The notes beneath the pieces are model-generated. The model worked only from the letters and a program-made list of their open reading frames with translations. It made no database searches and was not told the origin of the DNA. DNA of 38,233 bases from the NCBI GenBank assembly GCA_030528885.1, contig JAUMXY010000028.1, positions 1-38,233 of the forward strand, given 5' to 3'. This document shows, piece after piece, positions 1 through 38,233 of this stretch (the first letter of the stretch is position 1; each line of letters starts with the position of its first letter). The translations under genes and the position numbers were made by a program. This DNA is from Bacteroidales bacterium. Lineage in GTDB: Bacteria; Bacteroidota; Bacteroidia; Bacteroidales; Bacteroidaceae.

Positions 1-86
1 TTTGTTGCTCAGGAACTTATAAATAAAGTTAAATCAAAGTGTTGCGGAATTAAGGGTTAACCTAATTAACTTAAAAATTTAATCAC

Positions 87-3077
87 ATGAAGAAACTCTT
101 ACTTTTTTCTTCACTTTTGGCATCAGCCATGGCTATGAATGCACAGGTAACGCCAAAGGTGCAACCAGAAAAACTCACAGACGGAAATGTGTATGTATTG
201 GTGAACAAAGCCCAAAACAGCACGCAGTACATGAGCCGAACTTCTTGGGACGGCGCTCTCTATTTCTTAGGCAAAACAGACTCTAAGTATGCGGACCACA
301 CAGTCACAGCCATAGATAACGGCGATGGAACTTGGTCGTTCGTTCAGGCCGATGCAGTTGAAGACGAGGGCGAACCTACTTTCACTTACATGGGCATTCC
401 CGAAGGGTCAGACAACCTCAACATCAAATCGACAGAGCCAGTAAAATGGATTGTCACTGCCAGTGACAAGCATGCAGGTTTCTACCAGCTTATGGCAGGC
501 ATTGGCAATAACCCCAATTGCCAGAACAAGCATCTGCACCTGAATGCGGGCTCTCAATATTTCGTCATCTCAGAGCCAATCAATGGAGGTCAGTGGTTCC
601 CCGACTTTGCAGGAGGTGCTACGAAGACTGGAGAATATGACGAGAATGATGAAGAAATCATCACCATTAACGACTCAACCTCTTTCAACTGGGGTTTCCT
701 CTCTCTTGAGAGCCTGCCAGCTTATTACGAAGACCTGATCTATTCTGGCGCCATCAATAAGTTCTATGCTGACTACTGCGACATAGAAGACTATGCAACA
801 GGATTCCTTGCTACTTACAATGCTGTGGCAGAACTCTATAACAATGCCCAAAACATAGACGAGCTGACAGAGGCTGGCATCAGCGAGATGATTGACGCCA
901 AAGTAGATTTGTACAAGAAAATTGAGGCAGCCATCATCCTGAACGAGACTGAAGACGCAGTTCTTGCAGCAGCTGTCACTTCTGCAAAAGCTGCATTTGA
1001 CAGCAAGATTGCTGCTGCCGAAGTGCAGGATGCTATCCAGACCATCACAAAAGCAATGGAGAACTACTCATTGGGAGGTGGCGACATCACTTCACTTGGC
1101 CAGAACATGTCGTTTGAAGACCTTTCTGCTCAAGATGGCGGAATGACTTCAGGCATTGGCGCTCCTCCTGCAGGATGGAACGTTTACATCAATGGCAAGC
1201 AGGTGACAACAGCAGCTGAGGTGTCAGCAGCAGGCATCACAGGATGGCATGGTGTGAACGACGACAGCGATGGCGAAATCAAAGACGGCTCCATGTCTTA
1301 CGGCATTTGGGTTAACTCTGTCCCAACCTTCGAGATTTCACAGACCATCGAAGGCTTGGAAACCGGTACTTACGAAATTACAGCAGGTCTGATGGCAGGC
1401 AGCAATGGCGGAGGTTCACGCCTAACCACCCAGCGCCTCTTCGGTAACCTCAACTCTACTTATTATGGCGGTGACTACGACTATAACCTCAGCGAGCTTG
1501 ACAATTCTGAAGTTTTCAGTTTTGCTGGCAACGAGATTCTCACCACCGACCGCGAAATGCGCCCTGTAACAGTCAAGGCTTTCGTTTATGATGGAACACT
1601 CACCTTCGGCGTACGCACCGATGGCAACAGCAGCGCAGCTGTAGCTGGCATAGGTAATGGAGGTTCTGGCTGGTTCAAGACAGACAACTTTACTATCAAG
1701 AAGTTAGGCTACAATGCTGAGGACGCTCTCGACATCTACACGCATTATTCTGACATGCTCCTCGAGTACGAAGGAGAAATGATGGCTGCAACGGTTGCTG
1801 ACGAGCTGAACGAGATTGTAGGCAACTTGGGTAGTCTGACAGCAGAAAGCCCTGCTGAAGAAATTATTGCTGGCATACTTGACGCCAAAGGTCTTCTCAA
1901 AGAAGTTGACGCTTCCATCAAAGACTATCAGAAGATAAGCGAGGCTTTAGACCAGCATTATCTCTATCTGGAACAATATGAAAGCAAGCTCGGAGCAGGA
2001 CTCTACGGAGACGTCATCCAGGAAGTGCAGAACGCATACGACGACTGCTCTATCGATGGCACCGAGGCCGTTGACTCTATTCTCCTGATGCTCAACGAAG
2101 CATTGCAAGAATGCATTCAGTCTGACAACATCGAAGAAGGCGACATTCTCACCGAATACATCAAGAATCCTTCTTTCGAAGACCTTACAGCACAGGGCGG
2201 AAACAACTCAGACGGCTCTGCAGCTCCTCCAACAGGATGGGAAATCTACATGGAAGGTGCACAGGTGACTACTGCCGCAGAAGTTAGCGCTGCCACCGGC
2301 GGAACATGGTGTGCTATCAATAGCGGCGACAACCTCAGCGATGTTTATGACGCTGACGGCAACCCTGTCACCAACCAGTACACTGACGGCGAACACCTCT
2401 GGGGACTCTGGTCAAACAAGGTTCCTGTAGTTGAACTTTCTCAGACCATCAAGGGACTTCCTGCTGGTCAATACACGCTCACAGCAGACATCGTCGTTCA
2501 GAACGACTGGGCTGGCGCCAACCTTGGCATGCAGCGCCTCTTCGCCAATGACTATGTTGTGATGTTTGGCGCCGAGACCGACTACATCCAGAATGCTGAC
2601 GAACTGCTTTACACCACATTCCCTGAAGACGTGCTTATGGCAGCAGAGATTGACGGACTGGCAGGCGAAGCAACAGTGAAGCACCTTAACTACGCAGGCA
2701 ACTACAAGAACGAGAACTATGGTGCATCCGGCATCCCATACACAACAACACTGGTGTTTGGTCTTGCTGAAGATGGTGATGTCACATTAGGTTTCCGCTC
2801 AAGCCGCATCAGCGCTGTTGACGGACAGCTCTCTGGACAGGCTTCACTGGGTTGGTTCAAGCTGGATAACTTCACGCTTACTTACGACTCGGCAACAGTC
2901 CCTGCCGGTGCTGAAATCAACGCTGGCGCAACAGGCATCGACGCAACAGAAAACGCAAACGAAGCAACAGCTGTTGAATTCTACTCTATCAATGGAGTTC
3001 GCCTCGCTGCTCCACAGAAGGGCATCAACATTGTCAAGATGAGCGACGGCACAGTATCTAAAGTTCTTGTCAAATAA
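87..3077 (+). CDS. Secreted modular surface protein with duplicated CBM-like modules and T9SS-type C-terminal signal
   Basis: Seen: a 996-residue protein with an N-terminal signal peptide (MKKLLLFSSLLASAMAMNA, probable cleavage before QVTP). After a beta-rich N-terminal region (about 20-220) come an alpha-helical Ala/Glu-rich stretch (about 220-330, FIVAR-like), a beta module (about 335-540), a second helical stretch (about 545-685) and a second copy of the beta module (about 690-935). Both beta modules share the FEDL..Q opening, PP.GW, QVTTAAEVSAA, SQTI.GL..G.Y and DNFT. The last 45 residues end in KGINIVKMSDGTVSKVLVK, resembling a type IX secretion C-terminal signal, and are nearly shared with the 1073-residue protein at 33346-36567. 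Inferred: exported to the cell surface, with the beta modules binding glycans. No catalytic domain was recognised. A strong terminator follows at once, so it is probably monocistronic. Confidence 0.85.
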   Translation: MKKLLLFSSLLASAMAMNAQVTPKVQPEKLTDGNVYVLVNKAQNSTQYMSRTSWDGALYFLGKTDSKYADHTVTAIDNGDGTWSFVQADAVEDEGEPTFTYMGIPEGSDNLNIKSTEPVKWIVTASDKHAGFYQLMAGIGNNPNCQNKHLHLNAGSQYFVISEPINGGQWFPDFAGGATKTGEYDENDEEIITINDSTSFNWGFLSLESLPAYYEDLIYSGAINKFYADYCDIEDYATGFLATYNAVAELYNNAQNIDELTEAGISEMIDAKVDLYKKIEAAIILNETEDAVLAAAVTSAKAAFDSKIAAAEVQDAIQTITKAMENYSLGGGDITSLGQNMSFEDLSAQDGGMTSGIGAPPAGWNVYINGKQVTTAAEVSAAGITGWHGVNDDSDGEIKDGSMSYGIWVNSVPTFEISQTIEGLETGTYEITAGLMAGSNGGGSRLTTQRLFGNLNSTYYGGDYDYNLSELDNSEVFSFAGNEILTTDREMRPVTVKAFVYDGTLTFGVRTDGNSSAAVAGIGNGGSGWFKTDNFTIKKLGYNAEDALDIYTHYSDMLLEYEGEMMAATVADELNEIVGNLGSLTAESPAEEIIAGILDAKGLLKEVDASIKDYQKISEALDQHYLYLEQYESKLGAGLYGDVIQEVQNAYDDCSIDGTEAVDSILLMLNEALQECIQSDNIEEGDILTEYIKNPSFEDLTAQGGNNSDGSAAPPTGWEIYMEGAQVTTAAEVSAATGGTWCAINSGDNLSDVYDADGNPVTNQYTDGEHLWGLWSNKVPVVELSQTIKGLPAGQYTLTADIVVQNDWAGANLGMQRLFANDYVVMFGAETDYIQNADELLYTTFPEDVLMAAEIDGLAGEATVKHLNYAGNYKNENYGASGIPYTTTLVFGLAEDGDVTLGFRSSRISAVDGQLSGQASLGWFKLDNFTLTYDSATVPAGAEINAGATGIDATENANEATAVEFYSINGVRLAAPQKGINIVKMSDGTVSKVLVK

Positions 3078-3100
3078 GAAGCATAAACATATCTAAAAGA

Positions 3101-3136
3101 GGAGGGATGCTCAAATATCAGCATCCCTCCTTTTTT
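3101..3136 (+). terminator. Rho-independent terminator after the 996-residue surface protein gene
   Basis: A perfect 11-bp stem (GGAGGGATGCT at 3101-3111 with AGCATCCCTCC at 3120-3130) encloses an 8-nt loop and is followed by six T residues (3131-3136). It lies 24 nt after the stop codon. This is the clearest intrinsic terminator in the window. Confidence 0.9.
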
Positions 3137-3221
3137 GGCATTTCAAAAGACATATTGGGATTCTGTACAACATCATTGACAAAAAAGTATCTTTTATATC
3201 GTGCATTCCCCCATTTTTTCG

Positions 3222-3229
3222 TATTTTTG
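3222..3229 (+). promoter_or_regulatory. Candidate -7 box for the GH27 gene
   Basis: TATTTTTG fits the Bacteroidetes -7 consensus TAnnTTTG and sits 31 nt before the ATG at 3261. No TTTG was found at the expected -33 distance, so this is a half-supported promoter. The preceding terminator makes a new promoter necessary here. Confidence 0.5.
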
Positions 3230-3260
3230 CAAATAAATAACTAACCAATTAAGACCTAAT

Positions 3261-5771
3261 ATGAGTAAGTTTTTATTTACCTTTATTCTTGCAAGCTTAT
3301 CCGCTTGCTTTACCTATGCACAGCAGGACATGGCGACTTTCCGCACATGGGCTATGACTCCACCTATGGGATGGAACTCCTGGGACTGCTACTATTCGTC
3401 TGTCACAGAGAAAGAAGTGATGCAGAACGCACATTATCTGGTTGACAACGACCTCGTTAAACATGGATGGGAATATGTAGTGATAGACATACGATGGTAC
3501 TGCAACCACCCATCGCTTGGCGGAGGCTACTACAACCAGAATGGCACGCAAGACTATGTGCTGGACGAGCACGGACGTTACCTGCCCTCGCCTACACGCT
3601 TCCCATCGGCGATGGTCAATGGTGTAAACAAAGGATTCAAGGCTATTGCCGACAGCCTGCATAACATAGGTCTGAAACTGGGCATCCACATCATGCGAGG
3701 CGTGCCCAAGTCGGTGGTCGGCTCGAGCTACAAGCTGAAGGGCAGCGAGAGTACGCCATGGGCAAGTGTCTATAATGGAACTACGCCACCCTGCACTTGG
3801 CTGAAGGATAATCTGCTGGTAAGGAATAATGAATATGGGCAGCTCTACTATAACAGCATCATGGACTTGTATGCCGAATGGGGAGTAGACTTTATCAAGG
3901 TGGACGACATTGCTCGACCTTTTTACACGGATGAAATCCGCATGATTCGCAAAGCGATTGACCAGACGGGGCGACCCATCGTGCTGTCGCTGAGCCCAGG
4001 AAAAACTCAATACCGCTATGCCGAGCTGTGTCTGGAGAATGCTAACATGTGGCGCATGATGGACGACCTGTGGGACAACTGGGCGCATGTGGATGCTGTC
4101 TTTGCCGAAGCGAATGAATGGAGCAAGCATTACCGCCCAGGCAATTATGCCGACTGCGACATGCTGCCGCTCGGACAGATTTCCATGACCATTGAGGACA
4201 AGGGATATGCTGGCGCGGACGGGGGACGATGGACGAACTTGACAAAGGATGAGCAGCGCACGCTGATGACGCTCTGGGGCATCTGCCACTCTCCGCTCTT
4301 CTTTGGCGGTGAGATGACGAAGAATGACGACTTCACGCTGTCGCTGATGACGAATGAGGAATATCACCAGATGCACAAGTATGGCGTAGATGCTCATCAG
4401 GTGATGGACGACAAAGACAAGGGACATACGGTGTGGACTTCAGTGGACCCTGCAACGGGCAACCGCTATCTGGCGATGTTCCAGAGGGACAACACGCAAT
4501 GGGTGATTGGCAACAAGGCACTGTACAAGTCAGAAACAGTGGCATACACGACTGACGGGCATGCCGCAGAAGTGGACATTGAATGGCCTGAGGGGGAGAA
4601 AACGCTTGTGCTGGTGGTGGACGACGGCGGCGATGGATTCAACTATGACCATGGTGACTGGATTAACCCTACTCTTGTGCTGCGCGACGGGACGGAAGTG
4701 GAGCTGACCGGCAAATACAAGTCGCGCGAATTCACTGAATCTTATTTCAACCGCGTGCGAGAGAACAGGAATGTAGACCACGGTGGAACCATGAAGGTGA
4801 TGGGGAAAAGCTATAGCCGAGGATTTTCGACTGATGCGAACGCGGCTATCTTCTTTACTATCCCTGACGAGATGGATGTGGTGCGGTTTAAGGCGCTGGC
4901 TGCTGCCGACGATTCTGGCATAGGACAAACAGGGGCAACAACCTCTGTGCGGTTTATGGTCTTTGCGCAGAATCCATTGATGGCTGAGCAGGACGGCTCT
5001 GCTGCACGTTCGGGGCTCATCTCGAGGACGGGGAAGAAATCCGCTGTGCTGGAAGCTGACATATCGGAGGCGGAGCAGCTGAAGATCGTGGTGAATAACC
5101 ATGGCGACGGATTTGACTATGACAGGGCGAACTTGGTGGAGCCTGTTTTGATTGACAGCAAAGGGAATGAGATCTCGCTGACAACGCTCTCTCCCCTCTC
5201 CTACACATCCCAATGGGGCAGTCTGAAGACTAACAAGAATGTGGAAGGGGGCACGCTGCGTGTGGACGGCAAGGCTTACGCTACAGGATTGGGCATGAAT
5301 GCTGAATGTACGCTGGTGTATGAACTTCCTGAAGGGCACGATTACAGGACGTTCAGGGCTATCTGCGGTTATGACTCGAGCTGCGACAGAGACAATCCTG
5401 CCTCTACGGGTACGACGATGGAATTTGTGGTGCAGGTGACGTGCAATGAGCATATCCGTGTTGACCTGACGGGGCTGGGCTATGAGGAAAACGAGACTGT
5501 GCCTGTGTATGACATTTGGGAAAGAAAGGTACTGGAGCCAGTGAGGGGCTGCATCGATGTGAAGGTGCCCAGTCATGGCGTAAAGCTGTACCGTCTGGGC
5601 GACAACAGGGCTGACGGCATAGAGAAGGTGGAGGTGAACACGGAAAGGGACGAAGAAGGTGACGGGACAGTTCACAGAGGCGAGGGGAGATATGACTTGC
5701 TGGGGCGTGCTGTATCGGAGGGGACGAAGGGCTTTGTCCTGACCAGCAGCAAGAAATTCTTTCTCCGTTGA
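3261..5771 (+). CDS. GH27 alpha-galactosidase-like glycoside hydrolase with two NPCBM-like domains
   Basis: Seen: 836 residues. The N-terminal catalytic TIM barrel (about 30-400) opens with the GH27 signature TPPMGWNSWDCYY. The expected nucleophile is Asp215 in FIKVDD, and the expected acid/base is Asp269 in WRMMDDLWDNW, by alignment with the human alpha-galactosidase A motif. Two repeated beta-sandwich domains follow (about 430-575 and 595-735), each with a DGGDGF/NHGDGF..D...P.L. motif and a later G....SRGFS or ATGLG segment, which is how NPCBM domains look. The C-terminus (LLGRAVSEGTKGFVLTSS then KKFFLR) resembles a weak type IX secretion signal. The export signal is ambiguous: LSAC at residues 13-16 fits a lipobox, while TYA|QQ fits signal peptidase I. 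Likely role: releasing terminal alpha-galactose (or alpha-N-acetylgalactosamine or beta-arabinopyranose) from plant or host glycans outside the cell or in the periplasm. Exact specificity cannot be told. Confidence 0.88.
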   Translation: MSKFLFTFILASLSACFTYAQQDMATFRTWAMTPPMGWNSWDCYYSSVTEKEVMQNAHYLVDNDLVKHGWEYVVIDIRWYCNHPSLGGGYYNQNGTQDYVLDEHGRYLPSPTRFPSAMVNGVNKGFKAIADSLHNIGLKLGIHIMRGVPKSVVGSSYKLKGSESTPWASVYNGTTPPCTWLKDNLLVRNNEYGQLYYNSIMDLYAEWGVDFIKVDDIARPFYTDEIRMIRKAIDQTGRPIVLSLSPGKTQYRYAELCLENANMWRMMDDLWDNWAHVDAVFAEANEWSKHYRPGNYADCDMLPLGQISMTIEDKGYAGADGGRWTNLTKDEQRTLMTLWGICHSPLFFGGEMTKNDDFTLSLMTNEEYHQMHKYGVDAHQVMDDKDKGHTVWTSVDPATGNRYLAMFQRDNTQWVIGNKALYKSETVAYTTDGHAAEVDIEWPEGEKTLVLVVDDGGDGFNYDHGDWINPTLVLRDGTEVELTGKYKSREFTESYFNRVRENRNVDHGGTMKVMGKSYSRGFSTDANAAIFFTIPDEMDVVRFKALAAADDSGIGQTGATTSVRFMVFAQNPLMAEQDGSAARSGLISRTGKKSAVLEADISEAEQLKIVVNNHGDGFDYDRANLVEPVLIDSKGNEISLTTLSPLSYTSQWGSLKTNKNVEGGTLRVDGKAYATGLGMNAECTLVYELPEGHDYRTFRAICGYDSSCDRDNPASTGTTMEFVVQVTCNEHIRVDLTGLGYEENETVPVYDIWERKVLEPVRGCIDVKVPSHGVKLYRLGDNRADGIEKVEVNTERDEEGDGTVHRGEGRYDLLGRAVSEGTKGFVLTSSKKFFLR

Positions 5772-5814
5772 CCATACTTGGGGCTTTTTCCTTCTTACAA
5801 ATACATTTTCTGAA

Positions 5815-7101
5815 ATGGTGCTTAATTACATTTGGATTGGATTTTTCTTGCTGGCGGCTGTATGTGCCGTTGTGCAGTGCGTGGGCGGCAACACGGGCGT
5901 GTTTGCCGACATGATGGGTTCGACGTTCAGCAATGCGAAGACGGCATTTGAGATTTCGCTGGGACTGACGGGGGTGCTGTCGCTCTGGATGGGAGTAATG
6001 AAGATTGGGGAGCGGGGCGGCATGGTAGAGCTGTTGTCGAGGGGGCTGAGCCCGCTGTTCTCGCGTCTGTTTCCCGACATTCCGAGGGGGCATGCGGCGA
6101 CGGGGCACATCTTCATGAACTTGGCAGCGAATATGCTGGGGCTGGACAATGCGGCGACCCCGTTGGGTCTGAAGGCTATGGAGAGCATGCAGGGGCTGAA
6201 CAGGGAGGGGAATGCGACGCTGGCTGAGAGAGGCGTGATTTCGGCAGAGGAGGCTGAGCGGAGGAATGCTACGGCGAGCAATGCGATGATTATGTTTCTG
6301 GTGCTGAACACATCGGGGCTGACAATCGTGCCTGTGTCTATCATGGTGTATCGTGCGCAGATGGGGGCTGCTCAGCCTACGGATGTGTTTGTGCCCATTC
6401 TGCTTGCCACACTGGCATCTACGCTAGTGGGAGTGGTGGCTGTGAGCATATGGCAGCGCATCAATCTGCTGCAGCCTGTACTGCTGGGCTCGCTGGGCGG
6501 CTTGTGTGCGCTGACGGCAGGGTGCGTATGGGGCTTGAGCCAGATGGACAGGAGCATGGTGGATGAGGTGAGTTCGCTAGTTGCCAATGTGATTCTGTTT
6601 GGCATTGTCTTGACATTCATCATTGCGGGGATGTGGAGAAGGGTGAATGTGTATGAGGCTTTCATTGAGGGGGCGAAGGATGGTTTTGCCACGGCTGTGA
6701 GAGTTATCCCTTATTTGGTGGCGATTCTGGTTGCGATAGGCGTGTTTCGCGCCAGCGGGGGGATGGACATCCTGATGGGCGGCATCGAGTGGTGTGTGGA
6801 GGCATGCGGCGGAGACACGGACTTTGTGGCTGCACTGCCTACGGCGTTGATGAAACCGCTGTCGGGGGCTGGAGCGAGGGGCATGATGGTGGACACGATG
6901 GCCGCGTGTGGCGCTGACTCGTTTGCGGGCAGGCTGGCATGCATCTTCCAAGGGTCGACGGACACTACTTTTTATATCCTTGCGGTGTATTTCGGGTCGG
7001 CAGGCATACGTCACACGCGGCATGCGGTAGTGTGCGGCTTGCTTGCTGATGCTGCGGGCATTGCTGCTGCCATTGGCGTAGCATACCTTTTCTTTGGATA
7101 G
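5815..7101 (+). CDS. SpmA-SpmB-type fused membrane protein (nucleoside recognition/Gate domain)
   Basis: Seen: a 428-residue, strongly hydrophobic protein with many membrane segments and two related halves. The first half (about 1-200) carries GLTGVLSLWMGVMKIGERGG and NMLGLDNAATPLGLKAM, characteristic of spore maturation protein A. The second half (about 230-428) carries FIEGAKDGFATAVRVIPYLVA, PTALMKPLSGAGARGMMVD and FQGSTDTTFYILAVYFGSAG, characteristic of spore maturation protein B. Known: in Bacillus SpmA and SpmB are separate proteins needed for spore core dehydration; in Bacteroidetes a fused form is common although these bacteria do not sporulate. Its substrate is unknown; Gate-domain relatives are transporters. 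It starts 43 nt after the GH27 gene and may be co-transcribed. The symbols spmA/spmB are not applied because the role must differ. Confidence 0.85.
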   Translation: MVLNYIWIGFFLLAAVCAVVQCVGGNTGVFADMMGSTFSNAKTAFEISLGLTGVLSLWMGVMKIGERGGMVELLSRGLSPLFSRLFPDIPRGHAATGHIFMNLAANMLGLDNAATPLGLKAMESMQGLNREGNATLAERGVISAEEAERRNATASNAMIMFLVLNTSGLTIVPVSIMVYRAQMGAAQPTDVFVPILLATLASTLVGVVAVSIWQRINLLQPVLLGSLGGLCALTAGCVWGLSQMDRSMVDEVSSLVANVILFGIVLTFIIAGMWRRVNVYEAFIEGAKDGFATAVRVIPYLVAILVAIGVFRASGGMDILMGGIEWCVEACGGDTDFVAALPTALMKPLSGAGARGMMVDTMAACGADSFAGRLACIFQGSTDTTFYILAVYFGSAGIRHTRHAVVCGLLADAAGIAAAIGVAYLFFG

Positions 7102-7157
7102 GAAGGGGGATTCTTTTAATTAAGGAAAGTTCTTACAACCCCATCGACTTTTTTGTT

Positions 7158-7937
7158 TTATTCCTTCGCTCTTAAGTAGGCTTTGGCTGTGCCGAAACGG
7201 AGATTGAAGTCGATGCGGACGGGCATGTGGCGCTCGTCGTCGGTGACATAAAAGCGGAGAAGCTCTTTCTCTGCTTCTTTTTCTTCGTAGTCGAGCAGGG
7301 TGAAGACGAGGCAACGATAGGTGTTGCCGTCGTTGGCTTTCCAGTCTTGGTTGCCGCGATAGACAAGGGTCTGCATCTCTACTTTTGTGCCTGTGGCCAT
7401 GGGGAAGTGGATGCGCTGACCTACGGTATAGTGGCGTGTGCTGAAGGTGCGGGCAAGGGAAAGGATAGAAAGCATGTCGTAGTTGCAGTCATCTGACTCG
7501 TAGTGATGCTCTGACCATTGCCCGTGGCGATTGCGGTAACGCTGCGCTACGTGGCTCCGCCCCTGAGGATAGGTGTAGCTGACCTCGTCGACGGTATAAC
7601 GCTTGCCCTCGAGCGCGCCCTTGCGAAAATAGAGGGGGACGAGTTGGGGTGTGGTATAGCTGACGAGGGTGTCGCGCATGGTGAAGACGAGATCGCAGCG
7701 GCGGTTGCTGGTGAAGAGCAGGTCGGTGCGCAGGGCTGGCTGCCCCTGATAGGTTGCTTGGCTGACAGTGTAGTGTGCCGCTCCGCATTTCACCCAGATG
7801 AAGTTCCAATGGAAATAAAGGTCATAGGTCAACTGCTCGCCTGCCTTGAAGGCTGTGTTCTCTCGAGGACACTGTGCATGGAGGCTGGTGAAGGAGAGCA
7901 GAAGGGAAAGGAGGGAGAGGAAGCGAAGCATGGTCAT
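7158..7937 (-). CDS. DUF3108 domain secreted protein
   Basis: Seen: 259 residues with a signal peptide ending near SLHA|QC. The mature part begins NTAFKAGEQLTYDLYFHWNFIWVKCG, the typical DUF3108 opening, followed by beta-strand-rich sequence with repeated R/K..Y.V and G.....M.TLVYRG patterns and a C-terminal MPVRIDFNLRFGTAKAYL. It is probably a periplasmic or outer-membrane-associated beta-rich protein. The start codon overlaps the stop of the upstream 69-residue gene in an ATGA (7934-7937), so translation is probably coupled; a second ATG lies two codons later. It is the last gene of the S41 peptidase operon. Function is unknown; a link to envelope or lipid homeostasis is a guess from location only. 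Confidence 0.8.
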   Translation of the reverse strand: MTMLRFLSLLSLLLSFTSLHAQCPRENTAFKAGEQLTYDLYFHWNFIWVKCGAAHYTVSQATYQGQPALRTDLLFTSNRRCDLVFTMRDTLVSYTTPQLVPLYFRKGALEGKRYTVDEVSYTYPQGRSHVAQRYRNRHGQWSEHHYESDDCNYDMLSILSLARTFSTRHYTVGQRIHFPMATGTKVEMQTLVYRGNQDWKANDGNTYRCLVFTLLDYEEKEAEKELLRFYVTDDERHMPVRIDFNLRFGTAKAYLRAKE

Positions 7938-8143
7938 TCGAGCAGGGTGGAGTCGCTGACGATGAAGACTACGCTGTCAACAGCCTGAGCTGCATCTGAC
8001 GGCTGTGCCTGAGGCAGCTGCGTCTGTGTGTAGGACAGGTAGAGAAAGGCGAAGACGCAGCCCAGCACGAGGATGCCGAGAAAGAGCATGCCAAACAGCA
8101 TATAGCGGTTGGCCTGAGTGGCGCGATTGTTTCTTAATGCCAT
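7934..8143 (-). CDS. Small single-pass membrane protein, unknown function
   Basis: Seen: 69 residues. A short basic N-terminus (MALRNNRATQANR) is followed by one membrane segment (about 15-36, MLFGMLFLGILVLGCVFAFLYL) and a polar C-terminal tail of about 30 residues. The topology is inside N-terminus, outside tail by the positive-inside rule. It lies 9 nt after the S41 peptidase stop and overlaps the DUF3108 start by ATGA, so it sits within a tight three-gene unit, which supports a real gene despite its size. I do not recognise the family. Confidence 0.7.
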   Translation of the reverse strand: MALRNNRATQANRYMLFGMLFLGILVLGCVFAFLYLSYTQTQLPQAQPSDAAQAVDSVVFIVSDSTLLE

Positions 8144-8152
8144 AGGCGTATC

Positions 8153-9877
8153 TTATTTTCCTAATAGTTTGTGATATTCGTCGAGGTCGCCCAGCAGCGT
8201 GATGGCTTTTTCAAGCTGGGCATCGCCCTTGAGCGACTCCTCTATCTTGCCCGACTGGTAGCTGTAGCGCTTGACCACTTCCTGCGCCATCAGCTTGCGG
8301 ATGTCGTCTCGCTTGCGGTCCATCTCGAGGTCGAGGTTGTGGGTCAGTTTCTTCTCCAATGCATCAAATTCGGCTCTCGCCTCTTCATAATAACCTTCCA
8401 GTTCGGCAGTCTGTTTCAGTGCCTTAAATCTCGCCTCGCTCATGCGATCATACTTGAAGCCGCTGTCCTTGACCATAGACTTAAACTCCTCGTAATCGGC
8501 ATCTGTTATGACAAAGTCCTTGATGGCAGGGATAGTGGGATGCTGCTGAAAGTAGCGGGTACCCCAGTCAATCAGCACGTCATCAGTGGACAGGTAAATC
8601 AGGATGGTAGAGAGGATCGTGTCGTTAGAGTTGTTGACAAAACGCCCCGAAACAGCATAGGGATAGAACGAGGTGTTGCCTGCAAGATGCTGCGGGGCTG
8701 CCACATCGGGCATGATGCCGCTGCCCTCAGTCACTTCGCGGCCGCCAGCTGTACGGAACAGCGTCTTCAGGCTGTCACGCTTTTCTGCCTTCTTGCCTGT
8801 AGTGCGATAGGTCTCTGCATCTTTCCTCCGCTGCTGGTAGTCTATAGCCTGGATGCAACGACCCGAGGGGATGTAGTATTTGGCGGTGGTGAGCTTCAGA
8901 CTCCCATTGTAAGGCAAGTCTCGAGGACTCTGTACAAGCCCCTTGCCGAAGGTCTTGTCGCCAACGATAACAGCACGATCGAGGTCTTGCAGCGAACCTG
9001 CCACAATCTCGGAAGCGCTGGCAGAACTTCCATCCACCAGAATGGCCAGCGGTATATCGAGATCCAAGGGTTCGTTTTGTGTTGTATAAGAAGTGCTGGC
9101 AGCTCGAATCTTCCCCTTCGTTTCCAATATCTTTACTCCTTTGGGAACAAACAGATTGACAATCTCAACGGCTTCGTTCAGCAGTCCGCCACCATTGTTG
9201 CGCAAGTCTATGACAATGCTCGCAGCCCCTTTCTCCTTGAGGGTGATGACCGCTTTCCTGACATCCTTTGAGCAGCCCTCCGTAAACTCGTTCAGACTGA
9301 TATATCCCACATTGCCCCTAAGACCATAATAAGGAATAGCGGTCTTCTTGATGCTGCGCCGAGTAATCTTGAAATCACGCGCCTTCTTCTCTCCTGGCCG
9401 TTGGACACGGAGCACGAAAGTAGTGCCTGGCTCGCCGCGCAGCAACTCGCTGACTTCAGCGGTGCTCAGTCCCTTCAGGTCCTTGTCATCTATCTTCAGC
9501 ATCACATCGCCGACCTGCAGCCCCACTTCTGCAGCAGGCATATCGGGATAAGGCTCATAGACAATGACTGTGGAGTCTTCACGCTGACGAATGATGGAGC
9601 CGATACCGCCATACTTTCCTGTGGTCATCAGCTTCAAATCGCTCATATCTTCTTCAGGGAAATACATCGTGTAGGGATCAAGCTCCGCAAGCATCGCATC
9701 AATGCCTATCCGTATGATTTTCTCCGCTTCCAACGAGTCTACATAGAAGAGGTCCAGCTGCCGATAGATGCTGTTGAAGACATCTAAATTCTTAGCAACC
9801 GAAAAATTGTGCTCTGTCTGTGACCACGACGGCATCCATGCCATCACAGATAATAATAAGATTAACGTCTTTTTCAT
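8153..9877 (-). CDS. S41-family C-terminal processing peptidase with PDZ domain
   Basis: Seen: 574 residues with a signal peptide (MKKTLILLLSVMAWMPSWSQ). A PDZ domain (about 85-160) holds the G.GS...E.GL..GD....D pattern. The S41 catalytic core (about 185-360) has DLRNNGGG, then Ser287 in the SASE motif and Lys312 in TFGKG. The Ser-Lys spacing of 25 matches the catalytic dyad of E. coli Tsp. The C-terminal 200 residues are helical and charged. Known role of the family: periplasmic serine endopeptidases that trim the C-termini of envelope proteins or turn over peptidoglycan enzymes and lipoproteins. It is the first gene of a minus-strand operon with the 69-residue membrane protein and the DUF3108 protein, preceded by a -7 box at 9897-9904. 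The symbol ctpA is plausible but not assigned. Confidence 0.93.
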   Translation of the reverse strand: MKKTLILLLSVMAWMPSWSQTEHNFSVAKNLDVFNSIYRQLDLFYVDSLEAEKIIRIGIDAMLAELDPYTMYFPEEDMSDLKLMTTGKYGGIGSIIRQREDSTVIVYEPYPDMPAAEVGLQVGDVMLKIDDKDLKGLSTAEVSELLRGEPGTTFVLRVQRPGEKKARDFKITRRSIKKTAIPYYGLRGNVGYISLNEFTEGCSKDVRKAVITLKEKGAASIVIDLRNNGGGLLNEAVEIVNLFVPKGVKILETKGKIRAASTSYTTQNEPLDLDIPLAILVDGSSASASEIVAGSLQDLDRAVIVGDKTFGKGLVQSPRDLPYNGSLKLTTAKYYIPSGRCIQAIDYQQRRKDAETYRTTGKKAEKRDSLKTLFRTAGGREVTEGSGIMPDVAAPQHLAGNTSFYPYAVSGRFVNNSNDTILSTILIYLSTDDVLIDWGTRYFQQHPTIPAIKDFVITDADYEEFKSMVKDSGFKYDRMSEARFKALKQTAELEGYYEEARAEFDALEKKLTHNLDLEMDRKRDDIRKLMAQEVVKRYSYQSGKIEESLKGDAQLEKAITLLGDLDEYHKLLGK

Positions 9878-9896
9878 CGATATGAGTTATTTCTTG

Positions 9897-9904
9897 CAAA
9901 GGTA
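9897..9904 (-). promoter_or_regulatory. -7 box for the S41 peptidase operon
   Basis: On the minus strand this reads TACCTTTG, matching TAnnTTTG. It ends 20 nt before the ATG at 9877, giving a leader of roughly 13 nt. No convincing -33 TTTG is seen. Confidence 0.6.
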
Positions 9905-10020
9905 CATAATTTAATTAGTAAAGAGGAATGAGAAATGAGGAATTTTGTCTTTCAGATTGTTTTTTCACCAAATTAAACATTTAACAATCGCAACCTCACA
10001 TCTATTTCCCAATTCTTTCT

Positions 10021-10028
10021 TACCTTTG
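10021..10028 (+). promoter_or_regulatory. -7 box immediately before xerD
   Basis: TACCTTTG matches TAnnTTTG exactly. Only 4 nt separate it from the ATG at 10033, so transcription would begin at or within a few nt of the start codon. This predicts a leaderless or nearly leaderless mRNA. No -33 TTTG is seen. Confidence 0.55.
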
Positions 10029-10032
10029 CAAC

Positions 10033-10944
10033 ATGGAAAAGAAGGAACAAGACAGGATTGTGCGCCGCTATTACCAGTATCTGAAGCTGGAAAAGGGTTG
10101 CTCGGCCAACACGATTGATGCATACATGAGAGACCTCGACAAATTCCTGAATTTCATTAAGGAAGAAGGGAAGGACTTCATGACTGCCCAGCTTGAAGAC
10201 ATGCACAATTTCTCAGCACTCATGACAGACATCGGCATCAACCCCGTCTCGCTTTCTCGCATCCTTTCTGGAATCAGAAGCTTCTACCATTTTCTTGTGC
10301 TTGGCGACATCATAGACGCCAACCCCACCGAATTGCTGGAATTTCCCAAGAAGCCGCAGCATCTGCCCGACGTTCTGTCCGTAGAGGAAATCGACTTGCT
10401 GGAAGCGCAAATCGACCTGAGCCAGCCTGAAGGCCAGCGCAACAAGACCATCATCGAGATGCTGTTCAGCTGCGGTCTGCGTGTGAGCGAACTGGTCAAC
10501 CTTAAAATCAGCAACCTCTACCTTAACGAAGGATTCATCAAGGTGGAAGGGAAAGGGTCAAAACAAAGACTCGTGCCCATTTCAGAGAAAGCCATACACG
10601 AAATCGAGCTCTATACTCTTGAACGTAATCTCATATCCACATCTCCTGAGCATCAAGACTTTCTCTTCATCAGCAGACGCCGCAAAAAGCCCTTGACACG
10701 CGTCATGGTCTTCCTTATGCTCAAGGAACTCGTGGCCAAGGCTGGCATACCCAAGGCCATCTCTCCACACACGCTGCGCCACTCGTTTGCCACCTCGCTG
10801 CTGGAAGGGGGAGCGAACCTGCGAGCCATTCAAGCCATGCTGGGCCATGAATCTATCGCTACCACGCAAATCTACACCCACATCGACACAACACATCTGC
10901 GCAAGGAAATTCTCGAACACCATCCGAGAAATATGAAGAAGTGA
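10033..10944 (+). CDS. xerD: Site-specific tyrosine recombinase XerD
   Basis: Seen: 303 residues with an N-terminal SAM-like core-binding domain (about 5-90, with YYQYLKLEKGCSANTIDAY) and a catalytic domain (about 110-295). All catalytic residues are visible: Arg150 (CGLRVSEL), Lys174 (GKGSKQR), His246 and Arg249 (HTLRHSF), His272 (GHES) and the nucleophile Tyr281 (TQIYTH). The spacing equals that of E. coli XerD shifted by two residues. Known role: with XerC it resolves chromosome dimers at dif. It is a stand-alone gene, divergent from the S41 operon, with no cargo or attachment site beside it, so a housekeeping recombinase is likelier than a phage or transposon integrase. XerC versus XerD cannot be settled fully without comparison; the GGANLRAIQ and HTHLRKEI region favours XerD. 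Confidence 0.88.
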   Translation: MEKKEQDRIVRRYYQYLKLEKGCSANTIDAYMRDLDKFLNFIKEEGKDFMTAQLEDMHNFSALMTDIGINPVSLSRILSGIRSFYHFLVLGDIIDANPTELLEFPKKPQHLPDVLSVEEIDLLEAQIDLSQPEGQRNKTIIEMLFSCGLRVSELVNLKISNLYLNEGFIKVEGKGSKQRLVPISEKAIHEIELYTLERNLISTSPEHQDFLFISRRRKKPLTRVMVFLMLKELVAKAGIPKAISPHTLRHSFATSLLEGGANLRAIQAMLGHESIATTQIYTHIDTTHLRKEILEHHPRNMKK

Positions 10945-10989
10945 AAAAGGCAAACAGCCGTACAAAAACCAGCGATTGCTTTCTACGTT

Positions 10990-11066
10990 TATAAAGCGTA
11001 CCCCTCGGGTCCGATGCAGTGGACCCGAGGGGTACGGCATAGGGGACCCGAGGGGTACACCTTATA
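10990..11066. repeat. 77-bp element with three copies of a 15-mer, GTACCCCTCGGGTCC
   Basis: Copy 1 (10998-11012) reads GTACCCCTCGGGTCC. Copies 2 (11021-11035) and 3 (11044-11058) are its exact reverse complement. Copies 1 and 2 form a perfect 15-bp stem with an 8-nt loop. Copies 2 and 3 are direct repeats with a 23-bp period. The outermost ends (10990-11012 and 11044-11066) form a 23-nt inverted repeat with two mismatches, bounded by TATA at both edges. It lies between the convergent xerD and BaiN-like genes, with no T-run, so it is a REP- or MITE-like element rather than a standard terminator. Confidence 0.85.
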
Positions 11067-11113
11067 GGAGCTATGCCACAATTTCCTTCTTATTACCTCA
11101 GACTGAAACAAAT

Positions 11114-12289
11114 TCAACGCTTTTCGGCGAGAACCTCTCCATTCTGCTCCGTCTTGCGAGCAATGCCCTTTGCCACAGCATACGCAGTTGTCCATGCAGC
11201 CTGAAAATTGAAGCCACCAGTCACTCCGTCAATGTCAAGCACCTCGCCCGCATAGAAGAGATTGGGGCGCTGCTTCGACTCCAGCGAAAGTTTGTCAACA
11301 CTTTCAAGCGACACACCGCCACAAGTGACGAATTCTTCTTTATAATGGCTTCGTCCGTCAATATGATAAATATCGCTGGTTAGCAAACTGACAAGACGAT
11401 TCATGTTTCTCTTTCCCAATTCACCGCATCGCCTACCTTGCAGCTGCACCTTCCCGAGCAAATACGACCACAAACGTGCCTGCAGCTGATAGGGGCGGAC
11501 ATTCTCTATGAGTTTCTGAGTATTCCTGTCCATCAGGTCGGACAGATGCAAACCCACGGCTTCTGCATTGCTTTCGCCTACCCAATTGACAAGCAGCGGC
11601 GACTGGTAGTCACATTCTGCCAAAAGACGTGCCGCATGGCTGGAAAGCTTCAAAATAGCAGGACCGCTCATGCCCCAATGAGTAATGAGAAGCGGACCTT
11701 GCACACGAAACTTGGTGCCAGGAATGCTGGCGATGGCATTCTCCACAACGGTTCCCGTGAGCGCCGTCAGCAGGGTATCGTTGATATTGAATGTGAACAG
11801 GCTGGGCACACAGCCTTCACCCTTGGGCGTACCGCCAATAGTGACAGCTACATAATCGAACTCGGGGAAAAGCGACTCGGGAGATTCTATCTTCTCGCCC
11901 AAACGCAGCAGAATTCCATGACGGGCTGCCTCACGAAGAAAACAATCAATGATGACACGGCTGTCCTGAGCCTGGGGAAACACACACTGATCTGGCTGTA
12001 TCGTCAAAGGTACTCCGTGACTCTCAAACCATTGATAGGCATCCTGCGGACCAAACTGCTTGAAGAGCCGCTTCAGAAGTGTAGCACCTCGCGGATAAAC
12101 CTGCCTGAGATCGGTAACATCGGCAAAAGAGTTGGTGCAGTTGCATCTGCCACCCCCAGAAATTCTCACCTTTGACAGCACTTTGTTCTGCCTCTCAAAA
12201 ATGACAACTTCCAGCTCTGGCATCATCTCTTTGGCATTGATAGCCAAAAAGAATCCCGCAGCTCCACCGCCAACAATTGCAAGTCTCAT
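11114..12289 (-). CDS. NAD(P)/FAD-dependent oxidoreductase, BaiN/HI0933 family
   Basis: Seen: 391 residues starting with a Rossmann FAD-binding motif (IVGGGAAGFFLAINAKEM, about 4-21), then the family signature SKVRISGGGRCNCTNS (about 39-55). Near the C-terminus is YAGEVLDIDGVTGGFNFQ followed by AWTTAYAVAKG, the second conserved flavin-binding block. Length fits the family (about 390-420). Known: the HI0933/YhiN group is widely conserved and poorly understood; the name BaiN comes from a proposed bile-acid dehydrogenase role in clostridia that need not apply here. Its ATG overlaps the stop of the SulP transporter gene by ATGA (12286-12289), so it is the last gene of a GT4-GT2-SulP-BaiN operon. 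Confidence 0.9.
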   Translation of the reverse strand: MRLAIVGGGAAGFFLAINAKEMMPELEVVIFERQNKVLSKVRISGGGRCNCTNSFADVTDLRQVYPRGATLLKRLFKQFGPQDAYQWFESHGVPLTIQPDQCVFPQAQDSRVIIDCFLREAARHGILLRLGEKIESPESLFPEFDYVAVTIGGTPKGEGCVPSLFTFNINDTLLTALTGTVVENAIASIPGTKFRVQGPLLITHWGMSGPAILKLSSHAARLLAECDYQSPLLVNWVGESNAEAVGLHLSDLMDRNTQKLIENVRPYQLQARLWSYLLGKVQLQGRRCGELGKRNMNRLVSLLTSDIYHIDGRSHYKEEFVTCGGVSLESVDKLSLESKQRPNLFYAGEVLDIDGVTGGFNFQAAWTTAYAVAKGIARKTEQNGEVLAEKR

Positions 12290-13971
12290 TCAGTGCCTTT
12301 TGCTTTCTCCAACGCCTCATTGATATTCTGACAGATGTTCTCCTCTCCAATCAGCTCACAAAAGCCGTTCTTCTCCAAAACACCTCGCACATAGTCATTT
12401 ACACCCGAAAGAATAATCTTTATCTTTTCCTTCTTCGACATCTCGATAAGATTGGTCAGGTTGTGGATGCCCGTAGAATCAATGAAAGGAACCTTGCGCA
12501 TACGAATGATACGTACTTGAGGGCGCTCTTTCATCTGAGCCATCACCTCCTCAAACTTATTGGCAATGCCAAAGAAATACGGTCCGTTGATTTCATACAC
12601 CTCCACATGGTCAGGAATCGCCAAATGCTCTACGCTTGGATTGCCAGCCAAGTCTGTCTCTGCCATCGGGTCAATTTCATCATCATCGGTAAGCACACTC
12701 ACCTGGGTAGTTTCCGCCATGCGACGCATGCACAGCAAACAAGCAATCACCAGACCCACCTCAATGGCAATGGTCAGGTCGAAGATGACCGTAAGAATGA
12801 AAGTCAACCACAGCACAAACGTATCACTCTTAGGATTATGAATCATCTCACGTATAGTGCGCCAACCGCTCATGTTGTAGCTGACCACCACAAGCACACC
12901 GGCCAAGCACGCCATAGGGATATATTTGGCATAAGGCATCAGGAAGAAATAGATGAGCAGCAGCACGATGGCATGAATGATGCCAGCCACAGGAGTCTTG
13001 CCGCCATTGTTGATGTTCGTCATCGTGCGGGCAATGGCGCCCGTAGCCGGGATGCCGCCGAATATGGGGCAAAGAACATTGGCGATGCCCTGCCCTATCA
13101 GCTCTTGGTTGGAATTATGCTTCTTGCCAATGATGCCATCAGCAACGGTGGCGGAGAGCAGGCTCTCAATAGCGCCAAGCACAGCTATGGTAATGGCTGG
13201 AGAAACAAGGTCTTTCATGCTTTCCCAGCTCAGCGGTGGCATAACCGCATCTGGCATTGAAGGATTAATGTTGAAGCGGTCGCCAATTGTATCCACATGA
13301 ATGCCAAAGTAGTTAGTCATGACAATGCCTGCAAGCGTCATGACCACAATGGCAACAAGCGAGCCTGGCACCTTCTTGCTCACCAAAGGCATGCAGGCAA
13401 TGATGAGAATGGAGAAAATGCCCACCAAGGAAGTCGCCAAGTCGATGGTACTGAAATTCTGGAAATAGCAAAGCCACTTCTCGATGAAATCGGCAGGCAC
13501 TTCACCCTCAATGCGCAATCCCAGCAAGTCCTTCACCTGAGTGGAAAAAATCGTCAGCGCAATACCGCTGGTAAAGCCGACAATGATAGGATAAGGTATA
13601 TAACGAATGATGGCTCCCAGCTTGAGCACACCTAACAGAATCAAAAAGATACCCGCCAGCACCGTAGCGACTGCCAACCCTGTGAGGCCAAACTCTTGGA
13701 TGATGCCGTAGATGATGATGATGAAAGCGCCCGTAGGACCGCCTATCTGCACACGGCTTCCGCCAAAAGCGCTGATGGCAAAACCTGCAATGATGGCTGT
13801 TAGAATACCCTTCTCTGGCGAAACGCCTGATGCGATGCCAAACGCAATGGCAAGCGGAAGGGCGACGATGCCCACAATGATGCCCGCCATCAAGTCGGCA
13901 GTAAACTTCTCCTTACTGTAATTCTTGAGCGTGTAGTACAGCTCTGGCTTAAAAGGATGTACCCCTTTCAT
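12286..13971 (-). CDS. SulP-family inorganic anion transporter with STAS domain
   Basis: Seen: 561 residues. The N-terminal part (about 1-430) holds some 10-14 membrane segments with SulP landmarks: LMAGIIVGIVALPLAIAFGIASG near the start, then FGGSRVQIGGPTGAFI, and IGQGIANVLCPIFGGIPATGAIARTM split across the centre. The C-terminal STAS domain (about 445-555) carries VPFIDSTGIHNL, whose DSTG is the conserved phosphorylatable motif of anti-sigma-antagonist-like domains. Known: family members carry sulfate, bicarbonate, chloride or dicarboxylates; the substrate cannot be told here. It starts 5 nt after the GT2 stop and overlaps the BaiN-like gene, so co-transcription is likely. Confidence 0.92.
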   Translation of the reverse strand: MKGVHPFKPELYYTLKNYSKEKFTADLMAGIIVGIVALPLAIAFGIASGVSPEKGILTAIIAGFAISAFGGSRVQIGGPTGAFIIIIYGIIQEFGLTGLAVATVLAGIFLILLGVLKLGAIIRYIPYPIIVGFTSGIALTIFSTQVKDLLGLRIEGEVPADFIEKWLCYFQNFSTIDLATSLVGIFSILIIACMPLVSKKVPGSLVAIVVMTLAGIVMTNYFGIHVDTIGDRFNINPSMPDAVMPPLSWESMKDLVSPAITIAVLGAIESLLSATVADGIIGKKHNSNQELIGQGIANVLCPIFGGIPATGAIARTMTNINNGGKTPVAGIIHAIVLLLIYFFLMPYAKYIPMACLAGVLVVVSYNMSGWRTIREMIHNPKSDTFVLWLTFILTVIFDLTIAIEVGLVIACLLCMRRMAETTQVSVLTDDDEIDPMAETDLAGNPSVEHLAIPDHVEVYEINGPYFFGIANKFEEVMAQMKERPQVRIIRMRKVPFIDSTGIHNLTNLIEMSKKEKIKIILSGVNDYVRGVLEKNGFCELIGEENICQNINEALEKAKGTE

Positions 13972-13976
13972 AACTC

Positions 13977-14732
13977 CTAAAATCTTTTTACTTTATTTTT
14001 TATTATTCTGAAAACAAATCCTATATGATACAGCACCGTCGGCACCAAACCATAGTGCTTTGCCATGATGCTGAAACGTTCCTGCAGCGACGCCCGATGA
14101 TTGGCGGTCGTCATGCCCTCATGCAAATAGTCCGTCAACGGCTCTCTCACATACACATTCATCATGCCACGCCGTTCCCCTTCCTGCATGCAGCGGATGC
14201 ACCAATCAAAGTCTGCAGAAAACCTGTATGACAAATCATAAGGCAGGGCTATGCTCCTGTTGATGTAGAAAGACTGGTGACAGACAAGCATGCCCGAACG
14301 GAACGAACGCCAAGTGAGCACGTCAGGCGGAGTCAGATGACGAGGACGAAGAAAACGGCCATCATCATCTACAATATGAGTATCGCCATACACCAAGCCC
14401 ACGGCAGCAGCATCCCCCACAGCGAGAATAGCCTGCACCACACGCGCTATCGTATCCTCATCATGCAGCTTATCTCCAGCATTCAGGAAACAGACGAAAT
14501 CACCCGTTGCCAACTTCAACCCCTTGTTCATCGCATCATACAACCCTCTGTCTGGCTCACTGACGATGACTGCAGCAGGGTACTCCCTAGCTATCGCCAC
14601 CGTCCTGTCCTTTGACGCACCATCTATCACCACGTGTTCGATAGAGGGATAAGTCTGCCGCGCAACGCTCTCCATGGTACGGCAGATGGTCGCCTCGGCA
14701 TTGTAAGTGACTGTGATGACGCTAATTTTCAT
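13977..14732 (-). CDS. Glycosyltransferase family 2
   Basis: Seen: 251 residues with a GT-A fold start (MKISVITVTYNAEATICRTM), VIDGASKDRT at about 37-46, DRGLYDAMNKG, and the metal-binding region FLNAGDKLHD (about 82-91). The C-terminus is short and basic (FRIIKNKVKRF) and could touch the membrane. Close in type to WcaE/colanic-acid-like transferases that use a nucleotide sugar on a lipid-linked acceptor; donor and acceptor are unknown. The start overlaps the end of the upstream GT4 gene by 11 nt (14722-14732). Confidence 0.9.
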   Translation of the reverse strand: MKISVITVTYNAEATICRTMESVARQTYPSIEHVVIDGASKDRTVAIAREYPAAVIVSEPDRGLYDAMNKGLKLATGDFVCFLNAGDKLHDEDTIARVVQAILAVGDAAAVGLVYGDTHIVDDDGRFLRPRHLTPPDVLTWRSFRSGMLVCHQSFYINRSIALPYDLSYRFSADFDWCIRCMQEGERRGMMNVYVREPLTDYLHEGMTTANHRASLQERFSIMAKHYGLVPTVLYHIGFVFRIIKNKVKRF

Positions 14733-15963
14733 ACACTTCTATATATTTACGAGCCACAGCACTCTCGCTGTAAGAACTCAGCACCTTCCGACGCGCCTCA
14801 TTGCTCAAAGCAGCATAGTCGGCAGCCAGAGCCCACATGATGCCATCGGCAAAATCATGCGCGTCCTGATAGTTAGCCACGTACCCATTTGTCCGATGGT
14901 CTATCATCTCGGGAATGCCGCCCACATCAAAGCCTATACAAGGGATGCCGCACGCCATCGCTTCCATGATAGTGTTCGGCAAATTGTCCTGCAACGACGG
15001 CGTCACATAGAAATCAACCGCATTGTAAAGCTTCACCATCCTGTTCGGGTCACTCACATAGTCAACAGAAATCATGTCAAACGGCACCATCCTGCGCACA
15101 TTCTCAGCCTCTCCGCCCACCACCACAAGCATGATGCGCTCAGCATATTGAGCATCCCTCTTCCCTATCAGCTGCAATGCCTCCACCAAGAATCGGAAGC
15201 CTTTCCTTTCATCCGTAATTCGCTGACACCCAAACAGCAGCAGGTGCTTATCCTGCGGCAGTCCCAGTTCTTGCCTTGCCTGTCCCTTGTCGCAAGGACA
15301 GAACAAGTCCGTATTGATAGCATTAGGAATGCTCACCACCCGATGCCCCTGCGTCAGCCTCGATTCTCTCGCCAAGTCCGCCATCCACTGGCTGCATCCC
15401 ACAAACGTGATGCGCGCATCGCTGTATATTCGCAGTTTCTGCCGAAACACCCGTTGCGCCAAGTCACCCAGCACGCCACCCCTCATCAGGTCACAGTCCC
15501 GACACAACGTCTTATATTTCTCGCATTCGCCCGAATAATGGCACACACCCGTAAAGAACCACTGGTCATGCATCGTCACCACGACCTTTTTTCCCGAGCG
15601 CAACACCCTCTCCATCGTCGGCAGCGACAGAAAACCCTGATTTATCCAGTGTAGATGCACAACCTCCGCACGCTGAAATTCAGGATGTTCCACTATATCA
15701 AAGCCGCTATTGGCAATATCCACCAGGAACAGCCCCTTGCGTTTGAACCCATTCGCCATGAAGATGCACATCCTTTCCCAGAGAAACTTAAACGGTTTCG
15801 TCCAGCTCGAACCGACAGGCATCACCGTCAGGTGGTCAGTCTGCTTGTCACGCACCAGCATTTTAGCCTTGACACCATTTTTCTTCAAGGCCTGCATCAG
15901 TCGGCTCGCCGCAATCGCCGCGCCCCCGACACATTCAGATGTATTAACAATAAGAACCCTCAT
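14722..15963 (-). CDS. Glycosyltransferase family 4
   Basis: Seen: 413 residues from the chosen start MRVLIVNTSECVGG. The GT-B N-terminal domain includes the cysteine-rich segment MHDQWFFTGVCHYSGECEKY followed by KTLCRDCD, often seen in Bacteroidetes exopolysaccharide transferases. The C-terminal nucleotide-sugar domain has RITDERKGFRFLVEAL and the retaining E-x7-E motif in PNTIMEAMACGIPCIGFDVGG (split: EAMACGIPCIGFDVGGIPEM). Start choice: an ATG 18 nt further upstream (15981) falls inside the -7 box, hence upstream of the expected transcript start, so 15963 is preferred. First gene of the operon with GT2, SulP and the BaiN-like gene; it probably adds a sugar to a surface glycan. Confidence 0.9.
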   Translation of the reverse strand: MRVLIVNTSECVGGAAIAASRLMQALKKNGVKAKMLVRDKQTDHLTVMPVGSSWTKPFKFLWERMCIFMANGFKRKGLFLVDIANSGFDIVEHPEFQRAEVVHLHWINQGFLSLPTMERVLRSGKKVVVTMHDQWFFTGVCHYSGECEKYKTLCRDCDLMRGGVLGDLAQRVFRQKLRIYSDARITFVGCSQWMADLARESRLTQGHRVVSIPNAINTDLFCPCDKGQARQELGLPQDKHLLLFGCQRITDERKGFRFLVEALQLIGKRDAQYAERIMLVVVGGEAENVRRMVPFDMISVDYVSDPNRMVKLYNAVDFYVTPSLQDNLPNTIMEAMACGIPCIGFDVGGIPEMIDHRTNGYVANYQDAHDFADGIMWALAADYAALSNEARRKVLSSYSESAVARKYIEVYEN

Positions 15964-15978
15964 GTTGCAAAACGCCTG

Positions 15979-15986
15979 CAAAGTTA
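15979..15986 (-). promoter_or_regulatory. -7 box for the GT4-GT2-SulP-BaiN operon
   Basis: On the minus strand this reads TAACTTTG, matching TAnnTTTG. It ends 16 nt before the ATG at 15963, giving a leader of about 9 nt, and overlaps the alternative upstream ATG at 15981, which argues against that start. Confidence 0.6.
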
Positions 15987-16102
15987 CATAATATAATTAA
16001 GAAATGGGGAGGGGAGAGGGGAAAAACCACCTTTTCAAAACAAATCTTACTTATTTTTGAAAAAAGATGGAGGGAAAGAGGAGAGAATTGGGAAAAAAGT
16101 TA

Positions 16103-16110
16103 TACCTTTG
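16103..16110 (+). promoter_or_regulatory. -7 box for tRNA-Asn
   Basis: TACCTTTG matches TAnnTTTG and lies 25 nt before the first base of the tRNA. The short leader includes a small inverted repeat (TGCTTT, then AAAGCA, around 16114-16131). Confidence 0.55.
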
Positions 16111-16135
16111 CAGTGCTTTCAATGAAAAGCATTCT

Positions 16136-16209
16136 GCTTCAGTAGCTCAGTTGGTTAGAGCACATGACTGTTAATCATGGGGTCGTTGGTTCAAGCCCAT
16201 CCTGAAGCG
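16136..16209 (+). tRNA. tRNA-Asn (anticodon GTT)
   Basis: A full cloverleaf can be drawn. Acceptor stem GCTTCAG (16136-16142) pairs with CTGAAGC (16202-16208). D stem GCTC/GAGC. Anticodon stem CATGA/TCATG surrounds loop CTGTTAA with anticodon GTT at 16170-16172. The T arm has loop TTCAAGC; its stem GTTGG/CCATC has one T-T mismatch at the second pair. The discriminator is G16209, and CCA is not encoded. GTT reads the Asn codons AAC and AAU. Confidence 0.95.
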
Positions 16210-16214
16210 CAGAA

Positions 16215-16244
16215 AAGGGAGGTTCCAGATTGGCACTTCCCTTC
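16215..16244 (+). terminator. Weak hairpin after tRNA-Asn
   Basis: AAGGGAGG (16215-16222) can pair with CTTCCCTT (about 16236-16243, one G-T pair) around a 13-nt loop. The following sequence CTTCATTATCTT is only moderately T-rich, so termination is uncertain. Confidence 0.3.
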
Positions 16245-16316
16245 TTCATTATCTTTATACAATCCTAACAGGACATTGGAAGGGCAGCGGATATTGCTCC
16301 TACAATCAACCCGTTC

Positions 16317-17801
16317 TCAACCCTTTCTCCAGAAGCTGCGGGTACAAAGAATCGCAATTGGGAAGATTTCCAAACGCCCTATCAACATCAAAAAAGAACA
16401 TACATATTTAGCAACAGGAGAGAGAATAGCCCACGAATGGGATGGTCCATAATATCCCATGCCTGGACCGACATTGCTAATGCTTGACATCGCAATGCCA
16501 AATGCCTCATAATAGTCAAAACTTGGCCGCACCTCATTAGGGGAAACGCCATTCAAAGCCAATATAAATGCTCCGAGAAAAAGCGCAACAACAAAGAGAG
16601 CCACAAATCCCAAAAGAGTCTGCACAACACTTGAAGGCACAATATTCTCATTGATTCTCACAGGAATCACAGCACGAGGATGAAGAATGCGTATAAATTC
16701 ATTCTTCAGCACTCTGTAAACAATGCTCAGACGGATACACTTGACGCCTCCGCTGGTACTGCCCGAACATGCACCGGCAAACATCACAAAAAGCAGCACC
16801 GGCATCAGCTGAACAGGCCAAAGCGTATAGTCCACAGTGGCAAGTCCCGTCGTCGTCTGCAGAGAAATCACCGTGAAAAGACTTTGCCTGATAGCATATT
16901 CCACCCCATATCCAGGGACTTCGACAGCCAGCGTAACAGCACATGCCAACGATGCTCCCAATACGATAATCAGATAGGTGCGCAATTCCATATTGTCAAA
17001 GAACTTCTTCACCTTGCCCTTCAAAATCGTATAATATATTAATGTGTAATTGATACCCGACACAAACATAAAGAAAATCAGCACATATTCAATTGCTGGA
17101 GAATGATAGTATTCACCCAAGAGAGAAGAATGCGTACCGTATCCTCCCGTTGCCGTGGTGCACAGCGAATAATTGACAGCATCAAACAAAGGCATTCCGC
17201 ACATCAGCAGCGCAATCACACACAGCAGCGTCAACGCAATGTACACTCCGCCTATCCAACGGACAGCAATAGAAATTCTCGGATGCACCTTGTCATGCAG
17301 GGGACCCGTAGATTCTGCCGCAAAAAGCTTCACCTCCCCCACTCCGAAGGCAGGAAGTATCGCTATAGTGAAAAACACAATTCCAATACCGCCAATCCAT
17401 TGCGTCAAACTTCTCCAGAAAAGGATGCCATGAGGCATAGAGTCAACATCATCAATGATGGTTGCCCCCGTACTTGTAAAGCCTGACATGGTCTCAAAAA
17501 AGGCACTGGCAACATCAGGAACATGATTGCCCAGCAAAAAAGGAAGCATTCCAATCAGGGTAAACAAAACCCAGATGAAAGAAACGATGATATATCCATC
17601 TTTCCTGCCCATGCTCTTGCCGGCGTTCCTACCCAGCAGCACCCCTAATCCACCCAACAGCAAAGCGACACAGATAGGCAAAACGAAATCGTCCATACCT
17701 TCTCCATAAATCCAGCAGACAAGCTGACACAAGAACATCAGCCCCGCCTCTATGAAGAGAAGGAAACCGAGTATTCTTGTTATGAGTCGCCAATTCAGCA
17801 T
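16317..17801 (-). CDS. trkH: TrkH-family potassium uptake channel subunit
   Basis: Seen: 494 residues with about 10-12 membrane segments. The four selectivity-filter-like loops of the Trk/Ktr/HKT family are visible in order: FTSTGATIIDD, TATGGYGTHSS, TTTGLATVDY and ISNVGPGMGYYG. SGSTSGGVKCIR lies between loops three and four, as usual. Known role: the K+-conducting membrane part of the Trk system, gated by the cytosolic ring protein TrkA, which is encoded directly upstream (stop at 17822). Start choice: the ATG at 17801 (MLNWRLITRILGF) is preferred; a GTG three codons earlier (17810) would also be in frame. Third and last gene of the dxs-trkA-trkH unit. Confidence 0.93.
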   Translation of the reverse strand: MLNWRLITRILGFLLFIEAGLMFLCQLVCWIYGEGMDDFVLPICVALLLGGLGVLLGRNAGKSMGRKDGYIIVSFIWVLFTLIGMLPFLLGNHVPDVASAFFETMSGFTSTGATIIDDVDSMPHGILFWRSLTQWIGGIGIVFFTIAILPAFGVGEVKLFAAESTGPLHDKVHPRISIAVRWIGGVYIALTLLCVIALLMCGMPLFDAVNYSLCTTATGGYGTHSSLLGEYYHSPAIEYVLIFFMFVSGINYTLIYYTILKGKVKKFFDNMELRTYLIIVLGASLACAVTLAVEVPGYGVEYAIRQSLFTVISLQTTTGLATVDYTLWPVQLMPVLLFVMFAGACSGSTSGGVKCIRLSIVYRVLKNEFIRILHPRAVIPVRINENIVPSSVVQTLLGFVALFVVALFLGAFILALNGVSPNEVRPSFDYYEAFGIAMSSISNVGPGMGYYGPSHSWAILSPVAKYVCSFLMLIGRLEIFPIAILCTRSFWRKG

Positions 17802-17821
17802 TGAAACCACGTATATTTTCT

Positions 17822-19204
17822 CTATTTGAAATACTTATCCAATATCTTCAGCGTGTTTCCTGTACAGAAGACCACCACCTTATCGCCAGCCTGAAGCTGT
17901 GTCCGTCCGCCCACCAACATAGATTTTCCATCACGCGACATTCCTCCGATGTTTACGCCTCTTGGGAAATTCATCTCCATAATCATGCGTTTCGTAACCT
18001 TTGAGCCAGGTTTGACGACAAACTCCGCCACATCAGCATTTCCAATAGCCAGCATTTTCACATTATCCACATCGCCCTTCAGCAGCATTCGGTAAATATG
18101 GCTCGCAGCAATAATCTTCTTGTTGATAATTGTTCCTATGTCAAGGTCGTTCGCCATATCAAAATAGTCCAGATTCTCCACCTGCGCTATAGTCTTCCTG
18201 ATGCCTCTTCGCCTTGCAGCCACACAGGCAAGAATATTCTGCTGGTCATTTTCCGTCAGCGCAATGATTGCCTCCGTATTGCCATATCCCTCATCATTTA
18301 GCAGGTCAATATCATATCCCTCCCCTTCAATAATCATCGTTTTGGAAGACACCAGCGAAAGCAGCTGCTCTATGCGCTTAGGGTCTGACTCTATAATCTT
18401 CACGCCTTTATGTATGGCATTCAATTTCCAGCTGGCACGCACCGAAAGCTTTCCTCCTCCAATCAGCAGGCTGTTCTTCACAGCGGGATAGTCATCCTTG
18501 CCCGTCAGATGCCTGATTTCCTCCAGTTTGTCCTTCGTAGTCATAAAGAACACCAAATCACGCGGAAGAATCCTCTCGTCTCCATGCGGACTGATGGTTT
18601 CACTATTACGCTTGATAGCCACCACATGGAAGTTATGCCCATGTTTCATGCCTATTTCCTTCAAGGTATAGCCTACCAGCTGATTGTCCTTATTGCTGAT
18701 TTCCTTGTCATAGATAGGATGCGCATCATGCATTTTCACACTCAACAGCAATAACTCGCCCGCATTAAATTCCCAAAGCTGGCGCACCCAACTGTATCGT
18801 GAACTTGCCGCGATATCTTCAGCAGCAAGCAACTCTGGATAGATGAGCGACTCCACGCCCATGCTCCTAAAAAGCTCTTCGTTTTCAGGGCGCATATACT
18901 CATAATTATCCACCCTTGCCACACTCTTCTTCGCTCCCAGCTGCTTAGCAAGCATCGCGCAAGTGAGGTTCTCGCTTTCATTTGGAGTAACAGCTATGAA
19001 CAAATCGGCATTCTTCACCTCAGCATCCTTCAATCCCTGAATAGATGTTGGCTGTCTCACCAATGTCATAATATCCAAATCGTTGTTCAGCCGATGCAAT
19101 CTTCCCTCATCAGCATCTATCAGCACGACATCCTGATCATCATTCGACAACATCCGTGCCAGATGGGTTCCCACAGAACCCGCTCCTGCAATAACAATCT
19201 TCAT
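17822..19204 (-). CDS. trkA: Trk system potassium transporter regulatory subunit TrkA
   Basis: Seen: 460 residues from [19 protein letters not shown]. There are two tandem RCK (KTN plus TrkA-C) units. The first NAD-binding motif is GAGSVG; the second Rossmann unit, near residue 230, has the altered loop LLIGGGKLS. TrkA-C halves are seen around residues 140-220 and at the C-terminus ([15 protein letters not shown]). Known role: cytosolic gating ring that binds NAD(H)/ATP and controls TrkH. Start choice: the ATG at 19204 overlaps the dxs stop as ATGA (19201-19204); an in-frame upstream start at 19243 would lie inside dxs and adds a non-conserved 13 residues, so it is rejected. Confidence 0.93.
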
Positions 19205-21114
19205 GACAATACCTCCGCAATGCTTAAGGCATCCATGTGGCAAGTCCGCCTCAACTCAGCAATCGTGCCATGTGTGACAAATTCGTCAGGGATGCCAATA
19301 CGTTTTACTTCTATTGGATAATGATGCTCTGCAAAGAACTCAAGCACAGCGCTTCCAAGCCCTCCCGACAATGCTCCGTCCTCCACCGTCACAACCTTTT
19401 TGAACTTCGTACCCACCTCATGCAACAATTCCTCGTCTATTGGCTTCAAGAAACGCATATCATAATGAGCTATGTTCAATGTCGCCTCCGGGCGGTCTTT
19501 CAACGATGCCAACTCTGCAATGGAAATGGCCTTCTGCACCTCCGTACCAATAGGTCCAAGACTCAATACTGCTATTTCCTCTCCATCTTTCAGCTTCCTT
19601 CCCTTTCCCACTGGCAGTTCTTCAAACTCACAGCGCCAATCTACAGTATTGCCACTTCCACGAGGATAACGAATGACAAAAGTTCCTTTATCCGGCAATT
19701 GCCCTGTGTACATCATATTCCTCAATTCTGGCTCGTTTAGCGGCGAAGCAATGGTCAAATTGGGTATAGGGCGCAAAAAAGCAAGGTCGTAAGCTCCATG
19801 ATGAGTAGAGCCATCCTCCCCTACCAGTCCTGCGCGATCCAGACAAAGCACCATATTCAGGCGCATTGTTGCCGCATCATGTATAATGTTGTCATAGGCA
19901 CGCTGCATGAACGATGAGTAAATATTGCAGAACGGCATCAACCCATCCTTAGCCATGCCACCAGAGAAGGTTACGGCATGCCCCTCGGCAATGCCCACAT
20001 CAAAAACACGTCCAGGCATGGCATTCATCATGATATTCATCGAGCAGCCCGTAGGCATAGCAGGCGTGACCCCCACAATCTTCGGGTTCTTCTGCGCCAG
20101 CTCAAGGAGCGTCTCGCCAAATACATCTTGGAATTTGGGCGGATGCGGCTTGCCGTCATCCGATACGATGCGCTCGCCCGACTCATAGTCGAACATACCT
20201 GGCGCATGCCATACCGTAGCGTTCTTCTCGGCGGGCGCATAGCCCTTGCCCTTCTTCGTATGAATATGCAAAATCTTAGGACCCTTCATCTCCTTGATAG
20301 CCATCATCGTACGCACCAGCTCCACCACATCATTCCCTTCTGTCGGACCGAAATAGCGGATATCCATACCTTCAAAGATATTCTGCTGACGGGTAAGTAC
20401 TGACTTGACGCTATTGTTGAATCGGATGATTCCCTTGCGGCGTTTCTCATTCAGAATGCCCCAATCAGACAACTTCTGAGAAATCTTATAACGCAAGTTA
20501 TTGTAAGTCGAGTTTGTCGTAAGCTGCAGCAGATACTGCCTCATGCCTCCAACACTATTGTCAATCGACATCTTGTTGTCATTCAAGACAATCAACATAT
20601 CATTTGGGGTGCTTGCTGCATTATTGATGCCTTCAAAAGCCAATCCGCCGCTCAATGCCCCATCTCCAATCACAGCCACCACCTTTCTATCCTCTCCGTT
20701 CAGCTTGGCAGCGGCAGCCATACCCAAAGCAGCAGAAATGGAGTTGCTCGCATGTCCACAACAAAAAGTATCATATTCGCTTTCAGCGGGATGCGGAAAT
20801 GGCCGAAGACCATTAAACTTACGATTAGTGCAGAATCTATCCCGACGGCCAGTCAATATCTTATGCCCATATGCTTGATGCCCTACATCCCACACAATCC
20901 TGTCATAAGGAGTATTAAACACGTAATGCAACGCAACAGTCAGTTCCACAGCGCCAAGACTAGAGGCAAGATGTCCAGGGTTGATTGCCAATTCCTTTAT
21001 AATATCACGCCTCAGCTCCTCACACACCGTCGGCAATTCCTCCACCTTGAACTTTCGCAAATCTGCCGGATAGTCTATCCTTGTCAAATATTTGTATTCG
21101 TTTTTATCTTCCAT
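19201..21114 (-). CDS. dxs: 1-deoxy-D-xylulose-5-phosphate synthase
   Basis: Seen: 637 residues. The thiamine-diphosphate site is clear: [13 protein letters not shown] (GDG at about 150-152) with the downstream LNDNKMSI. The pyrimidine-side block [15 protein letters not shown] and the conserved [16 protein letters not shown] and [16 protein letters not shown] are present. Known role: condenses pyruvate with glyceraldehyde 3-phosphate to DXP, the entry step of the MEP isoprenoid pathway and a precursor step for thiamine and pyridoxal. Start choice: ATG 21114 ([10 protein letters not shown]) is used because the next upstream ATG (21132) lies only 2 nt from the -7 box at 21134-21141 and would precede the transcript start. 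First gene of an operon with trkA and trkH. Confidence 0.95.
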
Positions 21115-21133
21115 ATACAAATCTAATAACATG

Positions 21134-21141
21134 CAAAATTA
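21134..21141 (-). promoter_or_regulatory. -7 box for dxs-trkA-trkH
   Basis: On the minus strand this reads TAATTTTG, matching TAnnTTTG, 20 nt before the ATG at 21114. No -33 TTTG is present at 19-21 bp. A run of ten T/A lies just upstream. Confidence 0.5.
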
Positions 21142-21254
21142 AGTATTTTTTTTTTAGAACACCCCGAATTGGCTCAAATATTTATCCGACAGACGACATT
21201 TTGACCATAATGCCAGCAGGAACATCCTAAAAGTCGCCATATCAACGCCAAAAA

Positions 21255-21285
21255 TTTGCCCAATCACTAAAAAGTGTTAACTTTG
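21255..21285 (+). promoter_or_regulatory. Complete Bacteroidetes-type promoter (-33 TTTG, -7 TAACTTTG)
   Basis: TTTG (21255-21258) and TAACTTTG (21278-21285) are separated by exactly 19 bp, the published optimum for the Bacteroidetes primary sigma factor. The predicted transcript starts near 21290, leaving a leader of about 95 nt before the outer-membrane protein gene. Confidence 0.85.
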
Positions 21286-21288
21286 CAG

Positions 21289-21312
21289 CGGATTCAGAAG
21301 GAGGGGAATCCG
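21289..21312 (+). promoter_or_regulatory. 5'-end mRNA hairpin with purine-rich loop
   Basis: CGGATTC (21289-21295) pairs perfectly with GAATCCG (21306-21312) around a 10-nt loop AGAAGGAGGG. It sits at the predicted extreme 5' end of the outer-membrane protein transcript, where a stem-loop would be expected to stabilise the message, as the 5' leader of E. coli ompA does. The role is inference. Confidence 0.45.
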
Positions 21313-21387
21313 AAAAACTCCATCTGAACAGGTAATAATCTAACAGAGTAGGACTAATTAATTCATCAAAAATTAAATTAGAAAATT

Positions 21388-21930
21388 ATGAAAAAATTTA
21401 TTCTTGCAGCACTCGTTGCTGTTGTTTCAGTTTCAGCTAACGCTCAGTTTTGGGCTGGCGGTTCAGTAGGTTTCAACACAAGCAAGTCTTCTATTGACGG
21501 CAATGAGTTGTCAAAGGCAAACAACTTCACACTTGCTCCAGAGGTTGGCTACAAGCTCAACGACAATTGGGATGTTGCAGTAGCACTTGAATATGCACAC
21601 AGAAGCGGCAAGGGCATCGCAAGCCAGAACGGTTTTGCTATCAACCCTTACGCTCGCTACACTTTCGCAAAGTGCGGTGATTTCTCTTTCTTCGCTGACG
21701 GTGGTTTCTCTTATGGCTTCATTCACGAGAGCGGAGACGATGACAACATCAACACTTGGGAAATCGCCATCAAGCCAGGTATCGCTTATTCACTCAGCGA
21801 GAAGGTTTCTCTTGTTGCTCATGTAGGTAACCTCGGTTGGGAGTTCGCTAAGAAAGGCGATGTTAAGACTAACACATTCGACATCAATGTTACAAACGCT
21901 ATCACATTCGGTGCATACGTAAGCTTCTAA
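21388..21930 (+). CDS. Small outer-membrane beta-barrel protein
   Basis: Seen: 180 residues with a signal peptide (MKKFILAALVAVVSVSANA, cleavage before QFW). The mature part alternates polar and aromatic residues in about eight strands (for example WAGGSVGFNT, WDVAVALEYAHRSG, INPYARYTF, FSFFADGGFSYGF, EIAIKPGIAYSL) and ends in ITFGAYVSF, a terminal aromatic residue as needed for Bam-dependent insertion. It resembles OmpX/OmpW-size porin-like or adhesin barrels; no precise family is claimed. Codon use is strongly biased, and the promoter, 5' hairpin and terminator are all strong, suggesting an abundant protein. Monocistronic. Confidence 0.88.
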   Translation: MKKFILAALVAVVSVSANAQFWAGGSVGFNTSKSSIDGNELSKANNFTLAPEVGYKLNDNWDVAVALEYAHRSGKGIASQNGFAINPYARYTFAKCGDFSFFADGGFSYGFIHESGDDDNINTWEIAIKPGIAYSLSEKVSLVAHVGNLGWEFAKKGDVKTNTFDINVTNAITFGAYVSF

Positions 21931-21956
21931 TTCCCAGAGGAAATATTGAACAAAGC

Positions 21957-21984
21957 AAAGGTCGGCTCTTGCCGGCCTTTTTTT
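21957..21984 (+). terminator. Rho-independent terminator of the outer-membrane protein gene
   Basis: AAAGGTCGGC (21957-21966) pairs with GCCGGCCTTT (21971-21980; one G-T pair) around a TCTT loop. The T-run extends from 21978 to 21984. It lies 26 nt after the stop codon. Confidence 0.92.
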
Positions 21985-22235
21985 ATATCTCCCCACATCC
22001 TCCTCCACCAATGCCCTTATTCCCCTTCAAACTAAAAAAACACCCTGTTTTTATCCGCCCTCCAGCACCCCAAAAGTGGTAAGAGTCTCACCTCTTTTGA
22101 GGTATAAAGTGCTATGTTTTTCACATCCTCCGCTGCCCGTCATTCCATTGCCTCTTTTCAAGACAAATCGAACAAGGAAATGCGCATACAGAACAAAAAA
22201 CGGACAGACATCGGTGATAATACAAGAAAAATACT
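21985..22235. other. Non-coding spacer with a long imperfect inverted repeat, upstream of metG
   Basis: No gene is seen. The spacer is C-rich and holds an imperfect dyad at 22065-22114: AGCAC with GTGCT at the ends, and CAAAAG (22072-22077) with CTTTTG (22095-22100) inside. As it lies upstream of the metG -7 box it would not be in the metG leader. It could be part of an unannotated RNA or regulatory site; support is weak. Confidence 0.3.
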
Positions 22236-22243
22236 TAACTTTG
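22236..22243 (+). promoter_or_regulatory. -7 box for metG
   Basis: TAACTTTG matches TAnnTTTG and ends 26 nt before the ATG at 22270, giving a leader of roughly 20 nt. No -33 TTTG at the right distance. Confidence 0.6.
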
Positions 22244-22269
22244 CAACCAAATAGCTAAAAACGAAAAAC

Positions 22270-24336
22270 ATGGAAAAGAAAAATTTTAAGAGAACAACAG
22301 TGACGGCCGCGCTGCCTTATGCCAATGGCCCTGTACACATTGGACACTTGGCTGGAGTGTACGTTCCTGCTGACATATATGTGCGTTACCTTCGTCTGAA
22401 GGGACGCGAAGTGATGTTTGTGTGCGGAAGCGACGAGCACGGCGTGCCCGTGACCATCCGCGCCAAGAAGGAAGGATGCACCGTACAGGATGTGGTGGAC
22501 CGCTACCACGGCATTATCAGAAAGTCGTTCAGCGACTTCGGCATCAGTTTCGACATCTATTCACGCACAACCAGCAAGACTCACCACAAGTTTGCCGCAG
22601 ACTTTTTCAAGAAGCTCTACGACGAGGGCAAGTTTGTTGACATCACTTCAGAACAGTTCTACGACGAAGAGACCAAACAGTTCCTCACCGACCGCAACAT
22701 CAAAGGCGAGTGCCCTCGCTGCCACGCAGAAGGAGCCTACGGAGACCAATGCGAGAAGTGCGGAGCAACACTCTCGCCCGAGGAACTTATCAACCCCGTC
22801 AATGCCATCAACGGCAATCCACTGGTGAAGAAGCAGACAAAGCATTGGTATCTGCCACTCGACCAGTATCAGGAATGGCTGGAAGACTGGATTCTGAAGT
22901 CTCATCCTGAATGGCGCAGCAACGTATATGGACAATGCAAGTCATGGCTGGACAGCGGATTGAAGCCTCGCGCCGTAACCCGTGACCTCGACTGGGGAAT
23001 CCCCGTCCCAGTGGAAGGAGCAGAGGGCAAAGTGCTGTATGTATGGTTTGACGCCCCCATCGGCTACATCTCCAACACCAAAGACCTGTGCGAAAGCGCA
23101 CCCGAGAAGTGGGGCACATGGCAGAAGTGGTGGCAGGAAGAAGACACACGCCTGATACACTTCATCGGCAAGGACAATATCGTGTTCCACTGCATCGTCT
23201 TCCCTTCCATGCTCAAGGCACATGGCGACTATATCCTGCCCGACAATGTGCCAGCCAACGAATTCCTGAACCTGGAGGGCAACAAGATTTCCACCTCTAA
23301 GAACTACGCTGTGTGGCTGAACGAATACCTGGAGGAAATGCCCGACCGCAAGGACGAACTGCGCTATGTGCTGACAGCTAACGCGCCAGAAACAAAGGAC
23401 AACGACTTCACATGGGCAGACTTCCAAGCTCGCTGCAACAACGAGCTGGTAGCGGTATACGGCAATTTCGTCAACCGCGCCCTGCAGCTCACACAGAAAT
23501 ACTACGATGGCATCGTGCCTACATGCGGAGAACTGACCGAGGGCGACAAGGCTACGTTGGCTGAGTTCGCCAGCGTGAAGGACAATCTGGAATCGCTGAT
23601 TGAGAACTTCAAATTCCGTGAGGCGCAAAAGGAAGCGATGAATCTGGCGCGTATCGGAAACAAGTACATTGCCGACGAGGAGCCTTGGAAGGTAATCAAG
23701 ACAGACCCAGAGCGTGTGAAGACCGTGATTTATGTATCGCTGCAGCTCACCGCCAATCTGGCAATAGCCTTCGAGCCATTCCTCCCCTTCTCCTCTGCCA
23801 AGCTGCGCGACATGATTGGCATGCAGGAACTGAATTGGGAAGACTTGGGCAAGACCGACCTGCTGCCGGCAGGACAGCAGCTGGAGAAGCCAAGCCTGCT
23901 GTTCTCAAAGATTGAAGACGAAACCATCCAGTTCCAAATAGAAAAACTGGAAGCCGTCGTGAAAGCGAACGCTGAGGCGAATGCCGAAGTGGCTCCAGTC
24001 AAGGAGACTGTCGCTTTCGATGACTTCACAAAACTCGACATCCGCGTAGCAACGGTACTGGAGTGCGAGCGTGTGCCCAAGATGAAGAAGCTGCTGAAGT
24101 TCAAGCTGGACGACGGCACACCGAACGGACGCACCATCGTGAGCGGCATAGCCCAGTGGTACGAGCCCGAGCAGCTGGTGGGCAAGCAGGTGCTTTTCAT
24201 TGCCAACCTGGCGCCACGCGAGTTCAAGAACGGGCTGGTGAGCGAAGGCATGATACTCTCTGCCGAGAACTGGGACGGAAGCATCAGCGTAACAACCGTG
24301 GAGAAACCTGTGAAGGGCGGCAGCCAAGTCGGCTAA
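22270..24336 (+). CDS. metG: Methionyl-tRNA synthetase with C-terminal tRNA-binding domain
   Basis: Seen: 688 residues. The class I signature is HIGH (His23-His26 in [15 protein letters not shown]), and the KMSKS equivalent is KISTSK at 339-344. The connective peptide carries a four-cysteine zinc site (Cys148, Cys151, Cys161, Cys164 in [18 protein letters not shown]). An anticodon-binding helical domain (about 400-550) is followed by a C-terminal EMAPII/Trbp111-like tRNA-binding OB fold (about 580-688, [20 protein letters not shown] and [19 protein letters not shown]). Known role: charges tRNA-Met; the C-terminal domain gives dimerisation and extra tRNA contact. Four envelope genes follow in the same direction with short gaps, the first 30 nt away. 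Confidence 0.97.
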
Positions 24337-24366
24337 CTGCACCTCCAGAAAAAACTGCTGAGTCTT

Positions 24367-25728
24367 ATGGTTCGCCTCTCCCTGCTTCTGCTGCTCTCCG
24401 CCCTTGCCCTCATAGCATTGCTGGTGTGGTGCATCAGCCGCTGGGACGTATGGTTTGGCAACAGCCCCGAAGCGCCGTACAAGACAGCAGATGTGCCCGA
24501 GAGAGTCATGCTCACGTTTGGCGACACGTGCGAACTGAACCGAAACATCAGCTGGATGTGCGGAGAAAGTGTTTCGCCAGCCTTTGTGGAATTCATAGAC
24601 AAGCAAACACAAGAGACGCGGCGTGTCGATGTCGGTGGAGAGGTGTTTGAGTCGAGAGGCGGGAAAGCTGCATATTATGTGGCTCGCCTGAGAAATCTCG
24701 AGGCAGGACACACTTACCGCTATCGTGTCAGTTCGGGCGGCAAATGGTCGGAGTGGTATGAGTTCAGTCTCCAGCCATCAGAAGAAAAAGATTTTTCTTT
24801 CATCTACATAGGCGATGTGCAAGACTCGCTGGGGGGCATAACAGGGCAATTCCTGCGCAAGACGCTTGCGCACAATCCCGACGCCAGCTTCTTGGTGTGC
24901 GGAGGTGATTTGATAGAGCAGCCCAATCATGCCTACTGGAATGAGGCTTTCCAAAGCATGGACTCCATCAGGCAAACCCTCCCGATACTCACCGTAACGG
25001 GCAATCACGACTACCTGAAGGGAATCATAGCAGAGCTGGAACGTCGTTTTTCGCTGACGCACTCCTACTATCTCGACTCAATGGAGGGGGTTAATCAGGT
25101 GTTTACCATCCGATACAAGGACATGCAGCTGTTCTGCCTTGACAGCAACCGCGAATTTTTCCACCTGTACACGCAACGCAACTGGCTGGAGAGGAAACTG
25201 GAGGCAAGCAAAGCCAAATGGAAAGTAGTCGTCTTGCACCATCCGCTTTACTCCATACAAGGAAAAGATAACAACCTGATACAGAGGTGGATGTTTGACG
25301 GGCTAATCAGAGAGCACAAGGTGGATGCCGTGCTGCAGGGACATGAGCATGCTTATGCCCGAATGACAAACCATCTGGACAACGGGACGCCTACAACGCC
25401 CATTTACACGGTCAGCCATTGCTCGCCCAAGAACTACCGCATCGAGTTTGATGAGCTGTTCGACAGGTTCGGTTCGGGCAGCCGCTACTATCAGAAACTG
25501 CGTACTGCAGGCGACACCCTGTTCATCACTGCTGTAGATGCCTGCACACAAACGCTTTACGACTCGCTGTTCATCGTCAAGAACAGCCAAGCGACAAGGC
25601 TGACTGACGCAGCAAGGAGACTGCCAGAAACCATCCGATTCACTCCCACTCCTGGCAACAAGAAGGACGCTGCTTTCGCCAAGCGCATAGAAGAGTATAA
25701 ACGCCGACGCCATGCCGTCAACAGATAA
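24367..25728 (+). CDS. Membrane-anchored calcineurin-like metallophosphoesterase (purple acid phosphatase type)
   Basis: Seen: 453 residues. One N-terminal membrane segment (about 3-24) is followed by an Fn3-like beta domain (about 40-140, with YRVSSGGKWSEWYEFSLQ), as in purple acid phosphatases, and then the metallophosphoesterase core. Its five motifs are intact: GDVQD (Asp150), GGD (Asp181), GNHD (Asn213-His214), HHP (His291-His292) and GHEH (His326, His328). Inferred: a periplasmic two-metal phosphomonoesterase or diesterase anchored to the inner membrane. It is 30 nt after metG and 6 nt before an LTA-synthase-family gene, so it may act on the phosphorylated product or by-product of that enzyme. 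Substrate unknown. Confidence 0.88.
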   Translation: MVRLSLLLLLSALALIALLVWCISRWDVWFGNSPEAPYKTADVPERVMLTFGDTCELNRNISWMCGESVSPAFVEFIDKQTQETRRVDVGGEVFESRGGKAAYYVARLRNLEAGHTYRYRVSSGGKWSEWYEFSLQPSEEKDFSFIYIGDVQDSLGGITGQFLRKTLAHNPDASFLVCGGDLIEQPNHAYWNEAFQSMDSIRQTLPILTVTGNHDYLKGIIAELERRFSLTHSYYLDSMEGVNQVFTIRYKDMQLFCLDSNREFFHLYTQRNWLERKLEASKAKWKVVVLHHPLYSIQGKDNNLIQRWMFDGLIREHKVDAVLQGHEHAYARMTNHLDNGTPTTPIYTVSHCSPKNYRIEFDELFDRFGSGSRYYQKLRTAGDTLFITAVDACTQTLYDSLFIVKNSQATRLTDAARRLPETIRFTPTPGNKKDAAFAKRIEEYKRRRHAVNR

Positions 25729-25734
25729 AATCCC

Positions 25735-27732
25735 ATGACAATGAAGCGCATTCAACTACAAAAGTCATTCTTCACAAGCCCCATTGCTTTCGGCTTTAAC
25801 CTCTTGCTCGTCTACATCGTTTATGGCCTATGCAGGCTTGTCTATCTCTTCGAAAACTGGTCTGTCCTGTCGGAAGGATTCGACAAACTCTCTTTCTGGG
25901 AAGCATTCAAGGGATGCTGGATGTTTGACACTTCTGCCATCCTTTACACCAATGCCCTGTATGCCATCTTGATGCTCATTCCACTGCATGTGAAGGAAAC
26001 TGACTGGTGGCAGAACATGGCAAAATGGATTTACATCACAGTCAATTCATTGTGCATCATCGCCAATCTGTCTGATGCGGTTTACTTCCAATACACGGGT
26101 CGCCGCACCACCACCTCTGTCTTTCAGGAATTCAGCAACGAGGGCAACATCGCCGACGTCATGGGCGTAGAAGTGCTTCGTCATTGGTATCTCGTACTGA
26201 CAGGCATTCTCCTGATAGCAGGACTCATCGCCCTGTACGCTAAGCCTGCAGGCGAATTCAGGCTCCGCACACAGAAAGATTACCTTCGATACTACATCAC
26301 GCATCTCGTGTGCTTCGGCCTCTACATACCCATCACCATCTGCGGCATGCGCGGCGGAGCAACCACTGCAGTGCGCCCCATCACCTTAAGCAATGCCAAC
26401 CAATACGTCAACAAACCTGCAGAAGCCGCACTCATCCTCAATACTCCTTTCTCCCTGATTCGTTCTATCAACAAAAGTGTATTTGTCAATCCAAAGTTTT
26501 ACACGAAAGAAGAACTGGACCAGCTATACACGCCGCTCCACGTGCCTGCGGACAGCATTGTTGCCAATCCAAAGAACATAGTCGTCCTCATCATGGAAAG
26601 CTATGGAAAAGAATACATTGGCGGCTGCAACGAGACCTTGGATGGCGGGAAATACAAAGGCTACACCCCTTTCACGGATTCGCTCATCAAGCAGTCTCTC
26701 ACATTCGACTACACCTTCGCTAACGGACGGAAAAGCATCGACGGAATGCCTTCTATCCTGTCAAGCATTCCACGATTCATCGAACCATTCTTCCTGACCC
26801 CAGCCTCAATGAACAAAGTAAGCGGATTGGCTGGTGAACTGGCGCAGGCAGGGTACTACTCAGCTTTCTTCCATGGAGCAGAAAATGGCTCAATGGGATT
26901 TGAGGCCTTTGCAAAGGCTACGGGATATAAAGACTATTTCGGAAGAACAGAATACAATGAAGACAAGCGATTTAACGGTGACAAGGACTTCGACGGCATG
27001 TGGGCCATCTGGGACGAGGAATTCTTGCAGTTCTACGCCTTACAGATGAGTCAGATGCAACAGCCTTTCATCACCACTGTCTTCACAGCCAGTTCACACC
27101 ATCCTTACAAAGTGCCTGAACGCTATCAGGACATCTACAAAGACGAACCGGGCGACAACAACGTCATGCACAAGTGCATACGTTATGTTGACAATGCCTT
27201 GCGGCTTTTCTTCGACACAGCCAAACAGCAACCTTGGTACAGCAATACGGTCTTTGTCATTACAGCCGACCACACAAACCGCAGTTCACGCAAGGAGTAC
27301 GAGACAGATCTGGGCGTATTCAGTGTGCCCATCATCATTTACGACCCATCGGGCAACATCAAACCTGCACGTAGGCACTGCATCGCACAGCAAATTGACA
27401 TCATGCCGACTATATTGAACCATGTAGGATACGGCAAGCCCTACGTGGCATTCGGAACAGACCTTCTCAATACACCTGATAGTGCGACCTGGGCAGTCAA
27501 CCACACGAACGGCATTTACCAATACGTGAAAGGTGATTATGTGCTGCAATTCACCGACGGAGGAGAAGTGAAAGCCATCTACAATTACAAGAAAGACCGG
27601 TTCATGAAGAACAATCTCAAAGAGCAAGCCTGCCAACAAGGGAAGGACATGGAGCAAGAGCTGAAAGCCATCATACAGTCGTACATGGAACGTATGATTG
27701 AAGACAGACTGACAGCAGAAAGCCAAGAATAA
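25735..27732 (+). CDS. LTA synthase/sulfatase-family phosphotransferase
   Basis: Seen: 665 residues. About five membrane segments fill the first 200 residues, followed by an alkaline-phosphatase-fold catalytic domain. The first metal-binding block is IVVLIMESYGKEY (about 282-294). The predicted nucleophile is Ser334 in FANGRKSIDGMPSIL, where LtaS has a catalytic Thr. The second metal block is FVITADHTNRSS (Asp512-His513). Known: related enzymes transfer phosphoglycerol from phosphatidylglycerol (LtaS, MdoB/OpgB) or phosphoethanolamine to glycans or lipid A. Inferred: a periplasmic-facing enzyme that decorates an envelope glycan. Donor head group cannot be decided. Cotranscription with the metallophosphoesterase (6-nt gap) is nearly certain. 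Confidence 0.88.
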   Translation: MTMKRIQLQKSFFTSPIAFGFNLLLVYIVYGLCRLVYLFENWSVLSEGFDKLSFWEAFKGCWMFDTSAILYTNALYAILMLIPLHVKETDWWQNMAKWIYITVNSLCIIANLSDAVYFQYTGRRTTTSVFQEFSNEGNIADVMGVEVLRHWYLVLTGILLIAGLIALYAKPAGEFRLRTQKDYLRYYITHLVCFGLYIPITICGMRGGATTAVRPITLSNANQYVNKPAEAALILNTPFSLIRSINKSVFVNPKFYTKEELDQLYTPLHVPADSIVANPKNIVVLIMESYGKEYIGGCNETLDGGKYKGYTPFTDSLIKQSLTFDYTFANGRKSIDGMPSILSSIPRFIEPFFLTPASMNKVSGLAGELAQAGYYSAFFHGAENGSMGFEAFAKATGYKDYFGRTEYNEDKRFNGDKDFDGMWAIWDEEFLQFYALQMSQMQQPFITTVFTASSHHPYKVPERYQDIYKDEPGDNNVMHKCIRYVDNALRLFFDTAKQQPWYSNTVFVITADHTNRSSRKEYETDLGVFSVPIIIYDPSGNIKPARRHCIAQQIDIMPTILNHVGYGKPYVAFGTDLLNTPDSATWAVNHTNGIYQYVKGDYVLQFTDGGEVKAIYNYKKDRFMKNNLKEQACQQGKDMEQELKAIIQSYMERMIEDRLTAESQE

Positions 27733-27783
27733 ATCATCTCTTCTCCCAAGCAAACCTAACAGCAATCAAAAGAAAAGGCTCTC

Positions 27784-28692
27784 ATGACACTCGCTTATCT
27801 CATATCAGCCCACACCGATGCACCTCAACTGAAAAGGCTTGTCGAGACCCTGCATCCTGACGCCCATTTCTTCATCCACATCGACAAGAAGTCTGACATC
27901 ACTCCCTTCCAAGCACTTCTCCCACAAGACAATGTGCATTTCATCCAAGAACGTATTGACGTACGTTGGGGAACCATTCTGGAAGTAGAGTACCAGATGG
28001 CGCTTATCAAAGCAGCTATCGACCACCCCGTCACCTTCGACCGCATTTTCTTCCTCTCAGGCATGGACTATCCCTTATGGAGCAACGACCGCATCACTCA
28101 TTGGCTGGAAGCCCAAAAAGGAAAAGAGATTCTCAGCGGCATCTGCATGGACAATCCTGCCATCAGCGAACAGCAACGGACACTCTATTCGACAGCCCGT
28201 CCTTTCTTTCGTATAGGCTTCATAAGCAATCAAGCCAATCAACGGCTCAGCATCGTATGCCGCAAAGCGAAGCAATTGCTCGGTCTACGAAAGTCCCTAT
28301 CCTTCCCTGTTGGCAATGCCACTTGGCATCTCTACAAAGGAGCAGCTTGGTGGTGCATCTCGCAGTCTTTAGCGGCCTACATATATGATACTTATATGCA
28401 GCAACCAGTCCTTCGCCACTACTTCACCGACTCATTCGGGCAGGCTGAAACGCTCATACAGACCATCGCATTCAACTCTCCCCAATGGGCTCCCAAGTGC
28501 ATCCTTCACCAAGGAGAATACCCTGGATTGGCAGCCCTCACCCCACTGCACTTCATCATCTACGAGCCCATCATCAAAGTAATGGACGAAACCGACTACG
28601 ACACCCTGATGGCAAGCGGGCGAATGTTCACCCGCAAACTTGTCAGCGGAAAAAGCGACCGCTTAGTTGAACTTCTCACCCAACGGACATGA
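27784..28692 (+). CDS. GT14 family beta-1,6-N-acetylglucosaminyltransferase-like (core-2/I-branching)
   Basis: Seen: 302 residues with the branching-enzyme pattern: LAYLISAHTDAPQLKRLV at the N-terminus, FFIHIDKKS at about 31-39, VRWGTILEVEYQMALIKAA in the middle, FFLSGMDYPLWS (about 95-106) and GAAWWCISQSLA, which resembles the family's SQW.vL block. No signal peptide; probably cytosolic or peripheral. Known: eukaryotic relatives add beta-1,6-GlcNAc branches; bacterial members are found in capsule and LPS clusters. Its stop overlaps the next start by ATGA (28689-28692), so translation with the acyltransferase is coupled, suggesting that both act on the same glycan. Confidence 0.88.
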   Translation: MTLAYLISAHTDAPQLKRLVETLHPDAHFFIHIDKKSDITPFQALLPQDNVHFIQERIDVRWGTILEVEYQMALIKAAIDHPVTFDRIFFLSGMDYPLWSNDRITHWLEAQKGKEILSGICMDNPAISEQQRTLYSTARPFFRIGFISNQANQRLSIVCRKAKQLLGLRKSLSFPVGNATWHLYKGAAWWCISQSLAAYIYDTYMQQPVLRHYFTDSFGQAETLIQTIAFNSPQWAPKCILHQGEYPGLAALTPLHFIIYEPIIKVMDETDYDTLMASGRMFTRKLVSGKSDRLVELLTQRT

Positions 28693-29840
28693 AAAACCGC
28701 AACCACGCCTTCGACCTTCTCTGCGGCATCTGCATCATCCGCATGATTACTCTGCATGTCACCAACGCCTGCGGCTTTGGGACTGCCGACTGGTGGACTC
28801 CCGTCATGCAGTGGACCTATTTTTTTATGTCCTTCTTCTTTTTCAAAGCAGGCTACTTCAACAAGACCGTATCAGGCAATACTAAAGCATATTTGGCAGA
28901 CAAAGCAAAACGCCTGCTCATTCCTTATCTCACATGGGGCATCATTGGCAACTGCATCTACTTCTTCTTTGTCATCTTCATCCTCAGCCCACAAAACACC
29001 TTGTCAACACAAGTCAAGATTAGCCATCTATGGGAATCAAGCCAATTCTATGGGAATGCTCCCTGCTGGTTTCTCTTCTCTTTCTTCATTGCATATATTG
29101 TAGCGCATCTCATATCCAAAGTTCCCCCGCTCTTCCACGTTACATTCCTCGGAAAGAAGCGCAACTTCAAGATACACTGGTTCATCTTCTTGACACCCTT
29201 TGTCAGCTACTGGCTTCACACCCAGGGCAATCCGCTATGGTTAGGGCTCGACAATGTCTTCATCGGCATTTTCCTTTTCTATCTTGGCCGTGTATGGCAC
29301 TTTGCCATCGAGAAAATGGGCGAGAACATTACTCTAGGCGTTTCAGGTGTTCTCCTTTCCATTTTCATCTGCCTCAACGGCATCTATGGCGGCAGCTATT
29401 CTATGGCGGAAAACCTATGGCAAGGCCATCCGCTCATCGTCACAGCCAACATCACTCTTGCTCTCTGCGGCTTGTCAGGCATCCTGCTCAGCATCCGTCT
29501 CCCCCGCATACCCGTCATCAACTATATTGGAGAGCATTCAATGGTCTTCTTCGTAGCCCACTACCCTCTCCTAATGCTCTACAAGATGATACGCTCTGCC
29601 AATGTAAAGACATTGCGCAACCACTGGGACGATTATACCATCCTGCTCCTCATCCTCTTCGGCGTCTGCTTCTTGCTGGTTCCCCATATTGAAAAAGTGC
29701 CATGGCTGTCAGGACGATGGAAAAAGAGCACCGCAACAAGCGGACACCAGAAGCCTCACCCCCTTCTGGCAGAAACAAGCCTCTCACAAAAAAACGAGCA
29801 TAACACAAAAGATATTCAAGAAAAAGACTTAACTTTGTAA
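28689..29840 (+). CDS. Acyltransferase family 3 membrane protein
   Basis: Seen: 383 residues with about 9-10 membrane segments. The family opening is present (NHAFDLLCGICIIRMITLHV, with His for the catalytic-type H in the first segment region), then WTYFFMSFFFFKAGYF and a late IGEHSMVFFVAHYPLLM block. The last 40 residues are hydrophilic. Known: acyltransferase-3 proteins O-acetylate or O-succinylate sugars of LPS, capsule and Nod factors. Inferred: it acylates the glycan branched by the coupled GT14. The 3' end of the gene contains the -7 box (29830-29837) for the next unit. Confidence 0.87.
   Translation: MKNRNHAFDLLCGICIIRMITLHVTNACGFGTADWWTPVMQWTYFFMSFFFFKAGYFNKTVSGNTKAYLADKAKRLLIPYLTWGIIGNCIYFFFVIFILSPQNTLSTQVKISHLWESSQFYGNAPCWFLFSFFIAYIVAHLISKVPPLFHVTFLGKKRNFKIHWFIFLTPFVSYWLHTQGNPLWLGLDNVFIGIFLFYLGRVWHFAIEKMGENITLGVSGVLLSIFICLNGIYGGSYSMAENLWQGHPLIVTANITLALCGLSGILLSIRLPRIPVINYIGEHSMVFFVAHYPLLMLYKMIRSANVKTLRNHWDDYTILLLILFGVCFLLVPHIEKVPWLSGRWKKSTATSGHQKPHPLLAETSLSQKNEHNTKDIQEKDLTL
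29830..29837 (+). promoter_or_regulatory. -7 box inside the end of the acyltransferase gene, for the cytidylyltransferase unit
   Basis: TAACTTTG matches TAnnTTTG. It lies within the last codons of the acyltransferase gene and 30 nt before the ATG at 29868, giving a leader of about 24 nt. It would let the TagD/PP-loop/LicD/GT genes be expressed apart from the upstream genes. Confidence 0.55.
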
Positions 29841-29867
29841 AATCAACTTATTAAAACATACTTTCAC

Positions 29868-30287
29868 ATGACTATCGGATATACAGCAGGCGTATTTGAC
29901 TTGTTCCACATCGGACACCTCACTTTGCTGAAAAACGCCAAAGCCTTGTGCGATAAACTCATCGTTGGTGTCACCGTCGATGAACTCGTGCTCTATAAAG
30001 GGAAACATGCCATGATACCTTTTTCCGACCGTATCGAGATTATACGCAACATCAAATGCGTAGATGCCGCCGTACCTCAATACGACATGGACAAACTCAC
30101 CATGTGCAAGAAGCTTGGTGCCACCATGCTCTTTGTTGGCGACGACTGGTATGGAACCGAAAAGTGGAAAGATTACGAGAAGGACTTCCAAGAAGCAGGC
30201 ATACAAATCATCTACTTCCCATACACCCACGGCGTATCATCCACTAAGATAACAGAGGCACTCACTGCTGTACGCGATAAAGATTAA
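29868..30287 (+). CDS. TagD-like glycerol-3-phosphate cytidylyltransferase family protein
   Basis: Seen: 139 residues, the usual length for single-domain cytidylyltransferases. The nucleotidyltransferase motif HIGH appears in AGVFDLFHIGHLTLL (about 6-20). The second signature near the C-terminus reads YTHGVSSTKI; in characterised TagD enzymes it is RTxGISTTKI, so the Arg is replaced by Tyr while the SST/STT core is kept. Known: TagD makes CDP-glycerol from CTP and glycerol 3-phosphate; relatives use phosphocholine or phosphoethanolamine. Inferred: supplies a CDP-alcohol for the LicD-family protein encoded two genes downstream. The substrate is not certain, given the altered motif. Confidence 0.85.
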   Translation: MTIGYTAGVFDLFHIGHLTLLKNAKALCDKLIVGVTVDELVLYKGKHAMIPFSDRIEIIRNIKCVDAAVPQYDMDKLTMCKKLGATMLFVGDDWYGTEKWKDYEKDFQEAGIQIIYFPYTHGVSSTKITEALTAVRDKD

Positions 30288-30314
30288 GTACCACTCTAAC
30301 TCTCCCCCTTGGAA

Positions 30315-31352
30315 ATGAAAGACTTTTGTTTAAGTTCATATATGGCCTTCCGCTACATCTGGAAAGACGGAATGGACTTCTATCCCGGTTTCACCCATCG
30401 CAATTTCCAGCCTCTGCAAGCAGAGGAGCGTATCCCCGTTACCACTGCTGCCGACATCGACAGAGAAATACAACAACAGATAGACGCCCTCTATCAGCAG
30501 TATGACAGCATCGGCATCCTGCTCTCTGGCGGTATGGACAGCGCCAACATAGCGTCATACCTCAAGCCAGGCAGTCATGCATACACCTTCATCTCATCCA
30601 CAGGAGTGTTCGACGACGATGCTGAGCGTGCCAAGCAATATTGCCAGAAATTCCAATTGCAGCACCATCTCATCGACATCACTTTCGATGACTACAAGAA
30701 ATACACTCCCATTGTCATGGCATCCAAATGGGCACCCGTCCACTCCATCGAACCACAGATCTACAAGGCAGCCATTCAAGCTAAAAAAGATGGTGTACAG
30801 ATGATACTCGTCGGGGAAAGCGCAGACCTCATCTTCGGAGGCATGGACAAGCTTATCACCCCCGAATGGACCTTCGACACCTTCGTTAAGCGCTACACCT
30901 TCCTCGAGCCCTCTCTTGTGCTCCGTCATCCTGTATCGCAAAATGAGCGCTTCGAGCCTTATCGCATAGGCAACAACGGCATTGACGTGCTGCGTTTCAT
31001 GGACGACGTGTTCTCCATTGAAAGTTCCAGTTCTTATCTCAATGCCTTTGCCGCCGCCCAACTGCCCTACTATGACCCCTATGCCCGACTGGTCATGGCC
31101 GAACCGCTCGACATGAAGAGAGTAAGGAATGGTGAACCCAAATATCTGGTGCGGGAATTCTACGCCATGAAGTACCCCGAACTGCCCATCCCGTTCAAAA
31201 TCCCTATGCCTCGACCTGTTGACGAGATATTCAAAGATTGGGATGGACCAAGCAGACCCGAATTCCGAAGCGATATACCCATGCAGACACTCACAGGCAA
31301 CCAGAAATGGCAACTGTGGTGCGCAGAACTATTCCTCAACCTCTTTGACTGA
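30315..31352 (+). CDS. Asparagine-synthase-like PP-loop ATP pyrophosphatase lacking the glutaminase domain
   Basis: Seen: 345 residues. The PP-loop SGGMDS is in IGILLSGGMDSANIASYL (about 70-90), and the downstream AsnB-type block is LVGESADLIFGGMDK (about 170-185). The N-terminal class II glutaminase domain, with its catalytic Cys2, is absent: the protein begins MKDFCLSSYMAFRYIW with only some 60 residues before the PP-loop. Known: such C-terminal-only relatives adenylate a carboxylate and need ammonia or another amine donor, as in WbpG-type sugar modification or beta-lactam synthetase relatives. Inferred: makes an amide, amidine or similar bond on a glycan precursor or its appendage. Start choice: ATG 30315; an in-frame TTG at 30309 is less likely. 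Confidence 0.82.
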   Translation: MKDFCLSSYMAFRYIWKDGMDFYPGFTHRNFQPLQAEERIPVTTAADIDREIQQQIDALYQQYDSIGILLSGGMDSANIASYLKPGSHAYTFISSTGVFDDDAERAKQYCQKFQLQHHLIDITFDDYKKYTPIVMASKWAPVHSIEPQIYKAAIQAKKDGVQMILVGESADLIFGGMDKLITPEWTFDTFVKRYTFLEPSLVLRHPVSQNERFEPYRIGNNGIDVLRFMDDVFSIESSSSYLNAFAAAQLPYYDPYARLVMAEPLDMKRVRNGEPKYLVREFYAMKYPELPIPFKIPMPRPVDEIFKDWDGPSRPEFRSDIPMQTLTGNQKWQLWCAELFLNLFD

Positions 31353-31391
31353 CAACGACTCCTTAACGGCCAAAGAACCAGCTATTACCTC

Positions 31392-32243
31392 ATGGAAGAA
31401 AACAGCACAAGCCAGCAAATGAAAGATGCCCTGCTCGAAACCTTCAAGTTCACCAAACAGTTTCTAGCTCAGCACAATCTTCGCTACATTGCCTGCGGTG
31501 GAACAGTTCTTGGGGCCGTACGCCACAAGGGCTTCATCCCCTGGGATGATGACATAGACATCTACATGCCACGTGCCGATTATAACCGTCTGCTCGACAT
31601 GAATGACCAACTGCAACCTTTGGGATACGAGGTCATTTCCTGCCGTGACAAAGGTTATTATATGCCCTTTGCTAAAATATCCTCTCTCAGCTCCACCATC
31701 TGGGAGTTTCAGCGGCTTCCCTTCCTGATGGGAGTCTATGTTGATATCTTCCCCCTCGATGAGTTCGAGGAACCAGACCAAGTCATCACAGCGCGGCAGT
31801 ACAGAAGCCACTATTTCTTCGACAAGTATATCAACGCTGTCAGTTCCTACCCCTTCCGTTTCTTCCTCCAGCGACTCCAGCATCTCGACATCCACCAGAT
31901 GGGACTTTACCTGCTTCACCTCTACCGCCGTCGCAATCCGCAGCGCTACCTGCAAGCCTTTCTTGATTTCGAGAAGACATACACTGGCGGAACAGGCAGC
32001 AAGTGCGTATGCGTCACTCAGTGGGAAGGGCGCATCTTCCAAACCGAATGGTTCACCGACGTGATAGAACTGCCCTTTGAAGACACCACCGTCACTGCAC
32101 CGCGTAACTACGATGCCTATCTACGTAAACTCTACGGAGATTACATGCAGCTTCCACCTGTCGAGAAACGCATTTCCCATCCTCACTTTTACGTTGACCT
32201 TAACCGCAGGCTCACCATCCCCGACATACTGGCTCAGCAATAA
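31392..32243 (+). CDS. LicD-family phosphotransferase
   Basis: Seen: 283 residues with the LicD signature: a helical start, then LRYIACGGTVLGAVRHKGF (about 32-50), IPWDDDIDIYMPRADYNRLL (about 51-70) with the metal-binding Asp cluster, and a later VYVDIFPLDE. Soluble; no signal peptide. Known: LicD proteins transfer phosphocholine from CDP-choline to surface glycans; the fukutin group transfers ribitol or glycerol phosphate from CDP-alcohols. Inferred: it uses the product of the TagD-like enzyme to decorate a glycan. Choline use is not supported here, since no choline kinase or uptake gene is present in the window. Confidence 0.9.
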   Translation: MEENSTSQQMKDALLETFKFTKQFLAQHNLRYIACGGTVLGAVRHKGFIPWDDDIDIYMPRADYNRLLDMNDQLQPLGYEVISCRDKGYYMPFAKISSLSSTIWEFQRLPFLMGVYVDIFPLDEFEEPDQVITARQYRSHYFFDKYINAVSSYPFRFFLQRLQHLDIHQMGLYLLHLYRRRNPQRYLQAFLDFEKTYTGGTGSKCVCVTQWEGRIFQTEWFTDVIELPFEDTTVTAPRNYDAYLRKLYGDYMQLPPVEKRISHPHFYVDLNRRLTIPDILAQQ

Positions 32244-32285
32244 AAGCCCCTTCGGCTCAACACTCTAACCCTATTCCTTCCACCC

Positions 32286-33224
32286 ATGCTCGCACCTGTT
32301 GCCCTTTTCGTCTACAACCGCGCAGACAACACACAGAAAACCCTCGATGCACTCCTTGCCAACACGATGGCCAAGGACACTGACCTTTACGTCTTTTCCG
32401 ACGGTGGCAAAGACCCTCTGTCGTGGCAGAAAGTGAACGAGGTGCGCCATCTGCTCCATCTGGTCAAAGCCGAGGCCGAACAAACTGGTGCCTTGAAGAG
32501 CATGACCATCGTCGAGCGCCCAGAAAACATCTATCTCGAGCGCAACATCACCGAAGGCATTGCACAAGTGTTCAAGACACACGACCGCATCATCGTCCTC
32601 GAAGACGACATCTGCACTTCCCCTTACTACTTGCAGTATATGAACCAAGCCTTCGACCTCTATGCCGACATCCCACAAGTCATGCACATAGCAGGATTCA
32701 CCAATCTTGACCTGCCCATCTCTGACACCCCCTTCTACTTCACCCCCCACATGTCGGGCTGGGGCTGGGGCACGTGGCGTGACCGTTGGCAAAGCCACTT
32801 CGTCCACTACAAGACACGTGCCGAAGCTCTTGAGGGAATGAGCGACAACGACATCGACGCCATCCAGTATGGCGGTGTTTTCCCTTGCCTAAAAAGTCTT
32901 GACAAGCACCCTATACCATGGGACATCTGTTGGGAAATCGCCATCAAAAAGGCAGGCGGCCTCTGCCTCACTCCAGGACACACGCTCGTACGAAATATCG
33001 GTCTGCAAAACGGCACTCACTTCCGCGCTTTCTCCATACTTCAGCATTACGAGTTCGACCGTCAGCCCCTCCAGCAACCGCTACCCCTTACCCGTATAGG
33101 ACAGCCACAAAAAGACCCTCGCATCGAAGCCCTCTTCGCCCAAGCCATCCGTGACTGGGGCATCCGCTATACCCTGCTTGGGAAGGTAATCCGCTTCTTC
33201 TACAAGAAGCTGCGGCACAAATAG
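32286..33224 (+). CDS. GNT-I-like glycosyltransferase
   Basis: Seen: 312 residues with a GT-A start (LAPVALFVYNRADNTQKTLDALL), YVFSDGGKD at about 35-43, a metal-binding EDD motif in IIVLEDDICTSPYYLQYM (about 101-118), and SGWGWGTWRDRW (about 157-168), which resembles the acceptor-side loop of N-acetylglucosaminyltransferase I (PF03071-type). The C-terminus is basic (VIRFFYKKLRHK). Bacterial relatives are usually labelled glycosyltransferase without known donor. It closes the TagD/PP-loop/LicD set and ends convergently with the LamG surface protein gene. Confidence 0.8.
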   Translation: MLAPVALFVYNRADNTQKTLDALLANTMAKDTDLYVFSDGGKDPLSWQKVNEVRHLLHLVKAEAEQTGALKSMTIVERPENIYLERNITEGIAQVFKTHDRIIVLEDDICTSPYYLQYMNQAFDLYADIPQVMHIAGFTNLDLPISDTPFYFTPHMSGWGWGTWRDRWQSHFVHYKTRAEALEGMSDNDIDAIQYGGVFPCLKSLDKHPIPWDICWEIAIKKAGGLCLTPGHTLVRNIGLQNGTHFRAFSILQHYEFDRQPLQQPLPLTRIGQPQKDPRIEALFAQAIRDWGIRYTLLGKVIRFFYKKLRHK

Positions 33225-33236
33225 CCAAACGCACAA

Positions 33237-33259
33237 ACCGATGTAGAGAATGCATCGGT
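33237..33259 (+). terminator. Possible hairpin after the GNT-I-like gene
   Basis: ACCGATG (33237-33243) pairs with CATCGGT (33253-33259) around a 9-nt loop. What follows (ATCTTCGTTC) is only weakly T-rich, so intrinsic termination is uncertain. Confidence 0.3.
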
Positions 33260-33290
33260 ATCTTCGTTCACAGCAACAAACCACTTAAAA

Positions 33291-33326
33291 AGCCATCGGC
33301 GCAAAGTCCCAAGACCTTGCGCCGAT
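33291..33326 (-). terminator. Terminator of the LamG surface protein gene
   Basis: ATCGGCGCAA (33295-33304) pairs perfectly with TTGCGCCGAT (33317-33326); the loop can form three further pairs (GTC/GAC). Read on the minus strand the stem is followed by GGCTTTTTAAG. It lies 20 nt after the stop codon at 33346. It may also slow transcription from the opposite side. Confidence 0.7.
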
Positions 33327-33345
33327 AGTGATATTGAACATGCCG

Positions 33346-36300
33346 TTATTTAACGAGCACCTTCTTCGTTGAGCCGTCAGAGAACTTCACGATATTGAAG
33401 CCCTTGCGAGGAGCAGACAGCTGAATGCCATCAAGAGAGAAATACCCTGCAACAGCGGAAGCCTCAGGCATTGTGTCCTCCACGCAACCGATGCCCACAG
33501 GAATCTCCTGACCCAGGTAGTAGAGACGGAAATTGTCAAGGATAGTCCAGTCGCCACTGATGTGAGCGGTCTTGACTGCACCCACCATCACATCCTCTTT
33601 CTCTTCAGAAACCACAAACTCCACTTCATTGCCAGCATACAAGCCCAGATTGGTAATCATGTGGTACGCATTAGACATCCAGTAAGGATAGTTCACCACC
33701 GTCTCAGCATCAGCATTGTTGGTTGTGAAGTCCCCCAGGATGTGCAGCGTAGTGCCATAGTAGTCCGCATAAGAATCATCAGCTTCAGGTCCAACAGCAA
33801 TCGAGTCGCTCGCGATAGACACCAGCTTGCTTCCGCAATTGAAGCTAGCCGATGAAGCATACAGCGTAATGTTAGCACGCGTGTCATACACCGTACTGTC
33901 ATTGTCTGCCGAAAGCTTAGTCCACTGGTTAGCCACAATCGCCGCATAGTCATTGCCATCACGATAGAAACCAGAGGCAGCCAATCGGTACACACCCTTA
34001 GGCATATCCTTGAGTACCTGTGACAGCGTGAATGAAGCATTGTCATAAAACTCTATCTCACCCTGGCTCACAGCCGATGTGCCACCCTCCAGCACCACAT
34101 TCCAACCCTCTTTCAGGTCAGCATCAAACGAAGCGCTGATAATCACTCCCGTAATGTCCTTCGGATTATCCTCTGACGCAGAGAACTCAGCGATAGACGC
34201 CTTCATCAGCGCCACCAGCTGAGCCTGCTTCTCCTTCAGTGCAACAGCCGTTACGCCATCGAGTGCAGCAAGTTGAGCATCCAGTTCTCCAGTCACAGCC
34301 TCCGTGCCCCATGCAGCAGCAGCCTTAGCCGTTCCCGCATAAGAAACATAAGCCACATAAAGCGCATTCAGCGCCTCAAAGTCCTCGATGCTTGCACCAT
34401 CAGCAGCCAGTGCCTCCTCCAGCGCATCAGCTCCAGCACTGTAAACAGACTTCACCTTATCATTTTCAGCCTTAGAGGCAAGCGCCTTCAAGTCTGCCAC
34501 CTTAGTAAATGCCTGCTCCTGCGCATAAACATTCTTGACTTCAGCCAACAACGCAGCCAGCTCAGACACCTTGTCATAATCAGCGGCAGCGCCATCGGTA
34601 ATCGTTCTCAGTTTCTCTTCCGCTACAGCCTTGTCGCCAGCAAGAGTCAGCATCGCAATCGCATCGCTAACCTCAGCCACCTTGTTCTGCACATCAGCGC
34701 TCATATCATACTCCGTTCCATAATACTTAAGCTGGAAGTTCGTCACACAGAACCAGCCCTTATACTGCGTGCCATCAGTCGTAGAGGCAGCACCGATAGT
34801 CAGCGTACCGTCTTCACCAACCCGAACCTTGTCAGCAGTCAGCGTCTCCCAAGCCGTCCATGCGCCGCCAATCAGGCTAAACACAGGCGAAGTCTTTGTC
34901 ACGCCACCCGATGTAGCATATACATGATTGTTCGTCGCATCAGAAGTTGACGACATATCGGCAGATACCTCATAGTAGCCAGCAGGAAGACCTGTGATTG
35001 TCTGCTGAACGTCAAGCACGCCACCAGCTGCCGTAGAAGAGTGGAACAAGTTAGCAGTCGTGCGCTGCTGCACATCATTCGTAAAGTACAGCGTGCAGTC
35101 TGTTGCGCCACGCAGATTCTCAGAGAAGCTCATCGTCCATCCCTCCTTTGACAGATGGCTTGCCGCATCCTCTGGATAGACCAAGTTACCCTCCTCGTCC
35201 ATCGTTGGTTCATAAGACTCATTCACAAACCATGGGTCATTAATCACCCGAGTTACATCCATCACATCGCTTGTCTGTGTGAACACATAAACAAACTTAG
35301 CCTTCTCCAGCACCTCAAGCGCAGCAGCTATCGTTTCCGTCGAAGTAGGATTAGCTACAGCCCCCCTTGCCGTCTCGATAGCAGACTTGAAGTCAGCCGC
35401 GCCGGCATAAGCAGTCTTATCACACCATCCAGCATAATAGTCCATCTGCTCCACTGCAGCATCATAAGCTCTCACCACTGCCGTTACTTCAGACTGACGA
35501 GCAGCAATCTTCTCCAGCGCAGCATTGATAGCCTCCACCGAAGCATAGTCTTCAGAGACACCAATCTCCTCCATCAGCCAGTCAAGAACATTGTCATTGA
35601 TAGCCTGATAAGTGTCACCCAGGTTAGAGCAGTAAGACTCCAGTTCCTCCTTAGCGACATCCAGCTGTCCGCGCGCCACAATCACCTTGTCCTCTTCAGA
35701 CAGTTCACCACGCTTGATGTTGATAAGCAGCTCAATCTGCTCCTTCGTCAGCTCAGTAGCATAAAAGGCAATGTCATCATACGCATAAGCGCCGTCCTTG
35801 TCCTGCCAGAAAGGACCGCAGTCACCCAGATAGATAGCGTCCAGCGCATTCATCGCAGTAACAAAATTATAAGAATTAGCCGTGGCGTTCCATTCGTTCA
35901 TGATTTCGCCGTCCACATAGTACTTGGCATTCAACCCATTGAAAGTGATGGTCACATAGTGCCAGTTCTCTTCAAAGGACGATGGTCCCATCACAGGATT
36001 GCCCTCCTCGTCAGTCTCTCCAGTCTCCACCTGCTTCGTCCATATCCACTCGTTGCTCTCCACATTCGCGCCATTCACGTTCTCTTCCGGCGTATAGTCA
36101 GACCAGCCGTTGCAGTTGATTTGCAGCGTGCGGCGTGTACGGGCAGAAAACATCGGCCACGAGAAAGTCTTGTAGCTGTTTGCCTGGCTGTAAGCAGCAA
36201 TTGCCGTAGAAAAATAGTGACCATTCGCGTCAGTTCCCTGCTTCTCGTTAGCCACATAGCCGTTCATCCAGAAAGCGATAGAGAACTGCTCATTGCTCTT

Positions 36301-36567
36301 TGCCTGACAGTCAGCAAATGCTGCAGTAGGAATAATCAGATAATTCTGATGCGAAGCGATGACACCCTCCGGGTTGTTCTGGTAATACGTGCCGAAGTTC
36401 TGGTCCTCCGACTGCAAGAACAAGCCAGCTCCGACCAGCTCTGCACCTAAATCCTGCGCACTGGATACCCCCTCAAAGTCAATGGAATAGACCGGGGAAG
36501 GCAAAGTCTGCGCCTGCAACGACACCGCAAGAGCCGAAGCAGCTAATGTAAGTAAAGATTTCCTCAT
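33346..36567 (-). CDS. Secreted LamG-domain modular surface protein with T9SS-type C-terminal signal
   Basis: Seen: 1073 residues with a signal peptide (MRKSLLTLAASALAVSLQA). A LamG/concanavalin-A-like domain (about 22-285) includes QFSIAFWMNGY, WHYVTITFNGLNAKYYVDG and DDIAFYATELTKEQI. Then come a helical Ala/Glu-rich stretch (about 290-420), a CBM-like beta module (about 435-615, LDVQQTITGLPAGYYEVSAD), a longer helical stretch (about 615-800) and a second beta module (about 800-1016, SFTLSQVLKDMPKGVYRLAA). The last residues, KGFNIVKFSDGSTKKVLVK, closely match the C-terminus of the 996-residue protein at 87-3077. Inferred: exported by the type IX route and held at the surface, binding glycans. 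No catalytic residues were recognised; LamG domains may be only binding. Confidence 0.88.
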   Translation of the reverse strand: MRKSLLTLAASALAVSLQAQTLPSPVYSIDFEGVSSAQDLGAELVGAGLFLQSEDQNFGTYYQNNPEGVIASHQNYLIIPTAAFADCQAKSNEQFSIAFWMNGYVANEKQGTDANGHYFSTAIAAYSQANSYKTFSWPMFSARTRRTLQINCNGWSDYTPEENVNGANVESNEWIWTKQVETGETDEEGNPVMGPSSFEENWHYVTITFNGLNAKYYVDGEIMNEWNATANSYNFVTAMNALDAIYLGDCGPFWQDKDGAYAYDDIAFYATELTKEQIELLINIKRGELSEEDKVIVARGQLDVAKEELESYCSNLGDTYQAINDNVLDWLMEEIGVSEDYASVEAINAALEKIAARQSEVTAVVRAYDAAVEQMDYYAGWCDKTAYAGAADFKSAIETARGAVANPTSTETIAAALEVLEKAKFVYVFTQTSDVMDVTRVINDPWFVNESYEPTMDEEGNLVYPEDAASHLSKEGWTMSFSENLRGATDCTLYFTNDVQQRTTANLFHSSTAAGGVLDVQQTITGLPAGYYEVSADMSSTSDATNNHVYATSGGVTKTSPVFSLIGGAWTAWETLTADKVRVGEDGTLTIGAASTTDGTQYKGWFCVTNFQLKYYGTEYDMSADVQNKVAEVSDAIAMLTLAGDKAVAEEKLRTITDGAAADYDKVSELAALLAEVKNVYAQEQAFTKVADLKALASKAENDKVKSVYSAGADALEEALAADGASIEDFEALNALYVAYVSYAGTAKAAAAWGTEAVTGELDAQLAALDGVTAVALKEKQAQLVALMKASIAEFSASEDNPKDITGVIISASFDADLKEGWNVVLEGGTSAVSQGEIEFYDNASFTLSQVLKDMPKGVYRLAASGFYRDGNDYAAIVANQWTKLSADNDSTVYDTRANITLYASSASFNCGSKLVSIASDSIAVGPEADDSYADYYGTTLHILGDFTTNNADAETVVNYPYWMSNAYHMITNLGLYAGNEVEFVVSEEKEDVMVGAVKTAHISGDWTILDNFRLYYLGQEIPVGIGCVEDTMPEASAVAGYFSLDGIQLSAPRKGFNIVKFSDGSTKKVLVK

Positions 36568-37001
36568 AAATAAGAATTGTTAGTTAAGTTTTAATAATAA
36601 GTATAATTAACTTTTGCAAGCTCCACCTGCCATGTAGATAGAGGAAAACAGAAGAAGATAAATGACAATCGTTCTGCTGCAGAACAGCCGCAGGCAAAGT
36701 CTCATCCCCTATTTTCGCCGCTGAAAGGCGGCCTATCTTCCTTAGTCTTCCTATATCTCCTTAGCATGCGAAACTTGAGTAAGCATAAGAAAAACGCTTG
36801 CAAACATACAACAAAACTTTATCATATCCAAAAAAAGAGAGGGAAAATAGAAAATCAGAGCCTCGCAGGACACACTCCGCGCTACCAACAAGCCAAGAAT
36901 TGTCATGCCTCGCCCATCAAAACCACCACCCTGCTTCTAAACATTAATTATTAAGAAGTATAAAAAACATCCGAAGACACAAAAGTTCATAAAATTCTTA
37001 T
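36568..37001. other. 434-bp AT-rich spacer with a 15-bp palindrome, no gene supported
   Basis: This region separates the divergent LamG gene and DUF3791 cassette. A 62-codon open frame at 36766-36954 is Lys/Thr/His-rich, has no recognisable family and is not called. Visible structure: a perfect 7-bp dyad with one central base at 36671-36685, and a small hairpin GCCGC (36717-36721) with GCGGC (36728-36732). The leader next to the LamG gene (TAACTAACAATT, minus strand) resembles the leader of the GH27 gene. No -7 box for the LamG gene was identified with confidence. Confidence 0.5.
36671..36685. repeat. Perfect palindrome GTTCTGC-T-GCAGAAC
   Basis: Two 7-nt half-sites flank one central base. 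It lies about 100 bp upstream of the LamG gene start and about 340 bp before the DUF3791 gene. The size and symmetry suit an operator for a dimeric regulator, but chance cannot be ruled out. Confidence 0.5.
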
Positions 37002-37009
37002 TATCTTTG
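37002..37009 (+). promoter_or_regulatory. -7 box for the DUF3791-DUF3990 cassette
   Basis: TATCTTTG matches TAnnTTTG and ends 18 nt before the ATG at 37028, giving a leader of about 11 nt. It overlaps an alternative TTG start at 37007, which is therefore rejected. Confidence 0.6.
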
Positions 37010-37027
37010 CATCAAGCACAAAATCCT

Positions 37028-37252
37028 ATGGAAAGAAAAAAACAAGATATTGCCTACTTTCTTTCATTCTGTATTGAACAATACAAAAGCACAAAGAAGA
37101 TGAACGGAACAGAAGTCATGAAAACTTTTGTCCAATACGGTGTTCTTGACTATCTAAGCGAACACTTCGAAATCCTACATACTCAGAGCCACCAATGGAT
37201 ATTAGAAGATATTGACGAATTCATCAACATAAGGAAAAGAAAAGACGCATGA
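37028..37252 (+). CDS. DUF3791 domain protein, first gene of a three-gene cassette
   Basis: Seen: 74 residues from MERKKQDIAYFLSFCIEQYK. The pattern FCIEQYK....GTEVMKTFVQYGVLDYLSEHF (as one block, about 14-46), then ILHTQSHQWILEDIDEFI, is that of DUF3791. It is small, helical and soluble with no signal peptide. Its stop overlaps the DUF3990 start by ATGA (37249-37252). Known: DUF3791 genes are found next to DUF3990 genes in Bacteroidetes and Firmicutes, with no characterised function that I know. Inferred: an antitoxin, immunity protein or regulator of the DUF3990 protein. Confidence 0.82.
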   Translation: MERKKQDIAYFLSFCIEQYKSTKKMNGTEVMKTFVQYGVLDYLSEHFEILHTQSHQWILEDIDEFINIRKRKDA

Positions 37253-37734
37253 AGATCTACCATGGCAGCATCAACAAAGTAGAGACTCCAGAGATTCGCA
37301 AGCCGAACCGAACGCTGGACTACGGCAGCGGTTTCTACACAACCACTTCCTACGAACAAGCAGAAGCCTGGGTTCGAAGAAAGATGAGCGAGACAAAGAC
37401 TCCGAAAGGATTTGTCAACGTCTATGAGTTCAGCCCTGACGAGACAGGACAGCTGAACACGTTAGCATTTGAATCCCCAACAGCAGAATGGCTGGACTTC
37501 GTGATGAAGAACAGAACACAGAAAGGGTTTACACACCATTACGATATCGTCTACGGACCTGTTGCCAACGACAGAGTATATGCAGCATTCGCTCTCTACG
37601 AAGGCGGAGTTATTAGCAGAGAGATGCTCATCAACGAACTTAAAGCCTACAAGTTAGTTGACCAATATCTCTTTCACACACCTGAGTCCTTGCAACACCT
37701 CCGTTTTATAAAAGCAAAGGAGATTACACAATGA
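37249..37734 (+). CDS. DUF3990 domain protein, predicted ADP-ribosyltransferase-like effector
   Basis: Seen: 161 residues. It begins MKIYHGS (His5-Gly6-Ser7) and continues with LDYGSGFYTTTSYEQAEAW (Tyr30 in FYTT), like motifs I and II of H-Y-E type ADP-ribosyltransferases. A family block DIVYGPVANDRVYAAF lies at about 99-114, and the C-terminal DQYLFHTPESL (Gln139) may hold the third active-site position. Known: DUF3990 is a bacterial family of unknown function. Inferred: an intracellular NAD-dependent toxin or modifying enzyme, because it has no export signal and is translationally coupled on both sides to small proteins (ATGA overlaps at 37249-37252 and 37731-37734). The ART link rests on motif resemblance only. 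Confidence 0.82.
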   Translation: MKIYHGSINKVETPEIRKPNRTLDYGSGFYTTTSYEQAEAWVRRKMSETKTPKGFVNVYEFSPDETGQLNTLAFESPTAEWLDFVMKNRTQKGFTHHYDIVYGPVANDRVYAAFALYEGGVISREMLINELKAYKLVDQYLFHTPESLQHLRFIKAKEITQ

Positions 37735-37970
37735 GAGACCTTTCAATCAATCAGAACAACTTATACCTGCTGCTGCCCTCCAAACTAAGCTGGATGGCAT
37801 GCCAACTGGCAGAAGCCAAGAACATCAGCATCGCAGAAGCCATACAAAAGATTTATTCTTCAGAACTTTATCAGCGGCTCGAAATTGAAAGTACAAAGCT
37901 ATGGCATTGGGGACCACTTGCCTTATACGAAGAGTTGGAAGAGGAACAGGCTTTGGCATGCAATCGCTGA
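37731..37970 (+). CDS. Small protein of a DUF3990-linked family, third gene of the cassette
   Basis: Seen: 79 residues, helical, with ISIAEAIQKIYSSELYQRLE (about 32-51) followed by STKLWHWGPLALYEELEEE (about 54-72). This A...IY.S.LY..LE.E.TKLW...P..LY pattern is one I associate with small proteins next to DUF3990, but I cannot name a family with certainty. It overlaps the DUF3990 stop by ATGA. Inferred: a second antitoxin-like or accessory subunit. The acidic tail (EELEEEQ) would suit binding to a basic partner or site. Confidence 0.75.
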   Translation: MRDLSINQNNLYLLLPSKLSWMACQLAEAKNISIAEAIQKIYSSELYQRLEIESTKLWHWGPLALYEELEEEQALACNR

Positions 37971-38039
37971 AACGAAGTTCCGCAAACTCACGATAAAAGA
38001 CAAGTTCCGTTGGAAAGATGGAGCGGAGTGAACGGATAT

Positions 38040-38055
38040 GAGCCTTGCGAGGCTC
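38040..38055 (+). terminator. Hairpin GAGCCT-TGCG-AGGCTC after the cassette
   Basis: A perfect 6-bp stem (38040-38045 with 38050-38055) and TGCG tetraloop, 70 nt after the last stop codon. There is no T-run after it, so it is at best a Rho-independent terminator of weak type or an mRNA 3' end stabiliser. Confidence 0.35.
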
Positions 38056-38064
38056 TTGAAGGAG

Positions 38065-38211
38065 GAAAGTAAATTACAAGTAAATTTAGAGTAAATCCCT
38101 TTCCGTTGAACAAAAAAGATTTCCTTTATATTTCCTTCGTATTTCCTTTCTGTGAAAATAAATGCTGTAGGTGGTTTGGGAAAGGAAATTGCAAGTAAAT
38201 TTTAAGTAAAT
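38065..38211. repeat. Three triplets of heptamers phased at 11 bp, alternating orientation
   Basis: Triplet A: AGTAAAT at 38068, 38079 and 38090. Triplet B: ATTTCCT at 38119, 38130 and 38141, the reverse complement of AGGAAAT. Triplet C: AGGAAAT at 38083+100 (38183), then AGTAAAT at 38194 and 38205. Within every triplet the spacing is exactly 11 bp. The 32-nt segments 38065-38096 and 38180-38211 match at 28 of 32 positions. The arrangement resembles iterons or helically phased protein-binding sites. The window ends 22 bp later, so the array may continue. Confidence 0.8.
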
Positions 38212-38233
38212 TTTTATTCTCTCACAGATACCA

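What the first reader, a model, noticed from the sequence alone, without database searches (positions are those of the whole stretch)
37002..37970. Translationally coupled DUF3791 - DUF3990 - third-protein cassette with an ADP-ribosyltransferase look
Seen: three small genes behind one -7 box, joined by two ATGA overlaps, in the order 74, 161 and 79 residues. The middle protein has YHGS at its start, GFYTTTSYEQAEAW after 25 residues and DQYLFHT near the end, which can be read as the H, Y and third-position motifs of ADP-ribosyltransferases. Established: small genes overlapping a soluble enzyme are common in toxin-antitoxin and phage-defence modules; I know of no functional study of this trio. 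Inference: an NAD-dependent toxin or modifier flanked by two regulators, one on each side. Having two distinct small partners is unusual for a type II toxin-antitoxin system.
Basis: partly seen in the sequence, partly recalled or inferred. Interest (0 to 1): 0.78.

Follow-up and report, generated by a model that had tools for sequence, protein, structure and literature searches.

The report
Enzyme toxin with paired antitoxins
Three tightly linked small genes look like a bacterial toxin-antitoxin switch: an enzyme that probably attaches ADP-ribose to a cell target, held in check by two distantly related small proteins, one encoded on each side of it.

Summary
A (DUF3791, 74 aa), B (DUF3990, 161 aa) and C (79 aa) lie behind a Bacteroidales-type -7 box, joined by two ATGA overlaps. 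All three match PADLOC's candidate PDC-M13: the trio is catalogued, but my searches found no functional study. B is very probably an ADP-ribosyltransferase: in 207 intact relatives (201 distinct) H5 and Y30 are invariant and Q139 is Q in 206.
New here: C looks like a remote paralogue of A (hhalign probability 92%; score 34 against at most 14.2 in 100 controls). A and C are fused in relatives, including plasmid pBF9343, and gene order varies. Of 134 intact B genes in the family sample, 129 have both partners by profile and 3 more by weaker evidence; the two exceptions are a copy with another partner and a C-less copy whose Q139 is P. Conversely, B is broken or lost while A and C persist at 17 places, the signature of a toxin needing both partners.
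Best reading: an ART toxin-antitoxin or defence module with a two-part DUF3791-type neutraliser. Toxicity, target and trigger are untested; the fold comparison could not be run.

The parts
37002..37009 (+). TATCTTTG, Bacteroidales-type -7 promoter element (TAnnTTTG)
   Evidence: sequence; motif within 70 nt upstream of A in 36 of 48 upstream regions, simple shuffles mean 2.6, max 8
37028..37252 (+). gene A, DUF3791 protein, 74 aa; proposed half of the neutraliser
   Evidence: PF12668 E 1.2e-19; PDC-M13A PDLC04433 E 8.2e-38
37249..37252 (+). ATGA overlap of A stop and B start
   Evidence: ATGA at this junction in 146 of 172 A-B-C places
37249..37734 (+). gene B, DUF3990 protein, 161 aa; proposed ADP-ribosyltransferase toxin
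   Evidence: PF13151 E 1.1e-50; PDC-M13B PDLC04438 E 4.7e-63; AlphaFold2 pLDDT 91.2, pTM 0.85
37261..37263 (+). codon of H5 (motif 1, strand 2-7)
   Evidence: H in 207 of 207 intact relatives
37336..37338 (+). codon of Y30 (motif 2, strand 28-32)
   Evidence: Y in 207 of 207
37663..37665 (+). codon of Q139 (motif 3, strand 138-142)
   Evidence: Q in 206 of 207; the exception L218 (P) is also the copy without C
37731..37734 (+). ATGA overlap of B stop and C start
   Evidence: ATGA at this junction in 122 of 172 A-B-C places
37731..37970 (+). gene C, 79 aa, no Pfam family; probable remote DUF3791 paralogue; proposed second half of the neutraliser
   Evidence: PDC-M13C PDLC04441 E 7e-31; profile similarity of its family to A's

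Best explanation
A three-gene toxin-antitoxin (or abortive-infection) module. B is an NAD-using ADP-ribosyltransferase toxin with the triad H5-Y30-Q139. A and C are paralogous DUF3791-type proteins that act together as a two-part antitoxin, probably a heterodimer bound to B, made in step with B through ATGA coupling. When the pair is lost, degraded or pulled off (plasmid loss, phage infection), B is freed, ADP-ribosylates a cell target and stops growth. Shown by sequence: the triad, the overlaps, A-C fusions, near-obligate presence of both partners, and retention of A-C when B decays. Likely from profiles: the paralogy. Inferred: enzymatic activity, toxicity, complex formation, heterodimer, trigger and target.
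For: Triad conservation; DUF3990 in the ART clan (passage). Confident B model with H5, Y30 and Q139 each in a strand. Partners: of 134 intact, non-edge B of the family sample (133 distinct) 129 have both by profile, 2 more a probable fused pair and 1 an A seen by eye. A-C similarity. Two fusion lineages in the B tree: [CA]-B (8 of the 9 tips of its clade, support 0.975) and the probable B-[AC] (2 of 2, support 1.0). HTH-DUF3791 fusion in the A position. B broken with A and C intact at 10 of 17 places with a non-intact B; B deleted or a remnant with both A and C present at 7 of 10 DUF3791 loci with no listed DUF3990 match. Found on 78 plasmid records, 29 typed conjugative, on pBF9343 beside a zeta toxin, inside an hsdM-hsdS operon and on viral contigs. 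DUF3990 is the C-terminal domain of a predicted Serratia Rhs effector (passage).
Against: No experiment; I found no enzyme activity or toxicity reported for this family. The fold comparison could not be run, so the ART fold rests on motifs, clan listing and strand order. The ART-PolyVal matches are weak (8 of 38 members, best E 0.0022, window 15.2 bits against a cut-off of 31.2), and families that are surely chance match up to 4 of the 38. Some B genes have one C-like partner only (L103, L106, L109) or another partner (PDC-M42B-like: L052, L125), so a two-part neutraliser is not universal. A-C similarity is remote: single-pass cross hits at E<0.01 are 5 of 176 and 3 of 176, and a first comparison with narrow alignments gave probability 11.8% in another register. 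The sets compared were chosen by position among ORFs that already matched profiles grown jointly from A and C, which may favour them. Many genomes are MAGs, so some broken B genes may be assembly errors. No HTH in the window's own A or C.
Confidence: 0.6

Rival explanations
1. ART toxin-antitoxin in which one partner alone neutralises B and the other is a sensor, chaperone or regulator, as in CmdTAC (CmdA antitoxin, CmdC sensor chaperone).
For: Three-gene ART precedent that senses phage capsid (PMC11618068 abstract and sections 6 and 12). Some relatives have one C-like partner only (L103, L106, L109). A carries an HTH in some relatives.
Against: A and C look like paralogues and are fused in eight loci, which suits one joint unit. 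Neither shows a chaperone family in Pfam that recurs among relatives. In the family sample intact B lacks both-partner coverage in only 2 of 134 places.
Confidence: 0.25
2. The module is mainly an addiction element of plasmids and mobile elements, with no role against phage.
For: 78 plasmid records including Bacteroides conjugative plasmids, on pBF9343 beside a zeta toxin. A-C pairs survive without B, as an anti-addiction function would.
Against: Up to 7 DUF3990 matches, fragments included, in one genome; placement inside or beside restriction-modification genes in two loci; PADLOC lists it as a defence candidate. This concerns benefit, not mechanism, and is compatible with the best explanation.
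Confidence: 0.3
3. B is not a toxin but a regulatory or metabolic ADP-ribosyltransferase, and A and C are activating subunits.
For: No toxicity test is known to me. Conserved co-occurrence alone would fit an enzyme with two subunits.
Against: B is lost or broken more often than its partners, whereas activating subunits should be lost with or before the enzyme. HTH fusion, plasmid carriage and alternative Xre-type partners suit a toxin.
Confidence: 0.1

Closest known systems
PDC-M13 (PADLOC-DB 2.0.0 phage-defence candidate)
   Same: All three proteins match its models. The A/B/C labels of the models fit two gene orders, DUF3791-DUF3990-C and DUF3990-C-DUF3791 (my reading).
   Different: The library gives a name only.
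PDC-M10 (PADLOC-DB)
   Same: Its A models match DUF3990; its B model matches the partner of L068 over its full length (E 2.9e-77), which gives a weak A-like and a weak C-like half, about 11 bits each, so it is probably the same system with the pair fused.
   Different: Listed as a separate system; domain order A-C, encoded downstream of DUF3990.
CmdTAC
   Same: Three genes, an ART toxin with the HY-[E,D,Q] triad, toxin-antitoxin logic (PMC11618068, sections 6 and 12).
   Different: CmdC is SecB-like and CmdA is a chaperone-dependent antitoxin; here the two partners are DUF3791-type proteins.
SpoIIS of Bacillus (SpoIISA with antitoxins SpoIISB and SpoIISC)
   Same: One toxin, two antitoxin proteins in one locus (passage of PMC4803016).
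   Different: There each antitoxin can antagonise the toxin and each gene has its own promoter; here one overlapping operon and apparently both partners are needed.
DarTG and RES-Xre (recalled)
   Same: ART-fold toxins in toxin-antitoxin pairs (recalled).
   Different: Neither a macrodomain nor a RES domain was matched by the window proteins.

Membership tests
ART superfamily, H-Y-[E/D/Q] group | H, Y and third-position (E/D/Q) catalytic residues | tested here: met
   H5 207/207, Y30 207/207, Q139 206/207
ART superfamily, H-Y-[E/D/Q] group | ART fold | tested here: inconclusive
   AlphaFold2 model pLDDT 91.2 with H5, Y30 and Q139 in strands 2-7, 28-32, 138-142; comparison with solved structures never ran; ART clan listing seen in PMC7955679
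ART superfamily, H-Y-[E/D/Q] group | NAD-dependent ADP-ribosyl transfer | not testable with these tools
   needs an enzyme assay
Type II toxin-antitoxin | toxin and small partner(s) in one tightly linked operon | tested here: met
   ATGA at A-B in 146 of 172 and at B-C in 122 of 172 places
Type II toxin-antitoxin | toxin toxic alone and neutralised by a protein partner | not testable with these tools
   only indirect: B lost or broken with A and C kept at 17 places; intact B without a partner pair in 2 of 134
Type II toxin-antitoxin | antitoxin binds DNA and autoregulates | tested here: inconclusive
   HTH-DUF3791 fusion in L058, similar long A proteins in L062, L063, L094; no HTH match in the window's A or C
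PDC-M13 | matches to the candidate's protein models | tested here: met
   E 8.2e-38, 4.7e-63, 7e-31
PDC-M10 | DUF3990 plus PDC-M10B partner | tested here: not met
   the window has two separate small genes and no PDC-M10B match; that partner was seen in L068 and, by resemblance, L066
CmdTAC / TAC systems | SecB-like chaperone gene | tested here: not met
   A is DUF3791, C matches no Pfam family; no SecB family among the matches at E<=0.1 of 43 C-type and 41 A-type relatives
DarTG | macrodomain antitoxin | tested here: not met
   no such match in A or C
RES-Xre | RES-domain toxin | tested here: not met
   B matches DUF3990, no RES

The most novel reading that the evidence does not exclude
An ADP-ribosyltransferase toxin locked by an obligate heterodimer of two ancient paralogous antitoxins encoded on opposite sides of it, so that loss or capture of either half releases the toxin: a two-key lock that could let one module sense two different signals. 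PDC-M13 and PDC-M10 would then be one system in split and fused form.
Probability: 0.42. Interest if true: 0.72.

Novelty: new variant of a known kind. Interest (0 to 1): 0.58.

Why it matters
PDC-M13 was counted 3324 times in rumen genomes (PMC13356809, passage) and DUF3990 is in 100 of 201 sampled genomes of the window's family, yet my searches found nothing on its mechanism. The present result turns a name into a testable design: a toxin, its probable active site, and a two-part antitoxin whose halves look related and can be fused. It also suggests that two separately listed defence candidates are one system, and gives natural fused neutralisers that should make biochemistry easier.

Tried and rejected
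A and C as unrelated partners: set aside after wider alignments. The first hhalign with narrow alignments gave 11.8% and another register; wider position-defined sets gave 92% local and 72% global, the tool's own run 88.7%. These sets were taken by position from ORFs that already matched the jointly grown profiles. Single-pass cross hits stay few (5 of 176, 3 of 176 at E<0.01), so the claim rests on profile comparison, on 8 of 43 C-type proteins matching DUF3791 (best 1.6e-5) and on the iterated searches, which collected both sides with 0 hits at E<0.01 among 11,358 ORFs away from B plus 3,949 reversed neighbours. Two of 3,548 other ORFs near B matched the A profile at E<0.01 and were not followed.

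Sequence searches of the solved structures with B, A and C gave only matches of E 0.14 or worse to unrelated proteins. NCBIfam and PHROGs gave nothing better than E 0.07.

The 86-aa protein after DUF3990 on pBF9343 was first taken for C; it is not among the C hits of my profiles and has no Pfam match at E<=0.001; C is fused to A there.

Chance explanation of the promoter: rejected, against simple base shuffles. Distance correlations A-B, A-C and B-C (Spearman 0.61-0.65; permutations at most 0.05) show co-inheritance only and are not used as evidence of contact.

Papers: PMC11618068 abstract and sections 6 and 12 read; passages only of PMC7955679, PMC4524185, PMC13356809 and PMC4803016; all others seen only as search listings. 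'No functional study found' rests on searches (DUF3990, DUF3791; PDC-M names), 107, 108, 125 and 134, in an open-access library without preprints.

Full report
What is there. The window carries three overlapping genes on the plus strand: A 37028-37252 (74 aa), B 37249-37734 (161 aa) and C 37731-37970 (79 aa), with ATGA overlaps at both junctions. TATCTTTG at 37002-37009 fits the Bacteroidales -7 element (name recalled); the motif is found within 70 nt upstream of A in 36 of 48 upstream regions, against a mean of 2.6 and a maximum of 8 in simple shuffles. A is DUF3791, B is DUF3990, C has no Pfam family. All three match PADLOC's phage-defence candidate PDC-M13, so the trio is catalogued. The paper library holds 5 papers naming either DUF and one naming PDC-M13. 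In the passages and listings I saw, none is a functional study of the trio.

How common. The window's genome has two trios (the second is L002). DUF3990 occurs in 100 of 201 genomes of the family at E<=0.001, 91 of them over the Pfam cut-off, and in 5 of 296 genomes drawn across the phylum, 3 over the cut-off. A scan of species genomes gave 53 loci, IMG/VR 9 loci, phage records 10 of 50,697 and plasmid records 78 of 72,556.

Conserved architecture. I examined 224 DUF3990 places after removing five duplicate loci; not all matches were fetched. Of the 207 with an intact B, 201 have distinct B sequences, and three B sequences occur both in the genome scan and in the family sample. In the family sample of 146 places, 124 are A-B-C with B intact and not at a contig edge. 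ATGA joins A to B in 146 and B to C in 122 of 172 A-B-C places overall. Other arrangements keep the same parts. In eight loci, among them pBF9343 and two other Bacteroides plasmids, A and C are one protein of about 150 aa, C half first, just upstream of B. In L066 and L068 a protein just downstream of B probably has the halves in the other order, though each half scores only 7-13 bits. In Moraxella the order is B-C-A, and the trio sits between hsdM and hsdS of a type I restriction operon; four viral-contig loci also have two partners behind B. In L058, L062, L063 and L094 the A protein has an extra N-terminal part of about 70-85 aa; in L058 Pfam calls it HTH_3, E 1.8e-11. On the B tree the [CA]-B form falls in one clade (8 of its 9 tips, support 0.975) and the probable B-[AC] in another (2 of 2, support 1.0), while HTH-A and B-C-A are scattered.

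A and C look like relatives. With 176 upstream and 176 downstream proteins, hhalign gives a local probability of 92% (score 34.2, 57 columns) and a full-length ungapped global alignment at 72%; 100 controls (99 column shuffles and one reversal) reach a score of at most 14.2. These proteins were sorted by position but had first been found with profiles grown from both sides, which may favour the result. The tool's own comparison of 41 and 43 diverse members gives 88.7%, P 2.5e-6. Pfam's DUF3791 model matches 41 of 41 A-type and 8 of 43 C-type members at E<=0.1 (best C-type 1.6e-5), while no other family matches more than two. RefSeq annotates both partners as DUF3791 in one plasmid locus. Profiles grown from either side collected both (392 and 394 hits), all beside B, and none in 11,358 ORFs away from B or in 3,949 reversed neighbours. 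Against this: an early comparison with narrow alignments failed (11.8%), and single-pass cross hits are few (5 and 3 of 176). I take homology as likely, not proven.

B looks like an active ADP-ribosyltransferase. DUF3990 is listed among Pfam's ART clan families (PMC7955679, passage). Eight of 38 members weakly match ART-PolyVal (best E 0.0022), but families that are surely chance match up to four, so this adds little. Across 207 intact proteins H5, D24, G26, Y30, W81, R89 and A106 are invariant and Q139 is Q in 206. The AlphaFold2 model is confident (pLDDT 91.2, pTM 0.85) and puts H5, Y30 and Q139 in strands 2-7, 28-32 and 138-142, the order expected of H-Y-[E/Q] enzymes (expectation recalled). 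The comparison with solved structures never ran because the machine was full (nine tries), so the fold is not independently confirmed.

Loss pattern. In the family sample 134 B genes (133 distinct) are intact and not at a contig edge. Two partner domains are found by profile in 129 (128, plus L139 with a neighbouring trio). L066 and L068 have the probable fused partner, and L220 an A seen by eye, making 132. The two exceptions are L125, which has a PDC-M42B-type partner instead, and L218, in which I saw no C and which is also the only one of 207 with Q139 replaced, by P. In the other direction, over all 224 places 17 have a non-intact B; at 10 of them both partners are intact, with ten different partner sets; the other seven are one contig edge, one different long protein, one unclear fragment, and four with one or no partner by that search. 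In 20 genomes searched for DUF3791 there are 56 matches, one of them at the place of a C gene. I fetched the ten with no DUF3990 match listed beside them, whose list is cut: three are A-C pairs with B gone (L231, L233, L236), four keep a B remnant between A and C (L232, L237, L238, L239), one is A alone (L234), one is a contig edge (L235) and one is decayed throughout (L240). MAG errors can break genes, but they should hit A and C about as often per base; of 403 partner ORFs examined 2 had a short domain match, though partners too broken to match the profiles would not be in that count.

Reading. The pattern is that of a toxin that is not kept without both A and C, with A and C able to outlive it. 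Together with the overlaps, likely paralogy and fusions, the simplest mechanism is that A and C form one neutralising unit on B, made as B is made. Release would follow loss of the module or removal of either half, for instance during phage infection. That B is toxic, that it uses NAD, what it modifies, and whether A and C bind as a pair are inferences. CmdTAC (PMC11618068) is the nearest worked example known to me of a three-gene ART module but uses a SecB-like chaperone; SpoIIS (PMC4803016 passage) shows one toxin with two antitoxins, but there either one works.

Relation to known candidates. PADLOC's PDC-M13 models fit both gene orders; PDC-M10B matches the downstream partner of L068 over its full length (E 2.9e-77), and that partner has weak A-like and C-like halves. 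PDC-M10 is therefore probably PDC-M13 with a fused neutraliser, and PDC-M42 the same enzyme family with another partner. DUF3990 proteins of a Geobacillus phage and a Priestia plasmid have one C-like partner only (L103 by eye, L109), which may be the simpler ancestral state; this was not tested.

Noticed in passing
L235:837-2750 (-): A 638-aa open frame with Cpf1/Cas12a REC1, REC2 and PI-like domain matches lies next to an HTH-like DUF3791 gene and the start of a DUF3990 gene at a contig edge.
   Followed up: partly
L105:3454-7203: Moraxella osloensis plasmid: the trio in order B-C-A sits inside a type I restriction-modification operon between hsdM and hsdS.
   Followed up: partly
L236:1785-4001: An A-C pair without B lies upstream of a frame with type I restriction R-subunit matches (HSDR_N, ResIII).
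   Followed up: no
L099:5502-6615: On pBF9343 the fused A-C gene and DUF3990 are followed by an uncharacterised 86-aa gene overlapping a zeta toxin gene, so two toxin modules may lie back to back.
   Followed up: no
L139:31-2322: Two trios in tandem, one of them with a split B gene.
   Followed up: no
L052:2674-3312, L125:2226-2687: A different DUF3990 partner (PDC-M42B-like), with an Xre-type HTH in L052; no HTH was sought by Pfam in L125.
   Followed up: partly
L232:1379-1501, L237:1761-1937: B remnants that keep the first residues and the conserved FQYAFCTQ end with the middle deleted, between A and C frames.
   Followed up: no
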